Shown here piece by piece: positions 1 to 64,000 of a stretch of 64,000 bases of DNA. The translations under genes and the position numbers were made by a program. The notes beneath the pieces were generated by a model that was given only the letters and a program-made list of their open reading frames with translations, had not been told where the DNA came from and made no database searches. Source of the stretch: Prevotella sp. oral taxon 475 (GTDB taxonomy: Bacteria > Bacteroidota > Bacteroidia > Bacteroidales > Bacteroidaceae); the NCBI RefSeq assembly GCF_018127805.1, contig NZ_CP072334.1:1838001-1902000 (forward strand). Direction: 5' to 3'. The first letter of the stretch is position 1. Each line of letters starts with the position of its first letter.

Positions 1-863
1 GCCACACACTGACTGATATTGACGATCACAACACCCCGTTCCGAGGCCTCTTGCAGCAGTTTCATGAGCCACGGATGTTGCGGAGCATTGCCGCTTCCAT
101 AGCTTCTCATCACGATGCTACGCAGTTCGGGCGACTCAACCAAGTGTCGAGCAATGTTCTCTTGAATGCCGGGGAAGAGCGAAAGAATGGTGATATTGGA
201 GTCGAGTGCTTGATGGGGTTGCATCGGACGACTGAAGTCGGGGCGAAGAATCTCGTGCGTATGGAAGTTGAAATTAATGCCGGCATCGCACAAGGGAGGA
301 TAGTTGAAGGATTCGAAGGCATTGAATCCGTCGGCATTTTGCTTGGTAGAACGATTTCCACGCAGCAGTTTTCCACTGAAATAGATGCACACCTCGGGCA
401 CAAGCGGCGTGCCATCGGCGTGGTGAGAGGCAGCAAGATCGATGCTGGTGACGAGGTTTTCTTTGCCGTCGGTTCTCAATTGGCCCAGCGGCAACTGACT
501 TCCCGTGAGGATAACAGGCTTCGTCAGATTCTCCAACATAAACGAAAGGGCCGATGCTGTGTAGGCCATCGTGTCGGTTCCATGCAGAATCACGAAGCCA
601 TCATATCGGTGATAATTGTCCGCAATGATGCTCACGAGATGCGCCCAAAGCCTTGGTGCCATGTCACTTGAATCGATGGGCGAGGCGAACTGATGCACGT
701 CGATACCTGTTTGCAGGTATTCGAATTCGGGAAGCTTGTCGATGAGATGGTTGAAGTCGAGAGGTTCCAACGCGCCGGTTGTGGGATTCTTGCCCATTCC
801 GATGGTTCCGCCTGTGTAGATAAGCAAAACTTTGGAGGTTCTTTTGAAAACGGGAACGGCCAT
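1..863 (-). CDS. ansA: Type I L-asparaginase (C-terminal end beyond window)
   Basis: Hydrolyses L-asparagine to aspartate and ammonia, normally in the cytoplasm. Reading down from an ATG at 861-863, about 287 residues are visible and the end runs off the left edge; the family is usually near 340-350. The N-terminal catalytic motif TGGTIG (residues 17-22, first Thr the likely nucleophile) and the second motif HGTDTMA (94-100) are intact. The stretch LTGSQLPLGQLRTDGKENL is typical of the type I family. No signal peptide is visible. It is transcribed away from the lipoprotein gene at 1130, from a good promoter at 895-925. Identification is firm; only the C-terminus cannot be judged. Confidence 0.95.
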   Translation of the reverse strand, partial: MAVPVFKRTSKVLLIYTGGTIGMGKNPTTGALEPLDFNHLIDKLPEFEYLQTGIDVHQFASPIDSSDMAPRLWAHLVSIIADNYHRYDGFVILHGTDTMAYTASALSFMLENLTKPVILTGSQLPLGQLRTDGKENLVTSIDLAASHHADGTPLVPEVCIYFSGKLLRGNRSTKQNADGFNAFESFNYPPLCDAGINFNFHTHEILRPDFSRPMQPHQALDSNITILSLFPGIQENIARHLVESPELRSIVMRSYGSGNAPQHPWLMKLLQEASERGVVIVNISQCV

Positions 864-894
864 AATGACAATTTTTTAAACTTAAAAATTGCTG

Positions 895-925
895 CAAATA
901 TACGCCAAATCCCCGGTAAACCAAA
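895..925 (-). promoter_or_regulatory. Promoter of ansA
   Basis: Read on the minus strand, TTTG (925-922), a 19-nt spacer and TATATTTG (902-895) match the Bacteroidota housekeeping promoter TTTG-N19-TAnnTTTG. The start codon follows about 31 nt downstream of the -7 box. Confidence 0.7.
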
Positions 926-934
926 AAATAAACG

Positions 935-942
935 TATATTTG
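935..942 (+). promoter_or_regulatory. Candidate -7 box facing the 1130 lipoprotein gene
   Basis: TATATTTG fits TAnnTTTG and points away from ansA. No clear -33 TTTG is visible at the right spacing. The leader to the ATG at 1130 would be about 180 nt, with no convincing gene inside it. Confidence 0.4.
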
Positions 943-1129
943 CGATGCCTCAAAAGAGGACTAACGATGAATGAAAACCCGCTTTCAAACATCGATACGA
1001 CCCGGAAATTTAACGGCAATGACGATTCCACGCTATCCGTGACAAAACTTCGTTGCCAGCACTTCGGGGCAAAATGGGGCCGAAGACTGCCTCTATCCGT
1101 GCTCATAGAAACATAAAAATAGAAAAGAT

Positions 1130-1882
1130 ATGACTCCAAAAACATTTTTTACGCTGTGCTTCTGTTCCTTATTCTTTGTGCAATGCCACCACACAGACTC
1201 TCATCATCTGCGCATCAAGGGGCAGATTGAGGGGGTGAAAGACTCGCTCGTCTTCATGATGAGCGGATTTTCTAACGGCGAACTCGTTGCAAAAGATACC
1301 ACCATCATGACCGACAATGGGGCTTTCGATCTGACGTTGCCTTTAGACAGTCCGCTTTTGCTAGAGGTTTTCGATGGGGCCACCGACCGGAATGGCGGTT
1401 ATGCCGGCTTCAATACCCTTGCCGTTCCGGGCGAAGAACTGACACTGACGGGCAATATTGCCACCGAATGCGAATTGGGCGGCAGCGATTTCTATCGCCA
1501 GCTCAACGAGGCTGAGAAAGGAATTAGGCCCATCACCGGCAAAATGAATCAGCTGGCCAAAGACTACGGACGCCTGCAAGATCAGGGAAAGATGACTGAT
1601 GCCCTCATGGAACGCTTTAGCAAACGGGGCCTTATGCTACACCTGCAACGCGAGAAGGCGATCTTCAAGTTTGTGAAAGCACACCCCGACGAAGAGGTTT
1701 CGGCCGCATTGATACACTATTTGGACGTAGACAGTGCCAAAAAATTGGTAAAAATGCTTTCCACGCGGGTGCAGAAGGGGAGATTGAAAACCTTTTTCGG
1801 TCCGATTGTCGAGGCGCAACCGATGCCTGTTCAACTTAAAAAGGAAACCTGTCCGGCAAAAGAAAAACCCGTCGTCAGATGA
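1130..1882 (+). CDS. DUF4369-type lipoprotein
   Basis: A 250-residue predicted lipoprotein. The N-terminus is a short signal peptide ending in a lipobox (FFVQC, Cys about residue 19). The part after it (HHLRIKGQIEGVKDSLVFM) resembles DUF4369, a beta-rich domain usually found in front of a thioredoxin/AhpC domain in Bacteroidota. Here the protein ends in a charged helical tail and no CxxC thioredoxin motif is present, so it would be a stand-alone DUF4369 protein. Its stop overlaps the next gene by four bases (ATGA), so the two are very likely co-translated. The domain call rests on resemblance only; the function is unknown. Confidence 0.65.
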   Translation: MTPKTFFTLCFCSLFFVQCHHTDSHHLRIKGQIEGVKDSLVFMMSGFSNGELVAKDTTIMTDNGAFDLTLPLDSPLLLEVFDGATDRNGGYAGFNTLAVPGEELTLTGNIATECELGGSDFYRQLNEAEKGIRPITGKMNQLAKDYGRLQDQGKMTDALMERFSKRGLMLHLQREKAIFKFVKAHPDEEVSAALIHYLDVDSAKKLVKMLSTRVQKGRLKTFFGPIVEAQPMPVQLKKETCPAKEKPVVR

Positions 1883-2694
1883 TGAGACGAGGTTTGTTTT
1901 TACTGTTCTTCTGTGCCATCGCTCTTTTGGGGTGGGCACAAAGAACGGAGAAAGGAAATTTTATGATGAAGAAAGGCGTGATTCCCAAAGGATATAACTT
2001 TTGGGTTTACACGCCTGCCGAATATGAAACAGACCGGCATCCGCTGCCGCTGGTAATCTTTTTGCACGGGGCGAGCTTATGTGGAAACAATCTGCAACGG
2101 GTGCGTCGTTATGGCGTTCTCGATGCGATAGACCGCGGAAAGATCATTCCGACACTCGTTGTGGCACCGCAAAATCCTGGCGGAGCATGGAATCCGCAAA
2201 AGCTAAACGACCTGCTGGAGTGGACAAAAGCCAACTATGAGGTAGACTCCACCCGCATTTACGTGTTGGGAATGAGCCTGGGCGGATATGGAACGATGGA
2301 TTTCGTGGCGACCTATCCGCAAAAGGTGGCAGCGGCGATGGCTCTGTGCGGTGGTTGTTCGAAAAGCGATGTAAGCGGAATTGGGCAGGTGCCGATGTGG
2401 ATTATGCACGGAACGGCAGACCGGGCGGTGAGTATCAAGCAGTCGGAACGAGTGGTGAACCAACTGAAAGACCTCGGTCAGGATGCGCTTCTGCGCTACG
2501 ACTGGGTGCAAGGAGGCTCGCATGGATTGCTGGCCCGACTGTTCTACCTCCAAAAAACCTACGACTGGCTGTTCTCTCACTCGCTGAACGATCGCCCGCG
2601 AATCGTGGATCGTCACTTCGATATTACTCGCGAAGATATCCAACAGACTTATCAGGAACTGAAATTTCTACCCTCAATGTACGATCATGACTAA
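1879..2694 (+). CDS. Secreted alpha/beta-hydrolase (esterase/PHB depolymerase-like)
   Basis: A 271-residue alpha/beta-hydrolase with a signal peptide (cleavage near GWAQ). The strand-loop VIFLHGAS supplies an oxyanion-type motif, GMSLGG holds the nucleophile Ser, HGTADRAVS fits the acid-residue region and GGSHG the catalytic His. The order matches the LpqC/PHB depolymerase-like and dienelactone hydrolase-like esterases. It probably acts in the periplasm or at the surface on an ester substrate that cannot be named. It starts inside the stop of the DUF4369 gene (ATGA overlap) and ends just before a strong terminator, so the two genes form a closed operon. The hydrolase fold is clear; the substrate is unknown. 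Confidence 0.8.
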   Translation: MMRRGLFLLFFCAIALLGWAQRTEKGNFMMKKGVIPKGYNFWVYTPAEYETDRHPLPLVIFLHGASLCGNNLQRVRRYGVLDAIDRGKIIPTLVVAPQNPGGAWNPQKLNDLLEWTKANYEVDSTRIYVLGMSLGGYGTMDFVATYPQKVAAAMALCGGCSKSDVSGIGQVPMWIMHGTADRAVSIKQSERVVNQLKDLGQDALLRYDWVQGGSHGLLARLFYLQKTYDWLFSHSLNDRPRIVDRHFDITREDIQQTYQELKFLPSMYDHD

Positions 2695-2713
2695 CTTTCG
2701 CCTTACCGAAAGA

Positions 2714-2743
2714 GGGAAAGAGCAGTGCTCTTTCCCCTTTTTT
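2714..2743 (+). terminator. Rho-independent terminator after the hydrolase
   Basis: A perfect 10-bp stem (GGGAAAGAGC / GCTCTTTCCC, loop AGT) is followed by CTTTTTT. It ends the 1130-2694 operon and abuts the -7 box of mnmA. Confidence 0.88.
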
Positions 2744-2747
2744 GTGC

Positions 2748-2755
2748 TATCTTTG
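2748..2755 (+). promoter_or_regulatory. Candidate -7 box of mnmA, giving an almost leaderless mRNA
   Basis: TATCTTTG fits TAnnTTTG and ends 5 nt before the mnmA ATG at 2761. A start site about 6-8 nt downstream of the box would fall on or beside the A of the start codon. The -33 element is not clear because that region is the terminator stem. Confidence 0.5.
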
Positions 2756-2760
2756 CAGGC

Positions 2761-3852
2761 ATGAACGTCAACGAAATCAAAGATCAAAAGATAGCCGTAC
2801 TCCTCTCTGGCGGAGTGGACAGTTCGGTGGTGGTCTACGAATTGGCCCAATTAGGACTTCAACCCGACTGCTTCTACATCAAGATTGGCCCCGAGGAAGA
2901 CGAGGAATGGGACTGTTCTTCGGAGGAAGACCTGGAAATGGCCTCCGCCGTTGCTGCCCGATTCGGTTGTGGACTCGAGGTGGTAGACTGTCATGAGGCA
3001 TACTGGCAACAGGTGACTCGCTATACAATGGAAAAGGTGAAGGCAGGTTTCACACCCAATCCCGATGTGATGTGCAACCGAATGATTAAGTTTGGGGCTT
3101 TCAACGAGAAGCGTGGACATGCCTACGACTTGATTGCCACCGGCCATTATGCGCAAACGGAATGGATCGATGGACGGAAATGGCTCGTCACCAGTCCCGA
3201 TCCCGTGAAAGATCAGACCGACTTTCTGGCTCAGCTTCATCCCTATCAGCTGCAGAAAGCCCTCTTCCCCATCGGACATTATCAAAAGGAAGAGGTGCGG
3301 CAAATTGCCCAACGGGAACATCTCATCAATGCTCGCCGCAAGGATAGTCAAGGGATTTGTTTCCTCGGAAAAATCAAATATAATGATTACATTCGGCGTT
3401 ACTTGGGCGAAAATCCCGGCGAGGTGCTCGAGTTTGAAACCGGACGGAAGATTGGAATGCACCGTGGACTGTGGTTTCACACCATCGGTCAGCGTCACGG
3501 ATTGGGTTTTGGCGGTGGTCCTTGGTATGCCGTGAAGAAGGATGTGGCGCAGAATCGGCTCTATGTGAGCAAGGGATTCGAACCACAAACAGCCTATAAA
3601 AAAGATTTCCCTATACACGATCTGCACTTGCTCACGGCTCCTCTTGAAAGCCTGGAGGTGACGTTCAAGATTCGTCATACGCCTGAATACCATCGCGCCA
3701 CGCTCGAACCTCTGGCTCAAGGCGCATATCTTGTGCATGCCGAGGCTCCGATTCAGGGCGTGGCTCCCGGTCAGTTTTGCGTGATCTATGACCGTGAGCA
3801 CCACCGCTGCTATGGCTCGGCAGAGATTACAATAGGAGATGGAGAAAGATAA
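2761..3852 (+). CDS. mnmA: tRNA 2-thiouridine(34) synthase MnmA
   Basis: Thiolates U34 in the wobble position of tRNA-Lys, -Glu and -Gln, using ATP and a sulfur donor. The 363-residue protein has the PP-loop SGGVDSS (residues 16-22) and the two cysteines of the family: Cys105 in MCNRMIKFG and Cys200 in DSQGICFLG. The C-terminal half has the usual barrel region (GLWFHTIGQRHGLGFGGGPWYAV). An in-frame start 12 codons upstream exists, but the ATG at 2761 gives the conserved N-terminus and sits directly behind the promoter. It stands between a terminator upstream and a bidirectional terminator downstream, so it is probably a single-gene unit. Confidence 0.95.
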   Translation: MNVNEIKDQKIAVLLSGGVDSSVVVYELAQLGLQPDCFYIKIGPEEDEEWDCSSEEDLEMASAVAARFGCGLEVVDCHEAYWQQVTRYTMEKVKAGFTPNPDVMCNRMIKFGAFNEKRGHAYDLIATGHYAQTEWIDGRKWLVTSPDPVKDQTDFLAQLHPYQLQKALFPIGHYQKEEVRQIAQREHLINARRKDSQGICFLGKIKYNDYIRRYLGENPGEVLEFETGRKIGMHRGLWFHTIGQRHGLGFGGGPWYAVKKDVAQNRLYVSKGFEPQTAYKKDFPIHDLHLLTAPLESLEVTFKIRHTPEYHRATLEPLAQGAYLVHAEAPIQGVAPGQFCVIYDREHHRCYGSAEITIGDGER

Positions 3853-3880
3853 ACAGATCTGTTGCGACGCCATTCTCATC

Positions 3881-3943
3881 AAAAAGTATATACCTTTTTT
3901 TAAGACCTATATACCTTTCATGAAAATGTATATCCCTTTTGGG
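3881..3943 (+). repeat. Three 21-bp tandem units (TATATACC core)
   Basis: Three 21-bp units at 3881-3901, 3902-3922 and 3923-3943 share the core TATATACCTTT, with the third reading TATATCCCTTT. The third unit is also the left arm of the terminator hairpin at 3925-3964. In one frame the units would read as a repeated YIPF heptapeptide, but that frame has no independent support as a gene. Confidence 0.6.
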
Positions 3944-3964
3944 CAAAGGGGATATACATTTTTT
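3925..3964. terminator. Bidirectional terminator between mnmA and the cyclo-ligase gene
   Basis: Left arm AATGTATATCCC plus TTTT pairs with AAAG plus GGGATATACATT around loop GGGC: a 16-bp stem with one G-T wobble. A T-run follows on the plus strand (TTTTTTC) and AT-rich sequence follows on the minus strand. It sits between two convergent genes. Confidence 0.8.
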
Positions 3965-3994
3965 CAAAACGCAAGAAGCGCAAGGAGGTTTTAC

Positions 3995-4525
3995 CTATAT
4001 CACTTCGTTCACCGGTATGTCGTATTGGTCTGATGGGACGTAGTCTACCTTTTGAAAATCGAAGCAAATTCCGATTTTATAGGCCTTCGGAACTTGCTGT
4101 AAAAAGCGGTCGTAATAGCCTTTTCCACGCCCTAACCGGTGTCCATCCGCATCAAAACTCATCCCTGGAACAACGATGACGTCTATCTCTTCCAGCGTTT
4201 GAAAGGGCCGACCCATGGGTTCAAGAATATTCATAGATCCGGTTTGCAGGCAGGCTTGGTCTCGATATTCGCGCACTTCCATCCGCTCTTCGTCAAGAAC
4301 CACGGGGAGAAGTACACGCTTCCCGCAGGCAGCAAGACGGTCAATGGCGGTGTGTGTATCAACCTCGTCTGGTAGAGAATGGTAGAGCATCACCGTGTTG
4401 GCCTGTTCAATGCGAGGATGAACGAGTAGCCGACTGATAAGAGAAAGCGACTGCACGCGCAGTTCTTCAGCAGAAAATTGTCGTTTTCGGCTTCTTATCT
4501 CCTTTCGCAGTTCGTTCTTTTCCAT
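3995..4525 (-). CDS. 5-formyltetrahydrofolate cyclo-ligase
   Basis: Converts 5-formyl-THF to 5,10-methenyl-THF with ATP in one-carbon metabolism. The 176-residue protein has the N-terminal basic helix (KNELRKEIRSRKRQF), the middle folate-binding region and the family signature RLGRGKGYYDRFL at about residues 130-142. Length is normal for the family. Its ATG follows the stop codon of the upstream S41 peptidase gene with no gap, so it is the last gene of a minus-strand operon starting with the M3 peptidase or further upstream. Confidence 0.93.
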   Translation of the reverse strand: MEKNELRKEIRSRKRQFSAEELRVQSLSLISRLLVHPRIEQANTVMLYHSLPDEVDTHTAIDRLAACGKRVLLPVVLDEERMEVREYRDQACLQTGSMNILEPMGRPFQTLEEIDVIVVPGMSFDADGHRLGRGKGYYDRFLQQVPKAYKIGICFDFQKVDYVPSDQYDIPVNEVI

Positions 4526-6166
4526 TTACTTTTTCTTTGAGGATAGGGGTCGCTTCGGAAATGCAGCATTCTCGCGAAACACTTTTATCGTGGCTTTTAT
4601 CACGGGATCGGATTGGTTGATATACGTGGTCCAGGCCTCATCGTCGAGCATCCCGTAGATAATCCGACTGTGAATAAACCGTTTCAACAGACTGCGCGAC
4701 TTACGTATCATCAGATTCCGACGTTGTAGGCCATGCTTATCGGCATAGACCACAAACTGTTCGATGAGGTTTTGCTTGTCGAGGTAGGCTTCAAGTTCGG
4801 GTAGTGTTTTATAGGAGCTTAATTTGCGACGGTTCTCATCGGTGTAGCTGTAGGCAAACTGAAGAATCAGTCCGCTCATGGCTGCTTGTTTGTAATAGGA
4901 TGTCATTCCGAGTGTGTCTTCGGGAACGAAAATATCCGGTGTGATTCCGCCGCCGCCGTAAACGGTCCGACCAAAGCCGGTGTGATAAGCTGGCCCCGTG
5001 TGTTTGATGCTGTCTTGTGAAAAGAACTCCCCATGCTGGTAACGACTGTAGATATCTTGCCCATAGTCGGCATCGTCTCCAGCTGTGTAGGGCTTTTGTA
5101 TACATCTTCCGGAAGGTGTATAATACCGAGCGATGGTGAGACGGATGAGACTGCCGTCGGTGAAAGCCATCTGCTGCTGAACCAATCCTTTGCCGAACGA
5201 ACGGCGACCGATGATCGTGGCGCGGTCGTTGTCCTGCATTGCTCCGGCAAAAATTTCGGAGGCGGAGGCCGATCCTTCGTTGATGAGCACTACAAGCGGG
5301 AGTTTTTGATAGCTTCCATGCCCGTCGCTAAGGTAATCTTGACGTTGTGCCTTGCGTCCTTGGGTATAGACCACGAGCTTGTTCTTGGGTAAGAACTCGT
5401 TGGCCATCTGCACAGCCGACTGCAAATAACCGCCCGTATTGTCTCGTAGGTCGATAACAAGACTCTTAAATCCTTCTTGTGACAGCTTGGCCAGCGCGAT
5501 GAGCAGTTCGGGATAAGTCGTTTCGCCGAAGTTCTTGATGCGGATATATCCCGTATCATCGTTGAGCATGTAGGTGGCCGTAATGCTTTTCTGCGGAATA
5601 TCGCCACGAATCACGGTGAACTCTTTGATTTTCTTTTGTCCGTATCGCACCACGCCCAGTACGACCTTCGTGTCTTTCGGTCCTTTGAGTCTGCGCATGG
5701 CCTCTTCGTTATTGATGTCTTTGCCCACAAAGGGTTTCCCGTCTATGCGCACAATTTTATCTCCAGCCAATAAACCGGCACGTTCTGCCGGGGCATTCTT
5801 GACTACATTCTGCACGTGAAGCGTGTCTTGACGAATGTTGAATTCAATGCCTACGCCAGAGAAAGAACCTTTCAAGTCGTCGTTGGTGGCTTGCACGTCT
5901 TTCGCACTGATGTAAACAGAATGCGGATCGAGATCGGCCAGAATCTGCGGTATGGCTTTATCCACGAGCGAATCGATGTTGACGTTATCGACATACTGGT
6001 CGTCGATGATGTGCAAGAGGTTGTTGAGCCGGTTGCTTCCCGAGTTGATAATATTGAGTCGGTTGCCCGAGAAATGATTGGCATAGAATGTTCCCATGAC
6101 AATACCGATTGCCACGCACAACGCCATAAGCAAGGGCATGTAGCGATTTTTTCTATTCTGATTCAC
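4526..6166 (-). CDS. Carboxy-terminal processing peptidase, S41 family (CtpA/Prc type)
   Basis: A 546-residue periplasmic serine protease anchored by one N-terminal membrane segment (residues 11-28). A PDZ domain (about 95-180) precedes the catalytic domain. The Ser/Lys dyad is visible: Ser301 in NEGSASASEI and Lys326 in RRSFGKGLVQ, the 25-residue spacing known from E. coli Prc. Such proteases trim or degrade envelope proteins from the C-terminus. The start codon is GTG and overlaps the stop of the dCMP deaminase gene (GTGA, 6163-6166), indicating translational coupling. The 120-residue C-terminal tail is helical and basic at the end. Confidence 0.93.
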   Translation of the reverse strand: MNQNRKNRYMPLLMALCVAIGIVMGTFYANHFSGNRLNIINSGSNRLNNLLHIIDDQYVDNVNIDSLVDKAIPQILADLDPHSVYISAKDVQATNDDLKGSFSGVGIEFNIRQDTLHVQNVVKNAPAERAGLLAGDKIVRIDGKPFVGKDINNEEAMRRLKGPKDTKVVLGVVRYGQKKIKEFTVIRGDIPQKSITATYMLNDDTGYIRIKNFGETTYPELLIALAKLSQEGFKSLVIDLRDNTGGYLQSAVQMANEFLPKNKLVVYTQGRKAQRQDYLSDGHGSYQKLPLVVLINEGSASASEIFAGAMQDNDRATIIGRRSFGKGLVQQQMAFTDGSLIRLTIARYYTPSGRCIQKPYTAGDDADYGQDIYSRYQHGEFFSQDSIKHTGPAYHTGFGRTVYGGGGITPDIFVPEDTLGMTSYYKQAAMSGLILQFAYSYTDENRRKLSSYKTLPELEAYLDKQNLIEQFVVYADKHGLQRRNLMIRKSRSLLKRFIHSRIIYGMLDDEAWTTYINQSDPVIKATIKVFRENAAFPKRPLSSKKK

Positions 6167-6588
6167 TGTTCGTCCGGATTAAGATATAAAACTTCGATAT
6201 TTGCTTTCTTGAGCAGGTTGATGCCGTCTTCCAACCGATATTTCTCGCCATAGACCACTCGTTTGATGCCCGCTTGGATAATGAGTTTGGCACACTCGAT
6301 ACAGGGGGCTGCCGTGACGTAAAGTGTAGATCCGTCGCTGTTGTTGCTGCTGCGTGCCAACTTGGTGATGGCATTTGCTTCGGCGTGAAGAACGTAAGGT
6401 TTTGTGATATTGTTTTCGTCCTCGCATACATTCTCGAAACCACTGGGTGTACCGTTGTAGCCATCGCTGATAATCATTTTCTCTTTTACCACGAGGGCAC
6501 CCACCTTGCGTCTTTCGCAATAGCTGTTTTCGGCCCAGATACGAGCCATGCGCAGATAGCGCAGGTCGAGAATATGCTGTTTGTTCAT
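6163..6588 (-). CDS. dCMP deaminase family protein
   Basis: A 141-residue cytidine/deoxycytidylate deaminase-fold protein, probably supplying dUMP from dCMP for thymidylate synthesis. The zinc site is complete: His68-Ala-Glu70 in HAEANAI and Cys96/Cys99 in PCIEC. The loop SDGYNGTPSGFENVCED is characteristic of the dCMP deaminase/ComEB group. The ATG at 6586-6588 lies 16 nt after the M3 peptidase stop; longer in-frame starts would overlap that gene and add residues not expected for the family. It is the second gene of the run M3 peptidase - dCMP deaminase - S41 - cyclo-ligase. Confidence 0.92.
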   Translation of the reverse strand: MNKQHILDLRYLRMARIWAENSYCERRKVGALVVKEKMIISDGYNGTPSGFENVCEDENNITKPYVLHAEANAITKLARSSNNSDGSTLYVTAAPCIECAKLIIQAGIKRVVYGEKYRLEDGINLLKKANIEVLYLNPDEQ

Positions 6589-6604
6589 TTTGATAAGGAT
6601 TCCA

Positions 6605-8713
6605 TTATTTTGTGCCATTCGTTTTCTTTCTCCAAATGCCATCTCTCTTGAGGAGGGCATCGATGGAGGGTTCGCTGCCGCGGAATCGTTTATAAAGCAC
6701 CATAGGATGTTCTGTTCCGCCACGCGAGAGGATGTTGTCACGAAATCTTTGTGCGGTTTCTTGATTGAAGATGCCCTGCTCTTTAAACACACTGAAAGCG
6801 TCGGCATCCAGCACTTCGGCCCACTTATAACTGTAGTAGCCGGCAGCATAACCGCCTGCCATGATATGAGAGAACTGTACGGTCATGCAGGTGTCGGGCA
6901 ATTGCTGGGTGATGATCGCTTTCTTCCAGGCTTCTTTCTCGAAGGGGATGATGTCTTCGGTGAAGGCTTCTTTCTGGGTATAGTAGGCCATGTCGAGCAA
7001 ACCGAAGCTCACTTGTCGCAGACAGGCTGTGGCCGCCATGAAGTTGCGGCTTTTTACGATGCGTTCGATGAGTTCGTCGGGGATGATTTCGCCCGTTTGA
7101 TAATGGACGGCGAACGTGCGGAGGAAGTCTTTCTCGATGGCGAAGTTTTCCATCAGCTGCGAGGGGAGTTCAACAAAATCCCACCAGACGTTGGTGCCGC
7201 TCAGACTTTCGAAACGGCTATTGGCAAACATGCCATGGAGCGAGTGTCCGAACTCGTGCAAGAACGTTTCCACCTCGCCGAGTGTCAGCAGGGCGGGCTT
7301 TTCGGCGGTGGGTTTCGTGAAGTTCATCACCACGCTGACGTGCGGCCGAACGTTTGTGCCTTTGCTGTCGATCCACTGTCCTTGAAATTCCGTCATCCAG
7401 GCTCCGCCCTGCTTTCCTTTTCGAGGGAAGAAGTCGGCATAGAAGACGGCCAGGAACGAACCGTCTTTATCGAACACTTCATAGGCCCGCACATCGGGGT
7501 GATAGACCGGAATGTCGGCGTTCTCTTTGAAGGTGATGCCGTAGAGCCTGGTGGCCAGGCCGAAGACGCCCTCAATGACTTTCGAGAGTTCGAAATAAGG
7601 TCGCAGCATTTCCGAGTCGAGATTGAATTTTTCCATCTGCAACCGATGCGAATAGAAAGCCATGTCCCAGGGTTCGAGTTGGAAGTCGTCGCCTTCCTGT
7701 GCTTGGGCCAGGCGTTCCACTTCGGCGAGTTCTTCGATGGCCGTAGGCTTGTAGGCTTCGAGCAGACTGTCGAGCAGTTGGTATACCTTCTTCGTATTGG
7801 TGGCCATGCGATGTTTGAGCACATAGTCGGCATAGGTTTCATATCCCAGCAGTTGAGCGATTTCTCGCCTCAGGTTGACCAATCGTTTGCAAATCTCGAG
7901 ATTGTTTTCCGCATTGGGATGCGTACATTCTGTATTGCGGGCCATGTATAGCTGGCGGCGCAGAGAGCGTTGCGTGGCGTAGGTGAGGAAAGGCGAATAA
8001 CTGGGAAAGTCGAGTGTAAACGTCCACCCCTTCTCTCCGCGTTCTTCAGCGGCGAGCGATGCGGCTTGGCGGGCGGTTTCGGGCAGTCCGTCGAGTTGTT
8101 CTTCGTCGGTGAGGTGGAGGGTGAAGGCTTTATTTTCTTTCAGCAGATTCTGCGAGAATTGCAGCGCCAGCCGGCCGGCCTCTTCGGTGAGGGCTCTGAG
8201 TTGTTCTTTTCCGGCATCGTCGAGCAGGGCCCCGCTACGCACAAAGCCGTCGTAGCTGTTTTCGAGCAGCATCTCCTCTTCGGCATCCAGGGGTCGATGG
8301 TGTTCGTAGACGTATTTGATGCGTTCGAAGAGCCGCCGATTGAGCCGCACGTCGTTGGCATGCTGCGTGAGGATGGGACTCATTTTCTGTGCCAGGGCAT
8401 CGAGTTCATCATTGGTTTCGGCACTCATCATACAGGAGAACACGCTGTAGACGCGGCTCAAGAGGTCGTAATATCCATCGCCCTGCTCGTTGTCCACCCT
8501 GACGATGGTGTTCTCGAAAGTAGGTTCTGCTGGGTCGTTGATCAGTTTTTCGATGGCCTCGTTATCCCGTCTGATTCCCTCCATGAAGGCTTCTTCGTAA
8601 TGTTCGGTTTTGATGAGATGAAAGGGAACGGTCTCATGGGGCGTATGGTATTCCTCGAAAAAGGGATTGTGATGCGTGTTGATTTCTCTCGTCGGATGTT
8701 GATTCGTATTCAT
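6605..8713 (-). CDS. M3 family zinc metallopeptidase (peptidyl-dipeptidase Dcp / oligopeptidase type)
   Basis: A 702-residue thimet-family peptidase that degrades short peptides. The zinc motif HEFGH is at residues 486-490 (TFLHEFGHSLHG), with the third ligand region downstream (SRFESLSGTNVWWDFVELPSQ). No signal peptide is visible, so it is probably cytoplasmic. Length and sequence style (NPFFEEYHTPHETVPF at the N-terminus) fit the Dcp/OpdA branch of Bacteroidota. A candidate -7 box (TATTTTTG on the minus strand, 8799-8806) lies upstream, next to the large repeat array at 8879-9596. It heads a tightly packed four-gene operon. Confidence 0.93.
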   Translation of the reverse strand: MNTNQHPTREINTHHNPFFEEYHTPHETVPFHLIKTEHYEEAFMEGIRRDNEAIEKLINDPAEPTFENTIVRVDNEQGDGYYDLLSRVYSVFSCMMSAETNDELDALAQKMSPILTQHANDVRLNRRLFERIKYVYEHHRPLDAEEEMLLENSYDGFVRSGALLDDAGKEQLRALTEEAGRLALQFSQNLLKENKAFTLHLTDEEQLDGLPETARQAASLAAEERGEKGWTFTLDFPSYSPFLTYATQRSLRRQLYMARNTECTHPNAENNLEICKRLVNLRREIAQLLGYETYADYVLKHRMATNTKKVYQLLDSLLEAYKPTAIEELAEVERLAQAQEGDDFQLEPWDMAFYSHRLQMEKFNLDSEMLRPYFELSKVIEGVFGLATRLYGITFKENADIPVYHPDVRAYEVFDKDGSFLAVFYADFFPRKGKQGGAWMTEFQGQWIDSKGTNVRPHVSVVMNFTKPTAEKPALLTLGEVETFLHEFGHSLHGMFANSRFESLSGTNVWWDFVELPSQLMENFAIEKDFLRTFAVHYQTGEIIPDELIERIVKSRNFMAATACLRQVSFGLLDMAYYTQKEAFTEDIIPFEKEAWKKAIITQQLPDTCMTVQFSHIMAGGYAAGYYSYKWAEVLDADAFSVFKEQGIFNQETAQRFRDNILSRGGTEHPMVLYKRFRGSEPSIDALLKRDGIWRKKTNGTK

Positions 8714-8878
8714 ATCTCGTTGTGATGGTTGTGTGAGCCTTTGCCGGCAGTGATGTTGCAGGGCCCCTGATGGCCTTGTGGGGTCGGCGAAAGTGTCACA
8801 AAAATAACAAAAAAACGGCGGTCTCTTTCATCGCCCTTTTCTTTTTAACGTATATTATTTCTCGTTCTTCTCCCAAGA

Positions 8879-9596
8879 GCTACTGAGCCGCTCAAAATGG
8901 CTGCGGAGACCAAAATGATGCTACTGAGCCGCTCAAAACCGTCACGGAGACAAAAATGGTGTTACTGAGTCGCTCAAAATGGCCGCGGAGACAAAAATGA
9001 TGCTACTGAGCCGCTCAAAACCGTCGCGGAGACCAAAATGATGCTACTGAGTCGCTCAAAACCGCCGCGGAGACCCAAAGGGTGTTACTGTACCCTACAG
9101 TGACGCCGCGGAGACAAAAATGATGCTACTGTACCCTACAAAATCGCCGCGGAGACAAAAATGATGCTACTGTACCCTACAAAATCGCCGCAGAGGCAAA
9201 AATGATGCTACTGTACCCTACAAAATCGCCATCAGAGGCAAAAATGGTGCTACTGTACCCTACAAAATCGCCGCGGAGGCAAAAATGATGCTACTGTACC
9301 CTACAAAACCGCCGCGGAGGCAAAAATGGCGTTACTGAACTGTTCAAAACTGCCGCGGAGACCAAAATGGTGCTACTGAATTGTTCAAAACCGCCGCGGA
9401 GACCAAAATGGTGCTACTGAACTGTTCAAAACCGCTGCGGAGACCAAAATGGCCTTACTGAACTGTTCAAAACCATCAGGGAGACAAAAATGGCGCTACT
9501 GAACTGTTCAAAACCATCAGGGAGACAAAAATGGCGCTACTGAACTGTTCAGTAACGCCGCGGAGGCAAAAATGGCGTTACCGAACTGTTCAGTAA
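8879..9596. repeat. 41-bp tandem array, about 17.5 copies, with palindromes in three sequence classes
   Basis: Contiguous 41-bp units fill most of the gap between the M3 peptidase and PurN-PAP2 genes. Each unit has an 11-bp palindrome followed by a conserved spacer close to CGGAGACCAAAATGGTG. Copies 1-5 carry TGAGCCGCTCA (or TGAGTCGCTCA), copies 6-11 TGTACCCTACA, copies 12-18 TGAACTGTTCA (once TGAATTGTTCA). When the left arm changes, the right arm changes to match. Copy 9 has one extra base. Some copies extend the palindrome to about 19-21 bp (TTACTGAAC...GTTCAGTAA). There is no coding potential, and no variable spacers of a CRISPR kind. Confidence 0.93.
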
Positions 9597-9602
9597 CTTC
9601 CC

Positions 9603-10898
9603 CTACTCCTTCTTGCATCTCTTCCATTCTTTCTTGGCCTTTGCCAACTGCCGGGTAAAGGCTTCGTCGGCATGCAGACGAGCAACGGCACCGCTGGCTG
9701 CGATGCGAGCCACGTCGACATCGCTCTGATAATGATAGCCTACGATGACGCGGCTCTCGCCATATTCGTAACCTCGGCGGAGGATAGCGTCCTGACGGTC
9801 GGGGTTCAGCTCGGCCAGTACGAGTGCAATGGCCCATCCCCGCGCCGTATGTCCCGAGGGAAACGAACCGCTGTGGCGCAGTTCGTCCTCGTCTTCGGGC
9901 ACACCCGTCGGCTCGTGAAACTGCACATAAGGTCGCTTGCGCATGTATTTCTTCTTGGCTCCACGCACCGACAGACTCCCGTCATTCTCCACCCGCTGCA
10001 CCAAACTGTAGATCTCCGGCGTCGTCTCCTTACTGATGAGCATGCCGAAGGCTTCCTGAAAACCTTTCAGAATGGAGTCGACCTCGACATAAGCATCGAA
10101 CACGGCCTGACGACCGCGCGGCGTGTTGCGCATCGACTTGCCCCACTGATAGCGGTCGAAGTCTTTGAGAAAGGCGATGCTCGACGTATCGGGCGGTGCC
10201 GGAATGAATTGCGTTGCCTCGGGCAGGTCTTTCTGCGAAAGGAACGAGGGCCACTTCTCTGCCTTCCCGCCTTTCTGCGCCACGGCAGACAGGGTGCACA
10301 GCAACGCGACGAGCAGGAGCGCATAGCCTTTGAGCGATGTCAACACGCGTTCGATCACCGTCGGAAAGTGGCGTTCTTCCAAGAGATGTTCCTTGGCGGC
10401 AATCTCCTCGGGCGTGTCCTGCAGAGACAGGGGCGTACGGAACTGGGCGATGATTTCTCCGCCGTCGCACTCCTCGCTCACCCAATGCACCGTCATGCCC
10501 GTCTCTTTCTCGCCCGCCGCCTTCACGGCCTCGTGCACATGATGCCCATACATGCCTCTGCCGCCATACTTGGGCAGCAAAGCGGGATGGAGATTGAGCA
10601 TGCGCCGATGGTAGGCCTTGACCAAAAACGGGGGAATCATGAGCAGAAAACCGGCCAGGACGATGAAGTCGATGCCGTGTTGGCGCATCAGGGGAAGGAG
10701 CAAGTCTTCGCGGTTGAAGTCGGCTTTATTCACCACCACGGTGGGGATGTGGTGGTTCTGGGCTCTCACCAGTGCGTAGGCATCCGCCCGATTGCTCAAC
10801 ACCAGGGCTACTTTTACCCGTGTATGGTGATGGAAATGGCGGATGATGTTCTCGCAGTTGGTTCCGTTGCCCGAAACAAAAATGGCTATTCGTATCAT
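9603..10898 (-). CDS. purN: PurN - PAP2 acid phosphatase in-frame fusion
   Basis: One uninterrupted 431-codon frame joins two proteins. Residues 1 to about 186 are phosphoribosylglycinamide formyltransferase (third step of purine synthesis): SGNGTN near the N-terminus and the catalytic stretch LNLHPALLPKYGGRGMYGHHVH, ending at the usual PurN C-terminus (HFPTVIERV). Residues about 187-431 are a class A-type PAP2 acid phosphatase with PSGHTARGW (347-355) and GYHYQSDVDVAR (387-398). Residues 185-208 look exactly like an exported-protein signal peptide ending SAVAQ. The codons for residues 185 and 186 are GTG and TTG, possible internal starts (10346 or 10343). So the phosphatase may also be made separately and exported. 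A true fusion would put an export signal behind a cytosolic enzyme. Confidence 0.88.
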   Translation of the reverse strand: MIRIAIFVSGNGTNCENIIRHFHHHTRVKVALVLSNRADAYALVRAQNHHIPTVVVNKADFNREDLLLPLMRQHGIDFIVLAGFLLMIPPFLVKAYHRRMLNLHPALLPKYGGRGMYGHHVHEAVKAAGEKETGMTVHWVSEECDGGEIIAQFRTPLSLQDTPEEIAAKEHLLEERHFPTVIERVLTSLKGYALLLVALLCTLSAVAQKGGKAEKWPSFLSQKDLPEATQFIPAPPDTSSIAFLKDFDRYQWGKSMRNTPRGRQAVFDAYVEVDSILKGFQEAFGMLISKETTPEIYSLVQRVENDGSLSVRGAKKKYMRKRPYVQFHEPTGVPEDEDELRHSGSFPSGHTARGWAIALVLAELNPDRQDAILRRGYEYGESRVIVGYHYQSDVDVARIAASGAVARLHADEAFTRQLAKAKKEWKRCKKE

Positions 10899-10979
10899 GC
10901 TGTCTATCTGTTTTTCTTTTTTTCGGCAGGCCAGCGCACCCGACCGGTGCCCTTCATCCGATGCGTTTCGTCGATGTTC

Positions 10980-11396
10980 TTAAAGGTCGTCTTCCTCCTC
11001 TTCGTCGTCAAAGCCGAACATCACGGGGCCCGTAAAGGCGTCGAGCGCACGCCGTTCTTTCTTGGTGGGTCGGCCTGTTCCGTGCGCCCGGTCGACGAAT
11101 CCGCTGATACGGCTCATCTGCAAGAGTTCGTATTGCTTAGGGTCGGTCACGTTCTCGTAGATCTCGGGAAGAAGTTTGGCGCCCACCCGTTGCTCGATGG
11201 CCTGCAAAATCTTGAACGAATAGACCACAGGGGGCTTCTTGACACTCACGACATCGCCCACTTTCACCGTGCGACTGGGCTTCATATTCCCGCCATTCAT
11301 CGTCACACGCCCGTTCTTACAGGCATCTGCCGCCACGGAACGAGTCTTGAAAATTCTCGCTGCCCATAGCCATTTGTCAATACGTGCTTCTGTCAT
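10980..11396 (-). CDS. hslR: S4-domain RNA-binding protein (Hsp15/HslR type)
   Basis: A 138-residue S4-domain protein. The N-terminal S4 fold (ARIDKWLWAARIFKTRSVAADACKNGRVTMNG) is the Hsp15 signature; Hsp15 binds stalled 50S subunits carrying nascent chains and helps recycle them. The C-terminus is strongly acidic (DDEEEEDDL). An upstream in-frame TTG exists, but the ATG at 11394-11396 gives the normal N-terminus. It lies between pth and purN in a minus-strand run that starts with rplY, which suits a translation-related role. Confidence 0.88.
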   Translation of the reverse strand: MTEARIDKWLWAARIFKTRSVAADACKNGRVTMNGGNMKPSRTVKVGDVVSVKKPPVVYSFKILQAIEQRVGAKLLPEIYENVTDPKQYELLQMSRISGFVDRAHGTGRPTKKERRALDAFTGPVMFGFDDEEEEDDL

Positions 11397-11491
11397 TCTG
11401 TATCGTTCATTCAATGATGTTTCGTCCGCAACCGACGGAGTCTTCTCTCGTCTCTCCTCGTTCGTCCGTTTTCTTTGTTATGAAACGCAGG

Positions 11492-12058
11492 TCAGCCCTT
11501 GCCGTTAAACTGATTCATCGTGATGGTCAGTCCGGCCAGCACGAAACTCTTGATCATTTCGACGCCTCGCTCGATGGTCGGTTCGAGCGTTTTCAGTTCG
11601 TCTTCGGCAAACTTTCCCAGCACCCAGTCGATCTGTCCGCCGCGCGGGAAATCGTTTCCGATGCCCACTCTCAGCCGAGCATACTGCGAACCGATGAGTT
11701 GCTGGATGTGACCCAGTCCGTTATGTCCGCCGTTGCTCCCGCTGCCTTTCAGCCTCAACGCCCCCAACGGCAGAGCCAGGTCGTCGACAACCACCAGCAA
11801 ACGCTCGGTGGGAATATTCTCTTTTCCCAGCCAATAGCGCACCGCATTGCCGCTCAGGTTCATAAACGTGGAGGGTTTGAGCAGAAAAAGCTTCCGCCCC
11901 TTGAGCGAAGTCTCGGCCACCCACCCGTATCGTTTATCCTCAAAAACAATATTGGACGCTTTGGCGAAAGCGTCCAATATCATAAATCCGGCATTATGAC
12001 GGGTGTCCTCGTACTCGTTTCCGGGGTTCCCCAGGCCTACAATCAAATATTTTTCCAT
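11492..12058 (-). CDS. pth: Peptidyl-tRNA hydrolase
   Basis: Releases tRNA from prematurely dropped peptidyl-tRNA. The 188-residue protein has the whole family pattern: [23 protein letters not shown] at the N-terminus (with the catalytic His in TRHN), [10 protein letters not shown] in the middle and [30 protein letters not shown]. Length is standard. It follows rplY by 26 nt on the minus strand, the usual rplY-pth pairing. Confidence 0.96.
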
Positions 12059-12084
12059 GTAGCAATACCGTTTCTCTGCGCCAT

Positions 12085-12687
12085 TTACTTACCTGCAGCG
12101 GCAGCAGCAGCGGCTGCGGCGGCAGCACGAGTCATCTTCACGGTGCAGACAATCACATCTTTGGGCGTTACCACTTCAAGTCCGTCGAAAGTCAAATCGC
12201 CGGCTTTGATGCTTTTTCCAATCGTCAGTGCGGTTACGTCTACATCCAATTTCTCGGGAATCTGCTTGTAAGGAGCTTTGACAACAAGCTTACGGATAGA
12301 CAGACTCAGACGTCCACCATCGCGAACACCCTGTGCCAAACCCACGAGGTTGACGGGAATACCGATAGCAAGGGGCTTCTCTTCGTTGATTTCGTAGAAG
12401 TCTACGTGCAGCAGAACGTCTGTCACGGGATGGAATTGCAATTCTTTCATCACGGCGATGTGCTTCTCTCCCTCGACATCGAGGTTCACCACGTAGATGT
12501 GCGGGGTGTAAACCACCTTGCGAAGTTCGCTCATCGGAACCATAAACGACAAGGCCTCGGGCAGTCCGTTCTCGCCTTTCTTTTCGCCATAAAGGTTACA
12601 AGGCACGAAACCTTCTTTTCTCATCTCCTTAGAAGCCTTTTTACCTACGTCGGTTCTCTTCTTTCCGTTTACATTGATTTCTCTCAT
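12085..12687 (-). CDS. rplY: 50S ribosomal protein L25/Ctc with polyalanine tail
   Basis: Binds 5S rRNA in the large subunit. The 200-residue protein is the long, two-domain L25 (TL5/Ctc type): N-terminal 5S-binding domain ([25 protein letters not shown]) plus the C-terminal beta domain ([31 protein letters not shown]). The last residues are an unbroken run of eleven alanines before GK, encoded by mixed GCN codons. A promoter (-7 box at 12783-12790) stands about 95 nt upstream, and pth and hslR follow on the same strand. Confidence 0.96.
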
Positions 12688-12782
12688 AATGCGTTACTCT
12701 AAATTAAGTTGTGAATATTAAATGCTTAATTCGCCATCACACGAAATTGGTTTTCTTGTTGGATGTGCTTCAAAAAGCACGG

Positions 12783-12790
12783 CAAAGGTA
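12783..12790 (-). promoter_or_regulatory. -7 box of the rplY operon
   Basis: Minus-strand TACCTTTG matches TAnnTTTG. The -33 region is only loosely conserved. The leader to the L25 start codon is about 90 nt. Confidence 0.55.
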
Positions 12791-12872
12791 CGGCTTTTTA
12801 CCGGAAACTCGCCATCTTCCAACAGAAAAATAAAAACAACATAGCAAATCGTCCACTCGAAGAGCGATTTGC

Positions 12873-12975
12873 GAAAGTTTAGAAAACGCCATGCGAAAGC
12901 TAAGAAAATGCACGCTAAAAGCTAAGAAAACGCACGCTAAAAGCTAAGAAAACGCATGGCAAAAGCTAAGGTTTT
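12873..12975. repeat. 22-bp A-tract repeat, locus 1
   Basis: About 4.5 contiguous units of 22 bp: AAAAGCTAAGAAAACG followed by six less conserved bases such as CACGCT. It lies in the intergenic region between divergent rplY and the S8 protease gene. The same unit recurs at 16756, 49212, 49981 and 56600. The period is not a multiple of three, so it is not coding. Confidence 0.85.
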
Positions 12976-13063
12976 GAAAATCGTTTGACAATCTACTGAA
13001 AAAGAAGAATTTAGCAAGCCCTTCTCCGTAGATGAAGATGAGGCGGGATAAAGCGCGGAAAAC

Positions 13064-13094
13064 TTGCCGAAACGGAGTATTTTTAGTTACTTTG
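13064..13094 (+). promoter_or_regulatory. Candidate promoter of the S8 protease gene
   Basis: TTG (13064-13066), a 20-nt gap and TTACTTTG (13087-13094), one base off TAnnTTTG. The start codon is about 55 nt downstream. Confidence 0.45.
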
Positions 13095-13149
13095 CAAGCC
13101 GTTAAAGACATGTTCTGCAAAGAATATCGGAAATAAGAACAAAAAGAAA

Positions 13150-15345
13150 ATGAAAAGATACGGGTTACTTACTTTATTGATCATAAGCTGCCTTGTGGCA
13201 CTGGGTCGGCAAGTGGAATATGGCAAGATGTCGGGATTTGTGCGACAAATCGTATTAGAACAGGCCGCACAAAGTAACGAGGCAACGCGCCTGGCAACTC
13301 CTACAAACATGCGTCTATGTGCTTTCGTGCAGACCGACGGTCTGCACGAAGACGTGCTGCGCCGGTATCATTGTCGCCTGTTGGCCAGTTTTGGTCATAT
13401 TCACATCGTGGATATTCCCCTCGAAAGTCTGCCGGCCCTCTCGTGCGAGCAGAGCATTCTGCGAATCGAATCGGGCAGCGGAAACAACGCTCTGATGGAC
13501 ATCACCCCCCAATACATCAATGCCCTACCGGTGTATGCCGGGAAATCGTTGCCACAGGCCTATACGGGCAAAGGCGTGGTGGTGGGTGTCGAGGACATCG
13601 GATTCGACCTAACGCACCCCAACTTCTGCGACTCCACCGGCACAACACTCCGCATCAAAGCCTTCTGGGACCAGCTTTCTACCGACACCATCGGCTCGAC
13701 GCTCTATGTCGGGGCCGATTATACCACGGAGGAGAAGCTGTTCAAGTTGGCACACTCGCGCGACGGAAAAGATCAAACGCATGGTACGCACACGCTGGGG
13801 ATTGCTGCCGGCAGCGGATTCTCCAGTCCTTACCGCGGCGTGGCCTTTGAGAGCGACCTCTGCCTGGTGGCCAATCTCACCGGCGAAAACGTGCATCTCA
13901 TCCCTAAGAAAGACCGTTATAAATATACCTATGCCACCGATGCCCTGGGCTTTAAATACATCATGGACTATGCTCAGAGGGAGGGCAAACCTTGTGTGGT
14001 ATCGTTCAGCGAGGGCGGACTTCAAGATTTCCACGGCGACGACCGCCTTTATTATGCCATTCTCGACAGCTTGAGCGGTCCGGGACGTATCATCGTGGCC
14101 TCGGCAGGCAACAATGGAGCACAAAAATCTTATCTTCGCAAAGACAAGGGACGGAAGCGGGCCGGCACGTTTGTCAAACTTAGAAACGGAACGGCTTACT
14201 GTACGCTCAAAAGCGATGCCGACTTTCTCCTGCAACTGGTTTTCTACCGCAGCAGAAAAGATACGACCGTGGTAGACACCAAGCGCGTGTTGCAATGCAC
14301 CGACTCGCTGTTGAAAGACACTATCAGGCTCGGTGCCTGGTCGTATGAACTGTTGGTGCAAGCCTATCCCTCGGCCTATGATAAGCGCGAGATGGCCTAT
14401 GACGTGATGTTGAAACAACTGCGAGCGGGGCGATACGAACTTCCTATGTCGATAGAGCTATTGGGCGAGAATGCCAACGTAGAGATGTTCAGAGGCATCG
14501 GGCAGTGGTATGCCAACACAAAAAACATGGCTCTGCGTGACGGAGACTACACCCACAGCATCCTTTCGCCGGGAAGTGCTCCCTCGGTGATCTGCGTCGG
14601 GGCCACCTCTTACCGCACACACCTTATTAATTATAGAGGGGTGAAGAAGGTTTCGATGAACGGAAGCAACGGTGAAAGGGCTCCTTACTCGTCGGTAGGA
14701 CCCACTTTCGACGGGCGAACAAAACCCGACGTGATGGCACCCGGTAGCAATATCATCTCGTCTTACAACAGTTTTTATCTGGAAAATCATCCCGCAGCAG
14801 GAGATGTAGACTGGGATGTGAAGCGATTTCAGCACAAGGGCAGAACCTATTCATGGACCAGCAACACGGGCACCTCTATGTCTGCACCGGCTGTTGCAGG
14901 AGCTATCGCCCTATGGTTGCAGGCCAAGCCCTCGCTCACAGCCAACGAAATACGAGGCGTTTTCAGCAGAACCTGCACCCATTACGACTCCTCACTCTCC
15001 TATCCCAACAACGAATATGGACATGGACAGATTGATGTCTATCAAGGTTTGCTCGACATTCTGGGTCTGACACACGTGCCGGAACTCTCTCGAGAACAAC
15101 CCGTCGGTGTGCAATTCCAACCTTTGCCCAATCAGAAAGTGGCCATCACATTCGCCGACACACAATCCCATACATTTCGATTGCGGGTCTACTCGGTATC
15201 GGGTTCATTACTTTTAAGTATGCCACACATCGTTTCCGCTTCAAATTACGAGGTGGATCTAAGCCGTTTCCAACCAGGAGTATATGTCATTCAGATAGAT
15301 GGCGACAGTGCTTCTTGCACCGGTTCGACCTTGTTGCGCCTGTAA
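13150..15345 (+). CDS. Secreted subtilisin-like (S8) protease with type IX sorting sequence
   Basis: A 731-residue serine protease with an N-terminal signal peptide. The catalytic triad is complete: Asp149 (VVGVEDIGFDLTHP), His211 (DQTHGTHTLGIAAG) and Ser576 (NTGTSMSAPAVAGA). The oxyanion Asn region is IVASAGNNGA. The final 80 residues form a beta-rich module ending YEVDLSRFQPGVYVIQIDG, the pattern of a type IX secretion C-terminal sorting domain. The enzyme is therefore probably exported through the SprA/PorT machine encoded elsewhere in this window and attached to or released from the surface. It is a stand-alone gene between a 22-bp repeat array and flavodoxin. The substrate is unknown. 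Confidence 0.92.
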   Translation: MKRYGLLTLLIISCLVALGRQVEYGKMSGFVRQIVLEQAAQSNEATRLATPTNMRLCAFVQTDGLHEDVLRRYHCRLLASFGHIHIVDIPLESLPALSCEQSILRIESGSGNNALMDITPQYINALPVYAGKSLPQAYTGKGVVVGVEDIGFDLTHPNFCDSTGTTLRIKAFWDQLSTDTIGSTLYVGADYTTEEKLFKLAHSRDGKDQTHGTHTLGIAAGSGFSSPYRGVAFESDLCLVANLTGENVHLIPKKDRYKYTYATDALGFKYIMDYAQREGKPCVVSFSEGGLQDFHGDDRLYYAILDSLSGPGRIIVASAGNNGAQKSYLRKDKGRKRAGTFVKLRNGTAYCTLKSDADFLLQLVFYRSRKDTTVVDTKRVLQCTDSLLKDTIRLGAWSYELLVQAYPSAYDKREMAYDVMLKQLRAGRYELPMSIELLGENANVEMFRGIGQWYANTKNMALRDGDYTHSILSPGSAPSVICVGATSYRTHLINYRGVKKVSMNGSNGERAPYSSVGPTFDGRTKPDVMAPGSNIISSYNSFYLENHPAAGDVDWDVKRFQHKGRTYSWTSNTGTSMSAPAVAGAIALWLQAKPSLTANEIRGVFSRTCTHYDSSLSYPNNEYGHGQIDVYQGLLDILGLTHVPELSREQPVGVQFQPLPNQKVAITFADTQSHTFRLRVYSVSGSLLLSMPHIVSASNYEVDLSRFQPGVYVIQIDGDSASCTGSTLLRL

Positions 15346-15443
15346 ACAGGCCCTGAGACACACACTCTCGAGAAACAACCGCAGAGAAAGACCAATCGAG
15401 ATAATCATAAATAGGTATTCTATAAAAACACCATTTTTAGGTA

Positions 15444-15474
15444 TTGCGGCATTGTTTTTTTGTAGATACCTTTG
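15444..15474 (+). promoter_or_regulatory. Promoter of the flavodoxin gene
   Basis: TTG (15444-15446), 20 nt, then TACCTTTG (15467-15474), a good TAnnTTTG match, 38 nt before the start codon. Confidence 0.6.
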
Positions 15475-15512
15475 CATTCGTAATCAATAAACAAATAAAA
15501 CTAAGAATTGAA

Positions 15513-16007
15513 ATGAAAAAAACGGTGGTAGTTTACGGTTCTTCTACAGGAACCTGCCAAAGCATTGCCGAGAGCATTGCCAACAAACTGGGTGTTGAAT
15601 CAATCGACGTTGCCAACCTGAATGCAGACGTCATTGCAGAAAACGAGAATCTTCTGCTCGGTACTTCTACATGGGGTGCAGGCGAACTGCAAGACGATTG
15701 GTACGACGGCGTGAAGGTTTTGAAAGACGCTGGCTTAGGAGGCAAGACGGTAGCCGTCTTCGGTTGCGGAGACGCAGAATCTTATTCGGACACTTTCTGC
15801 GGTGCAATGGCCGAACTTTACAATGCTGCCAAAGAGGCAGGAGCCACGCTTGTGGGTGAAGTTTCTACCGATGGATATACGTTCGATGATAGCGAAGCCG
15901 TGGCAGACGGTAAGTTCGTAGGTCTTGCTCTCGACGATGTGAACGAGGATGATAAGACCGAAGGCCGCATCGATGCTTGGCTCGAGGCCATCAAACCCTC
16001 GCTGTAA
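15513..16007 (+). CDS. fldA: Flavodoxin
   Basis: FMN-binding electron carrier of the cytoplasm, an alternative to ferredoxin. The 164-residue protein begins with the phosphate-binding loop VVVYGSSTGTCQS, has the first FMN-stacking loop GTSTWGAGELQDDW and the second loop GCGDAESYSDTFCGAM. Length fits a long-chain flavodoxin. The ATG at 15513 is chosen because it starts the fold directly and lies 38 nt after a clear promoter. The DUF2023 gene follows 87 nt downstream, with a stable hairpin in between; this pairing is common in Bacteroidota. Confidence 0.96.
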   Translation: MKKTVVVYGSSTGTCQSIAESIANKLGVESIDVANLNADVIAENENLLLGTSTWGAGELQDDWYDGVKVLKDAGLGGKTVAVFGCGDAESYSDTFCGAMAELYNAAKEAGATLVGEVSTDGYTFDDSEAVADGKFVGLALDDVNEDDKTEGRIDAWLEAIKPSL

Positions 16008-16050
16008 GAGCGGAAAAGAAAGTAGTTTTTGTAATTGAAAGCAACCTTAT

Positions 16051-16075
16051 GGGCAGGCGTTTCGACGCCTCGCCC
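16051..16075 (+). other. Stable UUCG hairpin between fldA and the DUF2023 gene
   Basis: GGGC-AGGCGT-TTCG-ACGCCT-C-GCCC folds as a 6-bp stem capped by a UUCG tetraloop plus a 4-bp outer stem with a bulged C. There is no T-run, so it is not a standard terminator. It may be a processing or stability element that sets the ratio of the two genes. Confidence 0.6.
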
Positions 16076-16094
16076 TAAGCAGAACAAAAGAGCT

Positions 16095-16460
16095 ATGCCG
16101 CAGACAGAGATGTTACCTGCCGACATGAAGGTGTTGATGAATCATATTTACGAATATAAGAAAGGCGTAAGACAGATGGTTCTCTACACATTCAGCAAGA
16201 AATATGAACGGTACGCGGTGGAAAGATTAGAGCGACAACACATCGACTACGTGGTGCAGCAGGTTGGAAAGGAGAACTTAAACCTGTTCTTCGGTCGCAA
16301 AGAATGCTTAGATGCCATTCGTCTGATGGTGAACCGACCGCTGAATCAGCTCACTCCCGAAGAGGATTTTATCCTCGGAGCAATGCTTGGCTATGACATC
16401 TGCCGGCAATGCGAACGCTACTGCGAACGAAAGGAACGCGATTACAAAATGGCTCAATAG
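16095..16460 (+). CDS. DUF2023 family protein, flavodoxin partner
   Basis: A 121-residue cytoplasmic protein of unknown function. The stretch [24 protein letters not shown] and the cysteine-containing C-terminus ([17 protein letters not shown], three Cys within about seven residues) fit DUF2023, which in Bacteroidota usually sits next to flavodoxin. The family link is from memory of this pairing. The start is uncertain: ATG 16095 is used, while ATG 16125 ([14 protein letters not shown]) would also give a complete domain. It is co-directional with fldA and closed by a terminator at 16549. The clustered cysteines suggest, but do not show, metal or redox chemistry. Confidence 0.75.
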
Positions 16461-16548
16461 AAATGACATAATGAAGAAATGATCATATAACGATAAACTT
16501 TTAATCTTGTTCGCTAAATAAAATTCATAATGTTTTTGTATAATAAAT

Positions 16549-16574
16549 GGGCTTGTCGTGAGATAAGCCCTTTT
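16549..16574 (+). terminator. Terminator of the fldA-DUF2023 unit
   Basis: GGGCTTGTC-GTGA-GATAAGCCC (9-bp stem with one G-T pair and a GNRA loop) followed by TTTTATT. Confidence 0.83.
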
Positions 16575-16755
16575 ATTGTCTCGTATCATTGATTCTCAAC
16601 AACAATAACGATATAAGGTTGTGGCCATCCGCTCGTCAGAAGTCGCAGAAAATCGACTTATAAAGACCGTTTCAGCACAGATGTAAGCATCAATCTTCGA
16701 CCTCAAGCTGCTATTGTATCATGTACACTTTACGTTAAAAAAACAAACGCTCCGA

Positions 16756-16850
16756 AAAAGCTAAGAGATTGACATGCAAAAGCTAAGAGAATAGAGAGTA
16801 AAAGCTAAGAAAATGAACGTCAAAAGCTAAGAGATTGCATTGCGAAACCG
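16756..16850. repeat. 22-bp A-tract repeat, locus 2
   Basis: Four units at 16756-16777, 16778-16799, 16800-16821 and 16822-16843 share AAAAGCTAAGAR followed by variable bases. Apart from the candidate -7 box at 16983, the rest of the 16575-17060 gap shows nothing further. Confidence 0.85.
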
Positions 16851-16982
16851 AAGAGGGAGCGATGTACCGGGAAAACAAATGCCTACCTAAAGTAGCAATT
16901 AGAGGAGGCTTAAAGGGAAAGAGGCGTTTGCCAAAATAACCATTTAAGCAGGCAATGACAGGCAATTTCGGATTTTTCTTTG

Positions 16983-16990
16983 TATTTTTG
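16983..16990 (+). promoter_or_regulatory. Candidate -7 box of the topoisomerase gene
   Basis: TATTTTTG fits TAnnTTTG, 70 nt before the ATG at 17061. No clear -33 element is seen. Confidence 0.45.
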
Positions 16991-17060
16991 CATAGCACAA
17001 GAAGTGGTTCTAACTTCTACTCTCTCGACTTCGGGAGAACTAAAAACAGGCAAACAAACT

Positions 17061-19811
17061 ATGGACGACGAAATAAAAGACAAAGACGAGCTGGAAATGG
17101 AAGGCGAAGAGCTTACGCCAGAAACGCATTCCGATTATCAACCCGTGGGCAGGTTCGACGCTTCGGCAGTGCACCATCTCAGCGGTATGTATCAAAACTG
17201 GTTCCTCGATTATGCCTCATACGTGATTTTGGAACGTGCCGTACCCAATATCGAAGACGGACTGAAGCCTGTTCAGCGACGCATCTTGCACTCGATGAAA
17301 CGAATGGACGACGGACGCTATAACAAGGTGGCAAACATCGTGGGCCATACGATGCAGTTTCATCCGCACGGCGATGCTTCCATCGGCGACGCATTGGTGC
17401 AGATGGGACAAAAAGACTTGTTGGTAGACACGCAAGGAAACTGGGGTAACATCCTCACAGGCGACCGTGCGGCTGCTCCACGTTATATTGAGGCGCGGCT
17501 ATCGAAGTTTGCGCTCGACACCGTTTTTAACCCCAAAACCACCGAATGGCAAGCCAGCTACGATGGGAGAAACAAAGAACCCATTGCCTTACCGGTGAAA
17601 TTTCCATTGCTTTTGGCACAAGGGGCCGAGGGTATTGCCGTAGGACTGAGCTCGAAAATTCTGCCCCACAACATGAAAGAAATCTGTGAGGCGGCGATTC
17701 ACTATCTCAAAGGAGAGCCGTTCAGGCTTTATCCCGACTTCCCTACAGGCGGACTAATCGACACAGGAAGATATAACGACGGACAACGGGGCGGATCTCT
17801 TAAGGTACGAGCCAAGATAGAGAAGCTCGACAGCAAGACGCTCGCCATTCGTGAAATCCCTTTCAGCAAGAGCACAACAACGTTGATCGACTCGATTCTC
17901 CGAGCCGTCGAAAAGGGAAAAATCAAGGCTAAGCGTGTAGACGACAATACGGCCGCCGAGGTAGAGATACTTGTGCATCTGGCTCCAGGCATTTCGTCGG
18001 ACAAAACCATTGATGCACTCTACGCATTCAGCGACTGCGAAATCAACATCTCACCCAATTGCTGTGTGATTGAAGATAACAAACCTCGCTTTCTCACCGT
18101 GAGCGAGGTGTTGCGCCATAGCGTAGACAGCACGATGGGACTGTTGCGCCGAGAGCTTCAGATTCGTAGAAGCGAACTATTGGAGCAATTCTTCTTCTCG
18201 TCTCTCGAAAAGATATTCATCGAAGAGCGCATCTATAAAGACAAGAAGTTTGAAAATGCCGAGAATATGGATGCTGCCGTGATGTATATCGACGAGAGAC
18301 TCGAACCTTTCAAGGCCGATTTCATCCGCCCAGTGATACGCGACGACATTCTGCGACTCATGGAAATCAAGATGCAACGCATCCTAAAATTCAGCAAAGA
18401 CAAAGCCGACGAGCTGATGGCGCGCATCAAAGAGGAACTTGAAAGCATCGAGCACGACTTGGCGCACATGACGGATGTCACCGTGAAATGGTTCCAATTC
18501 CTGATCGACAAATATGGAAACGACCATCCGCGACGCACTGAAATACGCAACTTCGAGACCATCGAAGCGGCCAAAGTGGTTGAGGCGAACGAGAAACTCT
18601 ACATCAATCGCAACGAGGGATTTGTGGGAACGGGACTCAAGAAGGATGAGTTTGTTTGCAACTGTTCGGACATCGACGACATCATCATCTTCTACAAAGA
18701 TGGGAAATACAAGGTGCTGCGTGTGGCCGACAAGATTTTTGTGGGCAAGAATGTGCTGCACGTACAGGTCTACAAGAGAAATGACAAGCGAACTACCTAC
18801 AATGTGGTGTATCGCGACGGAAAACAAGGCTTTTATTATATCAAACGCTTCAACGTGCCAGCCATGACTCGCGACCGGGAATACGACCTGACGCAAGGCA
18901 CGGCGGGGTCGCGTGTGGTCTATTTCACAGCCAATCCGAATGGCGAAGCAGAGATCATCAAACTCACGTTGGAGCCCAGTCCGAAGAAAAAGAAGATCTT
19001 CCTGGAGTACGACTTTTCTAAAGTGCTCATCAAAGGACGTGCCGCAAGGGGCAACATCATCTGTAAAGTACCTGTCAACCGCATTGGGCTTAAGAGTCAC
19101 GGGCACAGTACGCTGGGCGGGAGAAAGGTTTGGTTTGATCCGGATGTCAACCGAATCAACTACGACGAGCAAGGAAGACTGTTGGGAGAGTTCCACGAAA
19201 ACGATTCGATTCTGGTGGTGCTTGACAACAACGAGTTCTATCTCACCAACTTCGATGCCAACAACCACTACGAAGACAACATCAAAATCATTGAGAAATG
19301 GGACGAAGAAAAGGTGTGGAGTGCCGTGCTCTTCGATGCCGATAATGATAACTATGCCTACATCAAACGGTTCACGATGGAGGCCTCGAAGCGACATCAA
19401 ACCTATATGGGCGAGAATCCGAAGAGTCGGTTGTTGCTGCTCACCGACGAGGTCTATCCTCGCATACGAGTGACTTTCGGCGGGCACGACAAAGATCGCC
19501 TGCCAATAGAGGTAGATCTCGAAGAATTTGTGGGCGTAAAGAGCTTCAAGGCCAAGGGCAAACGCCTGTCTACGTGGACAGTGGAGACAGTGGAGGAACT
19601 GGAACCAACCCGTTTCCCCGAACCGGAAACACCCGATGCCGAAGAAGATAAGCCTACTTCCGAGGAGGAAAGACCTACTTCCGAAAGAGAAATACCTACC
19701 GAAGAAGACAACAACCTCGACCCCGACAGAGATAAAACCGAGCAGCAAGTGATCGATGAAATGACAGGGCAGCTCAGTCTTTCGTTCCCCGACGACGAAT
19801 CTTCCACATGA
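17061..19811 (+). CDS. parC: DNA topoisomerase IV/gyrase subunit A (ParC-like)
   Basis: The DNA-cleaving subunit of a type IIA topoisomerase; with ParE it decatenates chromosomes. The 916-residue protein contains LKPVQRRILHSM, the QRDR-like stretch HPHGDASIGDAL and the active-site Tyr142 in AAAPRYIEARLSKFA. The N-terminus (residues 1-25) and the last 60 residues are very acidic, the latter with a PTSEEE-type repeat near residues 865-880. The Bacteroidota ParC-like branch, rather than GyrA, is suggested by length and N-terminal style. The ATG at 17061 is the first plausible start after the promoter. Two envelope genes follow closely on the same strand. Confidence 0.93.
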   Translation: MDDEIKDKDELEMEGEELTPETHSDYQPVGRFDASAVHHLSGMYQNWFLDYASYVILERAVPNIEDGLKPVQRRILHSMKRMDDGRYNKVANIVGHTMQFHPHGDASIGDALVQMGQKDLLVDTQGNWGNILTGDRAAAPRYIEARLSKFALDTVFNPKTTEWQASYDGRNKEPIALPVKFPLLLAQGAEGIAVGLSSKILPHNMKEICEAAIHYLKGEPFRLYPDFPTGGLIDTGRYNDGQRGGSLKVRAKIEKLDSKTLAIREIPFSKSTTTLIDSILRAVEKGKIKAKRVDDNTAAEVEILVHLAPGISSDKTIDALYAFSDCEINISPNCCVIEDNKPRFLTVSEVLRHSVDSTMGLLRRELQIRRSELLEQFFFSSLEKIFIEERIYKDKKFENAENMDAAVMYIDERLEPFKADFIRPVIRDDILRLMEIKMQRILKFSKDKADELMARIKEELESIEHDLAHMTDVTVKWFQFLIDKYGNDHPRRTEIRNFETIEAAKVVEANEKLYINRNEGFVGTGLKKDEFVCNCSDIDDIIIFYKDGKYKVLRVADKIFVGKNVLHVQVYKRNDKRTTYNVVYRDGKQGFYYIKRFNVPAMTRDREYDLTQGTAGSRVVYFTANPNGEAEIIKLTLEPSPKKKKIFLEYDFSKVLIKGRAARGNIICKVPVNRIGLKSHGHSTLGGRKVWFDPDVNRINYDEQGRLLGEFHENDSILVVLDNNEFYLTNFDANNHYEDNIKIIEKWDEEKVWSAVLFDADNDNYAYIKRFTMEASKRHQTYMGENPKSRLLLLTDEVYPRIRVTFGGHDKDRLPIEVDLEEFVGVKSFKAKGKRLSTWTVETVEELEPTRFPEPETPDAEEDKPTSEEERPTSEREIPTEEDNNLDPDRDKTEQQVIDEMTGQLSLSFPDDESST

Positions 19812-19826
19812 TTGAACTTTGCAACG

Positions 19827-20735
19827 ATGAAAACATACTCTCTACTTCTCTCTATCAAGAGATTGACAGCAAGAGCAGAACGAGCCTTCGGATGCCGCGT
19901 TCGCCCCGCAGGGACGGTCGCCAGACAAGGGTTTCTTCTGCTCTTGCTGTTTTTTGCGCCTATGTTGAAAATCCAGGCGCAAACTGTTGAAACCCCATCC
20001 GGCGATAAAGTAATAACCAATGCCAAACTCTTTGGCGTAGGTTATACCCAGGTGTTGGACACATATCTCTCGCCCGAAAAATACCGTGGCACCGACCTGC
20101 GGTTCCTCTCCCACACCACACGCGAGCGTGAGGGCAGCCGACTCTCGCGCCAGTTGGTGCATCAAGGCAACATCTCTTACGTGCATAATCGGGCCAAGAG
20201 CGGCAATGAGATCGCCGGAATGTACAACTTCGGCTATGCCCTGCACTACAATTTCGCGCTCTGCGGTGGGCAGTTCAATCTCAAAGTGGGTGGGATGGCA
20301 GACATCAATCTCGGCTTTATCTATAACACCCACAACTCCAACAATCCCGCCCAGGCACGTGTCCTCCTCCATCTTGCCCCCTCGGCTGCTGCCACCTATA
20401 GTTTCAGACTTCTCGGTCGACCTTTCTCCTTGCGCTATGAAGCTTCTGTTCCGCTCGTCGGTCTGATGTTTTCGCCCAACTACGGACAGTCGTATTACGA
20501 GATTTTCTCCGAAGGCAACTACGATCATAATCTCGTTCCCACCACCTTTCTCTCTGCACCGTCTCTGCGACAGACGCTCACGCTCGACTTTCCTCTGCTG
20601 CGTTCCACCATCCGCATCGGCTATATCGGCGATGTACAGCAGTCGCACGTCAACCGCCTGAAGACGCACGTCTACACCCACGGCTTGGTTATCGGCGTAG
20701 TCAAGCGATTCAAACTCATCAAGATTGCCCCATGA
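19827..20735 (+). CDS. Predicted outer-membrane beta-barrel-like protein (DUF3316-like, tentative)
   Basis: A 302-residue protein I do not recognise firmly. After an unusually long N-region (about 35 residues, Arg-rich) comes a hydrophobic segment (GFLLLLLFFAPMLKIQAQ) with an AxA-type cleavage site. The mature part alternates polar and aromatic residues like beta-strands and ends in a short strand (VIGVVKRFKLIKI). It recalls Bacteroides DUF3316 proteins, but this is from memory. Its stop overlaps the start of the S41 lipoprotein gene (ATGA), so the two are translated together. The odd N-terminus could mean that the true start is further downstream at a rare codon. Confidence 0.55.
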   Translation: MKTYSLLLSIKRLTARAERAFGCRVRPAGTVARQGFLLLLLFFAPMLKIQAQTVETPSGDKVITNAKLFGVGYTQVLDTYLSPEKYRGTDLRFLSHTTREREGSRLSRQLVHQGNISYVHNRAKSGNEIAGMYNFGYALHYNFALCGGQFNLKVGGMADINLGFIYNTHNSNNPAQARVLLHLAPSAAATYSFRLLGRPFSLRYEASVPLVGLMFSPNYGQSYYEIFSEGNYDHNLVPTTFLSAPSLRQTLTLDFPLLRSTIRIGYIGDVQQSHVNRLKTHVYTHGLVIGVVKRFKLIKIAP

Positions 20736-21751
20736 AAATCTCTCTTACACGCTTTCTGCTCTATCTGTTGTCGCTGCTCTTCACGCTTTCGGCCTGTGTG
20801 AACGAACCCGAATATGAGAATACGCCACGTGGCAACTTCGAAGCCCTTTGGCGCATTATCGACGAGCACTATTGCTTTTTCGATTATAAAAAACAGGCTT
20901 ACGGCTTAGACTGGAACGAGGTATACCGTCGATATGCCCCACAATTGAGTGCGAACCTCACCGAGGAACAGACTTTCGAGGTGCTCACCAACATGCTCGG
21001 CGAGTTGAAGGACGGTCACGTCAACCTCTATTCTCCCTTCGACGTAGGGCGGAACTGGGCCTGGCACGAGAAATATCCCCGCAATCTGAGCGACTCTTTG
21101 CTGCGCAAATATCTCGGCACCGACTATCGCATTGCCACCGGTCTGAAGTATCGCATTCTCGACGACAACATAGGCTACATCCGCTGTGCTACCTTCATCA
21201 ACGATTTTGGCAGCGGCAATCTCGATAACATCCTGCTCTACCTCGCTCCCTGCAACGGGCTCATCATCGACTTACGCGACAACAGCGGCGGGCTTGTCAC
21301 CAGTGCCGAAGAGCTGGCTGCACGCTTCACCAACGAGACCCTCACGGTAGGCTACCTCCAACACAAGCGCGGCCGCGGGCATAACGACTTCTCACCTCTG
21401 AGCGAACAGAAGCTGAAACCTTCGCGCGGACTCAGATGGCAGAAAAAGGTTGTTGTCCTCACCAATCGCGGCGTGTACAGTGCCGCCAACGAATTTGTGA
21501 AATACATGAAGTGTTGCCCCCAAGTAACGATTGTGGGCGACAGGACGGGCGGTGGTGCCGGACTGCCCTTTTCAAGCGAACTGCCTAACGGTTGGGCCGT
21601 GCGCTTCTCGGCCTGCCCGATGTACGATCGCGACAAGCAGAACACCGAGTTCGGCATTGCTCCCCACCATCTCGTCGGCCTCCGTGGCACCGATCTCCGC
21701 CGTGGTCGCGACACCCTTATCGAGTACGCCCGACGACTTCTCGCACAATAG
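20732..21751 (+). CDS. S41 family peptidase lipoprotein
   Basis: A 339-residue predicted lipoprotein (lipobox LSAC, Cys22) with an S41/TSPc catalytic domain. The N-terminal cap region (FEALWRIIDEHYCFFDYKK) and the core motifs YIRCATF, LIIDLRDNSGG and YSAANEFV (likely nucleophile Ser) are typical of tail-specific proteases; the following VGDRTGGGAGLPF is also conserved. No PDZ domain separates the cap from the core. It probably acts at the inner face of the outer membrane. It starts four bases inside the barrel-like gene, so the two form a unit. The target is unknown. Confidence 0.85.
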   Translation: MKISLTRFLLYLLSLLFTLSACVNEPEYENTPRGNFEALWRIIDEHYCFFDYKKQAYGLDWNEVYRRYAPQLSANLTEEQTFEVLTNMLGELKDGHVNLYSPFDVGRNWAWHEKYPRNLSDSLLRKYLGTDYRIATGLKYRILDDNIGYIRCATFINDFGSGNLDNILLYLAPCNGLIIDLRDNSGGLVTSAEELAARFTNETLTVGYLQHKRGRGHNDFSPLSEQKLKPSRGLRWQKKVVVLTNRGVYSAANEFVKYMKCCPQVTIVGDRTGGGAGLPFSSELPNGWAVRFSACPMYDRDKQNTEFGIAPHHLVGLRGTDLRRGRDTLIEYARRLLAQ

Positions 21752-21922
21752 AAATCGGTTCATCGCGCAATAGGAATCCGTTCCTCATACAATCAAGGTC
21801 GACCTCTCGCTCCGGTCAAGAAAAGAAGAATCCCCAAAAGTTTGATAAGAACTTTCGGAGACTCTTCTTTCGCGGAAGCGATACCGACTGAAAATTCGGT
21901 CATTCATCGTTCGTCCAGACTC

Positions 21923-21964
21923 AAAAAATGCGCACGGCAAACAAAGGGGAGTTTGCCATGCGCA
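21923..21964 (-). terminator. Terminator of the glutamine synthetase gene
   Basis: On the minus strand TGCGCATGGCAAAC pairs with GTTTGCCGTGCGCA (14 bp, one G-T), followed by TTTTTTGAG. It ends the minus-strand glnA and faces the S41 gene. Confidence 0.83.
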
Positions 21965-21990
21965 CAAAGAGCGAGAAAAAAGAGATGCCT

Positions 21991-23496
21991 TTATCCACAG
22001 TGGAAATAACGGTCCACCAAAGCCTTGAGTTCGGCGGGATGTCCCTCAATGTCCTTCCGCAACGTGGCATCGTCAAAGGCGCGAAGCTGGGCGATGATAC
22101 CGTCGATCATTGCCGGAGAGAACACACCATGCTTTTCGAACACGGCCCGCTGACGCTCCAAACAGTCGGCCGAGGCCGCGCAACTGTCGGGCAACTGTCC
22201 CAGGGCGGCCAACCTTCCGGCATTGGCCGCATCGTGGATATTCACATCTACATAGGTTTGCTCGGCTATGCGGAGCGCGTTGGACAATTCGAAACCATGC
22301 CGACAGGCCACGCACAGACCGGCGAGCAACTGATAGACATCAGCCGATCCGTCGGGCGAACGCACCTCGAACGTCTGCTTCAGCGACGTGTCGGGCAACT
22401 CCGTCGGCTGTTGCGGATTGGCCTTGTGGCACATATCGATGCCTGCAGCCCAGCCCAGCGGCACACGCACAAGAACCGACCGGTTGCGGTCGCCCCAACA
22501 GATATTGGTGGGAGCCTCCTGATGGGGCACGAGCCGGAAGTAAGACGTAGGATTCTTATTGCCGAAGGCCGTGATGCCAGCCGCCAACTCCATGAGTCCG
22601 GCAATGGCGGTACGCGCAGTATCGCTCAATCGGCCTCCATCGAGCATCATGCTGCGTCCATCTTTCATCAGCCGCATGTGAATGTGCATGCCCGAGCCGG
22701 CCTTGCCCGTAGTGATTTTCGGAGCAAAGGTCACGTTCATCCCCATCTGATAAGCCAAGTTACGGATGATCCACTTAGCAATCATCAGTTCGTCGGCGGC
22801 CTTTTCTACAGGCACGGGTAAGAACTCTATTTCGTTCTGCTCATACACCAGTCCGTCCTGACTGAAATTGCCCACCTCCGAGTGTCCGTATTTAATCTGT
22901 CCACCCGCTTTGGCAATGTACGACATACAGAGCGTGCGGAAATCGTTGGTCTTGGCATAAGGCATCGACTCGTGATAGCCGCGCTGGTCAACGGCGGGAA
23001 ACACCTCCTCGTCGGGCGTGATGACATAGTATTCCAGTTCGCCCATAGCATGGAATTCCATGCCCGTCACCTCACGAAAAGCTTTCGCTGCCTTCGCCAA
23101 CGTATACTCGGGCGAGCTCTCCAACGGATTACCATCCTTGTCGAAATAAGAAGCCAACAGGCAAAGCGTGGGAATCTCGGCAAAAGGATCGACAAAGGCC
23201 GACGAGTAACGCGGTACGACATAAAGGTCGCTGCTGCCCGCCTGGATAAAGGAGAAGAGGCTCGAGCCATCCACCCGTTCGCCGCAGGTGAGAATGGTGT
23301 CGAGATAGTCCAGGTTGTTGATCACGAAATTGAGTGTTTTCAACTTCCCGTCTCCGCCCGGATACATCAAGTTCACCATCTTGATTTCATTTTCGCGAAT
23401 AAAACGCACAATGTCGTCTTTAGTCCACTCCGACGACGGTTTCTGCAAGAACGCCACCACTTCGTTGGCATTCATCAAAAGTTCATTGTTTGCCAT
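21991..23496 (-). CDS. glnA: Glutamine synthetase (type I-like)
   Basis: Makes glutamine from glutamate, ammonia and ATP. The 501-residue protein has the beta-grasp N-domain (VNLMYPGGDGKLKTLNFVI), the metal-binding strand EFHAMGELEYYV, the catalytic loop KAGSGMHIHMRL and the ATP/glutamate region NPTSYFRLVPHQEAPTNICWGDRNRS. The adenylylation-site motif of classical GSI is not evident, so regulation may differ. It is a single-gene unit with its own promoter (23527-23558) and terminator (21923-21964). It is shorter than the GlnN (type III) enzyme that many Bacteroidota also have. Confidence 0.93.
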   Translation of the reverse strand: MANNELLMNANEVVAFLQKPSSEWTKDDIVRFIRENEIKMVNLMYPGGDGKLKTLNFVINNLDYLDTILTCGERVDGSSLFSFIQAGSSDLYVVPRYSSAFVDPFAEIPTLCLLASYFDKDGNPLESSPEYTLAKAAKAFREVTGMEFHAMGELEYYVITPDEEVFPAVDQRGYHESMPYAKTNDFRTLCMSYIAKAGGQIKYGHSEVGNFSQDGLVYEQNEIEFLPVPVEKAADELMIAKWIIRNLAYQMGMNVTFAPKITTGKAGSGMHIHMRLMKDGRSMMLDGGRLSDTARTAIAGLMELAAGITAFGNKNPTSYFRLVPHQEAPTNICWGDRNRSVLVRVPLGWAAGIDMCHKANPQQPTELPDTSLKQTFEVRSPDGSADVYQLLAGLCVACRHGFELSNALRIAEQTYVDVNIHDAANAGRLAALGQLPDSCAASADCLERQRAVFEKHGVFSPAMIDGIIAQLRAFDDATLRKDIEGHPAELKALVDRYFHCG

Positions 23497-23526
23497 GATG
23501 ATTGTTTATGTTTGTGTAGATGTAGG

Positions 23527-23558
23527 CAAAGGTATGAAAAAGAAAAGGATGCCACAAA
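23527..23558 (-). promoter_or_regulatory. Promoter of glnA
   Basis: Minus-strand TTTG (23558-23555), 20 nt, TACCTTTG (23534-23527), about 31 nt from the start codon. Confidence 0.7.
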
Positions 23559-23641
23559 CAATCGGCTCGCTATTTATATTCCCGTTAGGCAATCATATGC
23601 GGGAAACCTCTCCTATATGTTCTATTGTTGGCGTGTGCCGC

Positions 23642-23969
23642 CTACCGCATAAGCGATTGGGCCGTTGGTATTACTTGCGCAGAGCATTCCCAATAGGTGG
23701 CAGATAGGATTTCGATGCATAACAGATGATTTACGAATATATGGCAGATGACCTCCCGGTGTATGGCAGAGACCATTCCGATGCATGACAGACATTCCCC
23801 GATGTGCGAGAAACCACCTCTTGCGGTGTAAATGATGCTTGTGCACAAAACACCAAGTGCTCTTTCGCTAACAACCGCATAGCGGTTGGTCCGTTGGTAG
23901 AGCAGGGTTGGCGAGTGAAACGAGGCTACCCTGTTTAAGCGGTCCCCACCCATAACAACCCTAACGGGG
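23642..23969. other. Repeat-rich intergenic stretch upstream of clpB
   Basis: No convincing gene. Two diverged copies of ACCGCATAAGCGATTGGGCC / AACCGCATAGCGGTTGGTCC, each followed by GTTGGTA, lie at about 23644 and 23874. The second copy contains an AACCGC-TAT-GCGGTT hairpin. Another small hairpin, AACCC-TAACG-GGGTT, is at about 23958. The 22-bp-period array (23689-23830) lies between the two copies. Confidence 0.5.
23689..23830. repeat. Degenerate tandem repeat, 21-23 bp period
   Basis: About six diverged units resembling CGATGCATGGCAGA plus 7-9 variable bases (for example starts near 23713, 23734, 23757, 23779 and 23800). The sequence differs from the AAAAGCTAAG family but the period is the same. 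Confidence 0.6.
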
Positions 23970-24037
23970 TTGGTCTGTTTTTCATTGTTCGTTATTCTTT
24001 TCTCCTACAGCATAGTAGAACCGTTTGTTAGATGTGA

Positions 24038-24082
24038 TGACAAAATGTCATATTAATAGGGCTGAGGTGTGCTAAAATGTCA
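24038..24082 (+). promoter_or_regulatory. Two operator-like palindromes upstream of clpB
   Basis: TGACA-AAA-TGTCA (24038-24050) is a perfect dyad. TGCTAAAATGTCA (24070-24082) matches it at 11 of 13 positions, exactly 32 bp (about three helical turns) downstream. They sit about 100-140 nt before the clpB start, a fitting place for a heat-shock regulator. The regulator is not known. Confidence 0.5.
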
Positions 24083-24177
24083 GCATTTCGACTTGGGCAT
24101 ATCCTTTGAAGAGATAGGAATAGACCATAAAAATATATGGATAACAAACTGAATAATCAAGAAAGGAGAACCATACA

Positions 24178-26775
24178 ATGAACTTCGACAAGTATACAAT
24201 CAAAGCGCAAGAAACGGTCCAAGAGGCCGTGAACATTGCGCAACGGGCAGGCCAACAGAGCATCGAACCGGTGCACCTGCTCAAGGCCTTGCTTGAAAAG
24301 GCTGCCGATGTAACCAACTACATCTTCCAAAAGCTTGGCGTTAACGCCATGCAGGTAAGCACGTTGGTTAATTCGGAAGTAGAACATCTCCCGCGTGTAG
24401 CGGGCGGAAACCCCTACCTAAGTAACGAAGCCAACAACGTTTTGTTGAAGGCCGAAGACGTATCGAAGAGCCTTGGCGACGAGTTTGTCTCGGTTGAGCC
24501 GCTCTTCCTCGCTTTACTGGCCGTTAATTCGTCGGCCGCTCGCATACTGAAAGATGCGGGATGCACCGAAAAAGATGCGCGCGCTGCCATCGAGGCCCTA
24601 CGGCAAGGGCAACAGGTGAAGTCGCAATCGGGCGACGAGAACTACCAATCGTTGGAGAAATACGCCAAGAACTTGGTGGAAGACGCTCGTAACGGCAAGT
24701 TAGACCCTGTTATCGGGCGCGACGACGAGATACGTCGCGTGTTGCAAATTCTTTCGCGCCGCACCAAGAACAACCCCATATTGATAGGCGAACCGGGCAC
24801 GGGTAAGACCGCCATTGTTGAAGGTTTGGCTGAACGCATCGTGCGTGGCGACGTGCCGGAGAACCTGAAAGACAAGCAACTGTATTCGCTAGACATGGGC
24901 GCACTGGTTGCAGGGGCCAAGTATAAGGGCGAATTTGAAGAGCGACTGAAAAGTGTTATCAAGGAAGTGACCAACGCCGATGGGCAGATCATCCTCTTTA
25001 TCGACGAAATTCACACGCTCGTTGGAGCTGGCGGAGGCGAAGGGGCGATGGATGCCGCCAACATTTTGAAACCCGCGTTGGCTCGTGGAGAACTCAGGGC
25101 CATAGGTGCCACCACGCTCAACGAGTATCAAAAGTACTTCGAAAAAGACAAAGCGCTGGAACGCCGCTTTCAAACCGTCATGGTAAACGAACCCGATGAG
25201 CTTAGCGCCATTTCTATTTTGCGCGGTATTAAGGAGCGTTACGAAAACCATCACAAGGTGCGTATACAGGACGACGCTTGTATTGCCGCCGTACAACTGT
25301 CTGAACGCTACATCTCCGACCGCTTTCTGCCCGACAAAGCCATCGACCTGATGGACGAGGCGGCAGCAAAACTGCGAATGGAACGCGACTCGGTGCCCGA
25401 AGAACTGGACGAAATAACCCGTCGCCTTAAACAGTTGGAGATTGAACGAGAGGCCATTAAGCGCGAAAACGATGAGCCCAAGATGGCGCAATTGGATAAG
25501 GATATAGCCGAATTGCGCGAACAAGAGAAGGCATTCAGGGCCAAATGGGAGAGCGAAAGGGCGCTGGTCAACAAGATTCAGCAAAACAAGCTGGAGATTG
25601 AACGCTTGAACCACGAGGCCGATAGGGCCGAACGCGAGGGCAATTACGAACGTGTGGCCGAAATTAGGTATGGCAAGCTGAAAGAGCTGGACAGCGACAT
25701 CGAGCACATTAAGCAGCAACTGCAAGCCACGCAAGGCGGAGAAGGCATGGTGCGCGAGGAGGTGACGGCCGACGACATTGCCGAAGTGGTGAGCCGTTGG
25801 ACGGGCATCCCCGTAACGCGGATGCTGCAAAGCGAGCGCGAAAAGCTGTTGCACCTCGAAGAAGAGCTGCATCGCCGCGTGATCGCACAAGACGAAGCCA
25901 TCGCCGCAGTTAGCGATGCCGTGCGCAGAAGTCGTGCCGGTCTGCAAGACCCCAAACGTCCTATCGCCTCATTTATCTTCCTCGGCACAACGGGTGTTGG
26001 TAAAACGGAGTTGGCGAAGGCCTTGGCCGAATACCTCTTTAACGACGAATCGATGATGACACGCATCGACATGAGCGAGTATCAAGAAAAGTTCAGCGTG
26101 TCTAGGCTCATCGGTGCACCTCCGGGATATGTGGGTTACGACGAGGGCGGACAGTTGACCGAGGCCGTCAGACGTAAGCCTTACAGCGTGGTTCTTTTCG
26201 ACGAGATTGAGAAAGCGCACCCCGACGTGTTCAACATCCTGCTACAAGTGCTCGACGACGGCCGCCTAACCGACAACAAGGGACGTACGGTGAACTTCAA
26301 AAACACCATCATCATCATAACGTCTAACCTTGGTTCGCAGTACATCCAGCAACAGTGCGTCCACCTCAGCGATGCCAATCGCGATGAGGTTTTAGCCGAA
26401 ACGCGCCAAAAGGTAATGGACATGCTCAAACAAACCATACGTCCAGAGTTCCTCAATCGTATCGACGAAACCATCATGTTCCTGCCGCTCACCAAGCAAG
26501 AGATTGCCGAAGTGGTTCGCTTGCAGATGAACGGTGTGCGTAGAATGCTCGAGGGGCAGGGGTTCCACATCGAGGTGAGCGAGCGCGCCATTGAGGTGTT
26601 GGCCGACCTGGGTTACGATCCCGAGTTTGGTGCACGTCCCGTTAAGCGCGCCATCCAACGCTATGTGCTCAACGACCTCAGCAAGAAGATTCTTGCCGAA
26701 GAGGTTTCGCGCGACAAGCCCATCCTCATTGATGCCACGGACGGAGGGCAATTGAGCTTTAGGAGTAAGGAGTAA
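24178..26775 (+). CDS. clpB: ATP-dependent disaggregase ClpB
   Basis: Hexameric AAA+ chaperone that pulls proteins out of aggregates together with DnaK. The 865-residue protein has the N-domain, first Walker A GEPGTGKT (about 204-211) with Walker B LFIDEIH, the long coiled-coil middle domain (about 400-530, rich in E/K/R), and the second Walker A GTTGVGKT (about 602-609) with Walker B VVLFDEIE. The ClpB signature SRWTGIPV precedes the second domain. The ATG follows a 5' region with two operator-like dyads. The last codons (RSKE) are encoded by a 7-bp tandem repeat that continues past the stop. Confidence 0.97.
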
Positions 26776-26810
26776 AGAAGTAAGAAGTAAGAAGTAAGGA
26801 GTTAAGGAGT
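26763..26810 (+). repeat. Short tandem repeat (AGTAAGA/AGTAAGG) spanning the clpB stop
   Basis: About six copies of a 7-8 bp unit (AGTAAGG, AGTAAAGA, AGTAAGA, AGTAAGA, AGTAAGG, AGTTAAGG) run from the last codons of clpB into the downstream region. Confidence 0.6.
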
Positions 26811-26854
26811 GAAAGGGAGTGAAGACAAATGCTCCTGTATAGAATACGACGAAA

Positions 26855-26885
26855 ACGGCGTCTCTGGACATTTCAGAGACGCCGT
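26855..26885 (+). terminator. Terminator after clpB
   Basis: ACGGCGTCTCTG pairs with CAGAGACGCCGT (12 bp, loop GACATTT), followed by ATTTGTTT. Confidence 0.75.
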
Positions 26886-26904
26886 ATTTGTTTCTGCAGC
26901 CGTT

Positions 26905-26960
26905 TCCCGCGGCGGGATTTCACCATTTGGGTCTCCGTGGTCATTCCCCGCGGCGGGGAA
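26905..26960. repeat. 41-bp-period palindrome repeat, second locus
   Basis: Two palindromes, TCCCGC-G-GCGGGA (centre 26911) and TTCCCCGC-G-GCGGGGAA (centre 26952), are exactly 41 bp apart. On the minus strand the segment between them reads CGGAGACCCAAATGGTG, 16 of 17 identical to the spacer of the 8879-9596 array. The palindrome sequence is completely different. Confidence 0.75.
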
Positions 26961-27045
26961 TTCATCAGGGAGTCGTCCCCCCGATACAATAAATAGCGAG
27001 AGAGAACGTTGATGAAACGAAGACTCACTAAAAACAACCCATCCA

Positions 27046-27660
27046 ATGATAGAATATATCAAAGGCGAACTCGTAGAACTCACGCCCGCACAGGCCATCA
27101 TCGAAACCGGCGGCGTGGGCTACGCCTTGAGCATCTCGCTCAACACCTATACCGCCCTTCAAGGGCAGAAAACGGCAAAACTGCTCGTGCACGAAGCTCT
27201 TGTGGCCGGCGGACGGGACGACTCCTACACGCTCTATGGCTTTTCCACACAACAGGAACGACAGCTCTACCGGCTCCTCATCAGTGTCTCGGGCGTGGGG
27301 GCCAACTCGGCACGGATGATTCTCTCGGCCATGTCGACCACCGAACTCTGCAACGTCATCTCAGCCGGTAACGACCGGATGCTCAAAACCGTGAAAGGCA
27401 TCGGAGCCAAAACGGCTCAACGCATCATCGTCGACCTCAAAGACAAAATCCTCGCCAGCGGCATTGCGCAGGAATTGCCCGCCACGGCAGGAGTTGCCGA
27501 CAGCGTAGACAACAACGTCAAAGAGGAAGCCGTGGGCGCACTCACCATGCTCGGTTTCGCTCCGGCCGCATCGGCCAAAGTGGTGGTCGAGATCCTCACC
27601 GAACAACCTCAACTGCCCGTCGAACAGGTGGTGAAGATCGCACTCAAAAGAATCAAGTAA
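27046..27660 (+). CDS. ruvA: Holliday junction DNA helicase subunit RuvA
   Basis: Binds four-way junctions and loads RuvB for branch migration. The 204-residue protein has the N-terminal OB domain ([31 protein letters not shown]), the tandem helix-hairpin-helix domain ([17 protein letters not shown] and [22 protein letters not shown]) and the C-terminal RuvB-binding domain. Length is normal. The sprA gene begins 16 nt after its stop; ruvA-sprA is a common order in Bacteroidota. Confidence 0.97.
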
Positions 27661-27676
27661 CCAAACGTCCTACCGG

Positions 27677-30600
27677 GTGGCTCGTCTGCATCGCACAAAA
27701 AATATCACACTCCTGTGGCTCGTCGTTCTCATGGCGAGCTACACCTTTGCCATCCCCTCCCGGCAAAACAACCCAACACGTCGACCGGAAAAAACACCCG
27801 CAGACTCCCTCCAAATGGCCGACGAGGAAACAAAGGCCGACTCTGCAGCCACCAAAAACCGATGGAAAGTGCAACGCACGACGCCCATCTCCTATGCCGA
27901 CCTGAAAGGGAAAACCGCAGACCTCAAACAACCCGACAACCTGCGCTCCTCCGTCGAATACAACGACACACTCAACCGATATATCATCGGTGCCAAAATC
28001 GGGTCTACCTACCTCGCCGCCCCCATCATGATGACTCCCGAGGAATACAGAACGTGGAGCGAACGGCAGGCCCGAAACCAATACTTCCGCACGAAGAACA
28101 ACGAAATCTATCAAGCCAAGGGAAAAGAAAAATTCGACTTCACCGATATGCACTTCGACCTCGGACCGGCCGAGAAGATCTTCGGGCCCGGCGGCGTGCG
28201 CATCAAAACACAAGGTTCTGCCGAGATACGCTTTGGAGTCAACCTCAAAAACATCGATAATCCCTCCATCCCCATCCGCAACCGAAAAACCACGGCCATG
28301 GACTTCGATGAGAAAATCAATATCAACGTCAACGGTAAGGTGGGCGACAAGGTGAACATGAACCTCAACTATAACACCGATGCCACTTTCGACTTCGATG
28401 CCCAAAGCCTCAAACTCAAATACGACGGCAAGGAAGACGAAATCATCAAACTCGTCGAGGCCGGAAACGTCACCTTCCCCTCCAACTCGTCGCTGGTGAA
28501 GGGGGCCAGCTCGCTCTTCGGTCTACGCACCGACCTGCAGTTCGGTAAACTCAAAATGCAACTCGTAGCCTCGCAAAAGAAGTCGTCCTCCAAAAACGTC
28601 TCCTCGCGCGGCGGCGTGCAGCTCACACCCTTCGAAATCAACGTGGCCGACTATGAAGAAAACCGACACTTCTTTCTCTCCCATTATTTCCGCGATCGAT
28701 ACGATGCCTGGATGGCCTCCCTGCCCAATCTCATGAGTGGCATCTCCATCAACCGCGTGGAGATATGGGTGACCAACAAAACCGGAACCACCAACAATAC
28801 CCGCAACATCATCGCCCTGACCGACCTGGGCGAAGTGAGCCACCTCTCCAACCCGCTCTGGAGCACATTCGGCACCGTTCCCTCCAATGGCGGAAACTCG
28901 GAATATTCGGCCATGACGACAACCTATTCCGCCGCCCGAGACATCGACAGAACCTCCTCGGTGCTCGACGCACTCAGCGGATTTGTGGGCGGAAGCGACT
29001 ACGAAAAGCTCGAAAGTGCCCGATTGCTCTCTCCCTCGGAATACACCGTCAATACGGCCCTGGGATACGTTTCGCTAAAGAGTTCGTTGCAAACCGACCA
29101 AGTACTCGCTGTAGCCTATGAATACACCTACGGCGGCGTGACCTATCAAGTGGGCGAGTTTGCAGGCGACAACACCGATACCCGTCAGGCTCTGTTCGTG
29201 AAGTCGCTCAAAAACACCAGCAACAATCCTGCACAAGGCAACTGGAACCTCATGATGAAGAACGTCTATTACCTGGCCTCATCCGTAGAACGGGCAAAGT
29301 TCCGGCTCGACATCAAATACCTCAGCGACACTACCGGCGTCTATCTCAACTACATTCCGGAACAGCAGGTGAAAGACGAAATGCTCATCAAAATGTTAGG
29401 AGCCGACCGCCTGGACAATAACAATCGGGCACACGCCAACGGCTATTTCGACTTTGTCGAGGGCTATACCGTAGCCAACGGACGCGTCTTCATTCCCAAG
29501 GCAGAACCCTTTGGTTCCTATCTCTACAACTATCTTGTGGCCAAAGGCGTTCCGGCTACCGTAGCCCGCACCTACAGTTTTACCGAACTCTACAGCTCTA
29601 CCAAAACCATTGCCAAGCAGATTGCCGAGAAGAATAAATACCTCCTGTCCGGACAATACCGCGGCACCAGTGCCAACGTCATCTCGCTCGGAGCCTACAA
29701 CGTGCCGCAGGGCTCGGTCGTGGTTACAGCCGGAGGTGTAAGACTCACTGAGGGCGTAGACTATAGCGTAGACTATAATGCTGGTGAGGTGACCATCCTT
29801 AACCAAAGCATCATCGACGCAGGAACGGCGGTAAACGTCTCGCTGGAAAGCAATACCGATTATGGGCAACAACGCAAAACGATGTTCGGTCTGAACTGGG
29901 AATACGCTTTCTCAAAAGAATTCCAATTGAGCGGCACGTTGCAACATCTTTCCGAGCAAGCTCTCACCACTAAGGTGAACATGGGGGCCGAACCTCTGAA
30001 CAATACGCTGTGGGGATTCAACGTCAACTGGAAGAAAGAAAGTCAATGGCTCACTCATCTGCTTGATAAGATACCTTTCTTGCATGTTAGTCAGCCCTCG
30101 CAAATCAGCTTTACGGGAGAGTTCGCCCAACTGATTGCCGGACAAGGCAAAGGAACACAAGACAATGCCTCCTATCTCGACGACTTCGAGACCACGAAAA
30201 GTGCTATCGACGTCAGCACGCCTACCTCGTGGACGCTGTCGAGTGTGCCGTCAATGTTCAGCGAATATAACGACAAATCGACATTGACGAGTGGCTATAA
30301 CCGTAGTCGACTGGCATGGTACACCATCGATCCGCTGTTCACCCGTCGCAGCAGTTCGCTCACCCCAGCACACATCAAGGGCGACTTGCAACAACTCTCC
30401 AATCATTATGTGCGTGAGGTCCCTGTCCGCGAACTCTTTCCCAACCGAGACCAAAATAGTTATGGCGGTGTGTCTACGCTCTCAGTGCTCAACTTGGCTT
30501 ATTATCCCAACGAGCGCGGTCCCTATAACTTCAATCCAGATCTCGGCCTCGATGGTACGCTCAACAATCCGACAAGACATTGGGGTGGAATGATGCGCAA

Positions 30601-33600
30601 ACTCGATACCAACGATTTCGAGACAGCCAATATCGAGTATATAGAGTTCTGGCTGCTCGATCCCTTTATTTATACGAATAAGCAGAGCAATGCCAGCGAC
30701 TACGGGGGCGACTTCTATATCAACCTTGGCGAAGTGAGCGAGGATATTCTCAAAGACGGGAAGAAGTTTTATGAGAGCGGAATGCCAGTAGACGGGTCGC
30801 AAAGCTTCACCACCACGCAGTGGGGAAAGATTCCTACGCAGGCCACTACCACTTATGCGTTTGCCACATCGAAAGGCTCACGTGTGTTGCAAGATGTGGG
30901 CTATAACGGACTCAACGATGAGGAGGAGCGTAATTTCTCACCTTATCAAACCTTTCTCACAACGGTTCAGACACGGGTGAGCCCTGCCGTGTTCGATTCG
31001 ATCAAGGCCGACCCCGCCAATGATAACTATCATTATTTCCGCGGCTCGGACTACGACCGCTCTGCCGTCTCCATTCTGAACCGCTATAAGTACATTAATA
31101 ACCCGCAGGGCAATTCGCCCGATAGCGATTCGCGCAGCGAGAGCTATGATACGTCGTACAAATCTACGCCCGATGTGGAAGATATCAATCAAGATTACAC
31201 GCTCAACGAATATGAGAAATACTATCAATATCACGTCTCGCTTCGCCCGGCAGACATGGTGGTGGGCCGAAACTTTATCGTAGATAAGCGGGAGGCGGCG
31301 GCTTCTCTGCGCAATGGCACGAGCGAAAATGTCACTTGGTATCAGTTCCGCATTCCCGTAACAGAGTATGAGCGGCGATTTGGTAGTATTTCCGATTTCA
31401 CCAGTATTCGTTTCATGCGCATGTTTCTCACGGGTTTCAAACATCCCATCGTGATGCGTTTTGGCGCACTCGACTTGGTAAGAGGTGAGTGGCGCACCTA
31501 TGAACAGAACATTAGCAACACGGCCATGCAGACAGGAAAGATGGCTGTAAGTGCAGTTAGTTTTGAAGAGAATAGCGACAAGACACCGGTGAATTATATT
31601 CTCCCGCCGGGAATACGCCGCGGAGCCGACCCCACGCAGCCGCAGATGGTAGAAGACAATGAGCAGGCCTTAAGCATGGTCGTTACGAATCTGAGTCACG
31701 GCGAAGCAAAAGCGGTGTACAAGAATACTACTATCGATCTGCGTCAATACAAGCGGCTGCAAATGTTTGTACATGCAAATGCCCTGGAACCCAATGCTAC
31801 GACGCTCACCGATGGTCAGCTGTCGGTATTTATAAGGTTGGGTAGCGATTATAAGAGCAACTATTACGAATACGATATTCCGCTGACCCTGACCGCTCCC
31901 AATAAATACAGCGATCGTTCGTATGCCGACAGTCGGTCGGTGTGGCCTGAAGAGAATATGCTCGATATTGCCCTGAATGTATTTACCTCGCTGAAGAAGG
32001 AGCGAAACAAAGCCAAAGCTGCTGGACTTGCATCGTACACGGTACCGTATAGTGCTTACGACAGCGACAAACCCAAAAACAAGATCACCATTATGGGAAA
32101 TCCTACACTGGGCGAGGTGAGAACCTTGATTATCGGTGTAAGGAACAATGCAGGAACGCAAAAAAGTGGTGAGGTATGGGTGAACGAACTACGCTTGAAA
32201 GAATACGAGAATGAAGGCGGATGGGCGGCGCAGGGTAATCTGAACCTGCAGCTCTCGGATTTCGGAACTGTTAATCTGCAGGGCCAGTACATCTCCGAAG
32301 GTTTCGGTGGACTGGAAGATGGAGTCGCGCAGCGCAAAACCGATAATTTTAAAACTTATAGCGTTACGACGAGTCTTGAGTTGGGCAAATTTTTCCCCGA
32401 GAAGGCCAAGGTGTCTGCACCGCTCTACTACTCGATGACGAAAGAGGCCACGAGTCCAAAGTATAATCCGCTTGATACCGACTTGCGTTTGAAAGATGCG
32501 CTTGAAGCCGCAGCCGATAAGCAGGAACGCGATTCGATCAAGAGCATTGCCGTTACCCAAACCACGAGCACCAATTTCTCTCTGTCGAACTTCCGTGTGG
32601 GTATTCAAAACAAACGTCACCCCATGCCTTACGACCCGGCCAACTTCTCTATCTCTTACAGTCATGCTCACCGATTCTCCAGCGGCGAAACAACGGTCTA
32701 CGAAAAGGAAGATAATTGGCGCGGAACGCTGAGTTACAATTGGACGCCGGTGTATCGCCCCCTCGAACCCTTCAGAAGAATGAAAGCGAAATCGAAGTGG
32801 CTCGACATCCTTAAACGATTCGGTCTCAACTGGTTGCCGCAAAACCTGGCCTTCAATTCAGAGATCAGCCGCAATTACTATGAGTTGCAAGAACGCGATA
32901 TGGAGAGCACCGGTGGCAACAGACTCCCCGTCACGTTCAATTCGCAATTCCTTTGGAATCGCGACTTCTCCCTGCGTTGGGATCTCACCCGCAATCTACA
33001 TATGAATTTCCAGAGTGCAACGCATGCCGAGATAGAGCAACCTTACACCGCTGTTAATAAAGACCTGTACCCCGATCGCTACCAGGCCTGGAAAGACTCG
33101 GTGTGGACCAGCATCAAACGTCTCGGTACGCCGCTCGACTACAACCAGTCGTTCACACTTTCCTATCAGCCACCGCTCAACCTATTGCCCATCTTCAATT
33201 GGGTGAACACCGATGCTACCTATAACGCCACTTACCGATGGGTGCGCGGCACTGCTATGGACGATGGCACATCGTTGGGTAATACCATTGTCAGCAATCG
33301 CGACTTGAATATCAACGGCACGTTCGACCTCGTGAAACTTTACAATCACGTTCCTTTCCTCCGCAAAACCAATGAACGGTTTAACCGCGAACCTAACTTC
33401 AATGAACACGACCGAAAACGGCAAGAACAACGCAATCTACAAAAGAAGAAGATCACTCGCGACGAAAAACGGGTGCAGGAACAACAGCAAGCTCTTCCCA
33501 AGAACCGCAACAGTTATGAACAGGAAGTAACGTTGCGTCCCGACACCGTTATCGACATTCATCACAACAAACACTCGCGCCGACTCCTTGTGACGGCACG

Positions 33601-35215
33601 CACCGAAGATGGTCGACTTTATCAGTTGCGCTACCGACGGCGCGGTACCGACCAAATACGCATCATCAATCGCGTGGATAGTGCTCTGAAGTTGAAAGTA
33701 ACTGTCACGGCAAAAGAACCGCTCGAGAAATTGTCTTGGTACCAAACGGCACAAGCTGCTGCACGCGTACTGATGATGGTGCGGTCGATGAGTCTATCTT
33801 ATCGCAACCAATACTCCCTGTCGTTGCCGGGCTTTATGCCCAACGTGGGCGATGCTTTCGGACAGATACGTCGCACCTCGGCACTTGCTCCTGGTCTCGA
33901 TTTTGCCTTCGGACTAATAGACGACGACTATATTGGTCGTGCCCGCGACAGAGATTGGCTTCTGATGAACGACTCGGTGGCCACACCGGCTGCTACCTCG
34001 AAAACCGAAGATCTGCAATTGCGCATGACCTTGGAACCCCTACGTAATCTGAAGATCGATCTGCACGCGGCACGAACCCAAACCACCGCCCGTAGCATTC
34101 AATATATGTACGCCGGTACGCCCACCACCCAGAGTGGCACTTTCACGATGACCACCATCTCGTTGCGCAGCGCCTTCGAGGGTATCGGTTCGGCCAATAC
34201 CGGCTACCGCAGTGCGTCGTTCTCCCGGTTCTGCGATGCTCTTCCTGTTTTCCGCAATCGCGTCGAGGCCCAGTACACTGGTGCACTCTATCCTGCTGGA
34301 ACCGCACTGGCCGGCACACCATTCAATCCCGCCAACGGAACGGTGAGTTCTTACAGTGCCGACGTGATGATACCGGCCTTCCTCGACTCCTACACAGCTA
34401 TGGGGGGGCAGTCGCTCAGCATCTTCCCCAGTCTGGCCCGACTGTTGCCTAACTGGACACTACGCTATAGCGGACTGTCCAAGCTACCCTGGCTCCGCAA
34501 CCATTTCAAGAGCATCAATCTCAACCACGCTTATAAAAGCATCTATGCCATAGGCTCTTATTCTTCGTATAGCACCTTTGTGGAATACATGAACGGACTC
34601 GGTTTCATCACCGATGTCTCCACCGGTCGCCCTATCCCCAGCAGTCCCTACAACGTTTCTACAGTGAGCATCAACGAGGCCTTCTCGCCTCTATTGGGAG
34701 TGGATATGACATTCAATAACAACCTCACGGCCAAGGTGGAATATCGCAGTACGCGGGTGTTGAGCTTGAGTCTCACGAGTGTGCAGATCAACGAAGCCGT
34801 GAGCCGCGACTGGGTGGTGGGTTTGGCCTATCGCATCAACAACTTCCGCCTCTTTGGTCCCCACACTGCTCGCACCGTAAAGACGAAGAACCGAACCTCC
34901 GTAGCCTCTGCCACCCATACCACTTCCAAACCTAAGGCGTCTGCCAATGCCAACCACGACCTCAATATGCGGCTCGACCTGAGCTATCGCCGCCAGGCCA
35001 GCATCAGTCGCGACATCGCCACCCGCACGAGTGCTGCCAGCAGCGGTAATACAGCCTTCAAACTCAGTTTCTCGGCCGACTATACCCTCTCCCGATTGCT
35101 CACCATGAGCTTTTATTACGACCGTCAAACCAACACGCCTCTGCTCAGCAGCAACAGCTATCCCACTACCACGCAAGACTTTGGCCTCAGTCTCAAATTC
35201 TCGCTCACGCGATAA
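27677..35215 (+). CDS. sprA: Type IX secretion outer-membrane translocon SprA (Sov)
   Basis: A 2512-residue protein, the giant beta-barrel through which type IX cargo crosses the outer membrane (SprA in Flavobacterium, Sov in Porphyromonas). Evidence is its size, the signal peptide (TLLWLVVLMASYTFAIP), the family-style N-terminal part (LRSSVEYNDTLNRYIIGAKIG, YLAAPIMMTPEEYRTWSERQ, IFGPGGVRIKTQGSAEI), and dense alternating aromatic/polar strands to the end (FGLSLKFSLTR). The start is a GTG, 16 nt after ruvA. A basic, Gln-rich stretch (about residues 1910-1945) interrupts the strands. A perfect 22-bp-stem terminator closes the gene. The presence of porT and of cargo with sorting sequences supports a working system. 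Confidence 0.95.
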   Translation: MARLHRTKNITLLWLVVLMASYTFAIPSRQNNPTRRPEKTPADSLQMADEETKADSAATKNRWKVQRTTPISYADLKGKTADLKQPDNLRSSVEYNDTLNRYIIGAKIGSTYLAAPIMMTPEEYRTWSERQARNQYFRTKNNEIYQAKGKEKFDFTDMHFDLGPAEKIFGPGGVRIKTQGSAEIRFGVNLKNIDNPSIPIRNRKTTAMDFDEKININVNGKVGDKVNMNLNYNTDATFDFDAQSLKLKYDGKEDEIIKLVEAGNVTFPSNSSLVKGASSLFGLRTDLQFGKLKMQLVASQKKSSSKNVSSRGGVQLTPFEINVADYEENRHFFLSHYFRDRYDAWMASLPNLMSGISINRVEIWVTNKTGTTNNTRNIIALTDLGEVSHLSNPLWSTFGTVPSNGGNSEYSAMTTTYSAARDIDRTSSVLDALSGFVGGSDYEKLESARLLSPSEYTVNTALGYVSLKSSLQTDQVLAVAYEYTYGGVTYQVGEFAGDNTDTRQALFVKSLKNTSNNPAQGNWNLMMKNVYYLASSVERAKFRLDIKYLSDTTGVYLNYIPEQQVKDEMLIKMLGADRLDNNNRAHANGYFDFVEGYTVANGRVFIPKAEPFGSYLYNYLVAKGVPATVARTYSFTELYSSTKTIAKQIAEKNKYLLSGQYRGTSANVISLGAYNVPQGSVVVTAGGVRLTEGVDYSVDYNAGEVTILNQSIIDAGTAVNVSLESNTDYGQQRKTMFGLNWEYAFSKEFQLSGTLQHLSEQALTTKVNMGAEPLNNTLWGFNVNWKKESQWLTHLLDKIPFLHVSQPSQISFTGEFAQLIAGQGKGTQDNASYLDDFETTKSAIDVSTPTSWTLSSVPSMFSEYNDKSTLTSGYNRSRLAWYTIDPLFTRRSSSLTPAHIKGDLQQLSNHYVREVPVRELFPNRDQNSYGGVSTLSVLNLAYYPNERGPYNFNPDLGLDGTLNNPTRHWGGMMRKLDTNDFETANIEYIEFWLLDPFIYTNKQSNASDYGGDFYINLGEVSEDILKDGKKFYESGMPVDGSQSFTTTQWGKIPTQATTTYAFATSKGSRVLQDVGYNGLNDEEERNFSPYQTFLTTVQTRVSPAVFDSIKADPANDNYHYFRGSDYDRSAVSILNRYKYINNPQGNSPDSDSRSESYDTSYKSTPDVEDINQDYTLNEYEKYYQYHVSLRPADMVVGRNFIVDKREAAASLRNGTSENVTWYQFRIPVTEYERRFGSISDFTSIRFMRMFLTGFKHPIVMRFGALDLVRGEWRTYEQNISNTAMQTGKMAVSAVSFEENSDKTPVNYILPPGIRRGADPTQPQMVEDNEQALSMVVTNLSHGEAKAVYKNTTIDLRQYKRLQMFVHANALEPNATTLTDGQLSVFIRLGSDYKSNYYEYDIPLTLTAPNKYSDRSYADSRSVWPEENMLDIALNVFTSLKKERNKAKAAGLASYTVPYSAYDSDKPKNKITIMGNPTLGEVRTLIIGVRNNAGTQKSGEVWVNELRLKEYENEGGWAAQGNLNLQLSDFGTVNLQGQYISEGFGGLEDGVAQRKTDNFKTYSVTTSLELGKFFPEKAKVSAPLYYSMTKEATSPKYNPLDTDLRLKDALEAAADKQERDSIKSIAVTQTTSTNFSLSNFRVGIQNKRHPMPYDPANFSISYSHAHRFSSGETTVYEKEDNWRGTLSYNWTPVYRPLEPFRRMKAKSKWLDILKRFGLNWLPQNLAFNSEISRNYYELQERDMESTGGNRLPVTFNSQFLWNRDFSLRWDLTRNLHMNFQSATHAEIEQPYTAVNKDLYPDRYQAWKDSVWTSIKRLGTPLDYNQSFTLSYQPPLNLLPIFNWVNTDATYNATYRWVRGTAMDDGTSLGNTIVSNRDLNINGTFDLVKLYNHVPFLRKTNERFNREPNFNEHDRKRQEQRNLQKKKITRDEKRVQEQQQALPKNRNSYEQEVTLRPDTVIDIHHNKHSRRLLVTARTEDGRLYQLRYRRRGTDQIRIINRVDSALKLKVTVTAKEPLEKLSWYQTAQAAARVLMMVRSMSLSYRNQYSLSLPGFMPNVGDAFGQIRRTSALAPGLDFAFGLIDDDYIGRARDRDWLLMNDSVATPAATSKTEDLQLRMTLEPLRNLKIDLHAARTQTTARSIQYMYAGTPTTQSGTFTMTTISLRSAFEGIGSANTGYRSASFSRFCDALPVFRNRVEAQYTGALYPAGTALAGTPFNPANGTVSSYSADVMIPAFLDSYTAMGGQSLSIFPSLARLLPNWTLRYSGLSKLPWLRNHFKSINLNHAYKSIYAIGSYSSYSTFVEYMNGLGFITDVSTGRPIPSSPYNVSTVSINEAFSPLLGVDMTFNNNLTAKVEYRSTRVLSLSLTSVQINEAVSRDWVVGLAYRINNFRLFGPHTARTVKTKNRTSVASATHTTSKPKASANANHDLNMRLDLSYRRQASISRDIATRTSAASSGNTAFKLSFSADYTLSRLLTMSFYYDRQTNTPLLSSNSYPTTTQDFGLSLKFSLTR

Positions 35216-35376
35216 TAAACCGGCCCAAACGCTTGTCCATCCCGAAAGATTGTGCAAATACTTTTCTTCCCTTCCACATAATCGAATAGAAGATAAACAC
35301 GAATCCGGGTGTTGCTTTCTTATTTCGGTGGGCAGATAAGAGGGACCTGCCCTCATTAAGGCATACCTCATGCTGG

Positions 35377-35424
35377 GCAAACAAAGAAGTGGCCTCCCTG
35401 TTGGGAGGCCACTTCTTTGTTTGC
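35377..35424. terminator. Bidirectional terminator between sprA and the C10 protease gene
   Basis: A perfect 22-bp inverted repeat (arms 35377-35398 and 35403-35424, loop TGTT) lies between two convergent genes. Rich in A at the base of one arm and T at the other, it can act on both strands. Confidence 0.85.
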
Positions 35425-35437
35425 GACTTCAGCCTTT

Positions 35438-38119
35438 CTACTCAGCATCTTGTTTAAGGAACCGATGCGTAGAGGTTTTTCCGTCGGCGACGATTCGCAA
35501 GAGGTAGACGCCGGGAGCGACATCGGAGATAGACAGGAGAAGCGAATCTTGACCGGGAGCTGTGCTGCGTTTTAAGAGTTGCCCGCTGACGTTGAAGAGA
35601 TCCGCCTCGCGAAGATGCGTGCCCCGCACCTCTATCCGATGACCATCGTGAAGGACGACGGGGGAAGAAACAGCTTCCGTCTCACTGCCGGAGAGCGAGG
35701 AGATGCCGGTGGTATATCGACTGTCTTCGAAGGTGAGATAGAAGGGCGGCTGTTGTGCCGGCCAGAGGTCTTCGGTTGTGCCGGCAGTCTTACCCTGCAA
35801 CACGAGTCGATAGCGGCGATTGTTGAGCACGGCGAAAGTGCTGGTCTTCACCCATGCGGTGATGATGTTGCTCTGTTCGTTGGAAGAGAGATGGTAGTCC
35901 TTTTGGAGCGTCGTGAGCGGAATGATTTGCCCGCTTTGTTCGTCCTCCAGCGAGAGCGACAGTTCGCCATTGAAACTACGCCCCTCGGCGATGGAGAAGA
36001 GGCAGCCGAACTTGAGCAGGCTGTTTTGCTTCAGATTGATGCCTGTGCCAGGGATGCCATCTCCGGCATTATCTTGAACGTAAGGAGTTACCTGGCGGAT
36101 GGGCGATGTCTTCTCGGGCACGTCTACGGTGATATAGGCTGCCTCGAGGTTGTGGAAGTCTCTGACAGCATAGTGAGGAGCGGTAGCATCGTTCTCGGGG
36201 CTTTGTCCTTCGTCTTTGACGAGGGTGAGCTTGACGCGGTAGCGTTTGGGAGCGACGGTAGCTCCAACCTTTAGATTCAGCATGGCAGAAGTGGTGCCAA
36301 AGCTTTCGAAATCGAAAGAGCGACTGCGGGCTGAGGCCACTTCCACGTCGTTTTCATCAACGAGCGAGAGGCGCACAAAGGCATCCATTCCCACGCCGTA
36401 GAGATTTTTGATAGGCAGTGTCACTTTCACTTCGTCGCCGGGGGTGAGAAGTCTGCTCAGCTGTGGCTGACCGGCAAGTTGGAAAGCGTACGAGGCGGCA
36501 CTGGCTTCGGTCACTCGAATCTGACTCTCGGAGAGCTGAAGTTCGATGTTGGGAGCCTTTTTCATTCGCACCCAAGTGCCCCACTGTCCGCCGGCAAGAG
36601 TGGCACACATCGGGACGAGGCGGTAACGACCTGCGGCGAGGGTTTGGAGGTCGACCTTGAGCGTTTGCACCTCGTCGACAAGTCCGCCCGATGGCATCTT
36701 CCCTTCGTTATAGAGTCCGAAACGCTGCTGGGTGAACCCGCCATTGTCGTGATCGTTAGAGGGGAAAACGTGAAGAAGCGTTCCCTGCTCGTCGAAGAGA
36801 CCCACGCCGATGTCGCCCACAAAGACGTCGGAACTTTGATTGGTAAAACCGCTCATCTGCACCTCGATTTTGGAGGTTCGAGCAATAGGCCCGTCGCCGA
36901 AAGCCGGAACAAAACGTCCGCCAGCAGTGAAGGCGAGATTGGGATTCTCTTCCAACAGATCGGCATCTACGGGGTCGATGCCCGTTTTGTTGGGATGCGC
37001 GAGGATGGCCGTGAGCCGATAGCCAAAGGTGAGAGGCTTGCCGCCGAACTCATTTCCGGTTTGCGACAGATTCAGAGCTCGGAGCGAAAAGTAACCGTCG
37101 GCCGAACCGCCCCATCCGAAGTTCATGTGGAAGAGTCCGTCGCCATCAAATCCGTCGGTCACCCAGGCATGTCCCGAGCCTCGTTTGGGGTCGCCCGAGA
37201 GATAGACAGGAAATCCACTGAGCAGTTCTTTCCGCAGAATGTCGGTGAAACGGCCAATGCCCTCGTCGGCCTTCGTAACATAGGCAGCGGAATAGTCGAA
37301 ATTATTTTTCAGCGCGCGATAGGCATTGATATTCTGCGAGCCGCTCGACGAGGGTGTGTACTGCATGAAAACGGCGATGCCCACATCGCTCATCAGCTGT
37401 GCCACGGCATTTTCTTGTGCGGCAGTGGCTCGAGGATAGATGCCTTTATAAGTGGGGAGCATATTGTCCCAGTCGTAGTGCGACTGACTGAAATCGGCAC
37501 TCTTCATCGTCCCGTCGTAGGTCACCCGATAGCTATTCTGCCCCTTTCCTTGGGCCGGCCATTTGTGATAGTACATCAGTTGCGCCATAGCCGTGGCCAC
37601 ACAGCCGGTATAATCGTAGCCGGTCTTAAGATTGTAGGGAGCATCTTGGTTCCACTCACTCCGCAACATCGGAGCCACTCGTTGCCCTCCTCCTGCGGCT
37701 CGCGTAGCAGCAACGGTCTGCGCAGCGGGATGATTCTTAAGTTGGGCGAAACTTTCCCGATAGCCCTCCAAGAGAAACTGCACCCCGGGATGAGTATGGA
37801 GCGTATCAAGTCGGCCCGAGTGGCTATAGGCCAACACTTCACCCAGGGCATCATCGCCCGAGACGACAACGAATCCGCGTCCCTTAGCGTCGTTGAAAAT
37901 ATAAAACGGCTCGACGTCCGCGCTGCCCGTCACACTTCGGGTTCGGGGAGCCGTGTAGGCCTTTTTCTCGAGCGTAACGTATCTTTTGGCGATACCAAGG
38001 GCCTTGCGCGCCGAAATTTCTTTGCCCTCTGCAGGCATGATGGCTGCAAAGGCAAAAAGGAAAGCGGCAGCGGCCGATCGTAGGAAGATGTGTCGTGGGA
38101 ATGAATTACTGTTTGTCAT
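35438..38119 (-). CDS. C10 family cysteine protease (streptopain/interpain type) with type IX sorting sequence
   Basis: An 893-residue secreted cysteine protease related to streptococcal SpeB and Prevotella interpain A. A signal peptide (residues 11-30) is followed by a propeptide with FVVVSGDDALGEVLAYS. The catalytic domain has Cys173 (DYTGCVATAMAQLMYYHKWP) and His317 (KRGSGHAWVTDGF). The next 500 residues are beta-sandwich-like repeats, and the last 70 end in SDVAPGVYLLRIVADGKTSTHRFLKQ, a type IX sorting sequence. Such proteases cleave host proteins and may be virulence factors. The gene stands alone between a terminator and a 41-bp repeat array. Confidence 0.93.
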   Translation of the reverse strand: MTNSNSFPRHIFLRSAAAAFLFAFAAIMPAEGKEISARKALGIAKRYVTLEKKAYTAPRTRSVTGSADVEPFYIFNDAKGRGFVVVSGDDALGEVLAYSHSGRLDTLHTHPGVQFLLEGYRESFAQLKNHPAAQTVAATRAAGGGQRVAPMLRSEWNQDAPYNLKTGYDYTGCVATAMAQLMYYHKWPAQGKGQNSYRVTYDGTMKSADFSQSHYDWDNMLPTYKGIYPRATAAQENAVAQLMSDVGIAVFMQYTPSSSGSQNINAYRALKNNFDYSAAYVTKADEGIGRFTDILRKELLSGFPVYLSGDPKRGSGHAWVTDGFDGDGLFHMNFGWGGSADGYFSLRALNLSQTGNEFGGKPLTFGYRLTAILAHPNKTGIDPVDADLLEENPNLAFTAGGRFVPAFGDGPIARTSKIEVQMSGFTNQSSDVFVGDIGVGLFDEQGTLLHVFPSNDHDNGGFTQQRFGLYNEGKMPSGGLVDEVQTLKVDLQTLAAGRYRLVPMCATLAGGQWGTWVRMKKAPNIELQLSESQIRVTEASAASYAFQLAGQPQLSRLLTPGDEVKVTLPIKNLYGVGMDAFVRLSLVDENDVEVASARSRSFDFESFGTTSAMLNLKVGATVAPKRYRVKLTLVKDEGQSPENDATAPHYAVRDFHNLEAAYITVDVPEKTSPIRQVTPYVQDNAGDGIPGTGINLKQNSLLKFGCLFSIAEGRSFNGELSLSLEDEQSGQIIPLTTLQKDYHLSSNEQSNIITAWVKTSTFAVLNNRRYRLVLQGKTAGTTEDLWPAQQPPFYLTFEDSRYTTGISSLSGSETEAVSSPVVLHDGHRIEVRGTHLREADLFNVSGQLLKRSTAPGQDSLLLSISDVAPGVYLLRIVADGKTSTHRFLKQDAE

Positions 38120-38191
38120 ACCTTATATCATATATCGTTTTTAATTTACTATTATCGATTCTCTCTACGGCTCTTCTGTCAGAACCGACGG

Positions 38192-38199
38192 CAAAGGTA
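38192..38199 (-). promoter_or_regulatory. -7 box of the C10 protease gene
   Basis: Minus-strand TACCTTTG, about 72 nt before the start codon. The -33 element is not clear. Confidence 0.5.
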
Positions 38200-38259
38200 C
38201 GAATAAAAATCCGTCGGGCAGCCTGTCAAGAGGAGAAAGTAGAGGTATGATGGAGTTTC

Positions 38260-38449
38260 GGCACCTGCCGAAAGCGCAAAAATGAGAGAAACAAGGCGGT
38301 GGCACCTGCCGAAAGCGTGAAAATGAGAGAAACAAGGCGGCGGCACCTGCCGAAAGCGCAAAAATGAGAAAGACAAGGCATTGGCACCTGCCGAAAGCGT
38401 GAAAATGAGAGAAACAAGGCGGCGGCACCTGCCGAAAGCGCAAAAATGG
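38260..38449. repeat. 41-bp tandem array, third locus (4.6 copies)
   Basis: Units start at 38260, 38301, 38342, 38383 and 38424. Each contains the dyad GGCACCTGCC (CGGCACCTGCCG in some copies) followed by GAAAGCG and CAAAAATGAGA or close variants. The period and the order (palindrome, then an A-rich stretch with AAAATG) match the other 41-bp loci, but the sequence is different. It lies between the divergent C10 protease and ATPase genes. Confidence 0.9.
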
Positions 38450-38482
38450 AAACAAACGTGATGGGGTCTGCAATTAAATGGC

Positions 38483-38490
38483 TACATTTG
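38483..38490 (+). promoter_or_regulatory. -7 box of the ATPase/DUF4435 module
   Basis: TACATTTG fits TAnnTTTG, 22 nt before the ATPase ATG and 34 nt after the repeat array. No -33 TTTG at the right distance; the array end occupies that position. Confidence 0.5.
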
Positions 38491-38511
38491 AACCAACAAA
38501 AAAATAACGCT

Positions 38512-39330
38512 ATGCAGAAATACGCAGACTATATTGAAGAGATTGAAATCGACTCGTTGTGGAGCGGTAGAAAACATGTGAAATGGAAACTCAACCGGCA
38601 GGTGAACGTCCTGAGCGGTGTGAACGGTGTAGGGAAAAGTACGATTCTCAATAAGGTGGTCAAGTGTTTGCCTCAGGGCGGCGACTTTGTCAGCAACCTC
38701 CTCAAGGGCGTCCATCTGAAAGTTCAACCTACGGATGCAACACGCATTCGCTACGACGTGATTCGCTCGTTCGACCGCCCGCTCATCAACGCCGAACTGG
38801 TTTCGAAACTGGGTCTGGTGATCGCCACCGAACTCGACTTCCAAATCTTCCAGTTGCAACGCAAATACTTAGACTATCAAGTGGACATCGGTAATCGCAT
38901 CATCCACGTTCTGCAAAGTGGCGCACCTGATGCCGCACAGCGAGCACAGGCCCTCAGCGAACCCAAAAAACGGTTTCAAGACCTCATCGACCGGCTTTTT
39001 GCCGACACCGGAAAGACCATCATCCGAACCGAAAACGAGGTGTGCTTCTCGCAAATCGGCGAAACCCTACGCCCCTACCAACTCTCCAGCGGTGAGAAAC
39101 AACTGCTCGTCATCCTGATGACCGTGCTTGTGGAAGACTGCTTGCCCTACGTCCTCTTCATGGACGAACCTGAGGTGAGCATGCACATCGAGTGGCAAAA
39201 GCAGCTCATCGACCTCATCCTCCAACTCAATCCCAACGTTCAGATCATTCTCACCACTCACAGTCCGGCCCTGATCATGAACGGATGGATGGACAAGGTG
39301 ACAGAGGTGTCGGACATCACCGTGAACTGA
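38512..39330 (+). CDS. AAA/ABC-type ATPase of a PARIS-like pair (AriA-like)
   Basis: A compact 272-residue ATPase of the SMC/RecF/ABC group. Motifs seen: Walker A GVNGVGKST (36-44), signature LSSGEKQ (191-197), Walker B VLFMDEPE (214-221) and H-loop TTHSP (248-252). Walker A and signature are about 150 residues apart, so there is no long coiled-coil insertion. The DUF4435/TOPRIM-like gene follows 19 nt downstream. An ATPase next to a DUF4435 protein is the composition of the PARIS anti-phage system (AriA-AriB), in which the ATPase senses a phage protein and releases the nuclease. This ATPase is clearly shorter than the AriA I recall, so it may be a minimal relative, or the pair may have another role. 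The ATG at 38512 follows a -7 box. Confidence 0.8.
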   Translation: MQKYADYIEEIEIDSLWSGRKHVKWKLNRQVNVLSGVNGVGKSTILNKVVKCLPQGGDFVSNLLKGVHLKVQPTDATRIRYDVIRSFDRPLINAELVSKLGLVIATELDFQIFQLQRKYLDYQVDIGNRIIHVLQSGAPDAAQRAQALSEPKKRFQDLIDRLFADTGKTIIRTENEVCFSQIGETLRPYQLSSGEKQLLVILMTVLVEDCLPYVLFMDEPEVSMHIEWQKQLIDLILQLNPNVQIILTTHSPALIMNGWMDKVTEVSDITVN

Positions 39331-39349
39331 ATCAACCCGGGCATACAAG

Positions 39350-40420
39350 ATGGCAAAAAGATTGCAAGAACAGTTGTCGTCGGCCTACTTCCAGGCGGCC
39401 AACAAAATGACGTCAAAACGCATGCCGCGACGCATCGTGGCTTACGTGGAGAGTTATGACGACATTTATTTCTGGCGAACGGTGCTGGCCGGTTTTGAAA
39501 ACAGCGATCGTTATTTCGAGGTGATGCTCCCCTCCCGGCAGGGGAGACTGGAACGCGGAAAGAAGGCTGCCCTGATGAGCCTGCTCGCCGAGAAGGTGGG
39601 CGAGAGCCTCATTGCCTGCGTCGATGCTGACTATGACTATTTTCTTCAAGGTGTCACGCCTTTGTCGTCGGCCATCCTCGACAATCCCTATGTCTTCCAC
39701 ACCTATGCCTATTCTATCGAGAATCTACAGTGCTATGCCCCCGGACTGCATGAGGTGTGCGTCGCCGTTACCCTCAACGACCGTTCTTTCTTCGATTTCA
39801 TAGGCTTCCTCTCTCGCTTTTCCGAAATCATCTTCCCTCTCTTCGTTTGGAACATCTGGCACTATCGCACAGGACGACATCGCGAGTTCACCCTCACCGA
39901 CTTCAACCGCGCAATAGAGCTCGGCCGATTTCCTCTACATCAATCCAAAGATGCCCTGTCACATCTGGCTCATAAGGTGGAACGAAAACTACAACAGCTC
40001 AAACGCCGACATCCGACCGCCGAGTCGATCTACAGCGAAGTGGAGGCCGATCTGCGCCGGTTGGGCCTCACTCCATCCACTACTTATCTCTACATCCAGG
40101 GACACCATCTCTTCGACACGGTTGTGCTTCCGTTGCTCACAAAGGTGTGCGACTGTCTTGTGCGCGACCGTGAAACAGAAATTCGCCGTTTATCCGTGCA
40201 CGCCACCCAAATGCGCAACGAACTCTCGTCCTACAGTCATTGCTTGACGGACATTGTCCCGATGCTGAAAAAGAACAAGGTATACACCGACTCCAAACCC
40301 TTCCGCCAGATTTGCAAAGACGTGCAGCGATTTCTCGACAAATCGACCCAGACAAATCCTTCCTTCATGAGCTGTGAACATCCATCGGGCAATAAAGACG
40401 TAGAAAACACGTTGATATAA
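39350..40420 (+). CDS. DUF4435 (TOPRIM-like) protein of a PARIS-like pair (AriB-like)
   Basis: A 356-residue protein. The N-terminal part matches DUF4435: RRIVAYVESYDDIYFWRTVL with Glu34, then CVDADYDYF with Asp92 and Asp94, and HTYAYSIENLQ with Glu124. The Glu plus Asp-x-Asp set is the metal-binding pattern of a TOPRIM nuclease fold. The C-terminal half is helical and charged and of unknown role. It is co-transcribed with the upstream ATPase (19-nt gap) and ends 5 nt before porT, so porT may be read from the same mRNA. In PARIS the AriB nuclease cuts host tRNA after release; whether this protein does so cannot be seen. No integrase or other mobility gene is nearby. Confidence 0.82.
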   Translation: MAKRLQEQLSSAYFQAANKMTSKRMPRRIVAYVESYDDIYFWRTVLAGFENSDRYFEVMLPSRQGRLERGKKAALMSLLAEKVGESLIACVDADYDYFLQGVTPLSSAILDNPYVFHTYAYSIENLQCYAPGLHEVCVAVTLNDRSFFDFIGFLSRFSEIIFPLFVWNIWHYRTGRHREFTLTDFNRAIELGRFPLHQSKDALSHLAHKVERKLQQLKRRHPTAESIYSEVEADLRRLGLTPSTTYLYIQGHHLFDTVVLPLLTKVCDCLVRDRETEIRRLSVHATQMRNELSSYSHCLTDIVPMLKKNKVYTDSKPFRQICKDVQRFLDKSTQTNPSFMSCEHPSGNKDVENTLI

Positions 40421-40425
40421 GCAGA

Positions 40426-41172
40426 ATGAAGAAAGTTGCATCCATATTATTCTGCCTGCTGATAATTACAGGAACGACGGTGGCACAGGAACGGAAAGTG
40501 GAAAATCGACCTTACACCGACTTGCGACCTTTCCACTTCGGCGTGGTTGTCGGGGCACATGTGCAAGACGTGGAACTCATGAACGTCGGACCGCAACCTT
40601 TTACACGGGAAGACGGAACGGTGGTGACAACCCACATCGCTGCCGACCAAGACCGATACGACCTTGGCTTTACCGTTGGCGTACTGGGCGAGTTTCGCTT
40701 GAGCCGGCATTTCCAATTCCGCATTGCTCCCGCCATGTATTTCGGCAATCGACACCTCGTTTTCAAGAATCTTCTTGAGACCAACGCCGCTGGCCAACCC
40801 ATCGAACAGCGGCAAGACCTGAAGACAGCTTATCTTTCGTCGGCTTTGAATCTGATTTTCGCTGCACCGCGTTTCAACAATCATCGCCCCTACGTCACGG
40901 TCGGGCTCAACCCCATGCTCAACCTCAGCGGTAGCGACCAGGCCATCCTTCGTTTCAAACGACACGATTTTTTTGCCGAAGTGGGCATCGGCTGCGATTT
41001 CTATCTACCTTACTTCAAACTGCGACCCGAGCTCAAGTTTATGTTCAGTCTCATCGACTGTCTCGACCCTCGGCATGCCGACCGCCAGAAAGACCGGAAT
41101 CTCGTGCCCTACAGCCGATCCGTACGTCAAGCCACCGGCAAAATGATAGCCCTCTCGTTTTATTTCGAATAA
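40426..41172 (+). CDS. porT: Type IX secretion / gliding protein PorT family
   Basis: A 248-residue predicted outer-membrane beta-barrel protein with a signal peptide (cleavage near TVAQ). The mature N-terminus (ENRPYTDLRPFHFGVVVGAHVQDVEL), the strand FQFRIAPAMYFGNRHLVFK and the C-terminal strand GKMIALSFYFE agree with PorT/SprT, needed for type IX secretion. It begins 5 nt after the DUF4435 gene, which places a housekeeping secretion gene directly behind a likely accessory module. The last codons and the stop form part of a long terminator hairpin. Confidence 0.78.
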   Translation: MKKVASILFCLLIITGTTVAQERKVENRPYTDLRPFHFGVVVGAHVQDVELMNVGPQPFTREDGTVVTTHIAADQDRYDLGFTVGVLGEFRLSRHFQFRIAPAMYFGNRHLVFKNLLETNAAGQPIEQRQDLKTAYLSSALNLIFAAPRFNNHRPYVTVGLNPMLNLSGSDQAILRFKRHDFFAEVGIGCDFYLPYFKLRPELKFMFSLIDCLDPRHADRQKDRNLVPYSRSVRQATGKMIALSFYFE

Positions 41173-41189
41173 CAAACGAGAGGGCTATC
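41145..41189. terminator. Terminator hairpin overlapping the end of porT
   Basis: GATAGCCCTCTCGTTT pairs with AAACGAGAGGGCTATC (16 bp). The loop contains the last porT codons and part of the stop. On the minus strand ATTTTG follows. It lies between convergent porT and the metallophosphatase gene. Confidence 0.75.
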
Positions 41190-41240
41190 AAGCAAGAAGA
41201 GATCTTATTGTTTTTCCGAAAACCTTTTCTCTTCAGAGCC

Positions 41241-42098
41241 TTATTCTTTCTTCCGGATTTTATTTTTCTCGAGGGTGAGTACGATTTTTCCCACGTAGAT
41301 AGCATTTTTACCATTCTGGTCGTCAGGAACAAGGCGTCCGTCCAAGTCGGGTGCGTAGTGCAGTTCCTGAAAGAACGTGTGCGAATGGCCGCCTAAGACG
41401 AGGTCGATGTCGCGCGAGCCGGCAATCATCTTCTCGTCGTCATCGCCACCAATACCCCACCCTAAGTGCGAGATGCAAATCACGACATCGCATTTCTTCT
41501 CTCGCTTCAGCATCCGAGCCATCTGCAAAGCCGTATGGGCAGGATCGAGGTATCGAGCCGAACCGTAATTCTTGGTCAACACCAATCCCTCGAGTTGCGG
41601 GTCGATGCCGAAAACACCAATGCGAATGCCATTGCGGCGAAGGATGGTATAGGGCTTGACGATTCCCTCGAGAGGCGTACCGGTGAAGTCGTAGTTGGCG
41701 CAGAGGATAGGAAACTTGGCTCGCTTGAAGATGCGCGCCATATTCTCCATACCGAAATCGAACTCGTGATTGCCCACCGTACTGGCATCGCAACCCATAC
41801 GATTCATCAACTCTATTTCCACATCTCCCTTAAAGAGCGTGTAGTAGGGCGACCCCTGCGAGAAGTCGCCGCTGTCGAAATACAGCAGATCGGGATGTTT
41901 TCGCCGCTCCTCTTTTATCATTTCCACCCGTCGCAGAAAACCACCCCGACCGGCAATAGCCGTATCGGCCAGGTTTTCGCTCAGTGGCATGATGCAGCTA
42001 TGGGTGTCGTTGGTGTGAAGAATCACCAGTTGCTTTTTCGCCATCGCCCCGAGAGCAAATAGGCAAAGCAGGAGAGAGAGAATTTGTTTTCTTTTCAT
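41241..42098 (-). CDS. 5'-nucleotidase, metallophosphatase half
   Basis: A 285-residue exported phosphoesterase equal to the N-terminal domain of UshA-type 5'-nucleotidases. Signal peptide ends at GAMA. Metal-binding motifs are complete: LHTNDTHS (Asp, His), DSGDFSQGS, GNHEFDFG, and later CISHLGWG and GGHSHT. It probably removes phosphate from nucleotides in the periplasm. The substrate-binding C-terminal domain, normally in the same chain, is the separate lipoprotein gene four bases upstream (42103-42867). The two are clearly one operon. Confidence 0.92.
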   Translation of the reverse strand: MKRKQILSLLLCLFALGAMAKKQLVILHTNDTHSCIMPLSENLADTAIAGRGGFLRRVEMIKEERRKHPDLLYFDSGDFSQGSPYYTLFKGDVEIELMNRMGCDASTVGNHEFDFGMENMARIFKRAKFPILCANYDFTGTPLEGIVKPYTILRRNGIRIGVFGIDPQLEGLVLTKNYGSARYLDPAHTALQMARMLKREKKCDVVICISHLGWGIGGDDDEKMIAGSRDIDLVLGGHSHTFFQELHYAPDLDGRLVPDDQNGKNAIYVGKIVLTLEKNKIRKKE

Positions 42099-42102
42099 CG
42101 AT

Positions 42103-42867
42103 CTATTCCATTGTTATTCGTCCTTCGATTTCGCCGCAGACGGGCACACCCTCTTTCATACACTCGCGAAAATAATTCATGATGAAATACCGCAAGTTGT
42201 TCTCTTCGGTTTGCGGCGAAACCAGGTCGGTGCCTTTTGTGAAAGCCGTCATCCCATCATTTCCTTGTACCACATAGTCGATGGTGGCAATGCGATACTG
42301 CGCCTTCGGATCGATAGGCTGTCCGTCGATGGTAGCGTTTCTGAGTTGTCCGTCTGCCGTGATGCGCATGCGCACACTGTGGCTCACACCTTCCCCGCCA
42401 CGGTGTGCTATCTGTCGGAAAAGTTGGAGTACTTCTTCACCTGTGAGGCTTACGAAGCAGATTTTATTTTCAAATGGGGCCACGTTAAGCACATCTCCCA
42501 CGGTGATGTCACCCTTTGTGAGGGAGGCACGCATACCGCCGATGTTGTAGACGGCGAAGTCGGGCTTCTCGCCGAACTGCTTACCGCCCCAAACGAGAAT
42601 GTCGGTAAGGAGGTTGGAGAGTTTACTCTCAGGTCTGCCAGCCGACATGTTGCAGGCAGCCTGTCCGACAACGGGCATCATCAGGCTGTCTACCTTTTTT
42701 TTATAGGGGGCAAGAAACGCTTTGGCCGAAGAGTCTTCCGTGGCATCAAAACGTTTGTCGATTAAGATTCGGGTGCGTTCCATGCCAGTAATGGCATAGT
42801 GCGAGGTGCACGCTCCTGCTCCAAGCAGGATCAGCGGAAGAACCAAAAGGGGGGTTGTTTTTCTCAT
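42103..42867 (-). CDS. 5'-nucleotidase C-terminal domain lipoprotein
   Basis: A 254-residue lipoprotein (lipobox GAC, Cys20) that equals the C-terminal, nucleoside-binding domain of UshA: ESKLSNLLTDILVWGG, VYNIGGMRASLTKGDITVGDVLNVAPFENKICFVSLTGEEV and YVVQGNDGMTAF. It contains no metal site and should need the metallophosphatase encoded just downstream for activity, so the enzyme is split into a membrane-anchored binding subunit and a soluble catalytic subunit. A good promoter (42942-42972) stands upstream. Confidence 0.9.
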   Translation of the reverse strand: MRKTTPLLVLPLILLGAGACTSHYAITGMERTRILIDKRFDATEDSSAKAFLAPYKKKVDSLMMPVVGQAACNMSAGRPESKLSNLLTDILVWGGKQFGEKPDFAVYNIGGMRASLTKGDITVGDVLNVAPFENKICFVSLTGEEVLQLFRQIAHRGGEGVSHSVRMRITADGQLRNATIDGQPIDPKAQYRIATIDYVVQGNDGMTAFTKGTDLVSPQTEENNLRYFIMNYFRECMKEGVPVCGEIEGRITME

Positions 42868-42941
42868 TCGTTTTCTACTGTATGTTTTTTCCTACGACAT
42901 GTAGCCTTTCCTATCCGCTTCTGCTATGTCGTTGGACCTTA

Positions 42942-42972
42942 CAAAGGTATGAAAAATGCGGAGAAACACAAA
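42942..42972 (-). promoter_or_regulatory. Promoter of the split 5'-nucleotidase operon
   Basis: Minus-strand TTTG (42972-42969), 19 nt, TACCTTTG (42949-42942). The stretch 42973-43239 beyond it shows no gene. Confidence 0.7.
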
Positions 42973-43239
42973 AAGGCCAGCCGCGATAGAACACGTTCTC
43001 GCTGTGCTTTTTGGGGCATTAAGCCTCCCGGAATGTTAAGAAACGGCAGTAAAAAGGTATCAAAAATCGTCTTCGTAATTCCTTGATAATCAGCACTCCG
43101 CAGAGGCGAAAAAGGAGATACGCAGAAAGTTTTGCCGAAAAGCGCATCTCGGTTGGGCGAGATTTAACAAATTTGTTACGGAAGGTTAATCATCAAGAGA
43201 ATCGCAAGACCTCTGTTGCCCTCCTGCCAATTCATCGAT

Positions 43240-43276
43240 AAAAAAAGAGAGCACACCTGCTCGGCATGCCCTCTTC
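43240..43276 (-). terminator. Terminator of the GH85 gene
   Basis: On the minus strand GAGGGCATG pairs with TGTGCTCTC (9 bp with G-T pairs), followed by TTTTTTTATC. Confidence 0.65.
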
Positions 43277-43293
43277 TCGATGTTAAATCATCA

Positions 43294-46200
43294 TTATCTA
43301 ACCAAAACTTTCTTTGTTGTTCCGTCGGCCAACTTGATGATGTTGATTCCTTTCACCAAGGCGTTCACCTTGATACCGTCGATGGTATAAATACCGGTCA
43401 CGGCGGCAGAACGATCGCTCTTCACGTTATCGATGCCTGTGGCCACAGCGGGCTTCATCGATATAGCCAAGATCGTGGGAACGTAGCCCGCATTGGTGCT
43501 GCGGAACTTGAGCGACTGAATCTTTCTGTTTCCGTCGACGGGCATCTTGTGCTCGAAGAGTCGGAATTCGTAACGACCGTCAATGTCGTCGGCCTTGAAT
43601 CCGCCACCCTTTTCTTTCTTGATGCGACCCAATCCCCAGAGAGCTGTTCCGGTGCTGTTGCCAAACCAATCGTCTATATTGAAACGTTCGGTCGTTCCTT
43701 GCCCACCGTCGTCGTAGATCGGAATTGCCATCAAGCTACTCTCGCCATTCGTACTGGTGGCTAAGATATGGAGTTCTTCAGCATTCTGGGGCTGTTCAAA
43801 CTCAAGCAATCCCCACGTGAATGTGGTTTTCAGAACCAGAGCATTGTTAGCGGTATAGTCGGCCAGCTGATATTCGTTGCCCGAGGTGGTGGTCACCACG
43901 CCCGTTTCGTCACTGATGGCACCTTTCTCCTGCACACCCGAAGTATAGAATACCCATCCTTGCTTGTCGAGCGTGCTGTTGGCATGCTCGTGGGCAGTCT
44001 TTGCTTCCACGATGACATCGGCATTCCAACCCTGTTTCACCTTAAGCGGAACAACGCTCGAAGTGGTTCCCTTGGCCTGTTCGAAAGCTTCTATCTCGGA
44101 AATCGAGGGGAAGAAGAAGGGATTGAGTGTAGAGACGATAGCCAGATATTTCGTTTTCCGGGCTTTCGGCAGGTAGTATTGCAGGGTGGAAACTTCTCCG
44201 AGGTCGTCGAAAGAGTGAACCGTTTCCCAGTCGACACCATTGTTGCTCACCATCACCTCAATCGTTTTGTTGACCAAACCTGCTACATCATTGTCGTTCT
44301 CGCCCCTGTTGTTATTGGGGATGCTGATCTTGATCTTCGAGAGATTCCACATGTCGGGAGCCTGGAACACAGCCCAGAAGTCTTGTTTGTGCTTGCACGA
44401 GGAGTTGATCACCTCCAAAGCCTCCTCAGTGGTGTTACCATCGGTGAGTTTGTGGGTGCGGAATATTTCGTAAGCAGCACCCGGCGAATAGTCGACAGCA
44501 TACTTACGCAGTTCTGCTTCCATACCCGATAGAATGTTCTTAGCCGTTGGATCGTCTACAATCACCGAGATACTGCGCTCTTTCACGGCCCCACCGTTGT
44601 CGATGGTCACCTTGATCACCGACGTACCGACGGTGTTCGAAGCAGTCACGGGGAAGGTTATCGTGCCCGAGGCGGCATCGTCTGAGAGAGCACCGATGGT
44701 CACCTGACCTTTCATCACACTGGCTTTGCAGTTAAAGAGCGAGGAACGGATGTCGCCGTTCAGGTCGTACTTCACTGTGACGGTCTGTGTCTCGCCGGCA
44801 TTGAGAATGAGTTGCTCGGGAGCCGTCATCGTCATGTTGCTGAAATCTGCGCCAAACACTTCGAATTCCCAGATTCTAAAGGTCATTCCTTCTTCCGAGT
44901 AGGGATTGAGTTTGACGTACCGCGCCCGCATGGGAGCGATGTTATCGGTCTTCACATTGTCGCGTTCGCGTCCGGTTTCATCTACGGCCGTAGTCCAGTT
45001 GACGCCATCTTCGCTCAGCATGATGCGGTATTTGTCGAAGTTCTCATTGTTCTCCGGACCAGCCTTGCAGTCGAAAATCTTGAAACCATAGATGCGATAA
45101 GAGCCCTGAAGGTCGATCACGCAGTTGTGATCCGTACCGATGCAGCACCATTTGCCCTCATAAGAATAAGGACTCTGCACGCCATCGATAATATTTTTGG
45201 GCGTTTCCTTCTCGTTGGTCGAAGCACTGAAGCTCTGTATCGACTTCTTCAAGGCCACGTTCTTCACTTGTTTGAATTCGGCCTCGTTCATCACGTCGCA
45301 CACCGTTACTTCTTTAGAAGATGTACCCACGCTGTTGGTGGCCTCGATGGTCACCTTCTGTTGTCCTTCTTTCAGGGCCTTTACCGATATTTCGGGCGTG
45401 GTGAGCGAAGCAGAGCTGCCACCTACGGGTTCTAAAGACGAAGGAAGCTTCCACTTCCAAGCAGTGGGTTTGCCTGTTCCTTTAGCCGATAGCACAATCA
45501 CATCGCCCACTTTAGCATATCCTTTACTGGTTTTTACGGTGATTGTCGGTGCGGTGAGTTTCGGATAGTCCACTTTCAGCACCTGCACATCCTTCTCCGT
45601 ACCATCTTTCATCACTGGAACCACGCGCACGTTGACATATTCATCCGTCTCGTTTCGCGCGAATTTAGGCACATAGAAAGCTTCATCGCGTGTCTGTCCC
45701 ACGAGTTTTTCGGTGCCATTTGCCGTTACGGTATAAACATCGAAGTGGTCAAGGTCGGCATTGTCTGCCCAATCCCAAGTAATACGCAGGTCGCCACCAG
45801 CCTCTAAAAGAGTTGTTTCGTTCTTCAGATTAGAGATTTCCATGGCCTTCGGTGCATAGTTGGCCGGCAGAAGGGCGAGTTCTCCCAATTGCAGTTTATA
45901 GTTCGACACTACACTGGCATTCTTGATGTTCAGAGCCACCATATAGATGGTTTTACCATTCACCTGTGTCAAGTCGTATTCGTCTACCGTCCATCCGTTA
46001 GACTCCGTTTTTGTAGCCCCCGAAAGAGTTACCATACCGTTGTTCACATCGCTTTCCGTGCCCAACCGCACCTCTACCGAGTTCTCCAAAGACGTTTTGT
46101 AGACCAGTCGCAGTTTACCACCATTGTCCACTTTGATTTGCGTTTTGTACAAACGAACAAGGTGTTCGCCGGGCTGAATGCTACCTTCTATCTTGATACT

Positions 46201-47538
46201 GTTACCAAAATTGTAAGCCTCATCCCAGTCGATGTAAGCGTCCAGACCGTCTTTCTGGCTGATCCACCATCTCCATGTGGGCATTACGCTTTGTACGCCG
46301 GAGTGGTACCAGTCCTGTTGATTTTTCTCTACGCCCTTGACGAAGCGTTTTTTACCGATTCCCACACAGAAAGATGTGATGAACGGCATGCTGCTGATGG
46401 CCGAACGCTCGATGAGGCAACCCGAAATACCGGGCCAGCCACCCCAACCACCAGACGGGTCGGCTTCTAACGAGGGGTCATGACTGCTGTTCACCCACAC
46501 CGTAGCTTCGTTGTTGAAGGTACGAGTCATGGCTTGGTAGGCCTGTTCGCCTTGATTGTTTACCGTATTGAGAAGCGTTTTAACATTATCTTTCCAAATA
46601 TGCTCCTCCGGACAGAACAAAGCGACCGACCCTACATGGCCATCTTTCTTGAAAACACTTCTCAACGTGCTTCCATAACCTGTGAGTCCCGCCATCACCG
46701 TTTCGATACCGCCATAGATTTTCTCCATGGTCTGCGCTTCGGTACAACCCAACTGCGAGGCATAAGACCGATAATCTTTCACCTGTCCGTAGTCGATGAA
46801 CTGCGAAGTGTTTTTGTGAGTCTTCAGGATGGTAGAGTTCACGCCGACGAAAGCCTGATACCACTGTATTTCCATTTGAGGAAGACCTGCGGCATCGGCA
46901 TATTCGTTGAATTCTTTGATAAACTGTTCCCACTCGGAAGTGCTTCCACCGCCGGTCTCTTCGTTGATGAACCAGCCGTCGAAGCCAAAATATTGAGCAA
47001 TTTCAAACAGTTTTTTAGCGAAGATATACTTACCGTCTTTCTTCTCAAGCATCTGTCTCACCCACATTCTGTTGCCTCCATAGGCTGCGGGCGGGAAGAA
47101 AACTTGTCCCAACATCTTAACACCGCTTTGGTGTGCGGCATCTGTCGAACCGGCAGGAGGTGGGATAATAATGCCTTCCGAGGCCGAACCGGCCCAGTAG
47201 ACCATTTTATCCATATACTGCCAGTAGGTGGGTTGATAGCCCACAAAGTTGTTAGCACCCTGCGATGGGCACAAACTACAGGTGGGAAAGAGGATAGATG
47301 CGTTAGTCACCTGCCCACCGTAGTGCTGGTTTTTGTTGGCCTTCATCGGCACTGGCTCTACAAACCGCTGAGCTAAAGGCACTCGGCTGCGGTTGAATTT
47401 GGCATTCGGATCGCTTTGGGGCGTCCAGTTTCTCACTTTGTCGGGATGCCAACAACCGCCATAGGGCTGCTGAGCATGCACCACACTTGTTAACAACAAG
47501 GATGCAAGAGTTAATCCTACGAGTTTAGTTAACTTCAT
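43294..47538 (-). CDS. GH85 endo-beta-N-acetylglucosaminidase, secreted, multidomain
   Basis: A 1414-residue exported enzyme that should cut the chitobiose core of N-glycans. Signal peptide ends near VVHAQ. The GH85 catalytic domain (about residues 60-420) has the Asn/Glu pair in FDGWFINEETGG (Asn192, Glu194) and the Tyr in EIQWYQAF. Downstream come a beta-sandwich (about 420-570), Ig/PKD-like domains (about 575-755), a discoidin-type F5/8C domain (about 760-905) and a second one (about 1030-1170). The last 40 residues (GIYTIDGIKVNALVKGINIIKLADGTTKKVLVR) look like a type IX sorting sequence. Surface location and Ig- or mucin-type glycoprotein substrates are inferences. It is a single-gene unit. 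Confidence 0.92.
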   Translation of the reverse strand: MKLTKLVGLTLASLLLTSVVHAQQPYGGCWHPDKVRNWTPQSDPNAKFNRSRVPLAQRFVEPVPMKANKNQHYGGQVTNASILFPTCSLCPSQGANNFVGYQPTYWQYMDKMVYWAGSASEGIIIPPPAGSTDAAHQSGVKMLGQVFFPPAAYGGNRMWVRQMLEKKDGKYIFAKKLFEIAQYFGFDGWFINEETGGGSTSEWEQFIKEFNEYADAAGLPQMEIQWYQAFVGVNSTILKTHKNTSQFIDYGQVKDYRSYASQLGCTEAQTMEKIYGGIETVMAGLTGYGSTLRSVFKKDGHVGSVALFCPEEHIWKDNVKTLLNTVNNQGEQAYQAMTRTFNNEATVWVNSSHDPSLEADPSGGWGGWPGISGCLIERSAISSMPFITSFCVGIGKKRFVKGVEKNQQDWYHSGVQSVMPTWRWWISQKDGLDAYIDWDEAYNFGNSIKIEGSIQPGEHLVRLYKTQIKVDNGGKLRLVYKTSLENSVEVRLGTESDVNNGMVTLSGATKTESNGWTVDEYDLTQVNGKTIYMVALNIKNASVVSNYKLQLGELALLPANYAPKAMEISNLKNETTLLEAGGDLRITWDWADNADLDHFDVYTVTANGTEKLVGQTRDEAFYVPKFARNETDEYVNVRVVPVMKDGTEKDVQVLKVDYPKLTAPTITVKTSKGYAKVGDVIVLSAKGTGKPTAWKWKLPSSLEPVGGSSASLTTPEISVKALKEGQQKVTIEATNSVGTSSKEVTVCDVMNEAEFKQVKNVALKKSIQSFSASTNEKETPKNIIDGVQSPYSYEGKWCCIGTDHNCVIDLQGSYRIYGFKIFDCKAGPENNENFDKYRIMLSEDGVNWTTAVDETGRERDNVKTDNIAPMRARYVKLNPYSEEGMTFRIWEFEVFGADFSNMTMTAPEQLILNAGETQTVTVKYDLNGDIRSSLFNCKASVMKGQVTIGALSDDAASGTITFPVTASNTVGTSVIKVTIDNGGAVKERSISVIVDDPTAKNILSGMEAELRKYAVDYSPGAAYEIFRTHKLTDGNTTEEALEVINSSCKHKQDFWAVFQAPDMWNLSKIKISIPNNNRGENDNDVAGLVNKTIEVMVSNNGVDWETVHSFDDLGEVSTLQYYLPKARKTKYLAIVSTLNPFFFPSISEIEAFEQAKGTTSSVVPLKVKQGWNADVIVEAKTAHEHANSTLDKQGWVFYTSGVQEKGAISDETGVVTTTSGNEYQLADYTANNALVLKTTFTWGLLEFEQPQNAEELHILATSTNGESSLMAIPIYDDGGQGTTERFNIDDWFGNSTGTALWGLGRIKKEKGGGFKADDIDGRYEFRLFEHKMPVDGNRKIQSLKFRSTNAGYVPTILAISMKPAVATGIDNVKSDRSAAVTGIYTIDGIKVNALVKGINIIKLADGTTKKVLVR

Positions 47539-47848
47539 AAGCGTTAATTATTTTAGTTATATTCTTAAGGTGATCGTTTAGGATCTTTGTCTCATTGGGT
47601 CGCTGCCTCTTGTCGTTCGGGCAGTTTCTCTACGGTGTTCTATATCTATAATCACCCGTCAAGGCAAAAACACTTAACCGGAAACAAGATTTTTTGGAAA
47701 AAGTTTTTATCCGCTTTGTCGGGAGGCGAAAAAGGAACGATCGGTCGATAGGTATTCCATGATAACAGGTATCTGCCGATAAGGCTGACCGATGGAGCCG
47801 TATGGGCAAATAGATAGGTTATATATAATAAGGTGTAACCCCCCTCTC
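47539..47848. other. Intergenic region with no recognised element
   Basis: This 310-base gap lies between the GH85 start and the luxS stop. I see no gene, no clean TAnnTTTG box and no clear hairpin with a T-run, although it must hold the GH85 promoter. Confidence 0.5.
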
Positions 47849-48334
47849 CTACTCCTCTTGGGGATAAGAGAGGTGATCATCGGTGAGCCTATCGAGCACC
47901 TCGTCTACGAATTTACGTGCCTCGAGCCGAGCTCCCGCCAGATTATGCAGCAGATAATTGCCACAATCTTTGGGTGCAGCACCGGGAATTTCGCCCTCGA
48001 AGCGAGCCACGAAGTCGAACGTGCGGCGCATCAAGTCGACGATGTCGGCCGATTGCAGGTCGCCTTTCACCAAGAGATAGTTGCCCGTGAGGCAACCCAT
48101 CGGGCCCCAATAGAGGATGCGATCGCTCCATTCGGGGTCGTTGCGCAGGAAGGTAGCCGCCAAATGCTCTATCGTATGGATGGCCCCTTGGTCGAGAATG
48201 GGTTCCCGATTGGGTTCTTTCATACGAATGTCGAAAGTGGTAACAACCTCGTTTCCTACGTAATCTTTCCGACTGACATAGATACCGCGCAATAAACGAT
48301 TGTGATCAATGGTGAAACTTGGAATCTTTTTCAT
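47849..48334 (-). CDS. luxS: S-ribosylhomocysteine lyase LuxS
   Basis: Splits S-ribosylhomocysteine into homocysteine and the AI-2 precursor DPD. The 161-residue protein has the metal motif HTIEH (His53, His57), the catalytic Cys81 in GPMGCLTGNY and the third metal ligand Cys in KDCGNYLLHNL. It follows mtnN, the enzyme that makes its substrate, by 54 nt on the same strand, so the two steps are encoded together. Confidence 0.97.
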   Translation of the reverse strand: MKKIPSFTIDHNRLLRGIYVSRKDYVGNEVVTTFDIRMKEPNREPILDQGAIHTIEHLAATFLRNDPEWSDRILYWGPMGCLTGNYLLVKGDLQSADIVDLMRRTFDFVARFEGEIPGAAPKDCGNYLLHNLAGARLEARKFVDEVLDRLTDDHLSYPQEE

Positions 48335-48388
48335 TGTATCTTCAAATAAAAAAATGTTTTGACGTTGCTGAATCGTTTCTTTTTTCTT

Positions 48389-49081
48389 TTACCATCGGGA
48401 CAGGTTGGCCAGGAATTGGCTCACCACCCTGAACGAACCGTTGGCCATTCGCTCCCAGAAGTCGAAATATTGAGCCGCCTGATGGTCGTTGAGAGGTACG
48501 TCGCTGATGATGCGAAAACTGATAAAAGGGGTTTGATACAGGTGACAGACCTGCGCAATCGAGCAACTTTCCATATCAACAGCCTTAGCTTGAGGAAAGA
48601 GTTCCAGAATATGGCGCATCTTTTCCTTAGCGTCTACAAACCAATCGCCGCTAACGATGAGCCCCGAATGAAGAGTTGTGTCACCACCGCTTTGCAAAGC
48701 CGTTTCGATCAAGTGCTGTCCAGCCTCGAAACGGGCAGGAAGTCCCGGCAACTGGCCATATTCCAGTTCACTGCCGCAGTAGAGATCGTGATAGGCATAG
48801 ACCGTTCCCACCACCACATCCAAAGGCTTCATCGCCGGATCGGCCCCTCCGGCAACACCCGTAGAGACGATGATGTCAGGCCGATAGCCGTCGATCATCT
48901 CCACGGCACCCACCGCACTGTTCACCTTTCCGATGCCGCACTGCTGCATCACCACCTCGTTCGGTCCGATACAGCCCAGCACCCATTCTTTGTTATGATG
49001 GTGCTGAATCTGTGGTTTTTCAAGCAAAGCGCGGAGCTGGGCCATCTCTTTGTCCATGGCCACGATGATTCCTATCTTCAT
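48389..49081 (-). CDS. mtnN: 5'-methylthioadenosine/S-adenosylhomocysteine nucleosidase
   Basis: Removes adenine from SAH and MTA, relieving inhibition of methylation. The 230-residue protein begins MKIGIIVAMDKEMAQLRALLE and has the purine-site stretch GIGKVNSAVGAVEMID, STGVAGGADP, the catalytic MESCSIAQVC and ISDVPLND. The frame is open for 31 codons upstream, but the ATG at 49079-49081 gives the conserved N-terminus. With luxS downstream it completes SAH recycling to homocysteine. Confidence 0.96.
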   Translation of the reverse strand: MKIGIIVAMDKEMAQLRALLEKPQIQHHHNKEWVLGCIGPNEVVMQQCGIGKVNSAVGAVEMIDGYRPDIIVSTGVAGGADPAMKPLDVVVGTVYAYHDLYCGSELEYGQLPGLPARFEAGQHLIETALQSGGDTTLHSGLIVSGDWFVDAKEKMRHILELFPQAKAVDMESCSIAQVCHLYQTPFISFRIISDVPLNDHQAAQYFDFWERMANGSFRVVSQFLANLSRW

Positions 49082-49194
49082 TTTGTTTTTATTTTGATAG
49101 GGCAAAAATACGAAATTTCTCTCAACTTTTGGTCTTTTCCATCCCCCAATCTCCAAAACTCTTACCCCCTCCATCTCCCCTTAGCTTGTTCCTC

Positions 49195-49299
49195 TTGATC
49201 ATTCTATTTGCAAAAGCTAAGAAAACGAACGACGAAAGCTAAGAAAACGGAGTGCAAAAGCTAAGAGAATGAGACATAAAAGCTAAGAGAAGGAAACGG
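49195..49299. repeat. 22-bp A-tract repeat, locus 3, and left copy of a 72-bp direct repeat
   Basis: Four 22-bp units start at 49212. The segment 49195-49266 recurs at 49964-50035 with one base difference (71 of 72), so the DUF5053 cassette is bracketed by direct repeats. Confidence 0.88.
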
Positions 49300-49454
49300 C
49301 GTTTTGTAACTACCTTATTATCAACAACAAACGAAAGAGATGCAAGCCCTCTGTTTTCGCTTGACAACTACCCCTTTTGATGGACATCAAATATGAAAAT
49401 AACCATTTGATGATTTTTATTTCTGCTTTATTTTCACAATACGCAAAAGGTTAT

Positions 49455-49462
49455 TATCTTTG
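49455..49462 (+). promoter_or_regulatory. -7 box of the DUF5053 cassette
   Basis: TATCTTTG fits TAnnTTTG, 25 nt before the ATG at 49488. Confidence 0.5.
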
Positions 49463-49487
49463 CCGTGTCAAATAGAAAGCACGAGTG

Positions 49488-49620
49488 ATGCCATACACAG
49501 AAAAAGAAGATGAACTGATACAAGCCATCAGAAATTACAGAAGAGCCTATCCCAATGGTGAGAGAAACCTTGAAATCTACATCCTGGATTTGGTTTATGA
49601 ACTGATGGAACAAGAGTAAC
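49488..49620 (+). pseudogene. Small acidic protein, interrupted by a one-base frameshift
   Basis: From ATG 49488 the frame reads MPYTEKEDELIQAIRNYRRA then YPNG, and stops at 49572-49574. The +1 frame continues the same style of sequence, ERNLEIYILDLVYELMEQE, and stops in TAA at 49618-49620. Joining the two at about 49557-49561 (GGTGGAGAG, one extra G) gives a coherent 43-residue helical protein. It is therefore a recent frameshift, a sequencing error, or a programmed shift. It precedes the DUF5053 gene by 39 nt and follows a promoter-like box. The function is unknown. Confidence 0.55.
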
Positions 49621-49659
49621 CCCACCGCTCTCGTTTACGAGGGCACAATAAGAAACAAT

Positions 49660-49905
49660 ATGGAAGTAATTGTAAAACAGCAAAAAGCAACAGCCAGACA
49701 AGTCTTGGCAGATGTATATGAGGAAATCAACTGGGCATACTTGGCCAAGAATTACTTTGGCAAGTCTCGCTCATGGCTTTACCATAAGTTCAGCGGGATG
49801 AACAATGGAGTGACAGACGACTTCAGCGATGTGGACCGAGAGCGTCTTAAAAATTCACTACAAGATATTGCCGGGCGCATCATGCAAGCAGCAGAAAGGC
49901 TTTAA
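49660..49905 (+). CDS. DUF5053 small protein
   Basis: An 81-residue protein of unknown function. The middle (INWAYLAKNYFGKSRSWLYHKFSGMNNG) and the end (DFSDVDRERLKNSLQDIAGRIMQAAERL) match my memory of DUF5053, small Bacteroidota proteins. The first motif resembles a helix-turn-helix, so DNA binding is possible. With the frameshifted gene it forms a cassette with its own promoter and terminator, enclosed by 72-bp direct repeats. This looks like an accessory unit rather than a core gene. Confidence 0.75.
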   Translation: MEVIVKQQKATARQVLADVYEEINWAYLAKNYFGKSRSWLYHKFSGMNNGVTDDFSDVDRERLKNSLQDIAGRIMQAAERL

Positions 49906-49925
49906 TTCATCACTTTATACCTGAC

Positions 49926-49962
49926 GAGGGGGTACATCCGAATGGCTGCTCCCCCTCTTTTT
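49926..49962 (+). terminator. Terminator of the DUF5053 cassette
   Basis: GAGGGGG pairs with CCCCCTC, with an inner CAT/ATG pairing in the loop, followed by TTTTTATTG. Confidence 0.8.
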
Positions 49963-49963
49963 A

Positions 49964-50062
49964 TTGATCATTCTATTTGCAAAAACTAAGAAAACGAACG
50001 ACGAAAGCTAAGAAAACGGAGTGCAAAAGCTAAGAAAACGCGATGCAAAAGATCAGCTTTTG
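49964..50062. repeat. 22-bp A-tract repeat, locus 4, and right copy of the 72-bp direct repeat
   Basis: 49964-50035 repeats 49195-49266 with a single G-to-A change. The 22-bp units start at 49981, 50003 and 50025, with a partial unit at 50047. Confidence 0.88.
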
Positions 50063-50145
50063 GAAGCCAACCTGTAAGCAATTGATTTCCAGACTCTTAT
50101 AAATTCATTTCTCGATCCAGGAAAAACCGTAGAAAAAAGAGGCAG

Positions 50146-50161
50146 ATGCAAACGTTTGCAT
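50146..50161. promoter_or_regulatory. LacI-family operator upstream of susC
   Basis: ATGCAAACGTTTGCAT is a perfect 16-bp palindrome with the central CG typical of LacI-family operators. A LacI-type regulator is encoded in the same locus (56812). It lies about 75 nt upstream of the predicted start site, which would suit an activator or a looping repressor. Confidence 0.7.
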
Positions 50162-50214
50162 CGAATGAGTTGTATTTTTAACGATAAAATAGCATCGTGT
50201 AACATAAAGAAAGT

Positions 50215-50222
50215 TACTTTTG
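50215..50222 (+). promoter_or_regulatory. -7 box of the susCDE operon
   Basis: TACTTTTG fits TAnnTTTG. The leader to the susC ATG would be about 215 nt, with no gene in it that I can support. Confidence 0.45.
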
Positions 50223-50444
50223 CAATGCTAATGTTACATCAACAATCGACAACCTATAACAGAAGCAAACCTATTAAGACAACCGCCCTTCATGGGCTGA
50301 CTCCCTCTTCATTTGGCTACGTGCCCATCCCGATCTACACAAAGAGAATCGTTATATGTACACGCACGCGCGAAGAAACAGAGGAAACCTAAATAGAGAA
50401 GATAATCAGAAAACAATGTATTACTTAAATTTTAAAAACTAAAA

Positions 50445-53400
50445 ATGATGAAGCAGGTAAAGATTACGATGCCTCTGAGGATACTCACGCTGCTGTGCGG
50501 GCTTATCCTTTCCATCAGTGCCTTGGCACAACAGATCGTTGTGAAAGGTCATGTCAAAGATGCTACCGGCGAACCTGTTGTCGGTGCCACCGTAAGAGCT
50601 GCCGGCCAAACGGGCGGAGTGGTGACAGACATCGACGGAAACTTCAGCATCAACGCGCAAGCGGGTGCTCTTCTCACCGTTTCTTATATAGGCTATAGCG
50701 ACACGAAAGTAACGGCCAGTCCGCAAATGGTGATTACACTGAAAGACGAAGCAGCCAAATCGCTCACCGAGGTGGTGGTCATTGGTTACGGTGCAGTGAA
50801 GAAGAGCGACCTGACGGGGTCGGTAACGGCTCTCAAACCCGACTCGAAGAACAAGGGTCTGGTGATCAATCCGCAGGATATGATTGCCGGTAAGGTGGCC
50901 GGTGTCAACATCACGACCGACGGCGGAGCACCCGGTTCGGGGGCAAACATCCGTATTCGCGGCGGATCTTCTCTCAATGCATCGAACAATCCGCTCATTG
51001 TCATCGACGGAATACCGATGGACAACAACGGCGTTCAAGGACTTTCCAATCCGCTTTCGATGGTGAACCCACAAGACATCGAGTCGTTCAACGTGCTGAA
51101 AGATGCCTCGGCCACAGCCATTTACGGTTCGCGCGGTTCCAATGGCGTTATCATTATCACCACAAAGAAGGGCCGTAAGGGCATGGCTCCGCAGGTGAGC
51201 TACAACGGAAGCTTCACGGTGAGCCACAAAAACAAGTCGTTGAAACTGATAAGCGGCGACGAATATCGTGAGTTGATCCTCAATAAATACGGTGCTGGCA
51301 GTGATGCGGCCAAGGCTTTGGGAACTTCTAACACCGATTGGCAGAAAGAAATCTCTCGCACCGCTGCCAGTCACGACCACAATGTGGCTGTGCAGGGAGC
51401 TGTGAAGAACCTTCCCTATCGCCTGTCGCTGGGATATACCGACCAAAAGGGTGTCATCAAAACCTCCGATTTCAAGCGTTACACGGCTGCTTTGAACCTC
51501 AATCCTTCGTTCTTCGACAATCATCTCACGCTCAACCTCAATGCCAAGGGGATGTATGCCGAGACCTGTTATCCTAACTACGGTGCTATCAGCGATGCTT
51601 TTCGCTTCGACCCCACGCAGAGTATCTACGACAATTCGGCCGAAGCAAAGAAACATTATGCCGGATATTTTCAGTGGAAGACCACCGGTGGTATAACCGA
51701 CATCGACACCAACTATGATACCACTTCCAATAACCTGGCTCCTGCCAATCCCGTTGCTGCACTGAACCTTCATCATGAGAAGGCTTACAGCCGCGCCTTT
51801 GTGGGAAGTGCCGATATCGACTATAAGCTGCACGGCTTCGAAGACTTACGCCTGCACCTCACATTGGGTGCCGATGTGTCGAAAGGTAAACAGAATAAGA
51901 TGGTGGAAAACACCGCTCCCGAGGCGTTCTACTATGGTAGCTACGGCGCAGAAGAGAAACTCAAGCGCAATCTTTCGCTCAGTATGTATGCCCAGTATTT
52001 CAAAGATTTCAACGAAAAACATCACTTCGACGTGATGGCCGGCTATGAATGGCAACACTTCTGGCACAACGAATACAAAGATTATTGGGGCTATTACCAA
52101 AGCGGAAGTGCCAAAGCAGGACAGGAAACCGAACATAAACCGAAATATATAGAAACCGAAAACTTCTTGGTTTCTTTCTTCGGACGCGCCAACTATACCT
52201 TGCTCAACCGCTATTACTTCACGGCCACAGTGCGCGACGATGGCTCTTCGCGCTTCAAAGAGCACTGGGCATGGTTCCCCTCTTTCGCTTTCGCATGGAA
52301 AGCCAAAGAAGAGAGCATGTTCAAAAACGTCGGCTGGCTCTCAGACCTTAAACTTCGCCTCGGATGGGGTAACACCGGACAGCAGGAAGGCATAGACGAT
52401 TACACCTACTTCACTATCTATAACATGAATACAGGCACGCAATCGTTCTATCCGCTCTTGGAAAACGGTCGACTCTATGCTCCTCTTGGCTACAATCCTA
52501 ACCTGAAATGGGAAACCACCACAACCTATAACGTGGGTCTGGACTGGGGTATTCTGAACCAAAAACTCACCGGAAGCATTGATTGGTACTATCGTAAGAC
52601 CACCAATCTCATCAATAAAGCATACGTTGCAGCAGGAACGAACTTCGATAACAAGGTGAATCAGAACATCGGCTCTTTGAGAAACACCGGCCTTGAAGCT
52701 ACGCTGAGCTGGAAAGTCATACAAGCCAAAGACTGGTTCTGGACGTTGGACTATAATATTACCTATAATCACAACAAGATTACAGCCCTGACGGGTGTCG
52801 ATGGCGAACGAATCGAGACGGGAAGTTCGATACACAGCGGTACCGACCGTAAGATTTTGGCCTACGCCGTAGGGCAACCCTCGAGCGCATTCCTGGTCTA
52901 TCAGCAAGCTTACGACGCTAATGGCAAACCTATTGAAGGAGCCGTGGTAGACCGAAACGGCGACGGAAGCATCACCGATGCCGACCGTTACTTCTACAAA
53001 CAAGCTGCAGCACCCGTCACAATGGGCTTGGCTTCGCGCTTAGAGTATAAGAATTGGGACCTCGGAGCCAGCTTCCGGGCCAGCATCGGCAACTATATCT
53101 ATAACGATGTAGAGGCCAGTCGCATCGACATGAGTCAGCTTTGGCAAGATAGTTTCTTGGAGCAACGCACTCAGTCGGCCAAGAATCTCAACTGGCAAAG
53201 CACTAAATGGGCGCAAAGCGACTACTTCGTGCACAACGCTTCTTTCCTGAAGTGCGACAATATCACACTGGGTTACAGCTTTAATCAACTCTTCAAAACT
53301 GGCAACTGGCACGGATTGAGCGGCCGTCTTTATGGAACCGTCTCTAATGTCTTTACCATCACCAAGTATAAAGGGCTCGACCCCGAGGTGTTCAGCGGCA

Positions 53401-53462
53401 TCGACTATCAGCTTTACCCGCGTCCCATCTCCCTTATCATGGGTCTGAGTCTGAATTTCTAA
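50445..53462 (+). CDS. SusC/RagA-type TonB-dependent oligosaccharide transporter
   Basis: A 1005-residue outer-membrane receptor. After the signal peptide (ending SALAQ) comes the carboxypeptidase-like regulatory domain (VVKGHVKDATGEPVVGATVRA...GNFSINAQAG), then SLTEVVVIGYGAVKKSDLTGS marking the plug domain with IRIRGGSSLNASNNPLIVIDG and ATAIYGSRGSNGVIIITTKKG. The rest is a 22-strand barrel ending LSLNF. It imports glycans bound by the SusD partner encoded 22 nt downstream. An intact LacI operator stands upstream. Confidence 0.95.
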   Translation: MMKQVKITMPLRILTLLCGLILSISALAQQIVVKGHVKDATGEPVVGATVRAAGQTGGVVTDIDGNFSINAQAGALLTVSYIGYSDTKVTASPQMVITLKDEAAKSLTEVVVIGYGAVKKSDLTGSVTALKPDSKNKGLVINPQDMIAGKVAGVNITTDGGAPGSGANIRIRGGSSLNASNNPLIVIDGIPMDNNGVQGLSNPLSMVNPQDIESFNVLKDASATAIYGSRGSNGVIIITTKKGRKGMAPQVSYNGSFTVSHKNKSLKLISGDEYRELILNKYGAGSDAAKALGTSNTDWQKEISRTAASHDHNVAVQGAVKNLPYRLSLGYTDQKGVIKTSDFKRYTAALNLNPSFFDNHLTLNLNAKGMYAETCYPNYGAISDAFRFDPTQSIYDNSAEAKKHYAGYFQWKTTGGITDIDTNYDTTSNNLAPANPVAALNLHHEKAYSRAFVGSADIDYKLHGFEDLRLHLTLGADVSKGKQNKMVENTAPEAFYYGSYGAEEKLKRNLSLSMYAQYFKDFNEKHHFDVMAGYEWQHFWHNEYKDYWGYYQSGSAKAGQETEHKPKYIETENFLVSFFGRANYTLLNRYYFTATVRDDGSSRFKEHWAWFPSFAFAWKAKEESMFKNVGWLSDLKLRLGWGNTGQQEGIDDYTYFTIYNMNTGTQSFYPLLENGRLYAPLGYNPNLKWETTTTYNVGLDWGILNQKLTGSIDWYYRKTTNLINKAYVAAGTNFDNKVNQNIGSLRNTGLEATLSWKVIQAKDWFWTLDYNITYNHNKITALTGVDGERIETGSSIHSGTDRKILAYAVGQPSSAFLVYQQAYDANGKPIEGAVVDRNGDGSITDADRYFYKQAAAPVTMGLASRLEYKNWDLGASFRASIGNYIYNDVEASRIDMSQLWQDSFLEQRTQSAKNLNWQSTKWAQSDYFVHNASFLKCDNITLGYSFNQLFKTGNWHGLSGRLYGTVSNVFTITKYKGLDPEVFSGIDYQLYPRPISLIMGLSLNF

Positions 53463-53484
53463 CCCTCACAAAAGACAAATCATA

Positions 53485-55077
53485 ATGAAAAGGTATATCA
53501 AAAACATACTTCCTGCGGCCGCTTTGCTGCTATCGGCAGGCTTGACATCATGCGTCGGCGACTTAGACGTTACGCCTATTGACCCCACTAAGAACACAAC
53601 GCTGGATCCCATAGCACTTTTCAACATGTGTTATGCCAACTTCGCTGTCGAGGGAGTTGACGGACCAGGTAGCACAAACGTAGCAGCCAAGGATCCAGGA
53701 ACCACTGGACTCGTGCGAGAATACTTCAATATCAACGAGCTTACTACCGATGAAGCCATCTGTTCCTGGGCGGATGATGGCGTTGCAACGATGAATACGA
53801 ACGAATATGATGCCGGTAACACTTTCATCGCCATCTATTACAATCGTCTTTACTCGGGAATCTCGGTTTGTAATCAGTATCTCAGTGCCGCATCTGATAT
53901 AGATGCCACCCGGACGGCTGAGGTTCGGTTCATCCGAGCCTTAGAGTTCTACCTGGCAATGGATGCTTTTGGCAACATTCCTCTGCCTACAACCATCACC
54001 ACCGACAAGCCGATGCAGAAGAAAAGAGCAGAGGTTTACGCCTGGTTGGAGAGCGAACTCTTAGAGATTGAACCGCTTCTGTCTGCTCCCGCGCCCAAGA
54101 CAGCCGCCGATACAGGCTACGGACGCGTAGACAAAGCTGCTGCCTGGATGTTGCTTTCGCGTCTTTACCTCAACGCAGAGGTATATACCGGAACGCCACA
54201 ATGGGCAAAGGCGGCCCTGTATGCCAAGAAAGTGATCGACTCTTCCTACCAACTCTACACCACATCTTCTGCCGGTTACAGTGCTTATCGTAAGCTCTTT
54301 ATGGGCGACAACGGACAGAACGGTGCAGCAGTAGAAGCTATTTTCCCCATCTTACAGCAGGGAAACCGGACGGCAGCTTACGGTTGCACCACCTTTCTCA
54401 CAGCTTCCACCCACTCTTCGGACATGAATTCCAACGGAACCAACGGCACTTGGGGCGGCAACAGAGCCAGAAAAGATCTGGTTCAGAAGTTTTTCCCCAA
54501 CAACGATGCTCCCTCCGGCGAGACATCGGCTGTGTTGACGGCGGCCGGAGACGACCGAGCTCTCTTCTGGAGCAAAGGGCGCACGTTGGAAATCGGTTCT
54601 GTTGACGATGTGAAGACTTTCAAAAAAGGATTCTCCGTGACCAAGTTCACGAACATAAAGAGTGATGGTTCTGATGCAACGGATACCGGATTCTCCGATG
54701 CCGACTTCTTTTTCTTCCGCAAAGCAGAAGCTTATCTCACCTATGCTGAGGCCACTGCAAGGCAGAACGGCGGCAACGCTACCACCGAAGGCATTGCTTA
54801 CATCAACTTGTTGAGAAGTCGTGCTCATGCAACAACCAAAACCAGCTATACGCTTAGAGACATCTTGGACGAGCGGAGCCGAGAGTTCTACTTCGAAGGA
54901 CTGCGTCGAACCGACCTGATTCGTTACGGATACTTCGGCGGAGACAACACTTATCTTTGGTCTTGGAAAGGAGGCGTAGTGGCAGGCCGCAGCTTCAAAG
55001 CCACACGAAACATCTTCCCGCTGCCTGAAAGCGATCTTTCCGTAAACGGAAACCTGAGTCAAAACCCGGGATATTAA
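53485..55077 (+). CDS. SusD/RagB-type glycan-binding lipoprotein
   Basis: A 530-residue surface lipoprotein (lipobox LTSC, Cys22) forming the lid of the SusC transporter. TPR-type helices and the family motifs AEVRFIRALEFYLAMDAFGNIPL, AWMLLSRLYLNAEVYTGTPQW, FRKAEAYLTYAEATAR, IAYINLLRSRA and LDERSREFYFEGLRRTDLIRYG are all present, with the usual end NPGY. The gene is sandwiched between susC and a SusE-like gene with 22-nt gaps. Confidence 0.95.
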   Translation: MKRYIKNILPAAALLLSAGLTSCVGDLDVTPIDPTKNTTLDPIALFNMCYANFAVEGVDGPGSTNVAAKDPGTTGLVREYFNINELTTDEAICSWADDGVATMNTNEYDAGNTFIAIYYNRLYSGISVCNQYLSAASDIDATRTAEVRFIRALEFYLAMDAFGNIPLPTTITTDKPMQKKRAEVYAWLESELLEIEPLLSAPAPKTAADTGYGRVDKAAAWMLLSRLYLNAEVYTGTPQWAKAALYAKKVIDSSYQLYTTSSAGYSAYRKLFMGDNGQNGAAVEAIFPILQQGNRTAAYGCTTFLTASTHSSDMNSNGTNGTWGGNRARKDLVQKFFPNNDAPSGETSAVLTAAGDDRALFWSKGRTLEIGSVDDVKTFKKGFSVTKFTNIKSDGSDATDTGFSDADFFFFRKAEAYLTYAEATARQNGGNATTEGIAYINLLRSRAHATTKTSYTLRDILDERSREFYFEGLRRTDLIRYGYFGGDNTYLWSWKGGVVAGRSFKATRNIFPLPESDLSVNGNLSQNPGY

Positions 55078-55099
55078 CCCTTAACACTCCACAAAAGTT

Positions 55100-56230
55100 A
55101 TGAAAACGACAATAAAAACAGCCTGGCTGCTGCTGAGCAGCATCTTTTTGCTGGCAGCCTGTTCGGACGATAGAGACGGAAACCCCGTCATCCAGCACCC
55201 CAGCACCTTCGTTTTAGACACGCCCGCCTACGCATCGTCTACCGTGACACTGGCTTCGACCGACTCATTGGCCTTTAGCTGGGTACAACCGGCCTTCGGC
55301 TATCAAGCCAAAGTAGACTATCAGTTGCAGATTTCTTTCACCGGCAATTTCACCGTCTCGACAGACGAAGCCAAAGCTGATGCCAGTGGCACCACCGTAG
55401 CCAACTATACCGAGTTGCCCACCGTCTATTCTGTCACCCAGGCAAAGCTCTCTGCCAAAGCATTTGCCCAGACTTTGCAGACATTCGGCAACTGGACCAA
55501 CGTCACCATCCCCGCCAATCAGACGGTATATGTGCGCATCAAGGCAGCCTATGCCAATGTCGACACACTGTTCTCCAACACCATCAAACTGGAAGTGGTG
55601 CCTTATTACGTGGCAGAGGCCTCTACTCTCTTCCTCACAGGCAGTGCTTACGGTTGGGGCGGCACCTGGAAAGAACTCATTCCCGTCAATGGCACCGCCA
55701 AAACGAACAATCCCACCTTCTGGACGCTTCTCTATCTAAGTGCAGGCGAGGAGTTCAAACTGGCTCCCACCAAAGCTTGGGTCAACGATTTCGGTTACAC
55801 CGGTACTACCATCAACGACCTTGCCGGGGCCGGAGTGAGCGATAATGGCGGCAACATCAAAGTGTCCACCGCCGGATGGTATCTTTTAAAAGTGGTGAAC
55901 GGAGCCACTCGGAGCGTCGATTTCCTGGCTCCCAAGGTATATCTCTTCGGAGCTACAGCCAATGACACCTGGTCTGCCGGCACGGCCAACCTCTTCACAA
56001 CACCCACAACACCCAATGGCGAGTTTGTATCGCCGGCCTTCAGTACCTCGGGTGCCGTGCGTATGTGTGTGGTTCTCGATGGATTCGACTGGTGGAAGAG
56101 CGAGTTTGTGCTCTCCAAAGAGGGCAAAATCGTCTATCGGGGCGATGGCGGCGACATGGCAGCCGTCAATGTTACGGCCGGCGAGAAGGCTTATCTGAAA
56201 TTCGCCGACAGCACGGGCGAGTATAAATAA
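55100..56230 (+). CDS. SusE-like outer-membrane glycan-binding lipoprotein
   Basis: A 376-residue lipoprotein (lipobox LAAC, Cys21). The N-terminal part has the SusE pattern (FVLDTPAYASSTVTLASTDSLAFSWVQPAFGY...YQLQIS, an Ig-like domain), followed by two carbohydrate-binding-type domains starting near LFLTGSAYGWGGTWKEL and VYLFGATANDTW, rich in Trp. This resembles SusE/SusF starch-binding proteins, so alpha-glucans are a fair guess for the locus. It is the last gene before a strong terminator. Confidence 0.87.
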   Translation: MKTTIKTAWLLLSSIFLLAACSDDRDGNPVIQHPSTFVLDTPAYASSTVTLASTDSLAFSWVQPAFGYQAKVDYQLQISFTGNFTVSTDEAKADASGTTVANYTELPTVYSVTQAKLSAKAFAQTLQTFGNWTNVTIPANQTVYVRIKAAYANVDTLFSNTIKLEVVPYYVAEASTLFLTGSAYGWGGTWKELIPVNGTAKTNNPTFWTLLYLSAGEEFKLAPTKAWVNDFGYTGTTINDLAGAGVSDNGGNIKVSTAGWYLLKVVNGATRSVDFLAPKVYLFGATANDTWSAGTANLFTTPTTPNGEFVSPAFSTSGAVRMCVVLDGFDWWKSEFVLSKEGKIVYRGDGGDMAAVNVTAGEKAYLKFADSTGEYK

Positions 56231-56358
56231 CGCCCTTTCGACTGCCGAACCTCAGACGGTTTACCCGATCAAAGAACAAGCCGTCCACCCGACAGACTAA
56301 GAAAAGCCTTTGGCAACCCTCCGCCACAGGCATGTCTACTCGTGGCAGAGGCACTTTC

Positions 56359-56406
56359 ATTCCCGGCCTCTCTTCACCCCAAAGAAGAGGGGCCGGGATG
56401 TTTTTT
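56359..56406 (+). terminator. Terminator of the susCDE operon
   Basis: CATTCCCGGCCTCTCTTC pairs with GAAGAGGGGCCGGGATG (17-bp stem with one bulge/G-T), followed by TTTTTT. Confidence 0.88.
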
Positions 56407-56490
56407 GCGATCATCGACAGAGTTGCAGACATCTTTTCGGATGGGCTTTTTATTCTTTCCATCTTTGATGCGTTCTTTTATTTTTTTCGC

Positions 56491-56498
56491 TATCTTTG
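56491..56498 (+). promoter_or_regulatory. Candidate -7 box of the lacI-MFS unit
   Basis: TATCTTTG fits TAnnTTTG. The leader to the lacI ATG would be about 310 nt and contains the 22-bp repeat array. A 42-codon frame from ATG 56503 (MRRNEHASVPNHLPF...) runs into the repeat and is not supported as a gene. Confidence 0.4.
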
Positions 56499-56599
56499 CA
56501 AAATGAGAAGGAACGAACACGCTTCCGTCCCAAACCATCTACCTTTTCTGAATCGCATCTACAAACAATTGAGAATCAAAGTCTTACAAAACGCTTTGC

Positions 56600-56687
56600 A
56601 AAAGCTAAGAAAACGCATCGCAAAAGCTTAGCTTTTACACCTCAAAAGCTAAGAGATGGAGAGGCAAAAGCTAAGCGATGGAAACTC
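56600..56687. repeat. 22-bp A-tract repeat, locus 5
   Basis: Four units start at 56600, 56622, 56644 and 56666, all with AAAAGCTAAG or AAAAGCTTAG. The second unit contains the palindrome AAAAGCTTAGCTTTT. Confidence 0.85.
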
Positions 56688-56811
56688 GGAGGCTGAAAGA
56701 GGAGAAGGTAACGGGGCGAAATGCGAGACACGCGCTCGGTAAGAACGAGAAACCTAAAACCGCCCTACCCCGCCCGGCATCCGCCTTTGGAGAATAGAGA
56801 AATTGATCATT

Positions 56812-57885
56812 ATGGAAGAATTTGCGCCCATCACGATGAAGGATATTGCGAGAGAGCTGAACGTCTCTGTGGCAACCGTATCGCGCGCGCTGAAAGGTAG
56901 CACTCGCATCAGTCAGCAACAGCGAGAGCGGATTCAGGCTTACGCCCGCGAACACAACTTCTACCCCAACCTCATTGCCGAGAGTCTACGCAACAGCAGG
57001 CTCCGTCCGTTGAAGATTATCGGTGTGATTGTGCCCGAACTCACGCACTTTTACTTCTCGTCGGTGCTGGCCGGCATCGAAGAAGCAGCCGATACGCGCG
57101 GCTATCACATCATGGTGGCACACAGCAACGAGCAATATGAGCGCGAGGTGCATATCTGCCAGTCGTTTTTCGAGAACAAAGTGTGCGGCATCATCGTTTC
57201 GCAGGCTAAGGATACGATCACTTACGACCACTTTCAACGGCTGATCGAGCGCGGCGTACCCCTGGTTTTCTATGACAGAGTGTGCACAGGTGTCAACGCA
57301 AGCAGGGTGGTGGTGGACGATTACATGGGGGCCTACACGGCCGTGAGCCATCTCGTGGAGACGGGATGCAGGCGGGTGGCGTTCTATAGTTCGCCCATGA
57401 AAATGGAAATATCCAAGAATCGGTATAACGGTTACTGCGATGCACTGTTGAAACACGGTCTGAAGGTAGACCCTTCGTTGGTGTTCCAGTGTGACAATCG
57501 GGAGGAGGCCGAACGCATCACCCCCGACATCCTGCGCCGCGACGACCGTCCCGATGCTTTTTTTGCCGTGAACGACGATACGGCCATCGGCATTCTCTAC
57601 ACAGCTAAGCATGGCGGACTGCGCATTCCCGAAGAGGTGAGCGTGTGCGGATTTACCAACGGACAGCGCGCCATTGCCTGCGACCCGGCCCTTACCACGG
57701 TAGAACAGCGAGGATATAAGGTGGGCGAGGAGGCAGCCGACATCCTGATTCGCCATGTCGAGGGACAGATTGAACGGGGAAAGGTGGAACGACGGGTGGT
57801 GAGAACCCGACTCGTGGTGCGGCAAACCACTCGAGAGACATGCCCTTCAGCCGAAGAAGAAAAGAAAAAGGAAGAACGAAAATAG
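56812..57885 (+). CDS. LacI family transcriptional regulator
   Basis: A 357-residue DNA-binding regulator. The N-terminal helix-turn-helix (ITMKDIARELNVSVATVSRALKGSTRIS) and hinge (RIQAYAREHNFYPN) are canonical, followed by the periplasmic-binding-like sensor domain (IGVIVPELTHFYFSSVLAGIEEAA, FYDRVCTGVNASRVVVDDYMGAY, AFFAVNDDTAIGI, CGFTNGQRAIACDPALTTVEQ). It probably binds a sugar from the imported glycan and controls susC through the operator at 50146-50161. The start is ATG 56812; an in-frame TTG three codons earlier is less likely. The MFS gene follows 11 nt downstream. Confidence 0.93.
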   Translation: MEEFAPITMKDIARELNVSVATVSRALKGSTRISQQQRERIQAYAREHNFYPNLIAESLRNSRLRPLKIIGVIVPELTHFYFSSVLAGIEEAADTRGYHIMVAHSNEQYEREVHICQSFFENKVCGIIVSQAKDTITYDHFQRLIERGVPLVFYDRVCTGVNASRVVVDDYMGAYTAVSHLVETGCRRVAFYSSPMKMEISKNRYNGYCDALLKHGLKVDPSLVFQCDNREEAERITPDILRRDDRPDAFFAVNDDTAIGILYTAKHGGLRIPEEVSVCGFTNGQRAIACDPALTTVEQRGYKVGEEAADILIRHVEGQIERGKVERRVVRTRLVVRQTTRETCPSAEEEKKKEERK

Positions 57886-57896
57886 AATCGTAATGT

Positions 57897-59231
57897 ATGA
57901 ATAAAGAATTGAAAAAGAAACCCGACTTAAGTTTTTGGAAACTGTGGAACCTGAGCTTCGGCTTTTTCGGGGTGCAGATTGCTTACGCGCTGCAAAGTGC
58001 AAACATATCGCGCATCTTCGCAACACTGGGTGCCGACCCGCACAGTCTGAGCTATTTCTGGATACTCCCTCCGTTGATGGGCATCTTAGTGCAGCCTATC
58101 GTGGGCACATTGAGCGACAAGACGTGGACCAGATTCGGCCGGCGCATCCCCTATCTCTTCGTGGGGGCCAGCATGGCCGTGCTGGTGATGTGCCTTTTGC
58201 CTAACGCCGGGTCGCTGGGAATGGCCGTCAGCACGGCCATGATCTTCGGTTTGACGGCCTTGATGTTCCTCGACACAAGCATCAACATGGCCATGCAACC
58301 CTTCAAAATGCTGGTGGGCGACATGGTGAACGAGAAACAAAAGGCACTGGCCTACTCTATTCAGAGTTTTCTTTGCAATGCCGGTTCGGTGGTAGGGTTC
58401 GTCTTCCCGTTCTTCTTCACCTATATCGGCATCAGCAATATCGCCGCGGCCGGCATCGTTCCAGACTCTGTCATCTGGTCGTTTTACGTGGGGGCAGCCA
58501 TCCTTATCCTATGCGTAGTCTATACTTCGCTGAAAGTGAAGGAGTGGAACCCTGCCGAATATGCTCGATATAACAGTTTGGAGAAACCGCTCGACGAGGA
58601 AAAGACCAGCGTGTTGCAGCTACTGAAGAAGGCTCCGCGCACGTTTTGGACGGTGGGATTAGTGCAATTCTTCTGCTGGGCGGCCTTTATGTATATGTGG
58701 ACTTACACCACAGGGTCGGTGGCCGACACCTGTTGGGGCGTGAATATGCAACTGACAACAGCCACCTCCACCCCCGAATACCAGGAAGCGGGCAACTGGG
58801 TGGGCATCCTTTTCGCTGTTCAGGCCATCGGAAGTGTGGTGTGGGCGGTGGTGCTTCCACAGATACGAAGCCGAAAGATGGCCTATTCGCTCAGTCTGTT
58901 ACTCGGCGCAGTGGGGTTTGCTTGGGTGCCTTTCGTACACGACCCGTATGTGATGTTCCTGCCTTTCATCCTTATCGGTTGCGCTTGGGCTGCGATGTTG
59001 GCCATGCCTTTCACCTTTGTCACCAACGCTTTGGAAGGGAAAGGCCACATGGGGGCTTACCTCGGACTGTTCAACGGGACGATCTGCGTGCCTCAAATTA
59101 TTGCTGCAGCCGGCGGAGGCGTGGTTCTCCAACTGCTGGGAAGCGTGCAAAGCCATATGATGATGGCAGCCGGCGTGCTGCTTCTCGTGGGTGCCGTGTG
59201 CGTGTTGATCATCAACGAGCAGGAAAAATAG
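57897..59231 (+). CDS. MFS sugar transporter (SUC/maltose-proton symporter type)
   Basis: A 444-residue inner-membrane protein with about 12 hydrophobic segments. The motif GTLSDKTWTRFGRRIPYLFVG between segments 2 and 3, and SFWKLWNLSFGFFGVQIAYALQSANISRIF at the start, fit the GPH/SLC45-like sugar-proton symporters that take up maltose or sucrose in Bacteroidota. It would import the oligosaccharide delivered by SusCD. It is co-transcribed with the LacI regulator. No glycoside hydrolase is adjacent. Confidence 0.88.
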   Translation: MNKELKKKPDLSFWKLWNLSFGFFGVQIAYALQSANISRIFATLGADPHSLSYFWILPPLMGILVQPIVGTLSDKTWTRFGRRIPYLFVGASMAVLVMCLLPNAGSLGMAVSTAMIFGLTALMFLDTSINMAMQPFKMLVGDMVNEKQKALAYSIQSFLCNAGSVVGFVFPFFFTYIGISNIAAAGIVPDSVIWSFYVGAAILILCVVYTSLKVKEWNPAEYARYNSLEKPLDEEKTSVLQLLKKAPRTFWTVGLVQFFCWAAFMYMWTYTTGSVADTCWGVNMQLTTATSTPEYQEAGNWVGILFAVQAIGSVVWAVVLPQIRSRKMAYSLSLLLGAVGFAWVPFVHDPYVMFLPFILIGCAWAAMLAMPFTFVTNALEGKGHMGAYLGLFNGTICVPQIIAAAGGGVVLQLLGSVQSHMMMAAGVLLLVGAVCVLIINEQEK

Positions 59232-59302
59232 GAAGCGTTTCGTCTGCTATGCTTCAATAGGACTGATGTCATCGGTGCGGCAACAAAATACCGGACAATA
59301 AT

Positions 59303-59333
59303 TTTGCCCGGCCCAAAAAACTTGTTACCTTTG
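59303..59333 (+). promoter_or_regulatory. Promoter of tRNA-Leu
   Basis: TTTG (59303-59306), 19 nt, TACCTTTG (59326-59333): a consensus match 11 nt before the tRNA. Confidence 0.8.
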
Positions 59334-59344
59334 CAAAGCAAACC

Positions 59345-59426
59345 GCGCCTGTGGCGAAATTGGTAGACGCGCCAGACTTAGGATCTGGTGTTTCGCGACG
59401 TGTAGGTTCGAGTCCTATCAGGCGCA
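59345..59426 (+). tRNA. tRNA-Leu (anticodon UAG)
   Basis: Acceptor arms GCGCCTG (59345-59351) and CAGGCGC (59419-59425), then discriminator A. The anticodon stem CCAGA/TCTGG encloses the loop CTTAGGA, so the anticodon is UAG. A long variable arm, as expected for tRNA-Leu, and the T-loop GTTCGAGTCC are present. CCA is not encoded. It has its own promoter and terminator. Confidence 0.96.
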
Positions 59427-59433
59427 CAACAGC

Positions 59434-59472
59434 AAAATCGCAGATGTTCTGTAGAGGAACATCTGCGATTTT
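59434..59472 (+). terminator. Terminator of tRNA-Leu
   Basis: AAAATCGCAGATGTTC pairs with GAACATCTGCGATTTT (16 bp, loop TGTAGAG). The T-run is short and lies within the stem. Confidence 0.7.
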
Positions 59473-59593
59473 CAGTAGATCCATACCAGTTATTTCGTTT
59501 TTCTTTCACTCCATTCGTGTATTTTCAATGCAAGAGAAATAGCAGCAACTGCAGAAAAAGATACAGATACGGAATAGAAATCCACATTTTGGA

Positions 59594-59625
59594 TTTGTTC
59601 ACAACAGAAAAATGTGTTACTTTTG
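59594..59625 (+). promoter_or_regulatory. Promoter of the thiamine uptake operon
   Basis: TTTG (59594-59597), 20 nt, TACTTTTG (59618-59625), with the TPP riboswitch starting about 25 nt downstream. Confidence 0.75.
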
Positions 59626-59647
59626 CCGGCGATTTGCAAAATGCAAG

Positions 59648-59718
59648 TTAAGGGGTGCCCGAGGTTTCGGGCTGAGATGAGACCCTCTGACCTGATCCGG
59701 ATAATGCCGGCGTAGGAA
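59648..59718 (+). promoter_or_regulatory. TPP (THI-box) riboswitch
   Basis: Canonical conserved parts in order: AGGGGTGCCC, GGGCTGAGATGAGACCC, CTGACCTGATCCGG and ATAATGCCGGCGTAGGAA. It senses thiamine pyrophosphate. The 5' strand AAGGGGTG (59650-59657) can also pair with CGCCCCTT (59735-59742) downstream, a possible switch between the ligand-bound fold and an alternative fold near the start of the TonB receptor gene. Confidence 0.96.
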
Positions 59719-59769
59719 TAAAAAGAAGGAAAAACGCCCCTTTTGTATGTCTTTTCATTCAAAAGGAAA

Positions 59770-62052
59770 ATGAAAAAAACAATGATGTTAACTGTCCTGC
59801 TCTCTGGAGTGGCAGTGGTCTATGCAGCCCATCCGCAACAAGAAGGGATGGACACGCTGCGCAGTGTTCAATTGCAGACGGTGCAGGTGATCTCTACCCG
59901 CGCCACGAAAAAGATGCCAGTGGCTTTCACCAATCTAAGCGGAGAAGCTATTCGACAGGGAAACACCGGGCGAGACATTCCGTTTCTGCTCTCGCTCACT
60001 CCGTCGGTGGTGACGACAAGCGACGCCGGAAACGGTATCGGTTACACCTCGATGCGCGTAAGAGGAACAGACCCGATCCGAATCAATGTAACGGCCAACG
60101 GAATCCCGGTGAACGACGCCGAAAGTAGTCAGGTGTTTTGGGTGAATATGGGCGATTTTGCCTCGAGTGTGGGCAGTATTCAGATTCAACGCGGCGTGGG
60201 AACATCTACCAATGGATCGGGAGCGTTTGGTGCGACGGTGAATATGCAAACCCAAGACATCGGCAACCGACCTTATGCAGGGGTCGACTTCTCGGGCGGT
60301 TCTTACTATTCGCACAAAGAAACGGTGCGTTTCGGAACAGGTCTTTTGGGCGGACATTGGGGCATTCAAGGCCGACTGTCGAACATTGGCTCGAAAGGAT
60401 ACATCGATCGGGCCTCCACACGGCTCAATTCCTATTTCTTACAGGCGGGATACTTTGGAGAACGCACGGCCGTGAAGTTCATTACGTTCAACGGACAGGA
60501 ACGAACCTACCACGCTTGGGACTATGCCTCGAAGTATGATCAGGGCGTTTACGGTCGAACCTACAACCCCAGCGGACGAATGGAGAACGATGCCCTGGAT
60601 CAATTGCAGTTCTATCGCAACCAGACCGACAACTATCACCAGCAACACTACCAATTGTTGTGGAATCAATGGGTGTCGAACCGATGGAATTTCAACCTCG
60701 CACTACATTACACCAACGGGCAGGGATTTTACGAACAATATAAGAAAAAACGCAAGTTGGCCGAATACGGACTTGACCAGGGAGGCACAAAGGCGAAGAG
60801 TTCGTTGGTGCGGCAGAAGTGGTTGAAGAACGATTTCTACGGTTTTACTACTGCCCTGAACTACGATAACGCCCGGAATATCTCGGCTACACTCGGCGGC
60901 GGCTGGAACAAATACGACGGCGACCACATCGGTTACGTCACTTGGGTGAAGAAACCCGTAGACGACTTCATGCCCAATCACGTCTACTACGACAACAACA
61001 CTCAGAAGACCGACGCCAACCTCTACGCCAAGGCTACCTACGAGTTGACCAAAGGACTGAGTGCCTTTGCCGACCTGCAATACCGACACGTGGGATTGAG
61101 GATGCGCGGGCCGGCCGATGCTTCTTCGGCCAAGCGACGGTTCAGTTATGATGTCGACGAGAAGTTCAACTTCTTCAATCCTAAATTCGGGGTCAACGCC
61201 GAACTCTCGTCCGCTCATCGCCTTTATGCCAGCTACGCTATTGCCCATCGCGAACCTGTGCGAACCAACTTCGAGCATAACATCGACGCACAGATAGAGA
61301 TGCCTCGCGCCGAACGACTGGGCGATTTGGAAGCGGGCTACGAATATCGCAGCAAGAAATTCTCCGCCGGAGCAAACCTTTATTACATGAAATACAAAGA
61401 CCAGCTCGTGCCCACCGGCGAGATGAAGCTCGACAAGGCCGTCACACGCAACTTTGCTCGAAGCTATCGCATGGGTGTAGAGCTGTCGGCGACATGGAAA
61501 CCCGTAGATTGGCTCGACTGGGAGGCCAACGCCACGCTCTCGAGAAACCGCGTGAAGGATGTAACGGTGAACCTCACCGATGGCTCGGTCTACACCATTG
61601 CGGGCGAAAGTCAGTTGGCATTCTCGCCCAATGCCGTGTTCAACAACGTGCTCACTTTCTCGAAGGCAGGCTTCATCGGTAGGGTGATGACTCACTTCGT
61701 GGGCGAACAGAACCTCACCAACACCGGCTTCAAAACGATGCAGACCAAGGACGCGAACAGACAGGCGACGAGCGACGTCATTTCGCTCAAACAATACGCC
61801 ACCACCGACCTCGCTCTCTCTTACACCTTTGCACCTAAGACCCGGTCGATAGAGGGCGTTACCCTCGGATTGACGCTCTACAACCTCTTCTCCTCTCGAT
61901 ACGACAGCAACGGTTGGGCCACTCCGCAATATCGTTTAGACGGCACCACGCTCGTGGCCGAAAACACTTGGGGCCCGCGCGACAGCGATGCAGCCGGCTT
62001 CGCACCCTCGGCTCCCTTCCACATGATGGCGCATCTGAGAATTGAATTTTAA
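59770..62052 (+). CDS. TonB-dependent receptor, probable thiamine transporter
   Basis: A 760-residue outer-membrane receptor under a TPP riboswitch, so thiamine or a precursor is the likely cargo. Signal peptide ends near VVYAAHP. A TonB-box-like stretch (VQLQTVQVISTRAT) leads into the plug (RVRGTDPIRINVTANGIPVNDAESSQVFWVNMGDF, GAFGATVNMQTQDIGNRPYAGVDFSGG), and the barrel ends HMMAHLRIEF. The ATG at 59770 is preferred to a TTG nine codons upstream because AAAAGGAAA precedes it and it starts the signal peptide. pnuT follows after a 258-bp gap holding a long inverted repeat. Confidence 0.92.
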   Translation: MKKTMMLTVLLSGVAVVYAAHPQQEGMDTLRSVQLQTVQVISTRATKKMPVAFTNLSGEAIRQGNTGRDIPFLLSLTPSVVTTSDAGNGIGYTSMRVRGTDPIRINVTANGIPVNDAESSQVFWVNMGDFASSVGSIQIQRGVGTSTNGSGAFGATVNMQTQDIGNRPYAGVDFSGGSYYSHKETVRFGTGLLGGHWGIQGRLSNIGSKGYIDRASTRLNSYFLQAGYFGERTAVKFITFNGQERTYHAWDYASKYDQGVYGRTYNPSGRMENDALDQLQFYRNQTDNYHQQHYQLLWNQWVSNRWNFNLALHYTNGQGFYEQYKKKRKLAEYGLDQGGTKAKSSLVRQKWLKNDFYGFTTALNYDNARNISATLGGGWNKYDGDHIGYVTWVKKPVDDFMPNHVYYDNNTQKTDANLYAKATYELTKGLSAFADLQYRHVGLRMRGPADASSAKRRFSYDVDEKFNFFNPKFGVNAELSSAHRLYASYAIAHREPVRTNFEHNIDAQIEMPRAERLGDLEAGYEYRSKKFSAGANLYYMKYKDQLVPTGEMKLDKAVTRNFARSYRMGVELSATWKPVDWLDWEANATLSRNRVKDVTVNLTDGSVYTIAGESQLAFSPNAVFNNVLTFSKAGFIGRVMTHFVGEQNLTNTGFKTMQTKDANRQATSDVISLKQYATTDLALSYTFAPKTRSIEGVTLGLTLYNLFSSRYDSNGWATPQYRLDGTTLVAENTWGPRDSDAAGFAPSAPFHMMAHLRIEF

Positions 62053-62065
62053 TGTTTAGTTGACA

Positions 62066-62251
62066 AGTTGACAAGTTAACAAGTTGACAAGGGGACGAGT
62101 TGACAAGTTAATGAGTTGATGAGTTAACAAGGAAATTAGCTCATCTATCAACTCATCCACTCGTCCACTAAAAAAGGCAAACTTCCTCGTCAACTCATCA
62201 ACTCATTAACTTGTCAACTCGTCCCCTTGTCAACTTGTTAACTTGTCAACT
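62066..62251. repeat. 60-bp perfect inverted repeat built from 8-bp units
   Basis: The left arm 62066-62125 and right arm 62192-62251 are exact reverse complements over 60 bp. About 10 more pairs with two mismatches extend inwards, leaving a loop of about 45 nt. Each arm is itself a tandem array of octamers of the type AAGTTGAC (also AAGTTAAC, AAGGGGAC, GAGTTGAT). Further octamers continue to about 62300. It separates the TonB receptor gene from pnuT. Confidence 0.92.
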
Positions 62252-62310
62252 CATCCCCTCGTCAACTCGTCCCCTTGTCAACTCGTCAACTTATTAACTA
62301 AAACATCCCC

Positions 62311-62883
62311 ATGTTCTCCTGGCTCGACCTCTTCACCACCCTTTTGGGTTTGCTTTACCTCTATTTAGAATACCGTGCTCACATCGCCCTTTGGCTGGTG
62401 GGCATCATCATGCCCGCCCTCGACATATGGCTTTACTGGGAACACGGACTCTACGGCGATGCCGCAATGGCCATTTACTACACCCTGGCCGCCCTCTACG
62501 GTTACGCGATGTGGCGATGGAACCGGAAACACCATCGGTCGTCAAGCCAAGAGATGCCCATCACCCACATGCCCAGTCGGCTGTTCATGCCTGCTGCCGT
62601 CTTTTTCGCCACAGCTTGGGGAGCCACCTATTATGTTCTGACGACCTTTACCGACAGTACCGTTCCTCTGCTCGATGCCTTCACCAACGCCCTGAGCATG
62701 GTAGCCCTATGGGCTTTGGCGCGCAAGTATGTCGAGCAGTGGCTCCTTTGGATGGTGGTAGACCTCGTCTGCACCCTGCTCTACGTCTATAAAGGCATCC
62801 CTTTCAAAGCCGCTCTCTACGCCCTTTACACCATCATCGCCATACTGGGCTACCGGGCATGGGCAAGGAGAATAGAGAATTGA
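62311..62883 (+). CDS. pnuT: PnuC-family transporter, probable thiamine transporter PnuT
   Basis: A 190-residue inner-membrane protein with about seven hydrophobic segments. FSWLDLFTTLLGLLYLYLEYRA at the N-terminus and the later LLWMVVDLVCTLLYVYKGIPFKAALYALYTIIAILGYRAW with its W..D pattern fit the PnuC family. Its place behind a TPP riboswitch and a TonB receptor points to the thiamine branch, PnuT. Together they move thiamine over both membranes. No thiamine pyrophosphokinase gene follows in the window. Confidence 0.9.
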   Translation: MFSWLDLFTTLLGLLYLYLEYRAHIALWLVGIIMPALDIWLYWEHGLYGDAAMAIYYTLAALYGYAMWRWNRKHHRSSSQEMPITHMPSRLFMPAAVFFATAWGATYYVLTTFTDSTVPLLDAFTNALSMVALWALARKYVEQWLLWMVVDLVCTLLYVYKGIPFKAALYALYTIIAILGYRAWARRIEN

Positions 62884-62894
62884 TAAAAGGAAAG

Positions 62895-62926
62895 TTTGTG
62901 TATTTGCAGTTTATTCTCTACCTTTG
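62895..62926 (+). promoter_or_regulatory. Promoter of the candidate small RNA
   Basis: TTTG (62895-62898), 20 nt, TACCTTTG (62919-62926): a good consensus match just after the pnuT stop. Confidence 0.65.
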
Positions 62927-63044
62927 CCCCCGTGAAACAAAATGTGTTGACATATCGGCAGAAGCAAGAGGAGCAGAAAAGGGCGAACTTTTCTGCATCT
63001 TTTAACGCCTTTTCTTTGGTAGTCTCCCAGAAAATGACTATCTT

Positions 63045-63091
<47 letters not shown>

Positions 63092-63163
63092 GTTCGCACC
63101 TATTGTAGTGTAAGACTTTTTAGCTTTCTCTTACGCGCGCGCGAAGCGGGCGCAACCCCCATA

Positions 63164-63202
63164 AGCAAAGGGCTCTTCGGAGTGGCCTTTGCTTCTTTTT
63201 TC
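63164..63202 (+). terminator. Intrinsic terminator
   Basis: AGCAAAGG pairs with CCTTTGCT, with an inner CTC-TTCG-GAG hairpin, followed by TCTTTTTTCG. Confidence 0.75.
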
Positions 63203-63270
63203 GTGCCCATGAGCCAAGGGACGGAAAGAGAAACAACGCCGATTTTTCACCTTTTAAATATTAGAGATTT

Positions 63271-63480
63271 ATGAACAGACAAGAACAACAACGGACAGTC
63301 GCCGAATGGACAGCGCTGCCCTACATCCCGCCGCGATGCAGCGTGATTCCGTATGAGAGCGAGGGCTTTATTTGTGCCACCATTCGCCATCGCGCCGAGA
63401 ATTCCACCGAAGAAGAATGGGAAGAGGATGAAGAGATTGAGGGAGAGACCCTAAATGCCAGTCGATTCGATTGGCAATAA
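63271..63480 (+). CDS. Small acidic protein of unknown function
   Basis: A 69-residue protein I do not recognise. The first half reads MNRQEQQRTVAEWTALPYIP and the second half is very acidic (STEEEWEEDEEIEGE). No signal peptide or membrane segment is seen. It precedes the fimbrillin-like lipoprotein gene by 29 nt on the same strand, so the two are probably one unit. Short proteins with a P-R-C-x-V-I motif before surface lipoprotein genes occur in Prevotella as I recall, but no role is known. Confidence 0.6.
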   Translation: MNRQEQQRTVAEWTALPYIPPRCSVIPYESEGFICATIRHRAENSTEEEWEEDEEIEGETLNASRFDWQ

Positions 63481-63509
63481 CCATCTAAAAACAGTAAACA
63501 ACCCAACGT

Positions 63510-64000
63510 ATGAAAAGAAGATTCAACCTGCTGCCTTGTGCAGCTTTCGCTTTAGCACTCATGTTTTCGGCTTGCAGCCACAACGACGAGCCAACGCCGA
63601 ACAACGCCCCCTTGATCAGCTTAGGCAGCGACGCCACCTTTACGCTGACCGAAGAGAAGTTTGAAACCTCGAAGCCCACCTCTATGCCTGCCTCGCGGGC
63701 CATGGCCGCTCAGGCGCAACCGCAAGAAGTGGACCTGGGCGACGGCCTCCACGCCACGATGAGCATCGAAGAAGACAGCGAGCCCGAGACACGCGCCAAC
63801 CCCATCAGCCAAGGCCGCTATTCTATCTATGCGCTCGACGGCAGCGGCAACCGCATCACCGGCACCCACAAAACGCTCACGGGCGAGGTGAACGCCAGCG
63901 GCAAGTTTGTGCCCGATGCCAGCTCTATGCTCGAACTGCCCGCCGGCACCTACACCTTTGTGTGCATCAGCGAGGGCGTGACCGACAACGGCACCTCCCT
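63510..64000 (+). CDS. Fimbrillin-like (Mfa/FimB-type) lipoprotein, N-terminal part
   Basis: The first 163 residues of a lipoprotein that runs off the right edge. The signal peptide ends in the lipobox FSAC (Cys22), followed by a low-complexity linker. Two Arg-Ala sites (ASRAMAA, PETRANP) resemble the Arg-gingipain-type maturation sites of fimbrillins. The later part (RYSIYALDGSGNRITGTHKTLTGEV...LELPAGTYTFVCIS) is the immunoglobulin-like pattern of fimbrillin-like proteins. It probably forms or anchors a surface fibre. The class (shaft or anchor) cannot be decided from this part. Confidence 0.7.
   Translation, partial: MKRRFNLLPCAAFALALMFSACSHNDEPTPNNAPLISLGSDATFTLTEEKFETSKPTSMPASRAMAAQAQPQEVDLGDGLHATMSIEEDSEPETRANPISQGRYSIYALDGSGNRITGTHKTLTGEVNASGKFVPDASSMLELPAGTYTFVCISEGVTDNGTS

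Follow-up and report, generated by a model that had tools for sequence, protein, structure and literature searches.

Head-to-tail arrays of 41-bp palindromic units with one-dyad modules in the chromosome of Prevotella sp. oral taxon 475

The chromosome of Prevotella sp. oral taxon 475 carries arrays in which 41-bp units follow one another head to tail in modules of about six, with a single dyad per module; the dyad arms hardly vary, in contrast to most spacer columns and, in one class, the dyad centre. The array that led to this observation lies in a stretch of 64,000 nucleotides (positions 1,838,001 to 1,902,000 of contig NZ_CP072334.1), hereafter the window. The explanation we favour, tentatively and a little short of calling it probable, is that this array is a REP/BIME-like palindromic repeat acting at the DNA level, whose arms would be read by a spread or amplification machinery and whose modules would be built by slippage; high copy number, intergenic placement, fixed arms and alternative complementary stems fit such a reading. 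Its unusual features are the arrangement of 41-bp units head to tail, their grouping by dyad into modules of about six, and the return of this plan with other dyads in a second genome, G016. In the literature, of which few subscription papers were covered, we found no account of such Prevotella arrays or of dyad-homogeneous modules.

Layout of the Array in the Window

Eighteen head-to-tail units of 41 bp each were read by eye at 8879-9597, and TRF reports a period of 41 with 17.4 copies (score 705) at 8879-9592, both of which bear out the 18 consecutive units of a preliminary description of this DNA. Unit 9 has 42 bases, one extra, and the last hairpin ends at 9597. The two palindrome switches of that description, which separate units 1-5, 6-11, and 12-18, were also recovered by eye (Table 1). 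Its picture of one fixed palindrome per block stands as regards the three classes, but not in detail: the centre of block 1 is CCG or TCG (TGAGCCGCTCA in units 1, 2, and 4; TGAGTCGCTCA in units 3 and 5), and two units of block 3, 13 (TGAATTGTTCA) and 18 (CGAACTGTTCA), deviate in a single arm. Longer arms are seen in unit 6 of block 2 (GTTACTGTA-CCC-TACAGTGAC) and in units 17 and 18 of block 3, the latter having no spacer and closing the array.

Table 1. Arrays, neighbouring genes and terminator-like hairpins in the window
Feature	Position	Strand	Remarks
Block 1	8879..9083	+	Five 41-bp units, dyad TGAG-(CCG or TCG)-CTCA
Block 2	9084..9330	+	Six units, dyad TGTA-CCC-TACA
Block 3	9331..9597	+	Seven units, dyad TGAACTGTTCA
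Second array, family B	38259..38452	+	Five units, dyad GGCACCTGCC, 41-bp period
M3 family peptidase gene	6605..8713	-	PF01432; start 165 bp from array
Formyltransferase (PurN-like) + PAP2 domain gene, 431 aa	9603..10898	-	Reads into array; PF00551, PF01569
Terminator-like hairpin, unit 17, ATTTTTG tail	9533..9559	-	-18.8 kcal/mol; consensus match
Terminator-like hairpin, unit 18	9577..9597	-	-10.8 kcal/mol; five bases past PurN-PAP2 stop codon

The second array stretch of the window (38259-38473) is found between a C10 peptidase gene (Spi inhibitor domain) and a gene pair for an AAA ATPase and a DUF4435 protein, the final AAAATG coinciding with the ATPase start codon in the ORF call; a protein product of this array had no homologue at E 0.001. 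Other repeats are also present in the window. A 22-bp tandem repeat family (AAAAGCTAAGAAAACG type) occupies four sites (12874-12970, 16756-16837, 49209-49295, and 49978-50051), and a motif related to it occurs near an IS200-like gene (L268). At 62058-62292 and 63047-63089, 8-bp tandem repeats of AGTTGACA type are followed about 55 bp on by others of CTCGTCAA type, together with an AC dinucleotide run of 21.5 copies. Ribosomal protein L25 (12085-12687) has a poly-alanine tail ahead of its C-terminal GK.

A Chromosome-Wide Family of Modular Arrays

In the own genome (G000), searched as a single contig of 2,560,308 bases, the pattern AAAATG-N35-AAAATG gave 107 and 110 matches on the two strands, versus 1 and 0 in the reversed control; each of 24 viral-contig stretches had a single match. 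Arrays were parsed in 38 stretches, from 100 listed places per strand. The chromosome holds at least 41 arrays with about 350 units: 25 belong to family A, the kind of the window array at 8879-9597, 15 to family B (AAAATGAGAAAAAC type), and one is dyad-less. Further repeats, beyond these 41, are found at 831847, 1340699, 2220559-2220982, and 300796 (L296). Unit steps are of 41 and sometimes 42 or 43 bases, lengths that are partly selected by the fixed-period pattern and the parser window of 39-43. Arrays begin and finish with a dyad, the first and last units of arrays and blocks often being longer-armed, up to 29 bp (by eye), and by eye the 41 arrays have neither a leader nor a tail in common. 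The array at 1749575 (L249) keeps the 41-bp period although its unit is unrelated and shows no clear dyad, a hint that the period may be favoured whether or not a palindrome is present.

Throughout family A, the three dyads of the window array are found again, arranged in blocks. In the 15 multi-class arrays of this family there are 18 class switches, as compared with a mean of 80.7 and a minimum of 64 in 1000 shuffles of unit order, in agreement with the earlier impression that the blocks look as if amplified from founders. Blocks are 5-7 units long in 31 of 43 cases, a count that omits units whose core fits no dyad and that becomes 34 of 43 with a hand-corrected list. An array comprises one to three modules and, in G016, up to four, plus single units.

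Of the 41 parsed arrays, 30 are located at 1.15-1.91 Mb, i.e., in 30% of the chromosome, mostly on the low side of dnaA (domain at 1.799 Mb), on a map that is drawn from the listed places and under-samples the far chromosome end. The dyad CTGAACTGTTCA has 82 sites genome-wide (0 in the reversed control), of which only two, at 977281 and 981620, are single; since it is hardly ever isolated, it does not mark a promoter-site regulon, and a regulator regulon was rejected for this dyad. For CTGTANNNTACA, six of 100 listed matches (of 117) lie outside arrays. Two array pairs, 722430/812752 and 344235/1211635 (L231/L233 and L254/L236), share flanks. One pair is 90 kb apart, as if a larger segment had been duplicated, and the other lies behind genes with similar 3' ends at equal distance from the stop; the upstream gene ends at 344235/1211635 look paralogous.

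Constraint on Arms, Spacers and Centres

When cores are located only by how far they lie from the AAAATG anchor, pairing is seen in 955 of the 1004 arm cells of 251 family A units, and sliding the partner by 1-3 positions leaves 86-335 of 1004. The dyads are kept, and both arms change together from class to class, as had been claimed. Variation was counted in 240 of the 251 units, after dropping 11 with more than two mismatches from every dyad; among the 198 internal ones, arm positions show 0.4-0.8% minor bases. The corresponding values for the spacer, which depend on class, are 21-31% (columns 6-9), 19-26% (columns 24-33), and 16-44% (columns 38-40), so that most of its columns vary by 16-44% and it is more variable than had been described. 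Lower values are found in columns 10-12 (1.7-13%), in the GGAG of columns 34-37 (0.4 and 1.9% in two classes, 16% in the third), and in the AAAATG anchor (1.4-2.9%), which was itself used for selection. The 3-bp centre of the GAG class has 24.6% minor bases.

The 240 family A units include 15 one-arm variants and no both-arm variant. It follows that, within a class, the sequence of the arms is held, more than their pairing alone, and that the joint arm changes of the window are differences between three old classes, as opposed to ongoing covariation. The arm covariation put forward in the preliminary description is therefore retained as a joint difference between classes and given up as a continuing process. 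Column mutual information and the zero arm entropy are uninformative here, as units were pre-filtered for the three dyads.

Centres are also found inverted. In family B, both orientations occur with the same arms (CTAC/GTAG, CCCC/GGGG, and CACCTG/CAGGTG), including among the units of one array at 1903341 and likewise at 1542808. Family A has the pairs CCG/CGG, TCG/CGA, TGG/CCA, and GCC/GGC, and CCC (72) without GGG. Template switching, which homogenises the arms of inverted repeats and inverts their spacer, is documented in yeast in the accessible part of PMC8604942, and the inverted centres are consistent with it. However, neighbouring centres in GAG blocks are the same in 29 cases, otherwise changed in 22, and exactly inverted in only 4, which argues against a dominant role for template switching.

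DNA or RNA

The mean folding energy of the family A dyad region as RNA is -5.97 kcal/mol, versus -5.62 kcal/mol for mononucleotide shuffles (200 distinct windows). With folds this close to shuffle level, the constraint on family A most likely acts on DNA, and the folded RNA hairpin that had been proposed finds no support in this family. Arm mismatches, counted on distinct cores picked for best pairing, show no clear wobble preference (four G-T and two A-C in family A, 9 and 6 in family B), and selection on an RNA hairpin was rejected for family A on account of the near-chance folds and the lack of a clear wobble asymmetry. Family A windows have a slightly better fold antisense than sense (-6.69 versus -5.97, P = 2e-5), a difference that a pure DNA model would not lead one to expect. 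The fold of family B is above shuffle level (-9.28 versus -2.98, 71 windows), with no sense advantage over antisense (P = 0.18), and this family may have a role as RNA.

For 15 of the 38 own-genome stretches, a single tRNA was all that Rfam returned above its thresholds; the window at 8400-10000 gave four miRNA matches, all of them sub-threshold. Two other candidates were set aside: phased A-tracts or curved DNA, for which 13 hand-typed units gave no consistent 10.25-bp power, and mini-ORFs (GGAG-N6-ATG, 14- or 17-codon frames), in which there was no clear codon-position pattern.

Neighbouring Genes and Terminator Strength

Between 8700 and 9700, seven terminator-like matches were counted, versus 1.2 in shuffles, the strong ones being units 17 and 18; these two units are probably the intrinsic terminator, as predicted from sequence, of the PurN-PAP2 gene. 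Among the best 80 of 572 loci, the nearest named relatives of this gene are those of Prevotella conceptionensis, Hoylesella saccharolytica, H. shahii, and H. loescheii, which match over the full 431 residues with 70-75% identity in the best segment. The array is absent from the 260 bases after the stop in these four full-length named relatives, and all four have a long hairpin there instead (by eye). An M3 peptidase could be located in only one of these loci, at a distance of about 8 kb. When the 1.3-kb array flank was compared with 398 genus genomes, no foreign match above 78% identity was seen among the matches listed.

Genome-wide, the 41 arrays occupy 13 convergent, 25 co-directional, and 3 divergent gaps, compared with 10, 36, and 14, respectively, for 60 unique other gaps of at least 60 bp in the array stretches, gap types being taken from simple codon-model gene calls. 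At least one gene reads into the array in 38 of 41 cases, and a stop lies within 30 bp in 19. Arrays thus tend to sit behind genes, with a weak bias (divergent 3 of 41 versus 14 of 60, P = 0.06; convergent 13 of 41 versus 10 of 60, P = 0.09); for family A alone, a subset chosen after the fact, 10 of 25 are convergent (P = 0.03). Between co-directional genes, 11 of 12 family B arrays point with the genes (P = 0.006), and family A shows no preference (6 and 7).

Terminator-like hairpins are present on the antisense strand in 21 of 25 family A and 12 of 15 family B arrays, and on the sense strand in 2 of 25 and 2 of 15. The families part when single units are considered. Inner units of family B are terminator-like in 46 of 68 cases, versus 31 of 272 shuffled, whereas inner units of family A have no terminator strength beyond chance (30 of 201, versus 154 of 804 shuffled). 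The last units of family A arrays are terminator-like in 8 of 25 cases, versus 8 of 100 shuffled.

Arrays in Related Genomes

Across 398 genus genomes, the family A pattern is confined to the own genome, where it matches 147 times. The family B pattern is found in ten, the own genome included; four of these resemble plain gene starts and one a single hairpin (by eye). In G016, block mosaics at 41-bp steps display about nine dyads, none of which belongs to family A (by eye); two, CGTA-CCCC-TACG and a CGAG-CTCG type, are common to family B, and one stretch (L271, 1266-1934) consists of 6+5+6 units. Both centre orientations are again seen in G016 by eye, centres having been picked for best pairing. 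CGTC, which in CGTC-tagged REPs is an unpaired tag at one end of the stem, stands ahead of some G016 stems (by eye).

Arrays of 41 bp also exist in Hoylesella marshii (G426) and H. saccharolytica (G423), their period and anchor being partly selected by the fixed-period pattern used to find them. Matches to the anchor pattern occur in 49 of 60 genus genomes and 13 of 16 named ones, mostly near control level (in H. marshii, 6+8 versus 2+7 in controls), and arrays in such genomes were recognised by eye from neighbouring matches. In 80 Prevotella-type loci that were not chosen for repeats (L119-L198, 1.39 Mb), the commonest TRF period is 22 (32 arrays); 11 arrays have period 44, and three, all from H. 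marshii, have period 41. Dyad enrichment at P 0.05 was found for 10 of 48 arrays with a period of 21-23, 5 of 15 with a period of 40-46, and 6 of 86 with other periods; the genus-wide 22/44-bp repeats were rejected as the same element, given this modest enrichment and the minority that is palindromic.

An orthologous six-unit array is found in matching order in genomes G170 and G328 (L293, L294), between genes that we read as tilS-like and lpxD-like from the translations of L294. The two copies are 93.9% identical, with flanks of 90.5-97%. Differences affect 4 of 96 dyad positions outside the centre, 1 of 12 centre positions, and 11 of 138 spacer positions, and are too few to demonstrate extra protection of the arms. 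Each of the four arm differences touches one arm only, and unit 1 of G328 accounts for three of them. For this one array, which belongs to another family, comparison between genomes thus offers no compensated arm change in favour of covariation, and the array length is preserved, with an unchanged number of units.

Discussion

In the REP/BIME-like reading, the arms would be fixed because something reads them as DNA, and the reader would most likely belong to the recombination, nuclease or transposition systems by which such repeats spread and amplify, and less likely be a regulator of promoters. Units that have their dyad in common may multiply by slippage or by unequal exchange with one another, each module finding its own length, and dyad centres may occasionally be inverted by template switching at a DNA hairpin. 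No protein recognising the dyads was found, and their number (3 in family A, about four in family B, about nine in G016) would call for either several specificities or a reader of structure.

The same features could in principle arise neutrally, in a palindromic minisatellite in which slippage makes the blocks and template switching both matches the arms and flips the centre, with no host function or specific reader. The yeast precedent for arm homogenisation and spacer inversion, the presence of both centre orientations in the own genome and, by eye, in G016, and a report, in the available part of PMC8604942, that proteobacterial non-coding regions with short inverted repeats are more conserved than their surroundings all speak in its favour. 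We nonetheless consider it rather unlikely: arm-to-arm copying should give some compensated dyads, but family A has one-arm variants only and the G170 and G328 arrays differ by four uncompensated arm changes, and the block lengths of 5-7 are tighter than a geometric birth-and-death law, the only slippage law compared, on a hand-typed list. It is very improbable that the arrays are MITEs like BrickBuilt or MITE464/PgRS that were mobilised by an IS5-like transposase. The 41-nt tandem direct repeats of the Porphyromonas gingivalis MITE464/PgRS, described in the consulted part of PMC4596501, speak for it, but the host is different (Prevotella/Hoylesella-like), by eye the 41 arrays lack a shared leader or tail, and five TIR sequences are absent, at up to one mismatch, within 250 bp of all 41 arrays. 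The connection to Porphyromonas and BrickBuilt drawn in the preliminary description is not upheld by these absences, nor by the nearest named loci, which are those of Prevotella conceptionensis and Hoylesella spp.

By analogy with the F plasmid centromere (parS-F/sopC), the arrays might instead be tandem sites for a dimeric host protein involved in nucleoid or chromosome organisation. Fixed arm positions around the free centre of the GAG class and the chance-level RNA fold of family A would suit such sites; three to about nine dyads per genome at 41 scattered loci, the near absence of isolated CTGAACTGTTCA sites, the restriction of the family A pattern to one of 398 genus genomes, and a distribution of the parsed arrays that is not symmetric around dnaA, among the places listed, make this reading improbable. 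A further candidate function is that of a one-way transcription barrier, in which each array would act on the antisense strand as a row of intrinsic terminators. This would account for the strandedness of the terminator-like hairpins, the strength of inner family B units, and the orientation of family B arrays between co-directional genes, which would spare the operon in 11 cases versus 1. Inner family A units, however, are no better than shuffles, a terminator already precedes the family A array for 10 of 16 left and 6 of 17 right incoming genes (by a crude rule), and identical dyads within a block are left unexplained; as a general explanation, we regard the barrier as improbable too.

A more far-reaching idea, which we consider unlikely, is that each module of about six same-dyad units would be a functional binding unit for its own putative reader, with modules joined into a combinatorial DNA element between genes and dyad identity also limiting recombination. 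If true, modules would evolve as separate cassettes and the arrays would form a modular class of bacterial repeats for which no description was found in the literature. The arrays offer a natural system for separating the contributions of slippage, of template switching, and of dyad selection. A module length of about six and a single dyad per module are regularities that any general account of REP-like repeats must cover, and the arrays serve as a warning that joint arm changes in such repeats need not signal RNA structure.

Comparison with Known Repeat Systems

The likeness to MITE464/PgRS, as judged by period, lies in the 41-nt tandem direct repeats (PMC4596501, in part); these elements belong to Porphyromonas, another genus than the array host, and their TIR (GAGACTGTTGCA / TGCAACGGTCTC) is found within 250 bp of 0 of the 41 arrays, at up to one mismatch. 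BrickBuilt elements are likewise intergenic tandem repeats in Bacteroidales, but have a 23-nt unit, a leader, a tail, and TIRs, whereas the arrays have 41-bp units and none of those features was seen. With parS-F (sopC) of the F plasmid the arrays share the tandem arrangement, a repeat length of about four DNA turns, and the presence of dyads (PMC6238139, as far as the available part goes); parS-F is one plasmid site bound by ParB-F, in contrast to the dozens of loci and many dyads found here.

In GTAG-tagged REPs, an unpaired GTAG sits at the foot of the stem, on its 5' side. In the arrays, GTAG 5' of the dyad occurs in 0 of 225 units on either strand; 146 of these units have CTAC there on the + strand, which is the opposite polarity. 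The tag is placed "at one end" of the stem in the accessible part of PMC3733652. A cognate RAYT flanked by repeats was rejected: the genome has two Y1_Tnp (IS200-like) genes, with no array in the surrounding 3.3-kb stretches of either, and one isolated TGAG-NNN-CTCA match beside one of them. Alternating orientation of the BIME type is absent, as units of one array share their spacer orientation (by eye) and only dyad centres are inverted within arrays. According to the available part of PMC3733652, REPs form several families per genome, with sub-families that have alternative complementary stem residues, and are found mostly between co-directional and convergent genes; matched arm changes, which had been presented as without known description, are therefore already known for REP repeats. 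Like REPs and BIMEs, the repeats are short, palindromic, extragenic and present in high copy number, and their stems are conserved and have complementary alternatives; they differ from them by their organisation into head-to-tail 41-bp arrays of dyad-homogeneous modules of about six units.
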